Virus record (IMG/VR): IMGVR_UViG_3300020467_000014
Location: 1-39,678 of that record
Reading direction: 5' to 3' (one strand)
Length of the DNA stretch: 39,678 bases
DNA from: a virus
Of the stretch, positions 1 through 39,678 are shown in pieces. The position numbers and the translations under genes were made by a program. Numbering within the stretch: position 1 is the stretch's first letter; the number at the start of each line of letters is the position of its first letter. The notes beneath the pieces were generated by a model that was given only the letters and a program-made list of their open reading frames with translations, made no database searches and was not told where the DNA came from.

Positions 1-579
1 AATCGTCTGCTATGGAACAGTGGCAACGATGCAGACAAAGACCTTGCACGTAAGCAGAAGAGGAAACTTACATACATTAGTAACATCTATGTTGTAAAAG
101 ATCCTACTAACCCTGAGAATGAGGGAAAAGTATTCTTATACAAGTTTGGTAAGAAAATCTTTGACAAACTCACAGCAGCAATGCAACCTGAGTTTGAAGA
201 CGAGGAAGCAATCGATCCATTTGATTTTTGGAAGGGTGCTAACTTCAAGTTGAAAGCAAAGAACGTTGCAGGTTATCGTAACTACGATTCATCTGAGTTC
301 TCTGCTACCAGTGCACTCCTTGATGATGACGATGCTCTCGAAGCAATCTGGAAGAAGCAATACTCTTTAGAAGAGTTCACTGCTGCTGATCAGTTCAAAT
401 CATACGGGGATCTTGAGAAGAGATTGAACAGTGTGTTGAACACATCACGTCCACCAGTAGCAGCAGAGGTTGCAACTGAAGAGGAGGAGATAGTAACTGC
501 ACCACCAGAACCAGTGACTGCTAACGCAACCACTGATGATGATGCACTATCATACTTCCAACGATTAGCAGAGGAGTAA
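1..579 (+). CDS. 32: Single-stranded DNA-binding protein gp32, 3' part only
   Basis: The reading frame is open from base 1, so the start lies outside the window; 192 residues are visible. T4 gp32 coats ssDNA during replication, recombination and repair. The visible part matches the end of the gp32 core: a segment reading NIYVVKDPTNPENEGKVF, then YKFGKKIFDKL, then FWKGANFKLKAKNVAGYRNYD, each with a direct counterpart in T4 gp32. It ends in an acidic, low-complexity tail with DDD and EE runs, the region that in T4 recruits partner replication proteins. The N-terminal cooperativity region and the zinc-binding part are not in the window. A strong terminator follows the stop directly. The family call is firm by recall, not by alignment. 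Confidence 0.93.
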   Translation, partial: NRLLWNSGNDADKDLARKQKRKLTYISNIYVVKDPTNPENEGKVFLYKFGKKIFDKLTAAMQPEFEDEEAIDPFDFWKGANFKLKAKNVAGYRNYDSSEFSATSALLDDDDALEAIWKKQYSLEEFTAADQFKSYGDLEKRLNSVLNTSRPPVAAEVATEEEEIVTAPPEPVTANATTDDDALSYFQRLAEE

Positions 580-612
580 TCCTGTACGAAAATCGACTTT
601 TTGTTTCAAAAA

Positions 613-642
613 ACCCCGAAAAAAACTTCGGGGTATTTTTTA
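613..642 (+). terminator. Intrinsic terminator after gp32
   Basis: An 8-bp perfect stem, ACCCCGAA (613-620) with TTCGGGGT (627-634), closes a 6-base A-rich loop and is followed by a run of T at 636-641. It sits about 35 bases after the gp32 stop and just before the next start at 659, so it should separate gp32 transcription from the SGNH-like gene. Confidence 0.88.
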
Positions 643-658
643 CCCTTAAGGTTTTTTT

Positions 659-1189
659 ATGATTCTATTTAATGGTGATAGTTGGTGTTGGGGTTATGGA
701 TTGGAAAATAGGAATGATCGTTATGCTGCTATAATATCCAAAAAACTGAATATTGAATATAATGACTTATCCATGCATGGGTGTAGTAATCGTAGAATCG
801 TCAGAACGACCCTAGAGCATGATATTACAAAATACGATTATGGGGTTATTTGCATGACCTACAAGAATCGAACAGAATTTCATTTAAACGGAAAGTGGGA
901 AAATATCAATCCTGGCAGAGGTAATGGTAGAAAGTATATTGACTATTATAGAGATTATTACAGTGAAGAGTATGGTGATTCAGACGAGTTCATATACAGG
1001 CAATCTATAATTGACCACTTCAAGGCAAATAACGTAAAACTTATGTTATTGACAGTTCCTAAAAATACCAAATATGAGTATGATATGTATCTTGATGAAC
1101 CTGACATACCCCGTGGCAGAACAATGCATCCTACCAAAGAGGGTCATAGTATGATAGCATCAAAGATTATCTCGGTTCTACGATTCTGA
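659..1189 (+). CDS. SGNH/GDSL hydrolase-like protein
   Basis: A 176-residue protein that begins with the block I motif of SGNH hydrolases (FNGDSWCWG, with Gly6-Asp7-Ser8) and ends with the block V type motif MHPTKEGH (His157, His163). The middle contains MTYKNRTEF, where an Asn could take the block III role. The family hydrolyses esters, often O-acetyl groups on glycans, using Ser and His; the actual substrate cannot be read from sequence. The start follows the gp32 terminator directly, with AAGG about six bases upstream of ATG as a weak ribosome binding site. No promoter is obvious. The last 23 bases overlap the convergent gp53 gene. It could modify host surface glycans or act inside the cell; there is no signal peptide. 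Confidence 0.7.
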   Translation: MILFNGDSWCWGYGLENRNDRYAAIISKKLNIEYNDLSMHGCSNRRIVRTTLEHDITKYDYGVICMTYKNRTEFHLNGKWENINPGRGNGRKYIDYYRDYYSEEYGDSDEFIYRQSIIDHFKANNVKLMLLTVPKNTKYEYDMYLDEPDIPRGRTMHPTKEGHSMIASKIISVLRF

Positions 1190-1826
1190 TATTATCACCT
1201 TTTTTCAACTTTCTATTGATATATTGAGAACTATCGGTATATGTCATTATTTCTCTCATATCGCTTATTATAACACTTACGTATTCTGGTCTAAGAAGGA
1301 AAATTGACCTTTTATCATCATTTTTCTGAGTTTCATGTTGGAACACAGAAACTGAGGTAACGTCATTTATCGCTTGATACCCTGTGTTTGGATCGGTGTA
1401 TTTGAATGTAAAGTCAGAATTTACCACCAAACCTGATTGTAGTAAAAGCACTTCATTTGAGTTTCTTATCTCTTTAGTCTCATAATGATGAATTTGACTC
1501 AATTGTACCGAATCGTATTTGTTGTTTAAATATCTTTGGAAGTCATATTGACTCATTGGCCACTCATCACGGATATTGAGTATATTGTTGGATAGCAATA
1601 CCACCCAATCTAGATCGATATTGTCATAAACTTCTTTTGCAACATTATCTGGTCTATCATCACCTGTGATAGTGTACTGATAAAAAGTTGTTGCATTTTG
1701 AAAAAAGTCTTCACGAATTTTACCTCTTTTGAAGAGGTTTTTTACTCTAATCAAATCTTTGCTAGAATTTCTCCTATCTGAGAAAGAGGGTAATTCTACA
1801 TCTGGAAAAAGGTCGAAATAGTTCAT
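1167..1826 (-). CDS. 53: Baseplate wedge subunit gp53
   Basis: A 219-residue protein, close to the 196 residues of T4 gp53, which completes the baseplate wedge and joins wedges to the hub. The N-terminal half has the family pattern: FYQYTITGDDRPDNVAKEVYDN, then LDWVVLLSNNILNIRDEWPM (T4 has PEELANAIYGNPQLYWVLL...YGW at the same place). The rest is beta-rich, as expected. Its ATG shares one base with the stop of gp48 (TAATG), so the two are translationally coupled and belong to the leftward gp4-unknown-gp48-gp53 operon. The 3' end overlaps the SGNH-like gene tail to tail, with no terminator between them. Confidence 0.88.
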   Translation of the reverse strand: MNYFDLFPDVELPSFSDRRNSSKDLIRVKNLFKRGKIREDFFQNATTFYQYTITGDDRPDNVAKEVYDNIDLDWVVLLSNNILNIRDEWPMSQYDFQRYLNNKYDSVQLSQIHHYETKEIRNSNEVLLLQSGLVVNSDFTFKYTDPNTGYQAINDVTSVSVFQHETQKNDDKRSIFLLRPEYVSVIISDMREIMTYTDSSQYINRKLKKGDNIRIVEPR

Positions 1827-3385
1827 TAGATTCCTATGTCATTCTCGTCGATTGCATTTGGTCCTGTTACATTGGTATCGAGATCAAGCATACTTGGACT
1901 CTCAACTTTTGGAGAGTAATCATCTTTGAATACTGGTGTCAACTCTGTAAAAGTGATTCCCATAGTTGACCTTACTGGCATTGATACACCGTCTACGTCA
2001 TCATATGACTGATATGTACCATCAGGTGTAAAATCAATTTGACATGATGTAAGAGCACATATCTTGATTATATTCAAACCTTTTATTCTTCTATTTTTGT
2101 TTTTATAACATATTCTAAACACGTTAGGTGACGCTAGAAATAGTGCAGATCCTGATGTTTGTGATGCTCTTCTTCTAGATGGTAACATACCTTGTCTAAA
2201 CCATCTTTGTATTTCTCTGACCTCTTTTGCCTCTACTGAGCTATTTGGAGCAAAGTTGAAATTGAAAGAAAATGATCTTAGTTGAGGTCCTCCAAATAAT
2301 AATTCCAGATTAGGATTTATAGCAGCACCTGTTTGTCTTGTAATAAACTGATCTACGTCAACATTGATACCAATTGTACCTAAAACTGATCTTGCCAAAG
2401 TTGCACTAAGGACATCACCAGCACTAATATTTTCACCTGATCTTTCTGTTCTTCCACTCAAATCACCCCTTACAACATTCAAGGCATCTCCAACTTGGTC
2501 TTTTGCACCTCCTATTGCTTTGAGTACATTACCCTTTGTGATAAGTTCTTGAATTCCTCTATCGGCACTTTGAAATGCTGAAAGTTCAACTGCGTTTGCT
2601 CTTCCCTCACCCCAATTTACACCATTACTGACTCCTAGTTTATTTGGTATAGGTAACTTACATGAACCATGTCTTACTTTAGTATTCCTTCCTCTTCCAA
2701 CTCCTTGTTTTAGAGTTTGACCTATTTCATTATTCAATGTTTCTTTATCTCCTGATCTCTTTGTATTTTGAGGTGGCAAATACTCAAATTGCTCAAAATA
2801 AACGTAATCTTGACCATCATCAGATTTCATGTCGATTGGATATTTGTGATCCTTATCACTTACTTCTATACTCTTCTTGAATTCCTCTAATCTTGCTTTT
2901 TCTGCATCATCCTCCGCTTTAATTTTTGCATTATTTCTATCCTTAGTTGTTTCTGGACCGCTTTCACTAAAAGAACCATTGCCTGTAATCGCTTCTAAAT
3001 TACCATTTTTTTCAAGTGCTGCGTCGAATTCTTCTAATTTACCATTTTTCTCTGCTTTTTTTCTAACTTCTAGCATTCTCTTTTTATATGCTTCATCTCT
3101 AACAGAATTGTTTGTTAGTGCTCCTGAAACAAGTTCTTTATCTTCTTTTGATAAGGAATCAATAGAACCCTTGAAACGATCATTACCAGAGAGAGAAATT
3201 CCCTTTGTTGCACCTGTATTACCATTGAGATCTAATTCTACACTTTCAATAACGAAAACACTCTCACCATCGATTGTTGTTCTATAACTAAAAATTTCCG
3301 TTGTCCTACCTACCCTTTTACTAAAAGGATTGAGTGGATTACTAAGCACTGTATCTGCAATTGGTGATTCTGGTTTATCGCTCAT
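1826..3385 (-). CDS. 48: Baseplate tail-tube cap gp48
   Basis: A 519-residue protein; T4 gp48 has 364. gp48 sits on the baseplate hub beneath gp54 and starts the tail tube. The C-terminal 170 residues carry the recognisable part: NPNLELLFGGPQLRSFSFNF, EVREIQRWFRQGM, then a tube-fold ending in CQIDFTPDGTYQSY and MGITFTELTPVFKDDYSPK, which parallels the end of T4 gp48. The extra length lies in residues about 50-180, a highly charged, Lys/Glu/Asp-rich, probably helical insert (words such as KKRMLEVRKKAEKNGKLEEF). It overlaps its neighbours by ATGA (upstream) and TAATG (downstream), which indicates coupled translation. The call rests on the C-terminal pattern and the gp53/gp54 neighbourhood. Confidence 0.82.
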   Translation of the reverse strand: MSDKPESPIADTVLSNPLNPFSKRVGRTTEIFSYRTTIDGESVFVIESVELDLNGNTGATKGISLSGNDRFKGSIDSLSKEDKELVSGALTNNSVRDEAYKKRMLEVRKKAEKNGKLEEFDAALEKNGNLEAITGNGSFSESGPETTKDRNNAKIKAEDDAEKARLEEFKKSIEVSDKDHKYPIDMKSDDGQDYVYFEQFEYLPPQNTKRSGDKETLNNEIGQTLKQGVGRGRNTKVRHGSCKLPIPNKLGVSNGVNWGEGRANAVELSAFQSADRGIQELITKGNVLKAIGGAKDQVGDALNVVRGDLSGRTERSGENISAGDVLSATLARSVLGTIGINVDVDQFITRQTGAAINPNLELLFGGPQLRSFSFNFNFAPNSSVEAKEVREIQRWFRQGMLPSRRRASQTSGSALFLASPNVFRICYKNKNRRIKGLNIIKICALTSCQIDFTPDGTYQSYDDVDGVSMPVRSTMGITFTELTPVFKDDYSPKVESPSMLDLDTNVTGPNAIDENDIGI

Positions 3386-3795
3386 TTTATCATTCTCCTT
3401 ATCTTTTGATTTGTCAATGGCAATTCAATGCTTCCTATATCTCTTACAAACTTTTCAAGACGCATTCCTAGTGCCTTATCTACATCACTACCTTTTAGTT
3501 GTAGGAACATGCCTTTTACATAAGATCTAAGGTATTTATTGAATCCTGGCAACTTAGTATAATCTTGATCTGCAAGAATGTAATCAAGTACGCCCGATCT
3601 GTTTGATGGTTTTGTATAATGTAAGTTTACACCATAAAATGCATTATTTTCCATGGCAACAATGTAAGTCATGGGATTCCTATCGTAAAAAGGTAATTGT
3701 TGTGCATATTTGGCAGTATATTGATACAAAAAGACTTCACCTATTACAGGTTGTCCGACCACCTCTGAGGTTGGGAAGACGTTACTATATTCCAA
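3382..3795 (-). CDS. Conserved-looking unknown protein between gp48 and gp4
   Basis: A 137-residue soluble protein with a beta-rich aromatic first half (GEVFLYQYTAKYAQQLPFYD, then FYGVNLHYTKPSNRSGVLDY) and a helical basic C-terminus. The pattern of LPFYD followed by a GxNLHY segment is one I associate with small proteins near structural genes of marine T4-like phages, but I cannot name a function. It lies inside the leftward morphogenesis operon: 11 bases overlap with gp4 upstream and an ATGA overlap with gp48 downstream. That context suggests a role in tail or head completion. It has no membrane segment or signal peptide. Confidence 0.7.
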   Translation of the reverse strand: MEYSNVFPTSEVVGQPVIGEVFLYQYTAKYAQQLPFYDRNPMTYIVAMENNAFYGVNLHYTKPSNRSGVLDYILADQDYTKLPGFNKYLRSYVKGMFLQLKGSDVDKALGMRLEKFVRDIGSIELPLTNQKIRRMIK

Positions 3796-4219
3796 GTTCT
3801 TTCTCCGTTAGTATTTGAAACTGCCACTTGCGATCTTTGCAAAAGTCCTCTGCTGCTGCCCACTTTGCTTGATTTGTAGCATAAGTGAATACCTCGGACA
3901 CATATTTCTTAGTTCTTCTCTTCTGCATCTTAGGTTCTTTGACTTGTTTTGCAGGTTTGATTTCTATCACCTTTTCTTGAAGTTTACCCTTTACATCCTT
4001 GTATTTGACATAGAAGTCAGGGAAATATCTATGTATTCTATTATCTACAGGTGATCTATATGGTATGACTATTTCTTCTGATGACCACTTTACTATGCTT
4101 TTGTTTGTATCACAATATTGCATAAATTTTAGTTCCCATGATGATCTGTAGATGACCTCTCTGAAGTCACCTTTGTACTTTTTATAGTTTTTGGGTCTAA
4201 ACTTACCTTTATATGACAT
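3785..4219 (-). CDS. 4: Head completion protein gp4 (PD-(D/E)xK nuclease-like)
   Basis: A 144-residue protein, near the 150 residues of T4 gp4 (also called 50/65), which acts on the packaged head before tail joining. The N-terminus matches the family: GKFRPKNYKKYKGDF, YRSSWELKFMQYCD, then VKWSSEEIVIPYRSP. A nuclease-like core is visible: Glu29 in the SSWEL helix, Asp68 in YFPDFYV and Glu86-x-Lys88 in VIEIKPAKQ, the arrangement of the PD-(D/E)xK superfamily. The ATG is 20 bases downstream of a minus-strand CTAAATA late promoter box, and it is the first gene of the leftward operon. It starts only 27 bases from the divergent gp54 start. Confidence 0.9.
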   Translation of the reverse strand: MSYKGKFRPKNYKKYKGDFREVIYRSSWELKFMQYCDTNKSIVKWSSEEIVIPYRSPVDNRIHRYFPDFYVKYKDVKGKLQEKVIEIKPAKQVKEPKMQKRRTKKYVSEVFTYATNQAKWAAAEDFCKDRKWQFQILTEKELGI

Positions 4220-4221
4220 AC

Positions 4222-4240
4222 ATAGTATGTAACATACTAT
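4222..4240. promoter_or_regulatory. Near-perfect palindrome between gp4 and gp54
   Basis: ATAGTATGT (4222-4230) and ACATACTAT (4232-4240) are exact reverse complements around a single A. The palindrome fills most of the 27 bases between the two divergent start codons and abuts the minus-strand late promoter. It would be a plausible operator for a dimeric protein, or a hairpin at the 5' end of the gp54 messenger. No known regulator is assigned. Confidence 0.55.
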
Positions 4241-4246
4241 ATTTAG
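4240..4246 (-). promoter_or_regulatory. Late promoter for the gp4-gp48-gp53 operon
   Basis: Read on the minus strand these bases are CTAAATA, extended to CTAAATATA, matching the T4-family late promoter core recognised by the gp55-type sigma. The distance to the gp4 ATG is about 20 bases, similar to the other late promoters here. Confidence 0.6.
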
Positions 4247-5143
4247 ATGGCACAGAGGGCAGAAGCATTTAGATCTGGCAGATTTTATTTACCAACGGTA
4301 GAATTGACTGATACGTCAACGAAGTTTGGTAATATAACTCCAGCATTTAATAATAGTTATGATGTAAGTATAAATTTCAAGAAACCACAGAGTGATTTGA
4401 ATGCATTTATAAATCGACATGGATTTTATGATCAGAATGGAGGACCTAGCTCACCTTACAATGCAGGTTCTTATCTAGCACTTTTTTGTTCAGAAGCAGT
4501 TTTACCAGGTTCAGATATACAAGCAGCACAAGTTGACGGTCTTAGACAAGGAGTATCACAAAAATATGCAACCTTTAGAAGATTTCCTGATATTCTATTG
4601 ACATATTATTTACAAACAGATTATTATACAAATGATGTGTTCAATGCATGGATGGAATACATATCACCTACCAGTGGTAGAGAAACTGCAGCGTTCAAGA
4701 GAATGAAATATCCTGATACCTATAAATGTGATATGGAGATCACAGCGTTCAGTAGAGATATAAATGATGAGTTTGCAAAACTCAATACTACAAATAGATT
4801 CAATAATCAACTACCCAGTAGTATCACATACAAAATACAAAATGCGTTTCCAAGTAGTATTGTCGCTGCTCCACTTGCATATGGAAGAGCAGAATTGATC
4901 AAGACTACTATCACATTTAAATATGATCAATACTTTATTGATAGAACATCAAGAGTTGACAATGCATTCTCTGAGTCAAAAGAATTTGAACGTATATATG
5001 GGGCAACTGCTCCTAGGAATGATTTTGAATATGGTAGAGGAGGAACTCGTGCTTCAACTGATAGTGAGGAAAGAGATTTTGACGATCCTCAGTTTGGTGC
5101 TGGTGATAGCTTTATTGTTGGAGATCCTGACAGAGGATGGTAA
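4247..5143 (+). CDS. 54: Baseplate tail-tube initiator gp54
   Basis: A 298-residue protein, close to the 320 residues of T4 gp54, which caps the baseplate with gp48 and starts polymerisation of the gp19 tube. The body looks like the tube fold: LPGSDIQAAQVDGLRQGVSQ, RFPDILLTYYLQTDYYTNDV, FNAWMEYISP, and a final strand set IVAAPLAYGRAELIKTTITF then KYDQYFI, which parallels the T4 gp54 end (GCIPISVSAPELSYDGDNQI, TTFDVTFAYRVM). The last 50 residues are acidic and likely flexible. The ATG follows the divergent palindrome with no Shine-Dalgarno sequence, so its message would be almost leaderless unless transcription starts inside gp4. gp54 versus another tube-fold protein is decided by context. Confidence 0.75.
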   Translation: MAQRAEAFRSGRFYLPTVELTDTSTKFGNITPAFNNSYDVSINFKKPQSDLNAFINRHGFYDQNGGPSSPYNAGSYLALFCSEAVLPGSDIQAAQVDGLRQGVSQKYATFRRFPDILLTYYLQTDYYTNDVFNAWMEYISPTSGRETAAFKRMKYPDTYKCDMEITAFSRDINDEFAKLNTTNRFNNQLPSSITYKIQNAFPSSIVAAPLAYGRAELIKTTITFKYDQYFIDRTSRVDNAFSESKEFERIYGATAPRNDFEYGRGGTRASTDSEERDFDDPQFGAGDSFIVGDPDRGW

Positions 5144-5153
5144 AATTTACTCA

Positions 5154-5164
5154 CTAAATAAATA
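5154..5164 (+). promoter_or_regulatory. Late promoter before gp26
   Basis: CTAAATAAATA, a T4-family late promoter core, lies 18 bases upstream of the gp26 start and 10 bases after the gp54 stop. It probably drives the long gp26 to gp5 operon. Confidence 0.65.
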
Positions 5165-5182
5165 CACTGAACCAAAATTATT

Positions 5183-5911
5183 ATGCCTTTACCAAAGGTC
5201 GTTGCACCTACGTTTGAATTGCAACTTATATCAACAGGTAAGAAAGTAAAGTATAGACCTTTTCTTGTCAAAGAGGAGAAAGTTCTACTTATAGCACTTG
5301 AGAGTGGTAATGACGCTGACATCACTGCTACATTGAAAAGTGTATTGAAATCATGTATTCTCACTCGTGGGATAGATGTTGAAAAATTACCTAGTTTTGA
5401 ACTTGAATACTTATTTTTGAATATCAGAGGTAAATCAGTAGGTGAATCTGTTGAATTACTTGTGACATGTCAAGATGATAATGAGACTAAAGTACCTCTT
5501 ACAATAAAATTGTCTGAGATCAAACTTGAAGTCCCTGAAGGTCACACTGACATGATCAAAGTTGATAATGATATCAATATTAAGATGAAGTATCCATCAA
5601 TGCAACAGTTTATGGATAATAATTTCATCGCATCTGATTTGAGTGGGTCTAATAGGATTGATAAAGCGTTTGACGCTGTTGTTGATTGTATAGACACTAT
5701 TTTTACTGTAGATGAAGCGTGGTCTTCCGAGGATTGTTCTAAAAAGGAACTTCTCAAATTTATTGAGCAATTGAACTCACAACAATTTACCTTGATTGAG
5801 GAATTCTTCGCTACTATGCCAAAATTACAATATAAAGGTACAGTGAAAAACCCAAATACTAAGAAAGAGTCAGAAGTAGTAATTGAGGGTTTATCAAATT
5901 TTTTCGCATAA
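5183..5911 (+). CDS. 26: Baseplate hub subunit / assembly protein gp26
   Basis: A 242-residue protein, T4 gp26 being 208. It begins LPKVVAPTFELQLISTGKKV then KYRPFLVKEEKVLLIALES, the hallmark of the T4 baseplate (gp26) family, followed by a Cys-containing segment SCILTRGIDVEKLPSFELEY and an acidic C-terminus. In T4 it is needed to assemble the central hub. The ATG is 18 bases after a late promoter box. The stop TAA shares its last base with the next ATG (TAATG), and six bases upstream of that overlap is a canonical -1 slippery heptamer, so a longer gp26-gp51 fusion may also be made. It precedes two tape-measure-like genes, the position occupied by tail assembly chaperones in other phages. Confidence 0.87.
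   Translation: MPLPKVVAPTFELQLISTGKKVKYRPFLVKEEKVLLIALESGNDADITATLKSVLKSCILTRGIDVEKLPSFELEYLFLNIRGKSVGESVELLVTCQDDNETKVPLTIKLSEIKLEVPEGHTDMIKVDNDINIKMKYPSMQQFMDNNFIASDLSGSNRIDKAFDAVVDCIDTIFTVDEAWSSEDCSKKELLKFIEQLNSQQFTLIEEFFATMPKLQYKGTVKNPNTKKESEVVIEGLSNFFA
5899..5905 (+). promoter_or_regulatory. Candidate -1 frameshift heptamer T TTT TTC
   Basis: At the end of gp26 the codons read TCA AAT TTT TTC GCA TAA. The seven bases 5899-5905 are T TTT TTC in the X_XXY_YYZ register. Slipping back one base re-pairs both Phe tRNAs on TTT TTT and continues CGC ATA ATG into the frame of the 65-residue ORF at 5911, giving a predicted fusion of about 308 residues. Position and register are exact; use of the site is inferred. 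Confidence 0.55.
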
Positions 5912-6108
5912 TGCTATATCATACCACTATTGATTCTGTATTGGAGACAAATTTTTCTCTAATGCAACATCATAAATGGTCTGTAAGTGATATAGAAAAT
6001 ATGATTCCTTGGGAAAAAGAGGTATATGTAAATTACCTCATCAAATTCCTTGAGAAACAAAAACTAGAAGCACAACAAGCAAAGGCAGCAGATGCAAACG
6101 CCTGGTAG
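5911..6108 (+). CDS. Small gp51-like baseplate hub assembly ORF
   Basis: A 65-residue protein with a motif reading HHKWSVSDIENMIPWEKEVY then VNYLIKFLEKQKLEAQQAKA. The WSVxDIxNMIPWExEVY pattern is typical of the small second ORF after gp26 in T4-like phages, and of the C-terminal part of tail assembly chaperones (short proteins listing an 'entry helix, IPWE, helix'). It overlaps gp26 by one base (TAATG) and the following gene by 17 bases. It may be translated alone, or as the tail of a gp26 fusion through the slippery site at 5899. It is much shorter than T4 gp51 (249 residues), so I do not assign the symbol firmly. Confidence 0.7.
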   Translation: MLYHTTIDSVLETNFSLMQHHKWSVSDIENMIPWEKEVYVNYLIKFLEKQKLEAQQAKAADANAW

Positions 6109-7477
6109 ACAAGTAGCACCCCAAACTCCTATGATTCCTATGGAGCGTAGGATGGATTTGGCTTATGATAGATTGTTACAGAGGGCGACAGAAGCAACAC
6201 AAAATTTAGAACAACCACAAACAAGAGTTTTAGGTCGTGTCATCTCTCAATTAGAGTCGATGAATAACACGATGAGAAGTATACAGGATCAGATAAGAGA
6301 AGACGTAAGAGCGAAAAGAAGATATTATAGAGAGGAAGCAAGACTACTAAGAAAAGATAATCAAAACCTTTCTGATGTAAAAACGAGTGTATTATCAGGT
6401 TTGAGAAAAAGTCTTGGTGGTGCTGCAGCTCTGACAGGTGCTGCACAACTTGGTGCTGGTAATATTGGTGGTGGATTACAAAGTTTAGGGTTGGCAGGTG
6501 CTTTGATGTCTCCTGAGATAGTAGAATTTCTAACAGGATCGGTGGTAAATGTCCTTGCACTCAAAGGTCTGATAGGTGGTGGTAAGGGTGCTGCTGTGAG
6601 TGGAGTTGGAAGAAATGTCGCTGGTGCATCAAAATTAAAAAATCCACTCTTGATTACTGCTGCACTCGCTGCCAGTCTCTTGATACCATCTCTTGCAAAT
6701 GCAGGTCAAGGTGGTGATAGAAGAAGACAGGACTTAGTAAGAAAAGAACTTGAAGGTGAACAAACAATCAACAAACCTGATGTGAATAGATTTAGATCAC
6801 TATTGGATAGGTTTGACAGTATATTGTCAGGTATAACACTTGATAAAGAAAAAGAAAAGGGGCAAGTAGATCCAGATAAATTAGAGGGTGTAAAAGTCAA
6901 TCAAATAGAGGTTAAGCAAAAAGAAGTTCAGGACATAAATGATGCAGACATAGCAGCACTGAACACTGTATTACCAAATAAGTCTCTCGTACCAAAAAAT
7001 GAAGATAAAAAGACTGACAAAGATCTTACAGCGTTTGTTACTACTAATATTGGCGAAACTATATTCAACGAAGAAGTAAATGAAGGTGACGTAAATGTTG
7101 ATGCAACATCTAAAAATAATGTCAATGTTGAGGGAGACCAAATTCTAATTACACAAAATCAAAATATTGAGGGTGCAGAAGAAATAACTGAATTGATTAC
7201 TCCTCCAGATAATATTGAAGAAAACAACAAACAATTGAATGAAAAATTAGATATTGCTAATCTTAGTAAAGAGATAAAACCAAGATCTGAAGTAAGTAAT
7301 AATTTGTACAATATTGATATGACTCAGGATGATTCACCAAAAACTATATCAGGATTCACAGGTCTTACAGCGACACCTGATTCTGTATTTGTAAGCACTA
7401 AATTTTCTAGTGGTGGTGGTTTATTTGACAGATTTGAAGCAGCGTCATCTCTTAGAACATATGGAGCATACTCATGA
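6092..7477 (+). CDS. Tape-measure-like hub/tail structural protein A
   Basis: A 461-residue protein. Residues 18-95 are charged and helical, with coiled-coil character (RVISQLESMNNTMRSIQDQI then REDVRAKRRYYREEARLLRK). Residues 100-205 are Gly/Ala-rich and hydrophobic (AAALTGAAQLGAGNIGGG, LLITAALAASLLIPSLANAG), resembling the membrane-active segment of tape measure proteins. The remainder is acidic and Asn-rich (VNVDATSKNNVNVEGDQI). No specific family is recognised. It lies between the gp26/gp51-like pair and gp27, where T4 has gp28 and gp29, of which gp29 sets tail length. Its start overlaps the previous gene by 17 bases and its stop overlaps the next start by ATGA. A tape measure or hub role is inference from composition and position. 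Confidence 0.6.
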   Translation: MQTPGRQVAPQTPMIPMERRMDLAYDRLLQRATEATQNLEQPQTRVLGRVISQLESMNNTMRSIQDQIREDVRAKRRYYREEARLLRKDNQNLSDVKTSVLSGLRKSLGGAAALTGAAQLGAGNIGGGLQSLGLAGALMSPEIVEFLTGSVVNVLALKGLIGGGKGAAVSGVGRNVAGASKLKNPLLITAALAASLLIPSLANAGQGGDRRRQDLVRKELEGEQTINKPDVNRFRSLLDRFDSILSGITLDKEKEKGQVDPDKLEGVKVNQIEVKQKEVQDINDADIAALNTVLPNKSLVPKNEDKKTDKDLTAFVTTNIGETIFNEEVNEGDVNVDATSKNNVNVEGDQILITQNQNIEGAEEITELITPPDNIEENNKQLNEKLDIANLSKEIKPRSEVSNNLYNIDMTQDDSPKTISGFTGLTATPDSVFVSTKFSSGGGLFDRFEAASSLRTYGAYS

Positions 7478-9126
7478 TAGAGAGATCGCTCGGTGTAATA
7501 TCAAATCAAAATAGAAGAGTTAGTTTATCACTTAGAAACGATCTAAGAAATAGTTTTAGAGTTGAGAGAATATTTGAGAGAAATTCTCTTTCAATCAAAA
7601 GTAAACTCGTAGAAGAAAGAGGTCGTACACTAAAAGCACTAGCGTTACGCAGTAGGGAACAAGAAAAAGATAAAAGAGGAGGCGTTGGCGGTGCATTAGG
7701 TATTCTAGGTGGCAGTGCACTTGGTAGAAGATTTTTTGGTAGAGGTGGTCAAGTAGGATTACTCCGTAAATTCCCTAAGGTTCCAAGATCACCCTCATCA
7801 TTACTTAGAATGCAAAGAGGAACCTCTACTTTATCTAGGGTAGGTAGAGTAGGTAGACTTGGAAGAGTGGGACCTCTTGCTGTTGTGGGTGCAGGTTTAG
7901 ATTTTGCAGGTAGAAGAGCAGAAGGACAAACTAATCTTCAAGCAGGTGTAGGTGCAGCAGGTGGATTGGGTGGTGCACTTGCAGGTGCTAAGTATGGTGC
8001 AATACTTGGCACTGCGGTGGGAGGACCTATAGGAACTGTAATTGGTGGTATAGGTGGCAGTATTATTGGTGGACTTGCAGGTGGTAAGTTAGCAGATTTA
8101 TTTACTGGTGCAGATAGGAGAAGACGTTTTGAAGAACAAAGAGTATTGATATCCACTCAAAAATCATTATTTTCAAATGCACTTGACGATTTAGAGAGAG
8201 TATTGAATAAATTAGAGGATACTTCACTCGTTAGACTAAAAAAGGATGATGATCGTGGTTTATTTAAAAGAGATAGATTTGACTTTCCACTACCTAAATT
8301 ACCTACATCAAAACCTTGGTATGATACAACTGCAGCTAAAATTATTGGATATGGTTTGCTCTTAGCAGGTACATTGGTTTTAGCAGGTCCCTCTGGAGAA
8401 GAAGCGATACCAGCAGCAGGTCTCTTGAATACATTGAATCAGACCAGATTAGGTTCTATACTTATAAAGAAAATCCCTGCACTTACAAAGTTTTGGAAGA
8501 AGGTATCAAAGGGACAAACTTTTGCTGATGAGTTAGTGCCTGGCGTTGACATACCTGGTATATCAGCGAAAGGTATAAGAATAAGAGCAGAAGCATTATT
8601 GAAAAAAATTAATCCAAACATAAAATTTGATAATGTGCCAAAGAAAGAACCTTCTCTAAAACAATTACTCAAGAAAGAAAAGCAATTACAAGAAAAACTT
8701 TTTAATATAATAAAGAATGCATCCCCCGAAAAAGCACGGGAGATACTACAAAAATTCATAAAAGAAGGTAAACTACCTAGAACACCAAGAAATATAAAGA
8801 AGAAAGGTGATGTAAAAGTAAAAGTGGATAGAGCATTTCCGTCTGGTTCACCAGATATGACTGGTACAAATAGTAATCCTCTTGGTGGTGGTGGAACTCC
8901 ACTATCAATGAATGAACTTGAACCACCTAACAATGATTTTATAGCACTCGCACCAGAGGGAATTGAAAATAATATATTTCTTATGAATAATAATATTACT
9001 AATAATACTACACAACCTATCGTAAATGAAGGTGGTGGAAACACAGTTGTCGTGGGTGGTAGTGGAATAAATACTGTCGATCTCATGTATCTCAACGCTG
9101 CAGCTCAGCAATCTATGACAGCATGA
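7474..9126 (+). CDS. Tape-measure-like hub/tail structural protein B
   Basis: A 550-residue protein. The N-terminus is basic and helical (SLRNDLRNSFRVERIFERNS), followed by Arg/Gly-rich sequence (RVGRVGRLGRVGPLAVVGAG) and a long glycine-zipper region at about residues 160-210 (GAAGGLGGALAGAKYGAILG, GGIGGSIIGGLAGGKLADLF). A second hydrophobic segment lies near residue 290 (IIGYGLLLAGTLVLAG), then a Lys-rich coiled region and an Asn/Thr-rich tail. Glycine zippers of this type are common in tape measures and in proteins that enter membranes at infection. It is joined by ATGA overlaps to the genes on each side, ending at gp27. With protein A it probably replaces gp28/gp29; the family is not recognised directly. 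Confidence 0.58.
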   Translation: MIERSLGVISNQNRRVSLSLRNDLRNSFRVERIFERNSLSIKSKLVEERGRTLKALALRSREQEKDKRGGVGGALGILGGSALGRRFFGRGGQVGLLRKFPKVPRSPSSLLRMQRGTSTLSRVGRVGRLGRVGPLAVVGAGLDFAGRRAEGQTNLQAGVGAAGGLGGALAGAKYGAILGTAVGGPIGTVIGGIGGSIIGGLAGGKLADLFTGADRRRRFEEQRVLISTQKSLFSNALDDLERVLNKLEDTSLVRLKKDDDRGLFKRDRFDFPLPKLPTSKPWYDTTAAKIIGYGLLLAGTLVLAGPSGEEAIPAAGLLNTLNQTRLGSILIKKIPALTKFWKKVSKGQTFADELVPGVDIPGISAKGIRIRAEALLKKINPNIKFDNVPKKEPSLKQLLKKEKQLQEKLFNIIKNASPEKAREILQKFIKEGKLPRTPRNIKKKGDVKVKVDRAFPSGSPDMTGTNSNPLGGGGTPLSMNELEPPNNDFIALAPEGIENNIFLMNNNITNNTTQPIVNEGGGNTVVVGGSGINTVDLMYLNAAAQQSMTA

Positions 9127-10367
9127 ATACAAACGTAATATGGACAAAAGGACATAAAGTTCTCGCCTTTGAGGTTTTTACTGAGGAGGGTGGGAAATCT
9201 TATAATATGTTAGGTCAGTTAGGATATGTCAAATATTTTGAGGATGTTATAGATCCCTCCATTCATATGAATATCACAGTGATTGATACAGGTGGATTGA
9301 TAAACAAATTACCAATAAGGAGTGGATGTATAGCAAAAATACTACTACAACATCCTAGTCAGGAAGATCCTTTCTCATTCAATGCAGTCGTAACAAATAT
9401 ATCTGGACATATTATTGATCAGAAAAGAGAAGTATACACACTCACATGCGAAACACCTGGTGCACTATCGAATCATACTACTAGGTGTTGGATAAAATAT
9501 AAAGGATCAATAGCAGCGAGTGTAAGTAAAATACTAAGCGAGAAAATAGAGGGTGAAATCAATGAGGTAGACACAACTTCAAATAATTGTGAATTTTATG
9601 GTAATTATAGAAGACCTTTCAAGGTTATAACAGATTTGTGTCGTAAAGCAATACCATCTACAGGGTCATTTGAGGAGGGTAATGGTGGCACAGCAGGGTA
9701 TTTGTTCTTTGAAACTCAAGATGGATATAATTTTAGGAGTATTGATCTTATATTCCAATCCGAAGCAACCTTGACATATACTATGACACCATTCAAAGAA
9801 GGACTAGATGTGTCAAATAATTTCAAACTTGCAAGTCCTCCAGACATGAGGGAGAGTCATGATATAATAAAGAAACTAAGGTCTGGTGCCTTCAGTAGTT
9901 CAAATTGGTATTACGATGTGATCACTAGAAAGGTTCACTTTTATAATTATAGGAATGGTGATTCTCAACTCGGAAACGATGAGGAACCTGTACCTACAAA
10001 TTATAAAGAACCTTATTCAAGAATAATTCTTGGTACTATTGATCAAGGTACTACAATGATGGATGCTGATGGTGTAGAGGTAAGCACACCTCAAGATCAA
10101 ACAAGATATCAAGCACAAGCATCTGCTAGATATGCTGCTTTGTTCGCTCAGATCCTAGATATCACAGTCCCCATGAATCTTTCACTAAGAGCAGGTCAGG
10201 TAATTAATGTTGAATTTCCAGACCTAAATACGGGTAAACCTGAGGATAAGAATTCTCCTGAGAGTGGCAAATATATGATTGCCAAATTATCTCATGAGTT
10301 TGGTAATCCAAAAGGTGATTTCACTGGATTATCTCTGGTGAGAGATTCATTTACCATCAACGAGTAA
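9123..10367 (+). CDS. 27: Baseplate hub subunit gp27
   Basis: A 414-residue protein, T4 gp27 having 391. T4 gp27 forms the trimeric ring that holds gp5 and matches the hub to the six-fold tube. Family features: LAFEVFTEEGGKSYNMLGQL then GYVKYFEDVIDPSIHMNITV near the N-terminus; a middle segment NNCEFYGNYRRPFKVITDLC; and a C-terminal strand set LSLRAGQVINVEFPDLN then KYMIAKLSHEFGNPKGDFTG, the typical hub domain ending 'YLVSKLRH'. It overlaps protein B by ATGA and is followed one base later by the CP12-like ORF and then gp5, its binding partner, preserving the functional gp27-gp5 neighbourhood. Confidence 0.87.
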   Translation: MNTNVIWTKGHKVLAFEVFTEEGGKSYNMLGQLGYVKYFEDVIDPSIHMNITVIDTGGLINKLPIRSGCIAKILLQHPSQEDPFSFNAVVTNISGHIIDQKREVYTLTCETPGALSNHTTRCWIKYKGSIAASVSKILSEKIEGEINEVDTTSNNCEFYGNYRRPFKVITDLCRKAIPSTGSFEEGNGGTAGYLFFETQDGYNFRSIDLIFQSEATLTYTMTPFKEGLDVSNNFKLASPPDMRESHDIIKKLRSGAFSSSNWYYDVITRKVHFYNYRNGDSQLGNDEEPVPTNYKEPYSRIILGTIDQGTTMMDADGVEVSTPQDQTRYQAQASARYAALFAQILDITVPMNLSLRAGQVINVEFPDLNTGKPEDKNSPESGKYMIAKLSHEFGNPKGDFTGLSLVRDSFTINE

Positions 10368-10368
10368 C

Positions 10369-10596
10369 ATGAAAAGTATCGAAGACCACATTGCTAAAGA
10401 CAAGGAAATCGCTGAAGATCCAAAAGCGACTCCAGCAGCAAGAAGACATGCAAAAGATGAATTGCATGATCTAGAAGATTATGTAGAACATCACAAAGAT
10501 GAGATCGAGGCAGGTGATCATCATGATCCTAATGTTTTAGAAGTATTCTGTGACCTACATCCCGACGAACCAGAGTGTCTGGTATATGATGACTGA
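10369..10596 (+). CDS. CP12-like protein (Calvin-cycle regulator homologue)
   Basis: A 75-residue acidic protein ending NVLEVFCDLHPDEPECLVYDD-like sequence (residues 56-75). This matches the C-terminal module of cyanobacterial CP12, where a Leu-Glu-x-Tyr/Phe-Cys-Asp...Pro...Glu-Cys...Tyr-Asp-Asp pattern with exactly eight residues between the cysteines (here Cys61 and Cys70) forms the redox loop that binds GAPDH and helps lock GAPDH and phosphoribulokinase in an inactive complex. The N-terminal cysteine pair and the AWDxVEEL core of host CP12 are absent or degenerate (DELHDLEDY at 30-38). cp12 is an established auxiliary metabolic gene of cyanophages. Here it lies between gp27 and gp5, one base after gp27 and overlapping gp5 by TGATG, so it would be expressed late. 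Confidence 0.72.
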   Translation: MKSIEDHIAKDKEIAEDPKATPAARRHAKDELHDLEDYVEHHKDEIEAGDHHDPNVLEVFCDLHPDEPECLVYDD

Positions 10597-12623
10597 TGCT
10601 TGATACACGTCAATCTAATATAGAGTTCCTTGGTAAGGATGGATTTCAGTGGTTTGTTGGACAAGTAGCCCCTGATAGAGTTTGGCGTACAGAGAACAAT
10701 CAAAACTTCAATAATGGGTTCAGAGCAAAGATAAGAATATTAGGTTATCATCCTGGTGAGGGTGATGCGGAAGGTGGTATTTCTGATGAGAATCTGCCTT
10801 GGGCACATTTTTTGGTGTCACCTCAGTTTGGAGCAGGTAATAATAATACAGGGACATCGTTTGCATTGCAAGGTGGTGAGATGGTTGTTGGGTTTTTTCT
10901 CGATGGAGAGGAAGCACAACAACCCGTTGTGCTTGGAGCATTTTATGCTAATTACAAAATTGAAGATTTAATATCATATAAAGAGGCAATAGATAAAGGC
11001 ACCACAGGATTTGCTCCTCTGAAGATAGATCCTAGTATTGATATGGGTGATCATGCCACTATCGTAGAACAGAAGAGACAACTTGATTCAGGTGTCATAG
11101 TCACCAGCAATGAAACTATAAAAGATGAGAATAATGTAGATCAAGATACTATAGAACATCACTTTGATAACAAAACATATCATATACCTAAACCAGAGAT
11201 TTGTGATAATCCTAAGAAAAAATCAGGAGAAATAGCAAAAGCTCTTCAAAAATTCTTCGACAAAATCAACAAACTTGAAAAGTTTTCTGATGGTTACATT
11301 GACCCTGTATTGAATAAAATTGTAGACATTGATAAAGAGATAGCAAAAGCATCAAAAGAAATATCTACTGGAATAGGAGGCATCATACGTGGTGCACGAT
11401 ATAAGTTGTTTGAGGAGATTGATGAAGCAGTAGATGATGCAGTAGATTTTTTGACTCCCGACTTTCTTCAAAAACAAATTGATGCAAAGAAGCAAAAGGA
11501 TGGTATATATTGTGCTATCGAGAATATTCTAAATGGATTAGAGAATGTTATAAAGGATTTCCTCAAATCTCTTCTTGGCAACTTACTCAACATACCACTT
11601 TGTGCAGCAGAGCAATTCATAGCTGGTTTATTGTCTAAGTTGACTAATGACATACAAAATGCGATATCACCTTTACTAAGTGCATTGAGTAAATTCACAG
11701 GCAAAGCAATGCCAGCTTTCCAAGATATGATGACAAAGGCGATGACTGTGCTTGCAGCAGCATTATCATTATTTGAGTGTGAGGATCAAAAATGTGATGA
11801 AAATCCTACTGATTTTCTTACAAATGTAGGTCCTGATCCTAAGAAAGTATTGGAATTTAATAATCTATTGAACAAATTTACCACATTGAGTGGTAGTGGA
11901 TTAGTTGGAAAAATAAGCGATTTAGCAGGTCTATCATTCCCACAAGTAAGTCTTATAGGAGATAATATAGGAGACTTTAGTGGTGCATCACCTCTAAATG
12001 GATTAGTTAGTGGGTGTAGACCTCAGAATAGCAAGGTTTGTGGACCTCCACGGGTTGAAATTTTTGGTGGTGGTGGTTTTGGTGCTCTTGCTGATGCTGT
12101 TATAAATGAAACTGGCGAGATAATTGGTGTAAATATGAAAGATCTTGGTTTCGGTTACACAAGTAAACCATATGTTTCAATCATTGATGACTGTGGAAAT
12201 GGAAGAGGATCAACTGGTGAAGCATGCATGGATGGTGATAAGGTTATGAATATTTGTATTTTATCAACTGGTGATGGTTATCTGTCATCAGGATTGTCAG
12301 ATGCTAGTGGTGTTGATGTGATAGGAGAGGTAGTCGATGTAAACATTATATCAACAGGGGCAGGTTATGAAGAAGGAGATCTTATTGTTAGTGATACTGG
12401 ACAAACATTGACACCGATTATAGAAGATGGTAGAATAGTGGGTGCTAGTGGTAAAATAGATCAAGGACTTACTAATTTGCCAACATTGACAATAGAAACC
12501 AACACGGGTGTAGGTGCAAAAATACTCCCTGTAACAAGGTTCATCAAGCGTGAAGATTATACCGATCCAGTTGTGCCAGATGCACAATTGGTAACAGTGA
12601 TCAGTTGTCCTAGATTCTACTAA
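10596..12623 (+). CDS. 5: Baseplate hub/spike protein gp5, no lysozyme domain
   Basis: A 675-residue protein. Residues 13-130 are the gp5 OB-fold domain: FQWFVGQVAPDRVW, FRAKIRILGYHPGE, SDENLPWAHFLVSP, then GGEMVVGFFLDGEEAQQPVV with LGAFYANY. The T4-lysozyme-like domain that follows in T4 gp5 is missing. Residues about 205-430 instead form amphipathic and hydrophobic helices with several Cys (DGIYCAIENILNGLENVIKD, LLGNLLNIPLCAAEQFIAG). Residues 480-640 contain beta repeats with a GxGY signature (DLGFGYTSKPYVSIIDDCGN, ILSTGDGYL, IISTGAGYEEGDLI), also found in the large wedge proteins downstream. It overlaps the CP12-like gene by one base. The separate next ORF may supply the needle part of the spike. 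Confidence 0.83.
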   Translation: MLDTRQSNIEFLGKDGFQWFVGQVAPDRVWRTENNQNFNNGFRAKIRILGYHPGEGDAEGGISDENLPWAHFLVSPQFGAGNNNTGTSFALQGGEMVVGFFLDGEEAQQPVVLGAFYANYKIEDLISYKEAIDKGTTGFAPLKIDPSIDMGDHATIVEQKRQLDSGVIVTSNETIKDENNVDQDTIEHHFDNKTYHIPKPEICDNPKKKSGEIAKALQKFFDKINKLEKFSDGYIDPVLNKIVDIDKEIAKASKEISTGIGGIIRGARYKLFEEIDEAVDDAVDFLTPDFLQKQIDAKKQKDGIYCAIENILNGLENVIKDFLKSLLGNLLNIPLCAAEQFIAGLLSKLTNDIQNAISPLLSALSKFTGKAMPAFQDMMTKAMTVLAAALSLFECEDQKCDENPTDFLTNVGPDPKKVLEFNNLLNKFTTLSGSGLVGKISDLAGLSFPQVSLIGDNIGDFSGASPLNGLVSGCRPQNSKVCGPPRVEIFGGGGFGALADAVINETGEIIGVNMKDLGFGYTSKPYVSIIDDCGNGRGSTGEACMDGDKVMNICILSTGDGYLSSGLSDASGVDVIGEVVDVNIISTGAGYEEGDLIVSDTGQTLTPIIEDGRIVGASGKIDQGLTNLPTLTIETNTGVGAKILPVTRFIKREDYTDPVVPDAQLVTVISCPRFY

Positions 12624-12625
12624 TT

Positions 12626-13192
12626 ATGTCTGAAGGAACAAAAGTACCACCAATAACCATACAACACTCTGAGTGTGGTCATCTAACATTTGGTGACGAG
12701 AAGAAAAACTCAGAGAGACCAAGAGACGTTGGTCTTTATGGTGGTGATAGTCAAAAACTAAGATTATTCAGAGATGGTGGATTTGAATTATGCTCAAGTG
12801 AGAGTCAAGGAGCAAACTTACAGAAAGGATCATCAATCATGCAGGTGTGTGATGATGCACCTTTGAGTATAAACTCAGAGGGTGACATCACAATCAGAGC
12901 AAAAAACAAATTGATTCTCAAAGCAGATTTGATTGAAATAGAGTCACATAATACAAGTGAAGATGGTGTTACTATCATGGCAGAGCATGATATCAAACTC
13001 AGGGCAAAAAACAATACTATAATTACTTCTGATAATATCACAATTGATGCCCATGAAAGAGTTCTTACACACTCTGAAGGATGGACGGTTCTAATGGGTC
13101 AATACATTAGACTACATGAACCGCAAACAAAAATATGTCCTGCCTTTTTGGAGGAATATATAGAGAACCAAATCAAAACATTGAAAAACTAA
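12626..13192 (+). CDS. Needle-like beta-helix protein, gp5 C-terminal-domain type
   Basis: A 188-residue protein starting three bases after gp5. Residues 80-170 are short alternating strands with regular Ile/Leu and charged positions (INSEGDITIRAKNKLILKAD, GVTIMAEHDIKLRAKNNTI, ITSDNITIDAHERVLTHSEG), the look of the triple-stranded beta-helix found at the C-terminus of T4 gp5 and VgrG proteins. The N-terminal part has two Cys and a GDEKKNSERPRDVGLYGGDS segment. I infer that it extends the membrane-piercing spike as a separate polypeptide, which would make up for the absent needle in gp5. The C-terminus ends CPAFLEEYIENQIKTLKN. No other family was recognised. Confidence 0.6.
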   Translation: MSEGTKVPPITIQHSECGHLTFGDEKKNSERPRDVGLYGGDSQKLRLFRDGGFELCSSESQGANLQKGSSIMQVCDDAPLSINSEGDITIRAKNKLILKADLIEIESHNTSEDGVTIMAEHDIKLRAKNNTIITSDNITIDAHERVLTHSEGWTVLMGQYIRLHEPQTKICPAFLEEYIENQIKTLKN

Positions 13193-13194
13193 TT

Positions 13195-14052
13195 ATGGCT
13201 GGTATTCGTAATCTTGATAGTGGTAAGATCTACATTGGACCTGAAGATCCAAAAGATGATAGATCAAAAACCACATTGAATGGTGACAAAGAGTATGAGG
13301 GAACACTTGCATCAACAGGACCTGCGTTTGTAGGAGGACATAGTGAAGATGCAAAAGGTGTGGTCAACATCGGTACAGATGCTGCTGATTTCAAACCTAA
13401 TGTTTCAGGTCGTGCTGTTGATATTGAGGGTGATGTCAAAATCGTGACAGAGAGTGGCAAAGCACTCGACATTGAGGGTAACACTATACAAGATGGTGAC
13501 ACAGACCAGACAGGTAAGATTACAGCATCATCTACAGTGAAGGCAAGTAATTTTGTCGGTGATATCAGCACAACATCAGGCACACCACCAGGATGTAAAG
13601 TATTTGACTTACCACATCCTAATATAAAAGGTTACAGACTTAGACATGCATGTGTAGAAGGACCTGAAGCAGCAGTGTATGTGAGAGGTAAGGTAAGTGT
13701 TGATGGTATCATAGAATTGCCTGACTATTGGCAGAATTTTGTTGATAAGGAAACAATCTCAGTTCACCTCACTCCTATGGGTGCATATCAAGAATTATTT
13801 GTAGATCGTATAGAATATGGTAAGAGAGTTTATATAAAAAATCAAGCAGGTGGTAAGATAGATGCATACTATCAGGTGTGGGCAGACAGAATAGGACATG
13901 ATATGGTTGTAGAGTATGAAGGAGAGAGTGTTGCTGATTATCCTGGTGATAGTAGTAAATTCTCTGCTGCAGGTTATGACTATGATATAAGGGAAGTTGA
14001 TGGATTTATGGTTGGTGATGATCATGAACATTTCCGCACGACTGATATTTGA
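13195..14052 (+). CDS. Virion structural protein with fibre-type C-terminal domain
   Basis: A 285-residue protein from ATG 13195 (MAGIRNLDSGKIYIG); an in-frame ATG at 13135 would bury 58 bases in the preceding gene and encodes a different-looking leader, so the later start is preferred. Residues 1-130 are repetitive beta (GRAVDIEGDVKIVTESGKAL with DIEGNTIQDGD). Residues 135-250 form a compact domain: CKVFDLPHPNIKGYRLRHAC then VEGPEAAVYVRGKV, IELPDYWQNFVD and ISVHLTPMGAYQELFVDRI. I have seen this 'HPxxxGYRLxHxCxEGPE' domain at the ends of fibre-like proteins of marine phages; its role is not known to me. It follows the needle-like gene by two bases, which suggests a part near the spike or baseplate. 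Confidence 0.68.
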   Translation: MAGIRNLDSGKIYIGPEDPKDDRSKTTLNGDKEYEGTLASTGPAFVGGHSEDAKGVVNIGTDAADFKPNVSGRAVDIEGDVKIVTESGKALDIEGNTIQDGDTDQTGKITASSTVKASNFVGDISTTSGTPPGCKVFDLPHPNIKGYRLRHACVEGPEAAVYVRGKVSVDGIIELPDYWQNFVDKETISVHLTPMGAYQELFVDRIEYGKRVYIKNQAGGKIDAYYQVWADRIGHDMVVEYEGESVADYPGDSSKFSAAGYDYDIREVDGFMVGDDHEHFRTTDI

Positions 14053-14284
14053 CTTTGAGCACAGATGTGCTATCATAGATGGAGTTACTAAAAATCCCAT
14101 GTTCCCTGATCAAGTTGTAGACCGTCTTGAAATTTCGATGACTGGTAGATGGTTCAGATTATTTGGATCAGATGCAGAAATCAAAAAGATAGAATGCGAT
14201 TCAGTTGATCAGTTTATGAGAGTATTAGAGGTTGCTAAAGTGGCAGAAGAGATAGATAAAGAAATAAAAGTGGTATATGTCTAG
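14024..14284 (+). CDS. Small protein of unknown function
   Basis: An 86-residue protein from ATG 14024 (MNISARLIFDFEHRCAIIDG). A longer version from 13997 is possible, but its extra residues are hydrophobic shadows of the preceding gene, which this gene already overlaps by 29 bases. The sequence contains VVDRLEISMTGRWFRLFGSD and a helical acidic/basic C-terminus (VAKVAEEIDKEIKVVYV). No family is recognised. It overlaps the next gene by eight bases, so it belongs to the end of the tail operon. Confidence 0.55.
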   Translation: MNISARLIFDFEHRCAIIDGVTKNPMFPDQVVDRLEISMTGRWFRLFGSDAEIKKIECDSVDQFMRVLEVAKVAEEIDKEIKVVYV

Positions 14285-14615
14285 ATTTCTTCCTCCTCTA
14301 TCTGATATCAAATTTCATGATGTTCCTGTGGTTGGTCAATTTTATACCAAACAGGAAGTAGATAAGTTGATAAAAGAAGCAGTTGATGAAGCGAGACGCA
14401 TTGATGAGGAGTCAATGCGAAAGCATAATAGGGATGCTACTATCATAAGTATGATACTTGGGTTTACTACTTTAGCATTGTTTGTTGATGGATTATTGAG
14501 ATTGTTAGGTGTGACTCCACCGTTTATGGGAATAGATATTGATATACTAGATAAAATTGTAGATAAGGTAGAATCTGACCTCTTACCATTAGTACAGAAG
14601 ATACCTCGAATCTGA
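14277..14615 (+). CDS. Small single-span membrane protein, unknown function
   Basis: A 112-residue protein. Residues 24-52 form a charged helix (TKQEVDKLIKEAVDEARRID), residues about 55-78 a hydrophobic membrane segment (TIISMILGFTTLALFVDGLL), followed by an amphipathic C-terminal helix (DILDKIVDKVESDLLPLVQK). A cytoplasmic coiled N-terminus with one transmembrane helix is predicted by eye. No family is recognised. It is the last gene of the operon, ending just before a late promoter. A role at the host membrane during injection or lysis is possible but unsupported. Confidence 0.6.
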   Translation: MSRFLPPLSDIKFHDVPVVGQFYTKQEVDKLIKEAVDEARRIDEESMRKHNRDATIISMILGFTTLALFVDGLLRLLGVTPPFMGIDIDILDKIVDKVESDLLPLVQKIPRI

Positions 14616-14619
14616 GTAG

Positions 14620-14627
14620 TATAAATA
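14620..14627 (+). promoter_or_regulatory. Late promoter before the 1890-residue wedge/collar gene
   Basis: A perfect TATAAATA lies five bases after the preceding stop and 30 bases before the ATG at 14658. Confidence 0.75.
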
Positions 14628-14657
14628 AGTTGAAGGAATGGTGTCGGAACATAGGTA

Positions 14658-17600
14658 ATGCCACTTAGTAGACTTGAAAATTTTCTAAAGAATGTACAAG
14701 GGAACGTCATATACGTAAACCCAGAAGAACTTGATGCAACGGATGACGTTAGTAATACTGGTAATTCCAGAACTCGCCCGTTTAAAACAATACAGAGAGC
14801 ACTGATAGAGTCAGCAAGATTCTCATATCAGTTAGGAAAAGATAACGATAAGTTTGATAAAACTTCTATTATGGTGTCACCAGGTGTGCACTATATTGAT
14901 AATAGACCTGGTTTTCAAATTGATAGTAGTGGAAATATAACTGATGTAAATGGCACAGCAGCGTCAATAAGTGAATTATCAATCGGTACAAAGTTTGATA
15001 TACAAGATCCAGATAACGTATTATATCATTTTAACTCCGTTCACGGTGGTGTTATACTACCAAGAGGTACATCAATTATAGGTACTGATCTAAGAAAGAC
15101 AAAGATAAAACCAAAGTACATACCACAACCAGATAATGATGCTATAGACAAGTCTGCTATATTCAGAGTTACTGGTGGTTGCTTCTTCTTCAACTTCAGT
15201 TTGTTTGATGGTGACCCTGCAGACAGAGTATTCAGAGATTATACAAATAATGTATATGCTCCAAATTACTCTCACCATAAACTAACATGCTTTGAGTTTG
15301 CTGATGGTAATAATACCATAGCAGGTAAGGATAACACTGACTTAGACATGTACTATGCTAAGTTGACTCTTGCTTATGGTACAAACAGTGGAAGAGCTTT
15401 ACCAAACTATCCAGCGAATACTGACTTCCAGAAGACTATTGATGAGTCTAGAATTGTTGGTGCTGTATCAAGACTTGGTGATTTAGAAATCCAAGATATA
15501 TTCTCAGGTGCTAACCCATCTGCTGCCACAGCAACAACTGTTGTTACTGTTGTTACAAAGACCGATCATAATTTGAATGTTGAGACACCAGTGATAATTA
15601 ATGGTGTAGATGATAGTAATTATGATGGTAGTCATGTAGTAGCACAGGTTCTAAGTGCAACTTCATTTACATATACTGTTCCTGTAGCACCTACATCAAC
15701 AGCAACTCCATCACTCACTGGTCTTGCACCTATTGTAATTGTTGAAAGTGATAGTGTCACATCAGCATCACCTTACATATTCAACTGTTCATTACGTTCA
15801 GTGTTTGGTATGTGTGGTATGCTCGCTGATGGAAGCAAGGCAACTGGATTTAAATCTATGGTTGCTGCTCAGTTTACGGGTATCGGACTTCAGAAAGATG
15901 ATAACGCATTCGTAAAATATAATAAAACATCAGGAACATGGCAAGATCAAGCTACACTAGGTACGTCAGTCACACTGCATACTGATGGTCTAGCACTGTA
16001 CAGACCTGAATATGAGAACTTCCACATCAAAGTAACAAGAGAAGCTGTTGCTCAGATTGTATCATGTTTTGCTGTTGGTTATGCAAAACAGTTTGTTACA
16101 GAGTCTGGTGGTGATATTTCTCTTACAAACTCTAACTCAAACTTCGGACACACTGCTTTAGAATCTGATGGTTTCAAACCAGAAGCATTCATCAAAGATA
16201 ATAAGGCGTACATTACAAGCATTGTACCACCTAAAAAGAATTTTAATAAAGATGAAGATGTAAACTGGATATCAATTGACGTACAGGCAACCATTGGTGT
16301 CTCTACTGATACTCAATTATATCTTACAGACTTCAAAGTAAAGGACACTGTGCCAGTATCTACTGCAAGTGGATTCACTGTTGGTAATAAGATAGGGGAT
16401 AAGTTATTCTGTTCCATACAAAATATTGTGTATGGTGCTGACATACTCATGCCTGGTCCTCTTGCTGACACAGACACATGGGCATCAGGTAAGAAGGAAG
16501 TATTTGTTGGAAGTAACTCTGGTATCAACTCTATCACAGGTAATATCATAACTCTGGAAGATGTACATAAGTTCAATACTGGTGAGAAAATTAGATTCTA
16601 TTCTGATACTGGATCACTACCTGACAACATTACATCTGATGTAGATTACTTTGCAATCACTTCTGGTCTACAAACAGATCAAATCAAGATAGCAACCACA
16701 TTCAATAATGCTACTGCAGGTAGTAATCTTACTGGTATAAACAATCTTGGTGGTAAGATAAGAGTTGTATCTACTGTCTCAGGAAAACAACCTGGTGAAC
16801 CAGGTCACCCAATTCAATATGACACTACTAATGGATGGTATGTGAACGTTGGTGCTGCTAATACTTTACGTTCTGCGATTGTAACGAACCAAGGTACAGT
16901 TTCAGTCAATACAAATAACACATTTATTGTAAGAAAACCAGATACAAGAAAAGATCTAGAGAAGATATACCGTGTGAGATTTGTTGTTCCTGATGATTCA
17001 ACAAATGCTGCTGCACCTACAAATGGATTCTCAATACAAGAGTCGGCAACATTCATTGACGACACATATTATAGAAATGATAATACAGATCTTACATCCG
17101 TATCAAACCTAAGGACACAGAATACCATCATTGATGCAACATGGGATTCAAGTGGTAATGCAGGTATTATTACTTCACAGTCTCCACATAGATTGAGTGT
17201 AGGTAACGTTGTAGAAATAAGCAGACTAAGAAGTGAAAACAATACCAATGGTGTTGACAATAGTGGATTCAATGGGTTCTTTGAAGTTACAGCGATAAAT
17301 GCTGAGACATCATTCAGTGTAGGATTAAATACAAATCCTGGTGGCATCAGTACAATAACAAGTAACGTGCCATATACAAGGCATGATCAATCAGTTGTAG
17401 GCTCTGGTAGAACTTTTGCTCCGTTCTTTACAAAGAGACAGTTCAATAAAACATATCAGGTATTTAATAACGAAGAAGTTCAGGAGTTCAAGAAGGACGT
17501 ACAGGATGGAATATATGATCTTACTGTGCTTGGTTACATTGCACAACCCAACGTATCACCATTCTCTACTACACAGAACTATTTCCCACAGAACATCAAC

Positions 17601-20330
17601 AATCTAAGACCAGTGGCAGATGTTGATAATATTGTTGATGATCCTGAAGCAGCAGTATCACATGCACTAAGAGAGAAGATAGGACAGGTAGTAACGAATG
17701 ATCCTAAGAATAGTATAACAAAAGAATTAGTACATGATTTCATCGAGGGTGCAAATCTTGGTATTGGTATCACAGGTGGATCTCACTCTGCTGGTGACAC
17801 AACCATTGATACTAAAACAGATCATGGTTTCAATGCCATTACAAGTTTTAGTGCTTTATCTGGTGGTATAGGATATGGTACAAGTAGTGGAAGTGCTGAG
17901 TTCTACTATAACATTCCACTGACAGGAGGGACAGGATTCAATGCTACAGTTGACGTAACTGTAGGTGCTAGTGGTACTATAACCAGTGCAGAAATCAATA
18001 ACTATGGTTCAGGATATGAAGTAGGTGATATTTGTATTATAAAGGGAGTTCCCTTTAGACCATCAGGTTCAACAACTGATTGTACTGTAACGATTGGCAG
18101 CATCAATAACGCACAGGGTGATGCTATTCAGGTGGTTGGTGTTGGTAGTAATACTTACAATGGTACTCATCGTATCATAAACATTGAAAACTCTAAGAAG
18201 GTTGCATACAATACTGTCGCAACTGACTCTTTCTCGGCTGATGGTGGTTTTGTTTATCATATTGGTGTAACTACTGCAGTCAATAACATTCAACATGATA
18301 GATTGAGTGGTATCGCTACTGTTACACTGAACTCTGACATTGGTTTGAGAAGAGGTGATGAGATAGTTATATCAGGAGGTCCTACAACATACCAAGGAAC
18401 ATTTACTGTTACAGATAGAGTTGGGTATGGATCTTCACTGAAGGTCAACATTGGTAGGACAGCATCTCAACCCGCTTTCACAGGATCTGCGGTGGCTCAT
18501 GGTTCAGGTTTCAGTGCAACAGGTTTCAATCAAACCATGCCATTATACGGTGGTAAGACAACCACACTGAATAGTGCCCTCACATCTACCTCTACATCTT
18601 TGAATTTAGCAGACACATCTATGTTACGTAGAGGTGATTACCTGCAAATTGAAGATGAAATAGTAAGAATTACAAACAAGAATAAAACTAGCATACTTAG
18701 AGGTGCATTAGGAACTAATGCTACTACTCATGAGCAGAACGTAGCAGCACGTAAGATTAAGATTATACCAGTAGAAATAAGAAGAAACTCATTGATACGT
18801 GCGTCTGGACATACATTTGAATATGTTGGTTTTGGACCAGGTAATTATTCTACTGCAATGCCTCAGGTTCAAGATAGAGTTCTTGACAATAATGAGCAAA
18901 TATTAGCACAGTCAGAGCAAACCCGTGGTGGATTAGTGGTTTACACCGCTATGAATGACAAGGGTGAGTTCTTTATAGGACGTAAGAAGATTGATGCTCT
19001 TACAGGTGAAGAGGTATCAACCATAGATGAGTTTGATACTACATCAGTATCAGCACCAACTGCACAACTTCCGACTGTAGCATCATTTGACAACATTACC
19101 ATAAACCAAAACCTATACAGTAATGCAAACACTGACATAATTGATCTCAAATTAAGAGGTAATAGGACAGGTGGAATAGGTAAACAAGTATTTGTGGGTA
19201 TTCAGGAGACTGAACCACCCTCATCACAAACAGGTGATAATATATTATTTGCTACTACGGTCAATCGTGGTGGTTACATCGGTTGGGTTCAAACATCTGA
19301 TCAGGGATCACAGAAATGGCAACGTTTTGGTCCTGTATCGGTAGAGAATGGCACTGAGCACTATGCTTTTGACAGAGTAGCGATAGGTCAAACTATTGCT
19401 GACACTGGTGAGGCAATGACAGTCACTGGTGATGTAAGTGTTGGTAGTATAAAGGTTGATGATCTTACTCAAGGAAGAATTGTTACCATAGGAACAAGTG
19501 GTGAGTTACAAGATTCCTCGGCTCTTACTTTCGCTGGATCCACACTGACATCTCATACTCTCGTTGTTGACAATAACGCCACTGTGGGTGCTGATCTTAC
19601 TATATCAAGTAATCTTTCTGTTGTTGGTGTAGCAACAGCCGAGCATCTTCACTCAACAGACGATATTGTCGCTGGTGATAGTATCACCGCAAGCGGAGAC
19701 GTTACTGGATCTAATTTAATTGCAACTGCAAACGTCACAGCAACAAATAATGTAAATGCCACTGACGTTGTAGCATCAGGACAGGTACAAGCAGAGCACC
19801 TGAAATCTACAAATGATGCAGAGGTGGTTGGTGTGTGTACTGCTGCCAAGTTTGATGGTAATGGTATCATACCTATCGGTGGTATTATAATGTGGTCTGG
19901 AACAGACGGAGATGTACCATCAAACTGGGCTCTCTGTAATGGTAGTAACGGAACGCCTAACTTAATTGATAGATTTATTGTTGGTCGAGGTTCTGCATAT
20001 GCAGCAGATACCACAGGTGGTAGCACACATGCCATCATACCAGAGCACACTCACACTGCAACAGGTGGTAATCACGGTCATCCAGTTAGATACTCCACTC
20101 AAACCAGTGGAACTGTAACTGCCGATGCGTCAGGTGGTTTCATTCTAGATACTGGTCCAACTATTGACTACGCTGCAAATAATGCAGCACCTGGCAACAC
20201 AGCAGGTGACCAGATAGGTCAGAGTGGAAGTCTAGCAATGACTACCGCACAACCTGTAGGTGCAGCAAGCACAACAAATGCGAACCTACCTCCATATTAT
20301 GCTATCGCTTATATCATGCGTATCAGTTGA
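14658..20330 (+). CDS. Giant baseplate/short-fibre protein with C-terminal tail-collar domain (gp10/gp12-like)
   Basis: A 1890-residue protein. The N-terminus (SRTRPFKTIQRALIESARFS, then VSPGVHYIDNRPGF and GVILPRGTSIIGTDLRKTKI) reads as a pectate-lyase-type beta-helix entrance, a form seen in wedge proteins of T4-like cyanophages. A long beta-structured body contains GSGY repeats near residue 1115 and a LNLADTSMLRRGDYLQIEDE segment near 1315. Residues 1600-1640 carry a fibre module shared with the 991-residue fibre (GRIVTIGTSGELQDSSALTF). From residue about 1736 there is a phage tail collar domain (PIGGIIMWSGTDGDVPSNWA, then CNGSNGTPNLIDRF), followed by a His-rich EHTHTATGGNHGH segment resembling the metal site of T4 gp12, and NLPPYYAIAYIMRIS at the end. 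It probably joins baseplate and host-binding functions in one chain. Confidence 0.78.
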   Translation: MPLSRLENFLKNVQGNVIYVNPEELDATDDVSNTGNSRTRPFKTIQRALIESARFSYQLGKDNDKFDKTSIMVSPGVHYIDNRPGFQIDSSGNITDVNGTAASISELSIGTKFDIQDPDNVLYHFNSVHGGVILPRGTSIIGTDLRKTKIKPKYIPQPDNDAIDKSAIFRVTGGCFFFNFSLFDGDPADRVFRDYTNNVYAPNYSHHKLTCFEFADGNNTIAGKDNTDLDMYYAKLTLAYGTNSGRALPNYPANTDFQKTIDESRIVGAVSRLGDLEIQDIFSGANPSAATATTVVTVVTKTDHNLNVETPVIINGVDDSNYDGSHVVAQVLSATSFTYTVPVAPTSTATPSLTGLAPIVIVESDSVTSASPYIFNCSLRSVFGMCGMLADGSKATGFKSMVAAQFTGIGLQKDDNAFVKYNKTSGTWQDQATLGTSVTLHTDGLALYRPEYENFHIKVTREAVAQIVSCFAVGYAKQFVTESGGDISLTNSNSNFGHTALESDGFKPEAFIKDNKAYITSIVPPKKNFNKDEDVNWISIDVQATIGVSTDTQLYLTDFKVKDTVPVSTASGFTVGNKIGDKLFCSIQNIVYGADILMPGPLADTDTWASGKKEVFVGSNSGINSITGNIITLEDVHKFNTGEKIRFYSDTGSLPDNITSDVDYFAITSGLQTDQIKIATTFNNATAGSNLTGINNLGGKIRVVSTVSGKQPGEPGHPIQYDTTNGWYVNVGAANTLRSAIVTNQGTVSVNTNNTFIVRKPDTRKDLEKIYRVRFVVPDDSTNAAAPTNGFSIQESATFIDDTYYRNDNTDLTSVSNLRTQNTIIDATWDSSGNAGIITSQSPHRLSVGNVVEISRLRSENNTNGVDNSGFNGFFEVTAINAETSFSVGLNTNPGGISTITSNVPYTRHDQSVVGSGRTFAPFFTKRQFNKTYQVFNNEEVQEFKKDVQDGIYDLTVLGYIAQPNVSPFSTTQNYFPQNINNLRPVADVDNIVDDPEAAVSHALREKIGQVVTNDPKNSITKELVHDFIEGANLGIGITGGSHSAGDTTIDTKTDHGFNAITSFSALSGGIGYGTSSGSAEFYYNIPLTGGTGFNATVDVTVGASGTITSAEINNYGSGYEVGDICIIKGVPFRPSGSTTDCTVTIGSINNAQGDAIQVVGVGSNTYNGTHRIINIENSKKVAYNTVATDSFSADGGFVYHIGVTTAVNNIQHDRLSGIATVTLNSDIGLRRGDEIVISGGPTTYQGTFTVTDRVGYGSSLKVNIGRTASQPAFTGSAVAHGSGFSATGFNQTMPLYGGKTTTLNSALTSTSTSLNLADTSMLRRGDYLQIEDEIVRITNKNKTSILRGALGTNATTHEQNVAARKIKIIPVEIRRNSLIRASGHTFEYVGFGPGNYSTAMPQVQDRVLDNNEQILAQSEQTRGGLVVYTAMNDKGEFFIGRKKIDALTGEEVSTIDEFDTTSVSAPTAQLPTVASFDNITINQNLYSNANTDIIDLKLRGNRTGGIGKQVFVGIQETEPPSSQTGDNILFATTVNRGGYIGWVQTSDQGSQKWQRFGPVSVENGTEHYAFDRVAIGQTIADTGEAMTVTGDVSVGSIKVDDLTQGRIVTIGTSGELQDSSALTFAGSTLTSHTLVVDNNATVGADLTISSNLSVVGVATAEHLHSTDDIVAGDSITASGDVTGSNLIATANVTATNNVNATDVVASGQVQAEHLKSTNDAEVVGVCTAAKFDGNGIIPIGGIIMWSGTDGDVPSNWALCNGSNGTPNLIDRFIVGRGSAYAADTTGGSTHAIIPEHTHTATGGNHGHPVRYSTQTSGTVTADASGGFILDTGPTIDYAANNAAPGNTAGDQIGQSGSLAMTTAQPVGAASTTNANLPPYYAIAYIMRIS

Positions 20331-20336
20331 TAAATA
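20329..20336 (+). promoter_or_regulatory. Late promoter overlapping a stop codon
   Basis: GATAAATA, a one-base variant of the late promoter core, shares two bases with the TGA stop of the 1890-residue gene. A good ribosome binding site AAGGAG (20345-20350) and the ATG at 20362 follow. Confidence 0.6.
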
Positions 20337-20361
20337 CAAATACTAAGGAGAACACTGATAA

Positions 20362-22737
20362 ATGGCATCAGTAAATAAGAAATTTGCTGTCGAAAAAGGA
20401 CTGGAGGTCGGTGATGACGCTCTGATCGTTGATGCTGATAATAATAAGACAGGTATTGGTAAGACTGATGCCAAATATGGTCTTGATGTAGCAACAACTG
20501 CTAACTTTGATGGTATTGTTGCAGCAGGTCAGGTCGGCATAGGTAGCACACAACCAGCAAATGCTTTGGATGTGAGAGGTAATGCTTTATTTGGTGGTAC
20601 GATAAAGGATAATTCAGGTGGAGAAGGTACAGACGGACAGGTAATTATATCAACAGGAACAGGTGTAGAGTGGTCTACTCAAGCAGAAATCTATACACTT
20701 GCTTCTGATGCTGGTAATTCAATACAATTCAAGAAAGCATCAAACAGTAAATTTCAAGGTGCTGACAACTTTGTTTATGACCCCACAAATAAACGTGTAG
20801 GTATAGGTAGTACACTTCCTGAATATCTTCTCCAAGTAGCAAGAGCACCTGACGATACTGCTAATGGTTTAGTACAAATAGGTGGTACATTTCTTGACTC
20901 ATCAGGTACAGTTGGTATTGCTAAGAGTATTCTTGCTGCAAGCACTACTGGTGAATTAGTTTGGGTTGGTGCAGGTGCAAGTGTAAGAAATGTCATACAC
21001 GTCAATGAGATGGGTGATGATAGTTTTGATGGAGATACTGTAAAGACTGCGAAGAGAACAATCGGTGGTGCATGTGCAAGAGCAAGAACTGGTGACACAA
21101 TAAGAGTATCGGCTGGTTTATATACTGAATCAAATCCCGTCTTGATTCCTCGTAATGTTACCATAGATGGTGATGATCTAAGAAATACTCAGGTTATACC
21201 ATCAAACACTGGTGTTGACTTATTCCATGTTACTAACGGTACACTTATACAGAACTTATCATTTGTAGGTGCTGCAAACACAGGTGCTGTAATAGCATTT
21301 CCTCCAAATGGTGTAGTCAATAGACATAAGTGGTCATCAGGTTATGGAGCAACAAATGCTGTAAAGGTAGGACCTGCTTGGCACACTGGATCATCAATAA
21401 CTCCTACTGACATATTATACGATGCACTGACGGGTGTTACCACAATTACAAAAACATCACACGGTCTTACTGTGAGCAGCACAGTGGGCATAGTAACCAA
21501 TAGTATTGCATTTACGTGTGATCAAGACAATCATGCATCAGCAAAATCATATCCCAGAGCATCAGACCCAGTGGCAGGTATATTCACTGCAGTCACTGCA
21601 GTCACAGATGATACGTTTACCATAAATGTCGGAGATGCAGGGTCACATAAGAGAATAGCAGGTATTATAACACAGTCACCATACATTAGAAACTGTACTA
21701 ATTTTATACCAAACAGTCAAGGTTTGAAGGTAGACGGATCTCATGCTGATGGATTGAAGTCAATGAACGTTGATTCTTATACTCAGTATAATCAAGGTGG
21801 TATAGGTGTTACTATAAGTAACAATGGTTATGCACAGTTAGTTTCAATATTCACCATATGTGATACTTCAGCTGTCACTGCTGTGAGTGGTGGACAATGT
21901 GATGTCAATAACTCTAATGCTTCATTTGGAGACAAAGGTCTAATTGCATCAGGTGTTGGTACTGTAAATCAAACTGGTGCAGTAGCACAAATCGCTGCTG
22001 CAGAAGACAATCAAGTCGTTGTGTCTGGTTTGACTGATAGACCATTCACAGGTCAGGTGTTCTATCTTGGTGAATTATTCAACGAAGTAAACACTATCTC
22101 AGTTAGCAATGCAGGTTCAGGATATACCAGCACAAATCCTCCAGTGGTTACAATTGCAGATCCATCAGGACCTGGTGGTATTACTGCGGAGGGTGTTGCT
22201 GTTATAAGTGGTTTTGGTAGTGTAACTTCGGTCAACATAAATGCAACTGGATCACAGTACAGGGCGGCTCCAGCAATCACCATCGCTGCTCCTAGTTCAG
22301 GTGTCACTGCTGCTGCAAGTGCTACCATATCTCCATCTTATTTTACTATAAATAGTGCGACACCCGTAACAGCAGGTGTTTCTACAATAACCGTTGATCA
22401 GAAATTCCCAGCTGCTGTAGGTATTGGTTCGACTGTTCCGTTCGCCAAACAGTCATTGATTCTTGCTTCATCATATACTTTTGAACATGTAGGTTCAGGT
22501 ACAAATATCAATACAGCACGTCCTAGTAAGGGTGGCGTTGCGATACCTGCAAACCAAGCGATATCTGAGCAAGGTGGTAAGGTTGTCTATACATCTACGG
22601 ATGAGAGAGGTAACCTGAAAGTTGGTGACAACTTCACCATCAATCAACAAACAGGTGACATCACAGGAGATGCTTTCAAAAAGAGCATCCAAGCACAACT
22701 CACTCCACTCATCATAGCAATCGGAGGTAACTTATAA
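20362..22737 (+). CDS. Beta-helix wedge/fibre structural protein
   Basis: A 791-residue protein preceded by AAGGAG eleven bases upstream. The first 200 residues look like fibre shaft (VGIGSTQPANALDVRGNALF, VGIGSTLPEYLLQVAR). Residues 215-310 form a pectate-lyase-like parallel beta-helix (IHVNEMGDDSFDGDTVKTAK, GDTIRVSAGLYTESNPVLIP, RNVTIDGDDLRNTQVI). Residues 575-650 carry GSGY repeats (SVSNAGSGYTSTNPPVVTIA). The C-terminus (YTFEHVGSGTNINTARP, QGGKVVYTSTDERGNLKVGD, FTINQQTGDITGDAF) is a paralogue of residues about 1385-1460 of the preceding 1890-residue protein, so the two share domain history. Likely a baseplate-proximal structural protein. Exact T4 equivalence (gp10, gp11 or proximal fibre) cannot be fixed by eye. 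Confidence 0.7.
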   Translation: MASVNKKFAVEKGLEVGDDALIVDADNNKTGIGKTDAKYGLDVATTANFDGIVAAGQVGIGSTQPANALDVRGNALFGGTIKDNSGGEGTDGQVIISTGTGVEWSTQAEIYTLASDAGNSIQFKKASNSKFQGADNFVYDPTNKRVGIGSTLPEYLLQVARAPDDTANGLVQIGGTFLDSSGTVGIAKSILAASTTGELVWVGAGASVRNVIHVNEMGDDSFDGDTVKTAKRTIGGACARARTGDTIRVSAGLYTESNPVLIPRNVTIDGDDLRNTQVIPSNTGVDLFHVTNGTLIQNLSFVGAANTGAVIAFPPNGVVNRHKWSSGYGATNAVKVGPAWHTGSSITPTDILYDALTGVTTITKTSHGLTVSSTVGIVTNSIAFTCDQDNHASAKSYPRASDPVAGIFTAVTAVTDDTFTINVGDAGSHKRIAGIITQSPYIRNCTNFIPNSQGLKVDGSHADGLKSMNVDSYTQYNQGGIGVTISNNGYAQLVSIFTICDTSAVTAVSGGQCDVNNSNASFGDKGLIASGVGTVNQTGAVAQIAAAEDNQVVVSGLTDRPFTGQVFYLGELFNEVNTISVSNAGSGYTSTNPPVVTIADPSGPGGITAEGVAVISGFGSVTSVNINATGSQYRAAPAITIAAPSSGVTAAASATISPSYFTINSATPVTAGVSTITVDQKFPAAVGIGSTVPFAKQSLILASSYTFEHVGSGTNINTARPSKGGVAIPANQAISEQGGKVVYTSTDERGNLKVGDNFTINQQTGDITGDAFKKSIQAQLTPLIIAIGGNL

Positions 22738-22738
22738 A

Positions 22739-23077
22739 ATGGCTGCGATTCCATTAAATCGATTCAAAACTGTAACTCACACCCTTACTACAAGTAAGGT
22801 TGGTATATACACTTGCCCTGCAGGGGTTTCATCGCTAGTCATTTATGGCAACGTTGCAAATGTAGGAACAAGTTCATCTGTCACAGCGTTTAGTGTATAT
22901 CATAGTAGAGATTCAGTAGACACACCCATCGTAGAAAATGCTCGTATTCCACATCAGGATGCGATGTCATTCTTAGATGGAAGATTAGTATTAGAAGTAG
23001 GTGACGTACTTAAAATCAAGGGTGACTTCTTGAACACACAAAAATGCATAGTTAGTATACTGGAGAACGCTAAGTAA
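22739..23077 (+). CDS. Small beta-rich virion protein
   Basis: A 112-residue protein with a strong ribosome binding site GGAGG (22723-22727) inside the end of the upstream gene. The sequence alternates beta strands (VTHTLTTSKVGIYTCPAGVS, SLVIYGNVANVGTSSSVTAF) and ends in a strand pair (DGRLVLEVGDVLKIKGDFLN, CIVSILENAK), the pattern of a small beta-sandwich. Small proteins of this type are frequent among virion proteins of cyanophages next to fibre genes; no function is known to me. It shares one base with the next start (TAATG), indicating coupled translation with the fibre gene downstream. Confidence 0.62.
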   Translation: MAAIPLNRFKTVTHTLTTSKVGIYTCPAGVSSLVIYGNVANVGTSSSVTAFSVYHSRDSVDTPIVENARIPHQDAMSFLDGRLVLEVGDVLKIKGDFLNTQKCIVSILENAK

Positions 23078-24930
23078 TGGCAAGACTTCTTTCGGGTAGA
23101 GTTGGTGTAACCAGTTATGCTGGTTTATCAACTGAGAGGCAACAAACTAATGGGTTTCCTTCCTTTCACAGTCTGGAAGAAACAGAACCTAATTTAGGTT
23201 TACCATCTAATAACGATTTCGTATTACATGGTGATGTAAACGGAAGAAGATTCTGGGCACAAGGATCTGGTACAGCATCAGGTGCTGTTGATGGTATCAC
23301 AGTGCAAGAACAAGGTGTCACAGCAACTGGTTTTGCTGGATCTATTACTACATTAAACTTTAATGGTAATGGTGTAACTGTAACAGAATCAAAAACAACC
23401 ACAGGTCTTGGTAATACGATTGAGACAGGAATATCAACTATAACAATCAACAAGGCAAACCTGAATATTCAGGATGCTAGTGGTTTTACACCAGTTACAG
23501 GAGTTACAACAGTTAGAGTTGGATCTGGTCTGTCATTTGTAGAGATACCACAAGGGCAGTTCTCATCTGGTATTGTATCATTCTTCTCCAATGCCGACTC
23601 CAAAACAGATTTTCAGGACGATAGAGGCAACGATAGTTTTCAGGATTGTACAGTAATAAGAGTAGGTGCAGGTCTTACTATAACTCAACCTGCAGCAGGT
23701 ATAGCATCAATATCACCGACAGGTCATGTTGAGCACCTGAAGGTAACAGGTATTGCTTCAGCACCAATATTTGATGGTAACTTACAAGGTAATGTTACTG
23801 GTAACATGACTGGTAATGTAACAGGTGATCTAACAGGAGACTCTGCTGGAACACACACTGGAGCTGTCGTGGGTGACGTGACTGGTAACGTCACTGGTCA
23901 AATAAACTCAGGTCTTGCTACCATAACACAGCTACATGCAGCGACTATCAATACTACTGGTATAATAACTACGTCTGCTGGATTCAATGCACCTGCTGGA
24001 TCGTTCGGCTTCACGGGAGATCTTGTGTCTTCTGGTATAAGTACGGTTGCATTCTTTAGTGGAACTAATATCAAAATCAGTGGTATTGGTACTGCAGATG
24101 GTGGATTTGTTGCACCCCCAAGCAGCCAAGGATTCATTGGTAAGTTAGTTGGTGATCACACTGGTGATATAAACTCTACTGGTGTTAGTACCATAACCAC
24201 ACTGTCTGGTACTACTGCAACATTCACATCATTTGTGGGAGCACTGTCAGGATCAGCATCACTGGTTGACATGGCAGATGAAGGTGTCGATTCTACTTGT
24301 AGTATACTATTCTCACTCAACCCTACAGGATCACAGTCTGTAAAAACCAGTACAAGATTGACTTTTGATTCCAATGCAGGTATTTTGACTGCTACTGGAT
24401 TTGCAGGTGATGGTAGTAGACTCACAAATATACCAGCAGCAAATCTAACTGGAACGTTATCTAATCTGGATGGTTCTGCTCTTACAAATATAGTATCATC
24501 ATCTGTTGATGTTACTGCAACCAACACAACAAACGCAGATCATTATATATTATTTGCTGACAGTCCTACTGGGGTTGAAGCACTAAGAAGTGACACAGAT
24601 CTAAAATATAATCCAGGTACGAATACATTGACAGCATCAGCATTCAATGGTTCAAGCACAGGTCTCACAGGAGATCCAAATATCTCCGTCACTGAAGTTA
24701 CAGTCAAAGGTAACATACTACCAGATAATGATGCAGTAAGGGACTTAGGTTCTTCTACTAATAGATTTTCAAACGTATATACTGCTGATATGCACTTCAA
24801 TAATGAAGGTATCAATAATAGTATAGATGGGACATGGGGTCATTGGACTTTGCAAGAGGGTGATGAGAACATTTTCATGATAAATCAGAGAACTGGTAAG
24901 AAGTATAAGATTAATCTAACTGAAGTATAA
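23077..24930 (+). CDS. Tail fibre-like protein with GNVTG shaft repeats
   Basis: A 617-residue protein. The N-terminal 70 residues (SLEETEPNLGLPSNNDFVLH, then GDVNGRRFWAQG) look like an attachment domain. The shaft is beta-structured with alternating ISTIT words and a short-period run of GNVTG/GDLTG repeats around residues 236-275. Near residue 450 is FAGDGSRLTNIPAANLTGTL, a common phage fibre motif. It ends with ADMHFNNEGINNSIDG, WGHWTLQEGDENIFMI and RTGKKYKINLTEV; this terminal block recurs at the end of the next two ORFs, suggesting a trimerisation or capping element. The gene is coupled to the small virion protein upstream and ends inside a late promoter. Confidence 0.75.
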   Translation: MARLLSGRVGVTSYAGLSTERQQTNGFPSFHSLEETEPNLGLPSNNDFVLHGDVNGRRFWAQGSGTASGAVDGITVQEQGVTATGFAGSITTLNFNGNGVTVTESKTTTGLGNTIETGISTITINKANLNIQDASGFTPVTGVTTVRVGSGLSFVEIPQGQFSSGIVSFFSNADSKTDFQDDRGNDSFQDCTVIRVGAGLTITQPAAGIASISPTGHVEHLKVTGIASAPIFDGNLQGNVTGNMTGNVTGDLTGDSAGTHTGAVVGDVTGNVTGQINSGLATITQLHAATINTTGIITTSAGFNAPAGSFGFTGDLVSSGISTVAFFSGTNIKISGIGTADGGFVAPPSSQGFIGKLVGDHTGDINSTGVSTITTLSGTTATFTSFVGALSGSASLVDMADEGVDSTCSILFSLNPTGSQSVKTSTRLTFDSNAGILTATGFAGDGSRLTNIPAANLTGTLSNLDGSALTNIVSSSVDVTATNTTNADHYILFADSPTGVEALRSDTDLKYNPGTNTLTASAFNGSSTGLTGDPNISVTEVTVKGNILPDNDAVRDLGSSTNRFSNVYTADMHFNNEGINNSIDGTWGHWTLQEGDENIFMINQRTGKKYKINLTEV

Positions 24931-24964
24931 ATATTAAAGATTAGGATTTTAAAATACAGTTATG
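24876..24964 (+). repeat. Direct repeat copy 1 (fibre terminus, late promoter and leader)
   Basis: From CATGATAAAT (24876) to the ATG at 24962 this stretch recurs almost unchanged at 25087-25176. It holds the last 18 codons of the 617-residue fibre gene, the stop, the TATAAATA box and the untranslated leader of the next ORF. Confidence 0.85.
24926..24933 (+). promoter_or_regulatory. Late promoter embedded in a fibre stop codon
   Basis: A perfect TATAAATA includes the TAA stop (24928-24930) of the 617-residue fibre gene. It lies 28 bases upstream of the 59-residue ORF. Confidence 0.75.
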
Positions 24965-25141
24965 CCGAAAGTCACGTCAAAAGAAGAGAGGGCAACAAAA
25001 ATACTTGTGAAATTTATTTCCTCACAAGCTGACTTATATGATGATCTTGGTAACTGGTCATTCAAAGTGGAGGAGGATCATATTTACATGATAAATGAGA
25101 GAAAAAATAAGAAGTACCAGATCAATCTAACTGAAGTATAA
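24962..25141 (+). CDS. 59-residue fibre-terminus paralogue
   Basis: A short ORF, MPKVTSKEERATKILVKF at its start and IYMINERKNKKYQINLTEV at its end. Residues 30-59 (GNWSFKVEEDHIYMINERKN) repeat the terminal block of the 617-residue fibre (WTLQEGDENIFMINQRTGKK, then INLTEV) and less closely that of the 991-residue fibre. It has its own late promoter and the same leader as the next gene, so it is likely expressed. The first 28 residues are charged and differ from the fibres. It may be a free capping or chaperone peptide for fibre trimers, or what remains of a fibre gene that lost its shaft. The frame, promoter and conserved end all argue for a real gene. Confidence 0.68.
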   Translation: MPKVTSKEERATKILVKFISSQADLYDDLGNWSFKVEEDHIYMINERKNKKYQINLTEV

Positions 25142-25176
25142 ATATAAAAGATTAGGATTCTAAAATACAAGTTATG
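25087..25176 (+). repeat. Direct repeat copy 2
   Basis: This is the second copy of the unit at 24876-24964: the 3' end of the 59-residue ORF, its stop inside TATAAATA, and a leader reading GATTAGGATT-C/T-TAAAATACA before the next ATG. The leader differs from copy 1 by very few bases, indicating a fairly recent duplication or ongoing gene conversion. Confidence 0.85.
25137..25144 (+). promoter_or_regulatory. Late promoter for the 991-residue fibre
   Basis: A perfect TATAAATA contains the TAA stop (25139-25141) of the 59-residue ORF and lies 29 bases before the ATG at 25174. Confidence 0.75.
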
Positions 25177-28149
25177 TCAAGAGGAAGAGAACTAGCCAAG
25201 GTCGGTGGACTTACTCAGACTATCTCTGGTATATCAACATTTGTTGGTATCTCAACCTTTGCGTCTGACGTAAGAATTCACGGTAAACTAGATGTAGATG
25301 GAGATATTACTTATGATGAAATGACATCTGTCAACTCCAAAGTAACTGGAGTTACAACAGCAACAGATGTTCAAATTACTCGCAATCTCATAGTCACTGG
25401 TATCACTACAGTCACAGGTGCTGTTGATGCTAATGGTGGAGCATCAATTGATAATATTCAGATTGGTGTTACAGATGACAATGAAATTGATACTGCATCA
25501 GGAAATCTTACTATAGATTCTGCAGGTGGCACAGTCACAGTTGATGATAATCTTACGGTTTCAGGCAACTCAGTATTGCAGGGTGATATTGATCTAGGTA
25601 ATGCAACAAGTGATACTATAAGTTTTGTTGGTAGAGTAGACACAGATATAGTACCATCATCTGATGGTTCAGTAGACTTAGGATCATCAACGCTGGAGTT
25701 CCAAGACCTACACCTTGATGGTACAGCAAACATCGATGCTTTAGTTGCTGATACAGCAATAGTATCAGACCTTACAGATAATCGAGTTGTTATTGCTGGA
25801 TCTGCAGGTGAAATTGAAGACGACGCTAACCTTACTTTTGATGGTTCAACACTCAGTGTAGGAGTTGCATTAGACGTAGATGGAGCTACAACTTTAGATG
25901 GATTGACTGTTGCAGAAGCAGCAACCTTTGATGTAGGTGTTACCATAACTGGTGCTCTTGATGCTAACGGTGGAGCAAGCATAGACAATGTACAAATTGG
26001 TGTCACTGGAGACAATGAGATTGATACTGCATCTGGTAATCTTACCATAGACTCAGCAGGTGGAACAGTCACAGTTGATGATATCTTGAGTGTTTCAGGT
26101 AACGCATCATTTGATGCTAACGTAACACTAGGAAACGCCACAGGTGATACTATAACTCCAACTGGTAGATTCAATGCTGATATAGTCCCCGCATCCGACG
26201 GAGCTGTTGATCTAGGAACCTCATCACTTGAGTTTCAAGACCTACATCTTGATGGTACAGCGAATATAGATGCCTTATTAGCAGACACTGCTAAGATTGG
26301 TGATCTAACATCAGGTAGAGTCGTATTAGCAGGGGCATCAGGAGAAATAGAGGACAGTGGTAATCTTACATTTGATGGTTCAACTCTTGCTGTTACTGGT
26401 GCTGCTACAGTATCAACAACATTAGATGTTGATGGAGCAACCACACTGGACGGGCTGACAGTTTCAGAGGCAGCGACCTTCGACGTGGGTGTTACCATAA
26501 CAGGTGCTCTTGATGCTAACGGTGGTGCATCAATTGATAACGTACAAATTGGTGTCACTGGTGATAACGAGATTGATACCTCTTCAGGTAATCTAACACT
26601 CGACTCAGCAGGTGGTACTATAACTCTTGATGATGCTGTAACAGTTACAGGAAACCTTACAGTTTCAGGAAACTTACAAATCGACGGGTCTACTACCACA
26701 GTCAACACTGCAACCATGACGGTTGAAGATAAGAACATAGTTCTTGGTACTGGTGCTGCAAATGACGCAGCATGTGATGGTAGTGGTATAACTGCAACAT
26801 CTGGTGATGGTAACAAGACATGGCAGTGGATTGATTCAACTGACTCATGGTCATCATCCGAGCACGTAAATCTATCGTCAGGTAAGGGATATAAGTTGAA
26901 TGGCACAACAGTCTTGAGTGGCACTACACTAGGATCCAGTATTGTAACATCATCACTCACTGCCCTTGGTACCATAACAACAGGTGTGTGGAACGGTACT
27001 GCAATCGCTAACGATTACATTGCAACAATCACGGCACCTGGTAAAATTGCATTGAGTTCACTGGAAATTGATGGTGGCACAGACATAGGTGCTGACATAG
27101 TAGATGCTGACGAAATGATTATTGACGATGGAGGTGGTGGAACCAACAGACGTTCCGACATGACTAGAGTCAAGAAATACATTTGGTCTTCTGCATCAAG
27201 TGATCTTACTGCTAGTGATAGTGGTGTGGTTACACTTGCAGACACAGGTGTATCTGCTGGAACAGTTGGATCATCAACCGCTATTCCTATTATAACCGTT
27301 GATTCTAAGGGTAGAGTCACTGCTACATCAACAACTGCTGTTGATAGCACCACTATTGCACAGGGTGACTCAAGTGTTGCTGTTACTGACTCAGGCACTG
27401 GGTCTATCGTAGCAACAATCGATGGATCAACTCTCGCAACATTCGCTGCTGCAGGTATCACTCTTTCATCTGGTGCTTTTGTTGGTTCACTGACAGGTAA
27501 CGCAGATACAGCGTCGTCAGCAGCGATATTGACAACTGCTAGAAATATTGGTGGTGTGTCATTCGATGGTTCAGCAAACATCGACTTACCTGGTGTAAAC
27601 TCAGCAGGTAACCAAGATACATCAGGAACTGCTGCTGTCGCAACAGTTGCAACTAACTCAACGATTACTGCAAATAATACAGCAAACGAAACTGTATACA
27701 TCACATTTACTGACGGTGCCACTGGAACCCAAGGTCTTGAGACAGACACAGGTCTGAATTATAATCCTTCAACCAATACACTTGTAGCAGGTACATTTAG
27801 TGGTGGTCTATCAGGAACAGCAACTAACGCTGCACTTCTTGATTCACTAGATAGTTCACAGTTTGTTAGATCAGATACAGCTGATGGTATCACTGCTACA
27901 CTCACTGCAAGACAGATAACACCAGAGGCAGACTCAACTTACGACTTGGGTACAAACTCAGTTAGATGGGCAAACGTGTATGCTGATGACGTAAGAACAG
28001 GTGACCTTCACTTATCTAACGAGCATCGTGGAGGAAATACTGTTGACGGGTCATGGGGTCATTACCAAATCCAAGAGGGTGAGGACGATCTATTCATCAT
28101 GAACAAGCGTAGTGGTAAGAAGTTCCGTTTCGTACTGGAACAAGTATAA
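25174..28149 (+). CDS. Long tail fibre protein with large internal repeats
   Basis: A 991-residue protein, rich in Thr, Ser, Gly, Asp and Ala. Residues about 82-510 contain three copies of a 178-184 residue unit (ANGGASIDN-QIGV, ASGNLTIDSAGGTVTVDD, then EFQDLHLDGTANIDAL and GEIEDxxNLTFDGSTL). Next comes VEDKNIVLGTGAANDAACDG, a common phage fibre motif, then GLSPVNVAGNI-type shaft sequence such as GVSAGTVGSSTAIPIITVDS. The end (DSTYDLGTNSVRWANVYADD, GNTVDGSWGHYQIQEGEDDL, KRSGKKFRFVLEQV) matches the terminal block of the upstream fibre. It should form a long trimeric shaft. The protein just downstream is a candidate tip. It is expressed from its own late promoter. Confidence 0.8.
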   Translation: MSRGRELAKVGGLTQTISGISTFVGISTFASDVRIHGKLDVDGDITYDEMTSVNSKVTGVTTATDVQITRNLIVTGITTVTGAVDANGGASIDNIQIGVTDDNEIDTASGNLTIDSAGGTVTVDDNLTVSGNSVLQGDIDLGNATSDTISFVGRVDTDIVPSSDGSVDLGSSTLEFQDLHLDGTANIDALVADTAIVSDLTDNRVVIAGSAGEIEDDANLTFDGSTLSVGVALDVDGATTLDGLTVAEAATFDVGVTITGALDANGGASIDNVQIGVTGDNEIDTASGNLTIDSAGGTVTVDDILSVSGNASFDANVTLGNATGDTITPTGRFNADIVPASDGAVDLGTSSLEFQDLHLDGTANIDALLADTAKIGDLTSGRVVLAGASGEIEDSGNLTFDGSTLAVTGAATVSTTLDVDGATTLDGLTVSEAATFDVGVTITGALDANGGASIDNVQIGVTGDNEIDTSSGNLTLDSAGGTITLDDAVTVTGNLTVSGNLQIDGSTTTVNTATMTVEDKNIVLGTGAANDAACDGSGITATSGDGNKTWQWIDSTDSWSSSEHVNLSSGKGYKLNGTTVLSGTTLGSSIVTSSLTALGTITTGVWNGTAIANDYIATITAPGKIALSSLEIDGGTDIGADIVDADEMIIDDGGGGTNRRSDMTRVKKYIWSSASSDLTASDSGVVTLADTGVSAGTVGSSTAIPIITVDSKGRVTATSTTAVDSTTIAQGDSSVAVTDSGTGSIVATIDGSTLATFAAAGITLSSGAFVGSLTGNADTASSAAILTTARNIGGVSFDGSANIDLPGVNSAGNQDTSGTAAVATVATNSTITANNTANETVYITFTDGATGTQGLETDTGLNYNPSTNTLVAGTFSGGLSGTATNAALLDSLDSSQFVRSDTADGITATLTARQITPEADSTYDLGTNSVRWANVYADDVRTGDLHLSNEHRGGNTVDGSWGHYQIQEGEDDLFIMNKRSGKKFRFVLEQV
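25417..26700 (+). repeat. Three tandem repeats inside the long fibre gene
   Basis: Units begin at 25417, 25951 and 26503, each with GGTGCT-x-TTGATGCTAA followed by GGTGGAGC-like sequence. Spacing is 534 and 552 bases, both multiples of three, so the units stay in frame. The third copy diverges after about 200 bases. Copies 2 and 3 are the most alike at their starts. Confidence 0.85.
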
Positions 28150-28152
28150 ACT

Positions 28153-28160
28153 TATAAATA
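28153..28160 (+). promoter_or_regulatory. Late promoter for the 247-residue fibre-tip candidate
   Basis: A perfect TATAAATA is followed by a strong ribosome binding site AAGAAGGAGA (about 28164-28173) and the ATG at 28184. Confidence 0.78.
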
Positions 28161-28183
28161 ACCAAGAAGGAGATTAGTAATCA

Positions 28184-28927
28184 ATGGCTTTTCACGGTAA
28201 TGCTGCCAATGCGAATGTGACGACGGATGTCTCGGCAGGGACATACGGTGATGGTAATAATATACCTACCATAACAATTGATGCAAATGGTAGATTAGAT
28301 GCGATCAATACATCATCAGTCACTTATTCTACGTTGAACGCAGGTGCAACTGTTGGTTCGGTTGGAAGTTATGCTTTCATGCAACAATCGAGTGGTAACA
28401 CTCAATATGCACCAGGTGATACGTTAGCAGGTTCTAGTCTTAGATACTCAGATGCAACAGGTCGTGTTCATAATGATACACCTTCAGGAAACTGGAGATG
28501 TATGGGTTATGACTCAGGTGCTGCACTGACAAACTCAGGTACAGTTGGTGGATCAGCAGCTGGATCAGGGTCACTACAAGGTGGTAATGTTCAAGGTGAT
28601 AGTTCCGCAACTATATCAGGTAATGTTCAAGGTGACTCTGCACTTGCATCAGGTAATATTACAGGTAACGTGAACGTAAACGTTGCTGGTAACATTACAG
28701 GTGGTAAAGGTGGATCTTTCGACGTTACACCAACAGTTGACACTGACGAACTCGCAGTTGCAGGTAACATTGCTACTGATGATCTTTCTATAACAGGTAA
28801 CACTGGAACAATTGCAACAGATGATTTATCAGTTGCTGGTAACGTTGCAGTCAACGTGAACCTTGGTTCTATTACAGTCAACACAACTGTAGCATACTCA
28901 TCAACCCTTTGGTTACGTTATTCTTAA
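28184..28927 (+). CDS. Gly/Ser/Asn-rich fibre-associated protein, candidate adhesin
   Basis: A 247-residue protein. It opens with a fibre motif (DVSAGTYGDGNNIPTITIDA, NGRLDAIN) also present in the 991-residue fibre. The middle has MGYDSGAALTNSGTVGGSAA and short Gly-rich repeats (GNVQGDSSATISGNVQGDSA, GNITGNVNVNVAGNITGG), then paired TDELAVAGNIATDDLSITGN units. It ends TVAYSSTLWLRYS, a terminal aromatic strand common in small phage fibre and tip proteins. It has the best promoter and ribosome binding site in the window, fitting a protein needed in quantity. Its place directly after the long fibre recalls gp38-type adhesins of T-even phages, which have glycine-rich loops, but no homology is claimed. 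Confidence 0.6.
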   Translation: MAFHGNAANANVTTDVSAGTYGDGNNIPTITIDANGRLDAINTSSVTYSTLNAGATVGSVGSYAFMQQSSGNTQYAPGDTLAGSSLRYSDATGRVHNDTPSGNWRCMGYDSGAALTNSGTVGGSAAGSGSLQGGNVQGDSSATISGNVQGDSALASGNITGNVNVNVAGNITGGKGGSFDVTPTVDTDELAVAGNIATDDLSITGNTGTIATDDLSVAGNVAVNVNLGSITVNTTVAYSSTLWLRYS

Positions 28928-28933
28928 AAAACA

Positions 28934-29350
28934 ATGGCAGACACAAGTTACGAAGTAGTAAGAGCAAGGAACCCAAAGTGGGCAAATCCTGAAAAAAACA
29001 TGGTTGACTTGGAGGTAGACTTCGCTCCATTAGATGAAGAGTGGTTACCATACACAGCATCTCCAACAGATACAACATGTGAGCATTCAAGATATTTGTA
29101 TACACAAGCAATAAATGGAGCGTACGGAGATATAGGAGATTACGTTCATCATACTTTATGGACACCATGGTTTGAAGATAAGACTGAAGTATCAAACGAG
29201 GGTTTAGTTCAGTTATTATTAGAGAAAGGAATATTGACAGACGCAGAGGTGGATACTATACTTGTAGAGACATCTGAATTCCAAGGATTCTCTAGACCTG
29301 CGACTGATACATTAAATCATAATGGTGGTGCATATTTCGGAGCAACATAA
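28934..29350 (+). CDS. Conserved-looking small protein after the fibre genes
   Basis: A 138-residue acidic protein. It starts SYEVVRARNPKWANPEKNMV then DLEVDFAPLDEEWLPYTASP, a pattern (ARNPxWxxxxxxxIxLEVxF, followed by PFTAxxxD) that I associate with short proteins coded next to tail fibre genes in several phage groups. Their role is not settled; fibre assembly or attachment is plausible. The rest is helical (GLVQLLLEKGILTDAEVDTI). It lies six bases after the adhesin candidate, and the next gene starts 29 bases before its end. There is no membrane segment. Confidence 0.6.
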   Translation: MADTSYEVVRARNPKWANPEKNMVDLEVDFAPLDEEWLPYTASPTDTTCEHSRYLYTQAINGAYGDIGDYVHHTLWTPWFEDKTEVSNEGLVQLLLEKGILTDAEVDTILVETSEFQGFSRPATDTLNHNGGAYFGAT

Positions 29351-30332
29351 CTACGCAGATAGGTCGGATAAGTGGCATCATACAATGGCGAGGTATTTGG
29401 GATTATCCCCAGACACCTCGTTTTTATTTGGCATTCTACCTGGTGTGTGTCGTGAAGCGATTGGTAGATATGATCACATGTATATACAACGTGATTGCTT
29501 CAACAGTAAATTCATATATGCATGGTCAAGACATCATGCAGAAAAAATAAATGCTTCTAAATTTTCACAGAATATAGCATATTATGGCACCGCACCATTC
29601 ATGTGGGAGTTGGGACGGGTTGCCAGCAGTAATGATTTCAACCCAGAGGGATCGTTATTCTTCTTACCAAGAGACGATCAAGTTACCATAAGAGAAGATG
29701 AGTTTGAGTCAGTGCAGCAGGTGATAGACTCGGCACCACGCCCTATAACATTCTTATTACCATGGCGTAATTGTGACATCTGGAAAAACTGGGATAAATT
29801 AAAACTTGCTGGTGATGCAACGTTCATACAAATGAATGACCCAAACATAAGACAAGAGACTTTATCGTATAATATCCTAAAACATGAGCATGTATATATT
29901 CCTTGGCCTGGCACTGATGTTTACTACGCTGGTTTCTTAGATAAAATCGTTCATGTATATGATAGGTTGGAACAATATCGTACTAAGACTCGTGATGAAA
30001 TGGATAGAGAGAAAAGTATGGTGATCCACTATTTGAAGTGGGGATATGATTGGTTGACTGATGAACAAAAAACATTCTTTGAGTGGACAAAAAATTGGCA
30101 TGATATTGACAAACCAGTAAGAAATTATCTAACCATACAAATGCTAGGACTTGATGTTTTAAAGTCACCAGAAGAATTGTTTGAAGATCTAATGTACTAT
30201 GGTTTCTTACAAGATAATCAAAGATTTGTTTATAATTCAGAGTATCAGAAATCTTATGAGTGGTTACAATTTAATCTTGAAAAAATTCATGGTCAGACAT
30301 CGCACGATCATCCACATATAGCACTGCTCTAG
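29322..30332 (+). CDS. Unknown protein, possible glycosyltransferase-like
   Basis: A 336-residue protein. The start is uncertain: ATG 29322 and two following GTG codons lie inside the previous gene, while an ATG at 29385 (MARYLGLSPDTSF) would avoid overlap; the sequence between (EQHNYADRSDKWHHT) looks coding, so the long form is kept. Features: LFGILPGVCREAIGRYDHMY near residue 35, a strand-rich middle RPITFLLPWRNCDIWKNWDK, and YIPWPGTDVYYAGFLDKIVH near residue 200. That last segment resembles the 'TxxFYAxxLGKKVxxYG' element of GT-B-type polysaccharide enzymes. Its place at the edge of the sugar island supports a glycan role, but I cannot identify it. Its last 62 bases overlap the HAD gene tail to tail. 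Confidence 0.5.
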   Translation: MVVHISEQHNYADRSDKWHHTMARYLGLSPDTSFLFGILPGVCREAIGRYDHMYIQRDCFNSKFIYAWSRHHAEKINASKFSQNIAYYGTAPFMWELGRVASSNDFNPEGSLFFLPRDDQVTIREDEFESVQQVIDSAPRPITFLLPWRNCDIWKNWDKLKLAGDATFIQMNDPNIRQETLSYNILKHEHVYIPWPGTDVYYAGFLDKIVHVYDRLEQYRTKTRDEMDREKSMVIHYLKWGYDWLTDEQKTFFEWTKNWHDIDKPVRNYLTIQMLGLDVLKSPEELFEDLMYYGFLQDNQRFVYNSEYQKSYEWLQFNLEKIHGQTSHDHPHIALL

Positions 30333-30654
30333 GTTTACCAAAATATAATTTATGATACTTGACACCCCACTTCGTGAGTTGTGCTTCAGTTTTACTTCGT
30401 GCAAAATTATCTGCTTCAGTTTGTGCATCTGGAATATTATCGTGTATAGCAGTACTATGAATAAATCCTCGTGCAGTCATAAGATATATGGTTGCACCTT
30501 TGTCATATAATTCATTTACTTTTTTTATTCTACTCACTCGTGGTACAGCACCGTTCCATGGATAAACATTCGGTGGTGTGTCGCATAGTGTACCATCAAG
30601 ATCAAAGCAATATATGTCATCCCTTTGATAAGTTATATCATTAAATTCAGTCAT
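30271..30654 (-). CDS. HAD-family phosphatase
   Basis: A 127-residue protein without a cap domain. Motif I is FDLDGTLCDT (nucleophile Asp18, acid/base Asp20), motif II MTARG, motif III a Lys in RSKTEAQLTKWGV and motif IV VLYVDDRA. All catalytic residues are present, so it should be an active Mg-dependent phosphatase. Short HAD proteins of this form are often coded in polysaccharide and LPS gene clusters, where they dephosphorylate sugar phosphates (KdsC and GmhB are examples of the role, not claimed homologues). It is the last gene of the leftward island operon, eight bases overlapped with the SIS-domain gene, and its 3' end overlaps the rightward 336-residue gene by 62 bases. Confidence 0.85.
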   Translation of the reverse strand: MTEFNDITYQRDDIYCFDLDGTLCDTPPNVYPWNGAVPRVSRIKKVNELYDKGATIYLMTARGFIHSTAIHDNIPDAQTEADNFARSKTEAQLTKWGVKYHKLYFGKPRAVLYVDDRAMSDHEFFQD

Positions 30655-31105
30655 TTATGTGTGGTAGTTCTGGTAAAACAACTCCTATATGTTCCAACAT
30701 AACATAGAGTTGCCAAAGTACATTTGTTTCAAATTCGTGATAGGTTCGTGCAGGTATGATTACAGTATCAAGAACTTCGTGTTGCATTGGTGCAAACAGT
30801 AGTGTGTCACACTGATGTCTAATATCCATCACTGCTGCAGAGGTGCTACTATCTTTCCTACATGTGAGTCCTATAATAAGATCAGCATGTTTTGCATATT
30901 GCATCCATGAAAGTTTCCAATCACCATCTCCACCTATTGCTGTAGTATGCACTGAATCTGGAGCAAAACAAAATTTACCAGTGTGTCGTGTAATATCAGA
31001 TGCCATGTGTTGAGCAATCGCAAGATTACCACCATTACCTATAAGGGCAACACTACCTGCCTTCATTAGTTTTGAAGGAAAGTGTTTAAGATCAACCTCT
31101 AACAT
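30647..31105 (-). CDS. SIS-domain protein, GmhA-like but catalytically altered
   Basis: A 152-residue protein from ATG at 31105 (MLEVDLKHFPSKLMKAGSVA); a longer frame to 31174 would overlap the previous gene by 76 bases. The 31105 start gives a 7-base overlap. The sequence follows sedoheptulose-7-phosphate isomerase: VALIGNGGNLAIAQHMASDI, then TTAIGGDGDW and ADLIIGLTCRKDSSTSAAVM. GmhA normally has about 190 residues. Aligned by eye, GNGGS has become GNGGN, STSGNS has become TCRKDSS, and the catalytic Glu (EELTGRF) and His (RIQEIH) positions are Asp and Asn. It is therefore a sugar-phosphate-binding SIS protein whose isomerase activity is doubtful. Its neighbours suggest a sugar substrate. Confidence 0.72.
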   Translation of the reverse strand: MLEVDLKHFPSKLMKAGSVALIGNGGNLAIAQHMASDITRHTGKFCFAPDSVHTTAIGGDGDWKLSWMQYAKHADLIIGLTCRKDSSTSAAVMDIRHQCDTLLFAPMQHEVLDTVIIPARTYHEFETNVLWQLYVMLEHIGVVLPELPHIND

Positions 31106-31812
31106 TTTTTTGATAATTCCTCCTCTATTTCGTATATATGATGTGGTCGGTCTACTGCCCTGACCTTTCCACATTTCAAATCAAAAGGTATCACGTTGTA
31201 TTTACCACAGAATCCAATAGTATCTAGTCCACGCCAATACTTGACAAATGTCATATCACAATTAGGAAAATCTACAATCACATCCTTCTTATACATGTAC
31301 AACCCTAATTGAGTAATAATATTATCACATATCACATCACATTTTCTTTGCATGTGTGTGACTACTCCATTATTCAGAACCATCTTGACCACATCTTCAT
31401 CATCTATCTCTTCTGGTTCTAGTTCTCTAGATGATTGCAGTACATCTATGTTATTATCAATCGCATATACTATCATATCATCAATCCATTTCGGGTCGGT
31501 GAGTGGTTCATCACCCTGCAGGTTGAAAACGTGATCCGCCAGCAGCGATCCAGCAACTTCAGCAACTCTATGAGTACATGTATAGTGTGATTCAGTAATT
31601 ATACTATCATAACCATTTTCATTTGCTAAATCTTGTATGATCTTATCTTCAGTTGCAATAATAATTCCATCAAGATACTTAGACTGCTTTGCTATGTCTG
31701 CTACTCGCAGCACCATTTCTCTACCCTTGATCTTGGCAAGAGGTTTGTTTGGGAAACGACTAGAACCAAGTCTAGCAGGTATGACACAGACTATTTTTTT
31801 ATTTTTATACAT
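31099..31812 (-). CDS. KdsB-like CMP-sugar synthetase (cytidylyltransferase)
   Basis: A 237-residue protein, near the 248 of KdsB. It has the nucleotide-binding start VCVIPARLGSSRFPNKPLAK, then IIIATEDKIIQDLANENGYD, SHYTCTHRVAEVAG (the SGTER region of KdsB, changed to CTHR) and NLQGDEPLTDPKWIDDMI with the metal-binding Asp. The C-terminus VRAVDRPHHIYEIEEE corresponds to the VDTPEDL element. KdsB couples CTP to the sugar acid KDO before its transfer to lipid A; related enzymes activate other 2-keto sugar acids. The changed sugar-side residues leave the substrate open. It overlaps both neighbours by seven or eight bases in the island operon. Confidence 0.82.
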   Translation of the reverse strand: MYKNKKIVCVIPARLGSSRFPNKPLAKIKGREMVLRVADIAKQSKYLDGIIIATEDKIIQDLANENGYDSIITESHYTCTHRVAEVAGSLLADHVFNLQGDEPLTDPKWIDDMIVYAIDNNIDVLQSSRELEPEEIDDEDVVKMVLNNGVVTHMQRKCDVICDNIITQLGLYMYKKDVIVDFPNCDMTFVKYWRGLDTIGFCGKYNVIPFDLKCGKVRAVDRPHHIYEIEEELSKKC

Positions 31813-32671
31813 GTTCTCCTAGCATAGATTTACCATATGCTGATTCATAAGCGTCATGAACAACTTGCATAGTTTTTTTAGCATCACTCATACTTTGTAT
31901 TATAGCATGATTTGATAGGTTTTCATAAAAAAATTTATGACCTGTACCATAATCATCTGGAATGGGGATAACCTGAAATCTATCTTCTCCAAAAACTGTA
32001 AGGTCTGTCGCATGATTATGTGGTCGGCATGTGGTAGTCATACTAACACTTACTATTATATCATCAACAGTTCTCATAGTACCACACGCCACGTCCTCGG
32101 TTTCAATATCAACGCCAGCAGCATGCATGTAAAAATTCACATCTTTTATTTCTCCTAGCAAATATCTTACTATATCTATTGCATGCACACCTTGATTAGT
32201 AAGAACACCTCCATCATGTTCCCATGTACCACGCCAATCTGCTTGGTCATAATATCTCTGTGGTCGGCACCAGTTGACTCTTACTTGAGCATGGTAAACC
32301 TTACCAACATTCAACTTAGGTAAAGTATATCTATGTTGGAATATAGGATATACCTTATTACTTGATCTTTGTATCATATCTTCTGCATCATCAAAGTCTT
32401 TCATTCTTAGAAACGTTGGTTTCTCTACGGTGATAATCTTTTTTTCTAAACGTGAACAAAGGGTAGTCAACGTATTATAATGATCACTTGAAGGAGTAGA
32501 TATAGCATAAATGTCAGCGTTAGCATCAATCGCCTGGTTCAGTGAATCAAAAGTGGATCGGGTTTTGTTTGTATCATAAAAACCAAGCACATCCAGATCT
32601 ATTTGATCTGCAACCCAACGACTTATCTTACCACCACCAATAAAAACTATACTATTCTCTGTCATAATCAA
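31805..32671 (-). CDS. Gfo/Idh/MocA-family NAD(P)-dependent dehydrogenase
   Basis: A 288-residue protein. The N-terminal Rossmann fold has IVFIGGGKISRWVADQIDLD with the dinucleotide loop and an acidic end (FYDTN). The family signature KKIITVEKPTF supplies the catalytic Lys, and DGGVLTNQGVHAIDIVRYLL is the substrate-side GGxxxxxGxHxxD motif. The C-terminal beta-sheet domain is present but a little shorter than the usual 330-350 residues. These enzymes oxidise hydroxyl groups of sugars and inositols, often to the ketone used by an aminotransferase. Both an aminotransferase and an amidinotransferase lie just upstream in the same operon, with 20 bases overlap. The alternative start at Met3 is equally possible. 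Confidence 0.85.
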   Translation of the reverse strand: MIMTENSIVFIGGGKISRWVADQIDLDVLGFYDTNKTRSTFDSLNQAIDANADIYAISTPSSDHYNTLTTLCSRLEKKIITVEKPTFLRMKDFDDAEDMIQRSSNKVYPIFQHRYTLPKLNVGKVYHAQVRVNWCRPQRYYDQADWRGTWEHDGGVLTNQGVHAIDIVRYLLGEIKDVNFYMHAAGVDIETEDVACGTMRTVDDIIVSVSMTTTCRPHNHATDLTVFGEDRFQVIPIPDDYGTGHKFFYENLSNHAIIQSMSDAKKTMQVVHDAYESAYGKSMLGEHV

Positions 32672-33551
32672 AGGTCATACAATGTAACCCACCATCCCAC
32701 AAGTATCTGTGTCTGAATGGTATGATAATTGGTTCCACTTTATGTTTCTTGAGAAAATCAAATACTTGTTTATTATATCTCGTGACCATCAAATGACTTT
32801 CATCAAGTTGTAGACAATTCACATCAAAGAATGTTTCGGGAGAGTATCCCACCCATTTGACATACTCTTCTGGTATATGTTTAGGAGACCATACTATCTC
32901 CTTACTCATCTGCATATCATTCAAATCTTGAGTATTGATGTCAAGATATAATATATCCCAATCAGGAAAAACATATTCTAAATTTCTGGCAGAGGGGGTT
33001 GCTATTATTACACCCTCTTTGACTGGACAGAATACACCATCAGTATGTCTTTCAATATCAAAGTCTCTATTAGATAATCTTTCATAAACGCACTCAACGT
33101 CAGGGTTGCCATACTTGAAGTATTCGTATCTCTTCCTCGTTATAGCAACAGCATCAAATATTATTTTATCAGTTCGCACAATACTTGGAGCAGATAGATT
33201 ATCCATAGTGATGATACGATCTCTACCACCACCTCTATGATAAAACCTATCGTGTAAATCCTTCCATCTATCAATATCCTCTTCGTATCGTGTGCCTATG
33301 TACAACTTATTATTAATTCGTTGTAAGTGATCTCTAGCATGTAGTAGTTGTGGTTTTCTTCTTACATCAACGTCATCAGCATACTCTGGTCGTCTTACAG
33401 TAACATCATAGGACTCAAGAACCTTACAAAATTCTTGTAAGTCCTCTTCAGTTTCGTGCAATATTGTTTTTATAAGGTTGTCGTTTACTTTATCTGGAGA
33501 GTATGATCTACCCACCCAACATTCTTTCAACCTACGATATTCTGCAAACAT
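32652..33551 (-). CDS. Amidinotransferase (AGAT/StrB1-type, PAD superfamily)
   Basis: A 299-residue protein. The N-terminus RRLKECWVGRSYSPDK corresponds to the 'LEEVIVGR' opening of glycine and inosamine-phosphate amidinotransferases. Catalytic residues are visible: His169 and Asp171 in ERHTDGVFCPV, and nucleophile Cys291 in WDGGLHCMTFD at the C-terminus. The family moves an amidino group from arginine onto an amine, producing a guanidino compound. The length is below the 350-380 of the known enzymes. It overlaps the aminotransferase by 25 bases, which could make the accepting amine, and the dehydrogenase by 20 bases. A deiminase or hydrolase role is an alternative within the same superfamily. 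Such an enzyme in a phage is unusual. Confidence 0.8.
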   Translation of the reverse strand: MFAEYRRLKECWVGRSYSPDKVNDNLIKTILHETEEDLQEFCKVLESYDVTVRRPEYADDVDVRRKPQLLHARDHLQRINNKLYIGTRYEEDIDRWKDLHDRFYHRGGGRDRIITMDNLSAPSIVRTDKIIFDAVAITRKRYEYFKYGNPDVECVYERLSNRDFDIERHTDGVFCPVKEGVIIATPSARNLEYVFPDWDILYLDINTQDLNDMQMSKEIVWSPKHIPEEYVKWVGYSPETFFDVNCLQLDESHLMVTRYNKQVFDFLKKHKVEPIIIPFRHRYLWDGGLHCMTFDYDRE

Positions 33552-34495
33552 GATTTATCAGGTAAAGTCATTCTTTTTGTATCCTTGAGACAAGGATGAT
33601 CTATCTTTCTAAGATATGCAATTCTATCTATAGTGTCAACCCTAGACTTATGAACGTGAACAAAATTGCATGATGTATTTGTGAATCCATCATAAGTTGC
33701 TAATTTATTTCGCAAAGATATTTGATTATCAATCAAGGATAAAAATTTATCCATATTATCCAATGCACCATCTAATATTGATGCTTGATAATCTCCTATG
33801 TCTTTCATAGGTTTGTTATCTTTGATTGATATATCATTACAAACAAGGTATCCAAGTCTCACACCAGCAAGACCAAGTGATTTACTGTAAGAATGACAGA
33901 CTGATATGGTATCATCCACATGTGGTATCATACTATCTTGTCTCATCCCATATAAAATATAAGTTTCGTCAAAAAGAATCTTCACCCCCTGAAATCTACA
34001 CAAGTCTGCAATGTACAATAAGTCCTCTTGTGTGTACTGGACACCTACAGGACTATCAGGGGATGCAAGTATGAATATGTCTCCTTTAGATAATTTTGAT
34101 ATACCAACCCGTATGGATCTGAGATCCACTTTCAAATTGTTATAATCAATGTATATGATGTCATTACAATAATAATGAGCATATACTTCGTTCATATTAT
34201 ATGTTGGTCTCATCAAGAGTGCCTTACAACCTCTGTGATGTTCAAAGAATTGTTTGATTGCACCATCAGCCCCCCATGTCAAAGATATAAAATTCTTTTC
34301 AACATTTAGATGCTCGCTCAACTTATTATAAATGGGGTCAAGAGACGGATATGTAGATAAAACATTAAAATCAATATTGTCATGTATTTTCTTTATAAGT
34401 TTCTTCGTCTCAATACAGTTACATTCATTTCTATCTAACCACAATTTACTTTTACTTCGTGGTGGGTCAGGAAATATTCTATTCAAATGTTTCAT
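33527..34495 (-). CDS. Class I/II (HisC-like) PLP aminotransferase
   Basis: A 322-residue protein of the fold type I PLP family, most like histidinol-phosphate aminotransferase. The PLP lysine is Lys205 in HSYSKSLGLAGVRLGYLV. Asp176 in KILFDETYILYG pairs with the pyridine nitrogen, and ILASPDSPVG stands where NPNNPTG is usual. TWGADGAIKQFFEH corresponds to the GxxDGI cofactor loop, and KRMTLPDKSCLQ probably holds the C-terminal carboxylate-binding Arg. Shorter than HisC (about 350) but apparently complete. It makes an amino product that the downstream amidinotransferase could modify. It shares four bases with the unknown gene upstream. Confidence 0.83.
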   Translation of the reverse strand: MKHLNRIFPDPPRSKSKLWLDRNECNCIETKKLIKKIHDNIDFNVLSTYPSLDPIYNKLSEHLNVEKNFISLTWGADGAIKQFFEHHRGCKALLMRPTYNMNEVYAHYYCNDIIYIDYNNLKVDLRSIRVGISKLSKGDIFILASPDSPVGVQYTQEDLLYIADLCRFQGVKILFDETYILYGMRQDSMIPHVDDTISVCHSYSKSLGLAGVRLGYLVCNDISIKDNKPMKDIGDYQASILDGALDNMDKFLSLIDNQISLRNKLATYDGFTNTSCNFVHVHKSRVDTIDRIAYLRKIDHPCLKDTKRMTLPDKSCLQNIVG

Positions 34496-35601
34496 AATTT
34501 ATTTGGTATATAATGTGAAGGAAGATTTCTTTCAGAAATATACTCTTTTACCATATCTGCTATTTGATTATATCTGTCTTGATAATTTTTCCAACATTCT
34601 GAGTGACTGGTGTAATTTCTATCTAATTCAAAATTTCCTCCAAATACTTCTTTGTAACTATCATTATCAAGATCAAAATATCTATAAGGTATATTTCTTT
34701 TTGTAAGAAATTCAGCAATTTTTATAGGTATGTAGAATTGATGATCGAGATATTGGAAAATAATTTTTTTATTTTTATTATATAAATCTTTTGTCAATAT
34801 CTCTTGTCCTTCGTCATATATGTGATGTGTAAGGTGGGAAAAAGAATCAATAAAACTCAATGCCCAAGAAAAAACATCAGATTTATAGGGAATAACATTA
34901 TTCGCTTTTCTAAGTTTATTCAACACATTTTCGGGTATGCTATATTTTTTGCTTTCTTCACTTCGTTGTAACAAAAAATGTTTTTCACAAAAACCACTTC
35001 CATTTTCTCGTCCATAAGGATTACGATTACTAGAATTACTGAGATTGAAATGACTGATAGTCATAGACATGAGTATATCAACGTCATCAAATATTTCATC
35101 AGCGTTATCATTCAACATTTCATATCCCAAGTCCTCAAATTCTTTATTTACCATAGATTGCATCATAGCGTGATTATATAAATCACTACCTTTATACTCA
35201 TCACTTGTAAATTTTTTCACATCTTTATCTGTAAATATTTCCATTTCGTCAAATGTTATAGCACGAAAATTTGATCTTCGTAGACTTAGTATAAAATCAT
35301 CATATCCTTTTGAGAGTGTATTGATATAAGAATCACTCGGAAAAAAATGTAATGTTTTTATGTGGTTGGTACGAGTTGTTTCAGATGATTTAAATTTATC
35401 TTTATCCCTACCATATAATTTTTTTTGTAAATCATGATATATCCAATAATTACCCTTTGGAGTAACACCTCTATTATGAACTATAGTCTTTATTTTCATA
35501 AAATTTTTATATTTACTACTCAATGAAGTCATACCATTATATCTTGCATGCAATTCCATGTGAAGTTTCCCAGAATTAGCATAACCCCAATACACGTTCA
35601 T
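34492..35601 (-). CDS. Unknown island protein B (paralogue of the gene at 35605)
   Basis: A 369-residue protein. It opens NVYWGYANSGKLHMELHA and has KTIVHNRGVTPKGNYW. Its C-terminus reads IIFQYLDHQFYIPIKIAEFL, KRNIPYRYFDLDNDSYKEVF and ELDRNYTSHSECWKNYQDRY. All these blocks recur in the upstream protein A. The GYxxSGKxH start recalls a P-loop or sulfotransferase phosphate-binding loop but lacks the Ser/Thr after GK, so nucleotide binding is not claimed. Base composition is far richer in A and T than in the tail genes, with many AT-ending codons, a sign of separate origin. It is probably a transferase-type enzyme of the same pathway; no family was recognised. Confidence 0.65.
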   Translation of the reverse strand: MNVYWGYANSGKLHMELHARYNGMTSLSSKYKNFMKIKTIVHNRGVTPKGNYWIYHDLQKKLYGRDKDKFKSSETTRTNHIKTLHFFPSDSYINTLSKGYDDFILSLRRSNFRAITFDEMEIFTDKDVKKFTSDEYKGSDLYNHAMMQSMVNKEFEDLGYEMLNDNADEIFDDVDILMSMTISHFNLSNSSNRNPYGRENGSGFCEKHFLLQRSEESKKYSIPENVLNKLRKANNVIPYKSDVFSWALSFIDSFSHLTHHIYDEGQEILTKDLYNKNKKIIFQYLDHQFYIPIKIAEFLTKRNIPYRYFDLDNDSYKEVFGGNFELDRNYTSHSECWKNYQDRYNQIADMVKEYISERNLPSHYIPNKL

Positions 35602-35604
35602 AGT

Positions 35605-36501
35605 TTACCTTTGTACATATTCTTTTGCAATATCTTGTATCATATCATATCTTTCGTTATCTTGCCACGAGTCTTTTCTATGAGAGTAATCTCTAGGCAA
35701 TTCTATCTCCCATCCAAAAGTATCTTTGTAACTATCGGTGTCCAAATCAAACATTTGATATGGTATATTGTATTTTTTTAGTAAATCAATTACATTATCT
35801 TGCTCCTTATTATATTCGTCTAAGTAATTCCATATTATATTCTTGTCAGTATTATATACTTCTAATAAATCATCAACACCTGTATATAAATCTAATTTAC
35901 TAATAATACAATCTAATATGTTGGATTTATATGGCACTATATTGATAGAGGATTTAAGTAATTCAACATTATCTTCAATTACATATTCTGGTGGTACAAA
36001 TGAAACTAAATCTACATCTTTGAATATCTCGCCATAGTCATGTGCTTCACGAGGTATATCTTCACAAATTTGTTTTATATATGATGATATAATATCATAA
36101 TATAAGTTAGTGTTTATATATTCTATTTGAGAGTATTTCTTTATATCGTCCTTAGAGTAATTCCTATTTTTCTTCAGTTGATAGTAATTTGAATGATAAT
36201 AATTTGATCTTGAGTTATTTGGATTTATACTGCTCGAAGTATGTTTATAAGGTATCTTTGTGTATATTGAATTTGCTTTTTTCTCACATTTTCTAAAACC
36301 ATCAATGTAATGATATATTATTCTTCTAACTGTTTCGTCTCTCCAATAAACTCCCTGATGATGAACAGTAGTATAGATTTTTTGTATGCTTTTTCTCCCT
36401 TCATGCCATATTAGTACAGTTTTGTCGTTATGTATCGCATAATTTTTTATGTGATCTTTTCCTGAATCACAATACCCCCAATACACAAACATAATTTTCA
36501 T
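35605..36501 (-). CDS. Unknown island protein A (paralogue of the gene at 34492)
   Basis: A 298-residue protein, first gene of the leftward island operon. Start is ATG 36501 (MKIMFVYWGYCDSGKDHIKN); Met4 would align better with its paralogue, which begins MNVYWGY. Shared blocks are KIYTTVHHQGVYWRDE, IVPYKSNILDCIISKLD, IIWNYLDEYNK, NIPYQMFDLDTDSYKDTF and ELPRDYSHRKDSWQDNERYD. The middle is Tyr/Asn/Ser-rich and poorly conserved. The gene is strikingly AT-rich. A three-base gap separates it from protein B. Tandem duplication followed by divergence is the simplest history. It may act on the compound made by the downstream enzymes, or be unrelated; the function is unknown. Confidence 0.65.
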   Translation of the reverse strand: MKIMFVYWGYCDSGKDHIKNYAIHNDKTVLIWHEGRKSIQKIYTTVHHQGVYWRDETVRRIIYHYIDGFRKCEKKANSIYTKIPYKHTSSSINPNNSRSNYYHSNYYQLKKNRNYSKDDIKKYSQIEYINTNLYYDIISSYIKQICEDIPREAHDYGEIFKDVDLVSFVPPEYVIEDNVELLKSSINIVPYKSNILDCIISKLDLYTGVDDLLEVYNTDKNIIWNYLDEYNKEQDNVIDLLKKYNIPYQMFDLDTDSYKDTFGWEIELPRDYSHRKDSWQDNERYDMIQDIAKEYVQR

Positions 36502-36508
36502 GGTATCC

Positions 36509-36521
36509 TAGATAGTATCTA
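36509..36521. promoter_or_regulatory. Palindrome between divergent island operon and 36534 gene
   Basis: TAGATA-G-TATCTA is a perfect 13-base palindrome in the 32-base gap between divergent starts at 36501 and 36534. It is an operator candidate for coordinated control. The core ATAGTAT also occurs in the palindrome at 4222. Confidence 0.5.
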
Positions 36522-36533
36522 TACTAACACACT

Positions 36534-36953
36534 ATGGCACTACCGCACCCAGTAAGACCAGAAGGTTATGGAAATCAGGACATTCGTCCACGTTGGGAGA
36601 TAGGTTCGTTCAAGGTTGGGGATGTAGTTGAGTGTTATCTTGAACTCAATGGTGTGATGCAACCAAGCAAACCTGACTGTGGCATCATATCATTTGTGTC
36701 TGGTGGTGCTATGAGTGTGTGTGTTGGTTGCAACTCAGAGGGTCGATCTGTAAATGTTTGCATCAATCAATTATATAACGTAAGGATACTAGAACCAAAT
36801 GAATATACCAAACTGGCAACATCACTCAAAAAAGGATGTCAAACGAACTCTGCGACCTCAAATGTTGCGACAGGCAAAGAAGAGAACCTCGCAATTTCTC
36901 ACACGATTGAAAAGAGAGTCGAGACTTATCCAGTTGAAGCGAAATCATACTAA
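36534..36953 (+). CDS. Unknown Cys-containing small protein
   Basis: A 139-residue protein. The N-terminal half has PRWEIGSFKVGDVVECYLEL and DCGIISFVSGGAMSVCVGCN, suggesting a small beta-barrel (the 'FKVGDVV' opening is usual for SH3-like barrels) with five cysteines. The C-terminal 45 residues are polar and probably flexible. No family is recognised. It is transcribed away from the island across a palindromic gap, with no clear Shine-Dalgarno sequence, and is followed by the promoter of the metalloprotease-VWA gene. The five Cys could bind a metal, but no complete known zinc motif is visible. Confidence 0.6.
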   Translation: MALPHPVRPEGYGNQDIRPRWEIGSFKVGDVVECYLELNGVMQPSKPDCGIISFVSGGAMSVCVGCNSEGRSVNVCINQLYNVRILEPNEYTKLATSLKKGCQTNSATSNVATGKEENLAISHTIEKRVETYPVEAKSY

Positions 36954-36982
36954 GTGACAATAATAATATTGGCATAAGGGTA

Positions 36983-37011
36983 TTGTAATATAGAATAGTT
37001 GTGTTTATAAT
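36983..37011 (+). promoter_or_regulatory. Sigma70-type (early) promoter for the metalloprotease-VWA gene
   Basis: TTGTAA (36983-36988), 17 bases, then a perfect TATAAT (37006-37011), 24 bases before the ATG at 37035. This is host-type rather than late-type, so the VWA/CobS pair is probably expressed early. Confidence 0.62.
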
Positions 37012-37034
37012 GAATAGTATATACACCGAATCTA

Positions 37035-39242
37035 ATGCCAGTCAACATTGAAATCAAAGGCAATCTTGCCAAACTACTCGCAACAGAGAACCTTATCATT
37101 GAGCATAAGGCAGTTGACACAGCATCATTTGATATTGAGCGTAGAGTTCTAACACTACCTCAATGGGAGACAGATAGCAATGTTGTTTACGACATGCTTG
37201 TTGGTCATGAAGTTGGTCATGCACTACACACACCTCTAAGAGATTGGAGAAAAGAGGACAAGTATAAAAACTTGCCAATGGACTATGTAAATGTGGTAGA
37301 GGATGCTCGCATTGAGAAGTTGATGAAGCAAAGATTTGCAGGTCTCAATAGAGATTTCTATAAAGCATACGAGGAACTACATACTCAGAACTTCTTTGAT
37401 GTAGACGAGGATGAAATAGATGATCTCAAACTAATTGACAAGATCAATCTATATTTCAAGATCGGTGCATATCTTTGCATTGACTTCAATGATGAAGAGA
37501 ATCAAATCATCACAGAGATTTCACAGGCAGAGACATTTGACCAAGTGCTTGACCTATCTCTTAGATTATACAACCTATCTAAAGAACAAAAGGTAGAGAT
37601 AGACCTATTAGAATTACAGTCAGTCAAGATTGACCCTGATGGCGAACCTATGAATATCAAAGTTGCACCACAGGATGCACAGACTCAGGATGAGACAGAG
37701 GACGAGGACGAGGATGCACCAGAGGTAACAGGTAAGAATACTATACCAGTACCAACTGATGACGAGGTAGATGAAGATGATACACCTGAGTTATCAGAGA
37801 GAGCAGGGAATCACGCTAACATTGACCAGTCTGACACACAGAGAACATTTGATCGCAATGTCAGAGAAGAACTCAAATCAGATGACCTAAGAGAAACCAA
37901 CTATGTGACCATACCAGAGGTTGACATTGACTCAGTACTCATCAAGTTTGAGACAGTCAGGGATGCACTCAAGTCTCACTTCACATACAAAACAACTGAG
38001 TCTGACCCTTGCACTCATCCACATGAGATAGTTTCATACAATGCAAGAATAGACAGAGCAGTTGAAGAGTACAACAAGGTCAAACTATCATCAAGAAAAG
38101 AGGTCAACAACCTTGTCAAAGAGTTTGAAATGAAGAAATCAGCAGACTCATATTCTAGGTCAGCAACATCAAGAACTGGTATGTTAGACATGTCTAAACT
38201 ACATACCTACAAGTATAACGAGGACATATTCAAAAAGGTCACAGTTATACCAGAGGGTAAGAATCATGGTCTTGTATTCCTACTAGACTGGTCTGGTTCT
38301 ATGCACAATATACTAGAGGATACTATGAAACAGTTATTCAATCTAGTATGGTTCTGTCGTAAGGTTCAAATACCATTCGAGGTATATGCTTTCACAAATG
38401 ACTCATGGTCACTTGACCCTAGAACAAAGAGTCAAGACCCACATGCTTATACATGGCAACGTGATTTACCATCACACCATACACCAAAAGAGAATGAAAT
38501 TATTATCCCTGACACTTTTAGATTAGTAAACATACTATCAAGTCAGCAACGTGGTAAAGACCTTGATGAAATGATGAAGTTGCTATTCTTACAAGTGAGA
38601 GCATTTGGTTGTTACGGAGAATTACCTTATCTACATACATTCCAACTATCAGGCACACCACTCAATGAAGCAATTATTTGTATTGGTCAAGTGACTAAGA
38701 GAATAATCAAGTCAACTGGTATCCAAAAGTGTCATGTAGTTGTATTGACTGATGGAGACGGATTCCATTGTGAGTATGCTAGTAAGAGTTCATATGATGA
38801 TAAACTCAACAGTCGTACAATATATTCTGGTGGGTTCATGATAAGACAAGGTTCTAAATCATTCTCAGCAGGGAACGGACATACTGACCTTACAACCGCC
38901 TTAGTCAGGTCTGTCAAAGCAGAACTACCTAGCACATCATTCTTAGGTATTAGAATCATAGAGAGAGATTACAGACACTTCTACATGGGATATGGTAGAG
39001 ATTCCTACGGTATGTTTGATGACATGAAAGCACAGAACCGTAAGGAGGGTATGATTCACTTCAAGTCTGACTCATTCGATCAATGGTATGGTATCTCAAG
39101 TAACAAGTTACATGATGATGCTGAACTATCAGTAGATCAAGGTGCTGACAAGAGATCTATCTCTACCGCTTTCAAAAAGATGAACAGAGGTAAGAAAACT
39201 AACAGAGTTATGGTAAAACAATTCATAGACCAGATAGCATAG
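37035..39242 (+). CDS. VWA-domain protein with HExxH motif, CobT-like partner of CobS
   Basis: A 735-residue protein. Residues 50-100 hold a metalloprotease-type site: GHEVGHALH (His58, Glu59, His62) and, 25 residues on, VNVVEDARIEKL, where Glu89 could be the third ligand; the VEDARIE segment also resembles the conserved helix of CobT and NorD proteins. Residues about 215-262 are very acidic (ETEDEDEDAPEV, DDEVDEDDTPEL), like the linker of CobT. From residue about 410 there is a VWA domain with MIDAS motif LLDWSGSMHN (Asp418, Ser420, Ser422), a later Thr in TPLNEAI and VVVLTDGDGFH. VWA proteins of this class work with MoxR/CobS AAA+ ATPases, and the next gene is CobS-like. Protease activity is untested; cobalt chelation is one option. 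Confidence 0.8.
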   Translation: MPVNIEIKGNLAKLLATENLIIEHKAVDTASFDIERRVLTLPQWETDSNVVYDMLVGHEVGHALHTPLRDWRKEDKYKNLPMDYVNVVEDARIEKLMKQRFAGLNRDFYKAYEELHTQNFFDVDEDEIDDLKLIDKINLYFKIGAYLCIDFNDEENQIITEISQAETFDQVLDLSLRLYNLSKEQKVEIDLLELQSVKIDPDGEPMNIKVAPQDAQTQDETEDEDEDAPEVTGKNTIPVPTDDEVDEDDTPELSERAGNHANIDQSDTQRTFDRNVREELKSDDLRETNYVTIPEVDIDSVLIKFETVRDALKSHFTYKTTESDPCTHPHEIVSYNARIDRAVEEYNKVKLSSRKEVNNLVKEFEMKKSADSYSRSATSRTGMLDMSKLHTYKYNEDIFKKVTVIPEGKNHGLVFLLDWSGSMHNILEDTMKQLFNLVWFCRKVQIPFEVYAFTNDSWSLDPRTKSQDPHAYTWQRDLPSHHTPKENEIIIPDTFRLVNILSSQQRGKDLDEMMKLLFLQVRAFGCYGELPYLHTFQLSGTPLNEAIICIGQVTKRIIKSTGIQKCHVVVLTDGDGFHCEYASKSSYDDKLNSRTIYSGGFMIRQGSKSFSAGNGHTDLTTALVRSVKAELPSTSFLGIRIIERDYRHFYMGYGRDSYGMFDDMKAQNRKEGMIHFKSDSFDQWYGISSNKLHDDAELSVDQGADKRSISTAFKKMNRGKKTNRVMVKQFIDQIA

Positions 39243-39249
39243 TGTCACA

Positions 39250-39268
39250 TGGGATGGTTGCCATCCCA
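39250..39268 (+). other. Strong hairpin after the VWA gene
   Basis: TGGGATGG (39250-39257), loop TTG, CCATCCCA (39261-39268): an 8-bp perfect GC-rich stem eight bases after the stop. No T-run follows, so it is not a standard terminator; RNA stabilisation or processing is more likely. Confidence 0.7.
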
Positions 39269-39270
39269 CA

Positions 39271-39290
39271 CCCTTATGGTAATATAAGGG
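39271..39290 (+). other. Second hairpin before cobS
   Basis: CCCTTAT (39271-39277), loop GGTAAT, ATAAGGG (39284-39290): a 7-bp perfect stem two bases after the first hairpin. It ends 25 bases before the CobS ATG and could influence its translation or act with the first as a weak attenuator. Confidence 0.6.
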
Positions 39291-39315
39291 TAAGCAAATC
39301 AATTTTTCAAAATTC

Positions 39316-39678
39316 ATGCCTACTACCTACGACCCACAATTCCACCTCGACAATATAGTCGAGCAATATGGTAAGCAACTTGATGCTGATATGGTAAAGG
39401 CATATTGCAATGACCACCCAATCGGTTATCAGACTATTACTAAGTTCCTCAACAAGTATAAGACTAAACGAGGACATTGGAATGTTACTGTCAAGCAAGC
39501 GAAAGCACAACTTGAGCAGTCATACGTTGCACCTGCAGTACAACCAGTTGCACCACAACCAGTTGGTCTTGCTAAGACCACAGTTGATATTGAGAACCTT
39601 ATACCAGAGAAAGACCCAACATTTGTAAAGTTTGGTCAGTTCCCTGATCTCAAGAAAGTGATCTCATCTAAACTATTC
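39316..39678 (+). CDS. cobS: CobS-like AAA+ ATPase, N-terminal part only
   Basis: The frame runs open to the window end, giving 121 residues; the ATPase core lies outside. The visible part has an N-terminal helical domain (MVKAYCNDHPIGYQTITKFL, NKYKTKRGHWNVTV), a Pro/Val/Gln-rich linker (PAVQPVAPQPVGL) and the entrance to the ATPase, ENLIPEKDPTFVKFGQF then PDLKKVISSKLF. That last element precedes Walker A in the CobS proteins that are nearly universal in T4-like cyanophages. CobS is the ATPase subunit of aerobic cobaltochelatase; in phages the role (B12 synthesis or another MoxR-type function) is debated. It follows the VWA partner after two hairpins. The identification relies on recall of the N-terminal pattern and on context. 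Confidence 0.78.
   Translation, partial: MPTTYDPQFHLDNIVEQYGKQLDADMVKAYCNDHPIGYQTITKFLNKYKTKRGHWNVTVKQAKAQLEQSYVAPAVQPVAPQPVGLAKTTVDIENLIPEKDPTFVKFGQFPDLKKVISSKLF

Follow-up and report, generated by a model that had tools for sequence, protein, structure and literature searches.

A slippery heptamer conserved at the end of gp26 points to a frameshifted tail assembly chaperone in T4-like phages

The gp26 gene of the window (the whole stretch of DNA that was analyzed, a 39,678-base virus record, not a complete genome, of a marine T4-like phage) very probably encodes a tail assembly chaperone pair of the G/GT type, composed of gp26 itself and a 308-residue gp26-51 protein that would be produced by -1 frameshifting. 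An earlier note, made from the window alone, had proposed gp26/gp51 as a T4-family version of the G/GT system, and the proposal gained support from the following observations: (i) a slippery heptamer that is invariant at the end of gp26, (ii) the absence of start codons from the downstream domain in many relatives, (iii) the number of gp26-family genes per genome and (iv) the fold of a gp26 model.

Gene order and reading frames at the end of gp26

The window contains a T4-like tail operon with a single PF12322 gene, gp26, which scored 225.8 bits against the curated Pfam cut-off of 24.5 for this family (T4_baseplate / gp26; cf. Table 1). Its last codons are AAT|TTT|TTC|GCA|TAA, and the bases TTTTTTC within them form an exact X_XXY_YYZ heptamer, T_TTT_TTC, in the zero frame. 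Past the heptamer, the -1 frame runs through CGC, ATA and ATG into a 65-codon ORF, so that both the register and the uninterrupted run described in the earlier note were confirmed by the bases themselves. In the predicted fusion, the extension is attached after Phe241, and the residues at the junction read ...SNFF|R, then IMLYHTTIDSVLETNF... The 65-residue ORF matched the last half only of phrog_634, a family named 'baseplate hub assembly catalyst'.

The gp26/gp51 pair is flanked by a tail-tube-like and a tape-measure-like gene, one further gene being placed before the latter. The earlier note had spoken of tape-measure-like genes downstream of the pair; this held for the gene at 7474-9126, which matched tape-measure families over part of the protein, whereas the intervening one (6092-7477, 461 aa) had no PHROG match and only a sub-threshold Pfam match to DUF7605. 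Successive tail genes were also seen to overlap by a few bases (6092-6108, 7474-7477, 9123-9126), and these serial small overlaps suggest translational coupling along the operon.

Table 1. Features around the gp26/gp51 junction of the window
Feature	Position	Strand	Evidence
Tail-tube-like gene, upstream of gp26	4247..5143	+	phrog_45 tail tube, E 4e-26
gp26, short tail assembly chaperone (G-like), 242 aa	5183..5911	+	PF12322 E 6.8e-67; phrog_150 E 1.4e-73
Shine-Dalgarno-like GAGGG, 9 nt 5' of heptamer; possible clade-limited stimulator	5885..5889	+	
Slippery heptamer T_TTT_TTC	5899..5905	+	in-register TTTTTT in 333/333 non-Ackermannviridae relatives
-1 frame extension, T-like domain	5905..6108	+	homologous to C-terminal ~50 residues of T4 gp51
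TAATG stop/start overlap, gp26 / annotated-style gp51 ORF	5909..5913	+	sequence
gp51-like ORF, expected gene-caller annotation, 65 aa	5911..6108	+	phrog_634 residues 59-118 of 121, E 4e-23
Predicted three-tier RNA stem, candidate stimulator	5914..5995	+	-28.5 kcal/mol, z -5.5; no compensatory changes across 33 clade members
Tape-measure-like gene, probable chaperone client	7474..9126	+	phrog_794 E 2.5e-11, phrog_167 E 1.9e-8, part of protein

Conservation of the heptamer and of the -1 domain

The register in one sequence is weak evidence, because the one-base overlap TAATG automatically forces the downstream ORF into the -1 frame. Within these genes, generic in-register XXXYYY strings occurred at 0.59% of codons, and in-register TTTTTT was found at 25 of the other 64,810 codons; given these frequencies, one site in the last few codons corresponds to a chance event of a few percent. 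We therefore relied on relatives of the window. From seven IMG/VR scans and selected annotated phages, 368 loci were assembled, the window included. The set used for the heptamer comprised 333 loci, i.e. those outside Ackermannviridae with a gp26 ORF that reaches its stop and a detected downstream domain, leaving out the pelagiphage-like contig L260, in which the gp26 frame is broken around 1988-2489, probably by a sequencing error or mutation. The tree and the codon counts were based on the 277 of these loci that represent non-redundant genes.

In-register TTTTTT was present at the gp26 end of all 333 loci, which is the invariance across homologues that the earlier note had proposed to look for by alignment. 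The preceding codon was AAT, AGT, GAT, TCT, GCT, ACT, CAT or CGT, with T always in the last position, the first full codon of the heptamer was always TTT, and the final one was TTC (238), TTA (23), TTT (15) or TTG (1), indicating that Phe can be replaced by Leu at this position with the slip site intact. Parsimony on the 277-gene tree yielded about 31 amino-acid changes in the preceding codon and no third-base change, compared with a median of 62 such changes across the columns of the gene. Two or fewer were counted in just two of 228 columns, namely the NNT and TTT columns of the heptamer. In the window's clade, the minimum of synonymous diversity in the gene also fell at the heptamer (0.18 vs a gene mean of 0.78). 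The heptamer and its register are thus conserved beyond amino-acid constraint and, as far as sequence comparison goes, this conservation makes the site far more than a chance occurrence. The earlier note had regarded homologues that keep both genes and lack the heptamer as the case against its proposal, and the comparison of homologues failed to refute it.

The domain downstream of gp26 behaved in a similar manner. Among 360 loci with a gp26 ORF reaching its stop, 356 had a detected gp51-like domain, invariably in the -1 frame and never in another one, while the other four were three contigs ending 19 to 48 bases past the gp26 stop and one T4-type phage. In 104 of the 277 genes, the extension had no ATG, GTG or TTG among its first 14 codons. 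Among phages of this kind, S-CAM8 and ACG-2014d have no gene annotated over the domain. In P-HM2 and RN05-S, the annotated gp51 has about 30 codons, yet the homology begins directly after gp26. These relatives are not accounted for by a small gene of its own. The missing start codon is also the reason why the domain is unannotated or fragmentary in many deposited phage genomes; in L081 (5896-6082 of KJ019036), L083, L084, L086, L089 and L095, for instance, it is either not annotated or present as a fragment of about 30 aa.

The Ackermannviridae have a weaker form of the site. The three genomes searched whole (W12-W14) contained one PF12322 gene each and no full heptamer; the domain is in the -1 frame, and the site consists of GTT, CTT or ATT followed by TTC or TTT (NTT_TTY), not of T_TTT_TTC. 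This pattern was noted at the gp26 3' ends of L092, L093, L094, L097, L272-L289, L374-L376 and L378. TAATG occurs in some Ackermannviridae, and Kuttervirus has TAATT in its place. In the same search, Stenotrophomonas phage Moby showed the canonical T_TTT_TTC.

According to the mechanism that we propose, most ribosomes would end gp26 at TAA. A minority would slip backward by a single base at T_TTT_TTC while Phe-tRNAs occupy the P and A sites, and would then read CGC-ATA-ATG to complete the 308-residue protein, which presumably corresponds to lambda gpGT and to the gp51 that T4 makes as one chain. If the parallel with lambda holds, the tape-measure protein would be coated by gp26, and the long form, being rarer, would bring in subunits of the tail tube.

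The overlapping ATG of the window would also permit a separate 65-residue protein (predicted N-terminus MLYHTT), which counts against a reading in which only the fusion is made. If no frameshift took place, gp51 would be a separate small protein translated by termination-reinitiation at TAATG, and the T run would merely encode a conserved Phe-Phe end of gp26. The TAATG itself and the overlaps of the neighboring genes (6092/6108, 7474/7477, 9123/9126), which make tight overlaps the rule here, fit this explanation; however, we consider it very unlikely, as 104 of 277 homologues conserve the -1 domain without a start codon in its first 14 codons, the T closing the preceding codon never varied despite 31 amino-acid changes, the second Phe may become Leu with the slip site kept, T4-type gp26 ends without a heptamer, and there is no Shine-Dalgarno-like tract just 5' of the window's ATG. 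It is also conceivable, though rather improbable in our opinion, that both processes operate in the window's clade, so that frameshifting would give the fusion and reinitiation at TAATG would release a free T-domain protein. In that clade, an ATG at or next to the gp26 stop has been retained, being the third codon of the extension in 62 of 67 genes and located at a TGATAATG in the other five, but this retention may reflect relatedness alone, and many other clades lost the ATG and kept the domain.

Alternatively, the shift could be supplied by RNA polymerase rather than by the ribosome. Bacterial polymerases are known to slip on homopolymers during transcription, and the run of six T's is conserved. 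Nevertheless, six T's are short for polymerase slippage, the -1 frame would need one inserted base in the transcript, and the constraint on codon register and on X_XXY_YYZ with a free Z base is a ribosomal signature, which leaves this explanation with hardly any credibility. Ribosomal frameshifting at T_TTT_TTC is the reading that we favor.

Elements that might stimulate slippage look clade-specific and should be treated as candidates only. The predicted RNA stem of the window starts 8 nt past the heptamer and, very stable as it is, lies within the first part of the gp51-like coding sequence. We do not claim it as a stimulator, as it failed the covariation count and the consensus fold of the clade had almost zero energy. 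A short hairpin, GCCCTC/GAGGGC, occupies roughly the same position in the P-HM2-like phages, of which 97% reached the stem-score threshold used; in the hairpin of the TTTTTTA clade, two pairs have changed in both arms. We rejected a downstream hairpin shared by all clades, since they have no pairing columns in common. All 67 genes of the window's clade use GAG for the Glu codon in the GAGGG tract, whereas the next Gly codon varies freely; other clades have a mixture of GAG and GAA at this Glu, and the idea that a Shine-Dalgarno-like stimulator is universal was given up for clades other than that of the window.

The fold of gp26 and its relation to T4 gp51

An AlphaFold model of gp26, built from 60 sequences, had a mean pLDDT of 86. 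Its comparison with solved structures (PDB) by Foldseek gave no significant E-value (best 0.7), and the top-ranked of 350,542 chains was the HK97 tail assembly chaperone. In VIA-align, the top four rows, all of them covering gp26 residues ~1-95, were 3fgx (Z 8.0), 2ob9 (HK97 gp13; Z 7.9), 3klu (YqbN; Z 7.4) and 5ir0 (Z 5.2), while the fifth row was an unrelated protein with Z 3.0; Z values of 7-8 are middling and can arise without kinship, although in this case phage chaperones make up several of the matched chains, well separated from the unrelated rows. 3fgx and YqbN are presumably prophage tail chaperones. Searching the solved structures by sequence returned noise only, for gp26 and for the extension. 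Over its N-terminal ~95 residues, the gp26 model matches established tail assembly chaperones (HK97 gp13, YqbN) in fold. The long form of a G/GT-type pair is the short form plus a C-terminal domain, with which the predicted 308-residue fusion is consistent, and T4 gp51 would be its hard-wired equivalent.

The T4-type phage UFV-AREG1 has a gp51 of 250 aa, residues 1-201 of which matched PF12322 end to end (E 3.5e-54), and the C-terminal part of which matched both phrog_634 and the cyanophage extension. Because the PF12322 domain and the extension domain are found in one protein, T4 gp51 is, judging by its sequence, a single-chain version of the predicted frameshift product. The number of genes followed the same division. 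All 13 heptamer genomes that were searched whole (G001-G003, W01-W09, W11) had one PF12322 gene each, and all six T4-type genomes (W10, W15-W19) had two, with no heptamer in gp26 of these six. The T4-type genes are either divergent or, in Pseudotevenvirus and Slopekvirus, adjacent in the order 51-26. In a paralogue tree that does not root the duplication and has some long T4-type branches, all frameshift-type gp26 proteins clustered with those of the Ackermannviridae (97/99), and the two T4-type paralogues lay outside this cluster. Ah1 and AS-szw, large Aeromonas phages of the Straboviridae, were placed with the frameshift group, so the T4-type duplication is probably derived.

We lean towards the reading that, among T4 relatives with a single copy, frameshifting is the usual and probably the older route to the long chaperone, that the separate gp51 of T4 is a derived duplication plus fusion, and that the free 'gp51' of cyanophages is mostly an annotation artefact. 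These single-copy relatives comprise cyanophages, a pelagiphage, a Sinorhizobium phage, large Aeromonas and Stenotrophomonas phages and, with the weaker NTT_TTY, the Ackermannviridae.

Previous reports and known systems

A frameshifted chaperone is a known kind of system, found in other phages and reported for T4 relatives. Vladimirov and co-workers reportedly identified T4-like chaperone genes in 2022. The present analysis adds how widely and how exactly the site is conserved, the missing starts, the copy-number pattern and an explanation of oddities noticed in 2010; these additions may overlap with the work of Vladimirov et al. 2022. A paper citing Vladimirov et al. 2022 mentions separate short and long genes in some T4-like phages, and a citing paper on phage Adele (PMC12846349) refers to poly-T slippery sequences as known in T4-like chaperone genes. 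A 2016 review described the G-T frameshift as conserved in long-tailed phages 'except T4'. A T4 review counted both gp26 and gp51 among the hub assembly chaperones, described gp51 as not being part of the particle, and also cited evidence that the hub contains gp26. Our reading would give the T4 'hub assembly catalyst' gp51 a concrete, testable role, namely that of a long tail assembly chaperone.

Locus L270, which we take to be Aeh1, has T_TTT_TTC followed by a -1 domain, and the extension is unannotated. Sullivan et al. 2010 (PMC3037559) reported that cyanophage gp51 lacks its N-terminal ~200 residues and that Aeh1 has no gp51. Both findings would be accounted for by frameshifting: cyanophage gp51 looks truncated because gp26 would supply the ~200 residues, and gp51 looked missing in Aeh1 because the -1 extension had not been annotated. 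By the same reasoning, a systematic annotation error is predicted in many marine phage genomes.

Compared with known systems, the window has the same gene order as lambda V-G-T-H (tube, chaperone, tape measure), whereas the slip heptamer of lambda G/GT differs from that of the window. HK97 gp13 and YqbN resemble gp26 in fold over its residues 1-95 or so (Z 7.4-7.9), but gp26 is about twice their length, with an extra C-terminal half, and has no sequence match to them. The chaperone genes of Vandenendeviridae and Andersonviridae, for which a GTTTTT frameshift motif has been described (phage Adele paper, PMC12846349), share with the window a poly-T slip site and an uninterrupted -1 extension ahead of the tape measure, though their site resembles the weaker NTT_TTY of Ackermannviridae and not the full T_TTT_TTC. 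Finally, T4 gp26 and gp51 (Straboviridae) belong to the same families as the proteins of the window, with a short gp26 and a long gp51 made of a gp26-family domain and a C-terminal domain; in T4-type phages, however, the two forms are encoded by separate genes and there is no heptamer, whereas the window seems to obtain both from one gene with a slip site.

Follow-up and report, generated by a model that had tools for sequence, protein, structure and literature searches.

The DNA analysed here (the window, 39,678 bases of a virus record) carries myovirus baseplate and tail-fibre genes and no tRNA genes, and neither megablast nor protein searches with its structural genes revealed a close cultured phage relative. 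Six ORFs on its minus strand, each overlapping or abutting its neighbours, have the order, range and families reported in an earlier first-pass annotation. They encode a HisC-like class I/II PLP aminotransferase of 322 aa (33527..34495), a pentein/amidinotransferase-like protein of 299 aa (32652..33551), a WlbA-like Gfo/Idh/MocA dehydrogenase (31805..32671, probably starting at the ATG at 32665), a KdsB-like CMP-sugar synthetase (31099..31812), a SIS-domain sugar-phosphate isomerase-like protein (30647..31105) and a small EcbF/BcbF-like HAD phosphatase (30271..30654). The SIS ORF is open from 31174; a start at 31105 appears more likely because relatives start alike and an AGGAGG lies upstream. 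Since two further minus-strand genes, U298 (35605..36501) and U369 (34492..35601), join upstream through a 3-base gap and a 4-base overlap, we consider the unit to consist of eight genes running from 36501 to 30271. Converging on it from the plus strand is P336 (29322..30332), a predicted glycosyltransferase preceded by tail-fibre-region genes (28184..29350, plus strand); 28934-29350 matches tail-fibre PHROGs and 28184-28927 is conserved beside it in relatives. The right-hand neighbour, on the plus strand and likewise conserved in relatives, is a peptidase identified by its match to phrog_459 (37035..39242).

The three last genes of the unit form a KdsB-SIS-HAD core that recurs with conserved gene order in about 28 marine phage loci, among them 23 viral contigs from the KdsB scan and L003, L012, L014 and L015 (the HAD protein was not recognised in L014, and a SIS-HAD fusion appears under the HAD label in L056 and L057). 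The core is nearly always flanked by tail-fibre genes together with P336 on the one hand and by the phrog_459 gene on the opposite side, and SIS and HAD are fused into one gene in many relatives. About 24 related loci have it without the aminotransferase, amidinotransferase and Gfo/Idh genes, so the six genes do not form one obligatory pathway. The KdsB-like protein matches CTP_transf_3 (E 6e-26) and keeps the CTP loop (R14, R19, K23) and both metal-binding Asp residues, as assigned for KdsB (PMC3149649). It lacks residues that are conserved in the C-terminal, Kdo-binding half of canonical KdsB and falls under every curated NCBIfam cut-off (89.8 bits against 155.2 for TIGR00466; 137.2 against 255 for the best subfamily). 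The HAD protein belongs to phrog_1238 (E 3e-22). Assignment of the SIS protein is weak, with a profile E of 0.08 and residues that do not align confidently to the catalytic sites of E. coli GmhA or KdsD. The module very probably makes a CMP-sugar glycan, and the synthesis and tailoring of an activated acidic sugar is the very likely function of the eight-gene block. An acidic sugar would be the natural guess for the substrate, and 'KDO-like' is only a deduction since the Kdo-binding half is altered. Related phages that have the module, all of whose records may be fragments, yielded neither KdsA nor NeuB.

P336, for which no sequence match was found, is predicted to be a GT-B glycosyltransferase from its modelled structure (pLDDT 84.7). 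Its top solved neighbours are CDP-donor polymerases, namely a capsule polymerase with CMP (Z 9.6), TagF (9.0) and TarL (8.6); these Z scores are moderate, those for the capsule polymerase and TagF standing about 1-2 above other GT-B folds with an rmsd of 4.5. With Foldseek, neither P336 nor U298 had a match below E 0.001. In the larger related genomes searched, P336 occurs as a single copy at the module locus only; the gene is convergent with the module in the window and co-directional with it in L014 and L042.

Upstream of the core the locus is variable. Between 29031 and the kdsB start codon at 31812, contig L037 shares 88-90% identity with the window, interrupted by a short gap near 30530-30656; from 36491 onward the figure is 85%, and in L037 a single U-family gene stands in place of the 4.7 kb (31813..36490, minus strand) that hold U298, U369 and the aminotransferase, amidinotransferase and Gfo/Idh genes. 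The boundary falls exactly at the kdsB start codon. Given this swap and the occurrence of the core elsewhere without them, the three enzyme genes are an exchangeable addition to the core, and from these alignments the five-gene segment is a swappable, putatively tailoring cassette. Many related phages thus possess the sugar-making core, but so far the phage of the window is almost alone in carrying the tailoring cassette. Of the six genes, L015 has five (amidinotransferase-Gfo-KdsB-SIS-HAD) at 84% DNA identity up to its contig end; the full set was seen in the window only. Because L015 preserves the order of the five at that identity, the arrangement is not due to chance. U298, the first gene of the unit, encodes a P-loop-like protein of a family marked by YWG..SGKxH...VPYKS in its alignment; U369 is a second member with 34% identity to it. 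The AF2 model of U298 (pLDDT 85.5) has its best fold matches among adenylate kinases and sulfotransferases (Z <= 7.8), and strong U-family matches in larger related genomes are confined to the module locus.

That the cassette might be a recent, partly decaying acquisition with no working pathway in this phage is quite improbable. The amidinotransferase homologue of L014 has its catalytic Cys changed to Arg, that of W01 is degenerate, having lost the Cys and the Asp of HxD, and closely related phages do without the cassette, all of which would suit decay; against this, each of the six genes has an intact frame here with its catalytic motifs, and L015 keeps five of them, one cut short by the contig end.

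The aminotransferase matches both the class I/II (E 6e-23) and HisC (E 2e-23) profiles and displays the PLP-lysine motif SYSKSLGLAGVRLGY together with LFDETY; because its score is far below the HisC equivalog cut-off, it is not filed as a histidinol-phosphate transaminase. No close relative of it was found in viral contigs. The dehydrogenase matches the Gfo/Idh C-terminal domain (E 3e-21). Its best solved relatives are WlbA-type UDP-sugar 3-dehydrogenases (3q2i and 3q2k, E 1e-24), which we take to be WlbA, the UDP-GlcNAcA 3-dehydrogenase, and with which it shares the stretch RPQxYYDxAxWRGTWExDGG..NQxxH. Its nearest viral relative is that of L015 (88%), and no other close one was found.

The amidinotransferase-like protein has no match in Pfam or NCBIfam. 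Compared with the PDB, its family profile matches AGAT (arginine:glycine amidinotransferase), HsvA, SxtG and StrB1, the best being 2jdx (E 6e-17), with 1bwd at 2e-11. A deiminase, the alternative raised at the outset, was rejected: none appears among the profile matches at E 0.01. The Cys and His-x-Asp residues noted in the first-pass annotation are present as Cys291 (human 407) and His169-x-Asp171 (human 303 and 305), as is an Arg-Asp motif at 74, and nearly all phage homologues retain the three elements. The catalytic triad of AGAT includes Asp254 (PMC3684758); in two MAFFT alignments this position is Ser here. Close relatives have Ser, Cys or Asn there, and Asp is retained by L070, L020 and L017, which are AGAT-like phage copies. 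As Cys, HxD and RD are kept, the triad Asp is gone and some relatives are degenerate, amidino-transferase chemistry is likely but not secure for this protein, to judge by its residues.

The doubt attached to this one residue sustains the most serious alternative, in which the module makes and transfers a CMP-sugar but the pentein protein, its triad Asp gone, carries out another pentein reaction or works on a different partner instead of transferring the amidino group of arginine. The product would then be an amino sugar devoid of a guanidino group, formed by Gfo/Idh and the aminotransferase. Replacement of the triad Asp throughout the clade, invariant motifs particular to it (YNKQVFDF and FRHR..WDGG) and the silence of the family databases all speak for a distinct activity, whereas the uniformly amidinotransferase nature of the solved matches and the near-universal retention of the Cys, HxD and RD residues speak for the transferase; we regard this alternative as unlikely.

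Further support for a role in sugar metabolism comes from the company that these proteins keep. Members of the short clade to which the window's protein belongs (about 295-311 aa) have a CMP-sugar synthetase nearby in 12 of the 12 loci with readable flanks, at 0.7-0.9 kb in 11 of them and at 5.3 kb in L012, whereas none of the longer phage homologues lies near one. Since the majority of those 11 loci are closely related to S-SCSM2R, the full set is best counted as four arrangements and not as twelve independent cases. In S-SCSM2R (PQ898602), a cultured cyanophage, the amidinotransferase gene stands beside kdsA and kdsB, whose products both pass curated cut-offs, and a second amidinotransferase gene sits within a glycosyltransferase cluster. 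In S-SCSM2R, L012 and L014 the amidinotransferase gene comes without those for the aminotransferase and Gfo/Idh, so that the trio is not an obligatory set. Bacterial and archaeal genome contigs were scanned twice, with strict patterns from the alignments of the amidinotransferase and of KdsB, and yielded no relative.

The same gene neighbourhoods bear on the proposal that the cassette is an unrelated auxiliary metabolic insertion making a small free guanidino metabolite such as guanidinoacetate. Homologues do occur outside CMP-sugar contexts, and GAMT of creatine synthesis was found to be virus-enriched in a survey (PMC11360552). The constant proximity of the short clade to CMP-sugar synthetases wherever flanks can be read, the likeness of the adjacent Gfo/Idh protein to sugar dehydrogenases, the absence of a methyltransferase from the unit and the location of other phage amidinotransferases among glycosyltransferase, DegT, UDP-glucose dehydrogenase and carbamoyltransferase genes nevertheless make this improbable. 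Participation in DNA base hypermodification, for which the precedent is that some phages carry amidinotransferases acting on 7-deazaguanine, is very improbable indeed, as those enzymes differ from the ones here, no base-modification genes lie beside the unit and the locus is a tail-fibre region with a GT-B protein.

The window itself holds no host marker. Relatives with the module (W01, G002 and G003) carry psbA, so several of them are cyanophages, and the host of this lineage is likely to be cyanobacterial. The sequences show the families, the order of the genes and their catalytic residues, that the module is conserved and the cassette swapped, and that the amidinotransferase clade is tied to CMP-sugar synthetases; from this we infer the substrate, order of steps, guanidino product, acceptor and host of the following scheme. 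The SIS protein and HAD phosphatase would prepare an acidic sugar, which the KdsB-like enzyme would join to CMP and P336 would transfer to a virion protein or a host surface glycan. In the cassette, oxidation of a sugar hydroxyl by the WlbA-like Gfo/Idh enzyme would give a ketone, which the HisC-like PLP enzyme would convert to an amine; transfer of the amidino group from arginine to that amine by the amidinotransferase would yield a guanidino sugar acid, either before or after CMP activation. That we are dealing with a marine T4-like, most likely cyanobacterial, myovirus with a sugar-nucleotide module and a cassette making such an acid is a tentative view, only a little short of an even chance in our estimation. 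As to the product, a guanidino sugar is the best single reading of these sequences, one that we advance as possible and somewhat short of probable. The operon for a CMP-activated guanidino sugar proposed in the first-pass annotation is upheld as a CMP-sugar module by GT-B and tail-fibre genes and weakened, as regards the guanidino group, by the missing triad Asp.

Such a pathway would matter at the phage and host surfaces. As the LPS of marine Synechococcus examined so far is devoid of Kdo and heptose (PMC4515613), a CMP-sugar module brought by a phage would add chemistry foreign to the host surface. A guanidino sugar on the virion or on the host would alter charge and receptor recognition, and tailoring cassettes that are swapped next to tail-fibre genes would mean that phages vary surface glycans in the way that bacteria vary O-antigens, an idea that can be tested. 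More speculative, and in our opinion rather doubtful as a whole, is the proposition that this cyanophage lineage has a route of its own to a CMP-activated guanidino sugar acid, built of a fixed CMP-sugar core and an exchangeable cassette for oxidation, transamination and amidination, and that it places this positively charged sugar on virions or on host surfaces otherwise devoid of Kdo-type sugars.

Several known systems resemble parts of this locus. Putative amidinotransferases, contrary to a first impression of novelty, had been annotated earlier in phages, and are thus not new as such: besides those of S-SCSM2R, Campylobacter phages CP220 and CPt10 were described in 2010 as carrying one each in an exchangeable gene block (PMC2853527). 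An interchangeable phage block with a putative amidinotransferase is what they and the window have in common; the Campylobacter gene is associated with five radical SAM proteins, and the passages on it mention no CMP-sugar synthetase (PMC2853527). No paper linking an amidinotransferase to a cyanophage sugar cluster or to CMP-sugar synthesis was found in the open-access literature. Closer is the KdsB-KdsA-amidinotransferase locus of S-SCSM2R, where the amidinotransferase is 66% identical to that of the window and lies <=0.8 kb from the CMP-sugar synthetase; it differs in having true Kdo-pathway KdsA and KdsB enzymes, the latter of a different subfamily than the window's, and in that neither Gfo/Idh nor HisC-like aminotransferase is annotated alongside. 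With KdsB CMP-Kdo synthetases at large, the window's enzyme shares the CTP loop and the two metal Asp residues, whereas its Kdo-binding C-terminal half has diverged and its scores lie below all NCBIfam cut-offs. WlbA is the closest solved relative of the Gfo/Idh protein and has an active-site stretch in common with it; the partner aminotransferase of WlbA is of the DegT type, whereas it is HisC-like here, and the nucleotide expected here is CMP rather than UDP. Finally, the synthesis of streptidine, an unactivated aminocyclitol, relies on StrI (Gfo/Idh), StsC (aminotransferase) and StrB1 (amidinotransferase). All three types of reaction recur in the cassette, and the amidinotransferase profile matches the StrB1 structure 1bwd, whereas the triad Asp is absent here and the genes precede that of a CMP-sugar synthetase.

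The SIS and HAD proteins, encoded separately in the window, form one fused protein of 281-305 aa at the viral loci L039, L040, L045-L051, L054 and L056-L058, suggesting that the two act at consecutive steps.

Amidinotransferase homologues occur in several other viral settings. Locus L017 (3742-8942) encodes two types together, an AGAT-like (arginine:glycine amidinotransferase-like) protein with the full Cys, His-x-Asp and Asp triad and a member of the clade bearing the FRHR..WDGG motif, both adjoined by a UDP-glucose dehydrogenase-family gene; the phages of L020, L021 and L035 likewise each carry the WDGG type and a full-triad AGAT-like protein. In large phages (L024-L033), the homologue adjoins a DegT aminotransferase, an epimerase, a carbamoyltransferase and several SPASM radical SAM proteins. 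Longer homologues (431-487 aa) are found at other places in related phage genomes (L071, 6564-9368; L072, 452-1786; L073, 7060-8391; L074, 7843-10506), paired in tandem or divergently in two of them; nearby are apparent split carbamoyltransferase and radical SAM genes and, in the related phage G002, psbA/psbD. Marine virus AG-345-D19 (L075, 4857-6149) carries a degenerate copy lacking both the Asp of the His-x-Asp motif and the Cys. The cultured cyanophage S-SCSM2R encodes, within a glycosyltransferase cluster, a second, AGAT-like amidinotransferase (L070, 4571-5530) annotated as 'inosamine amidinotransferase'.
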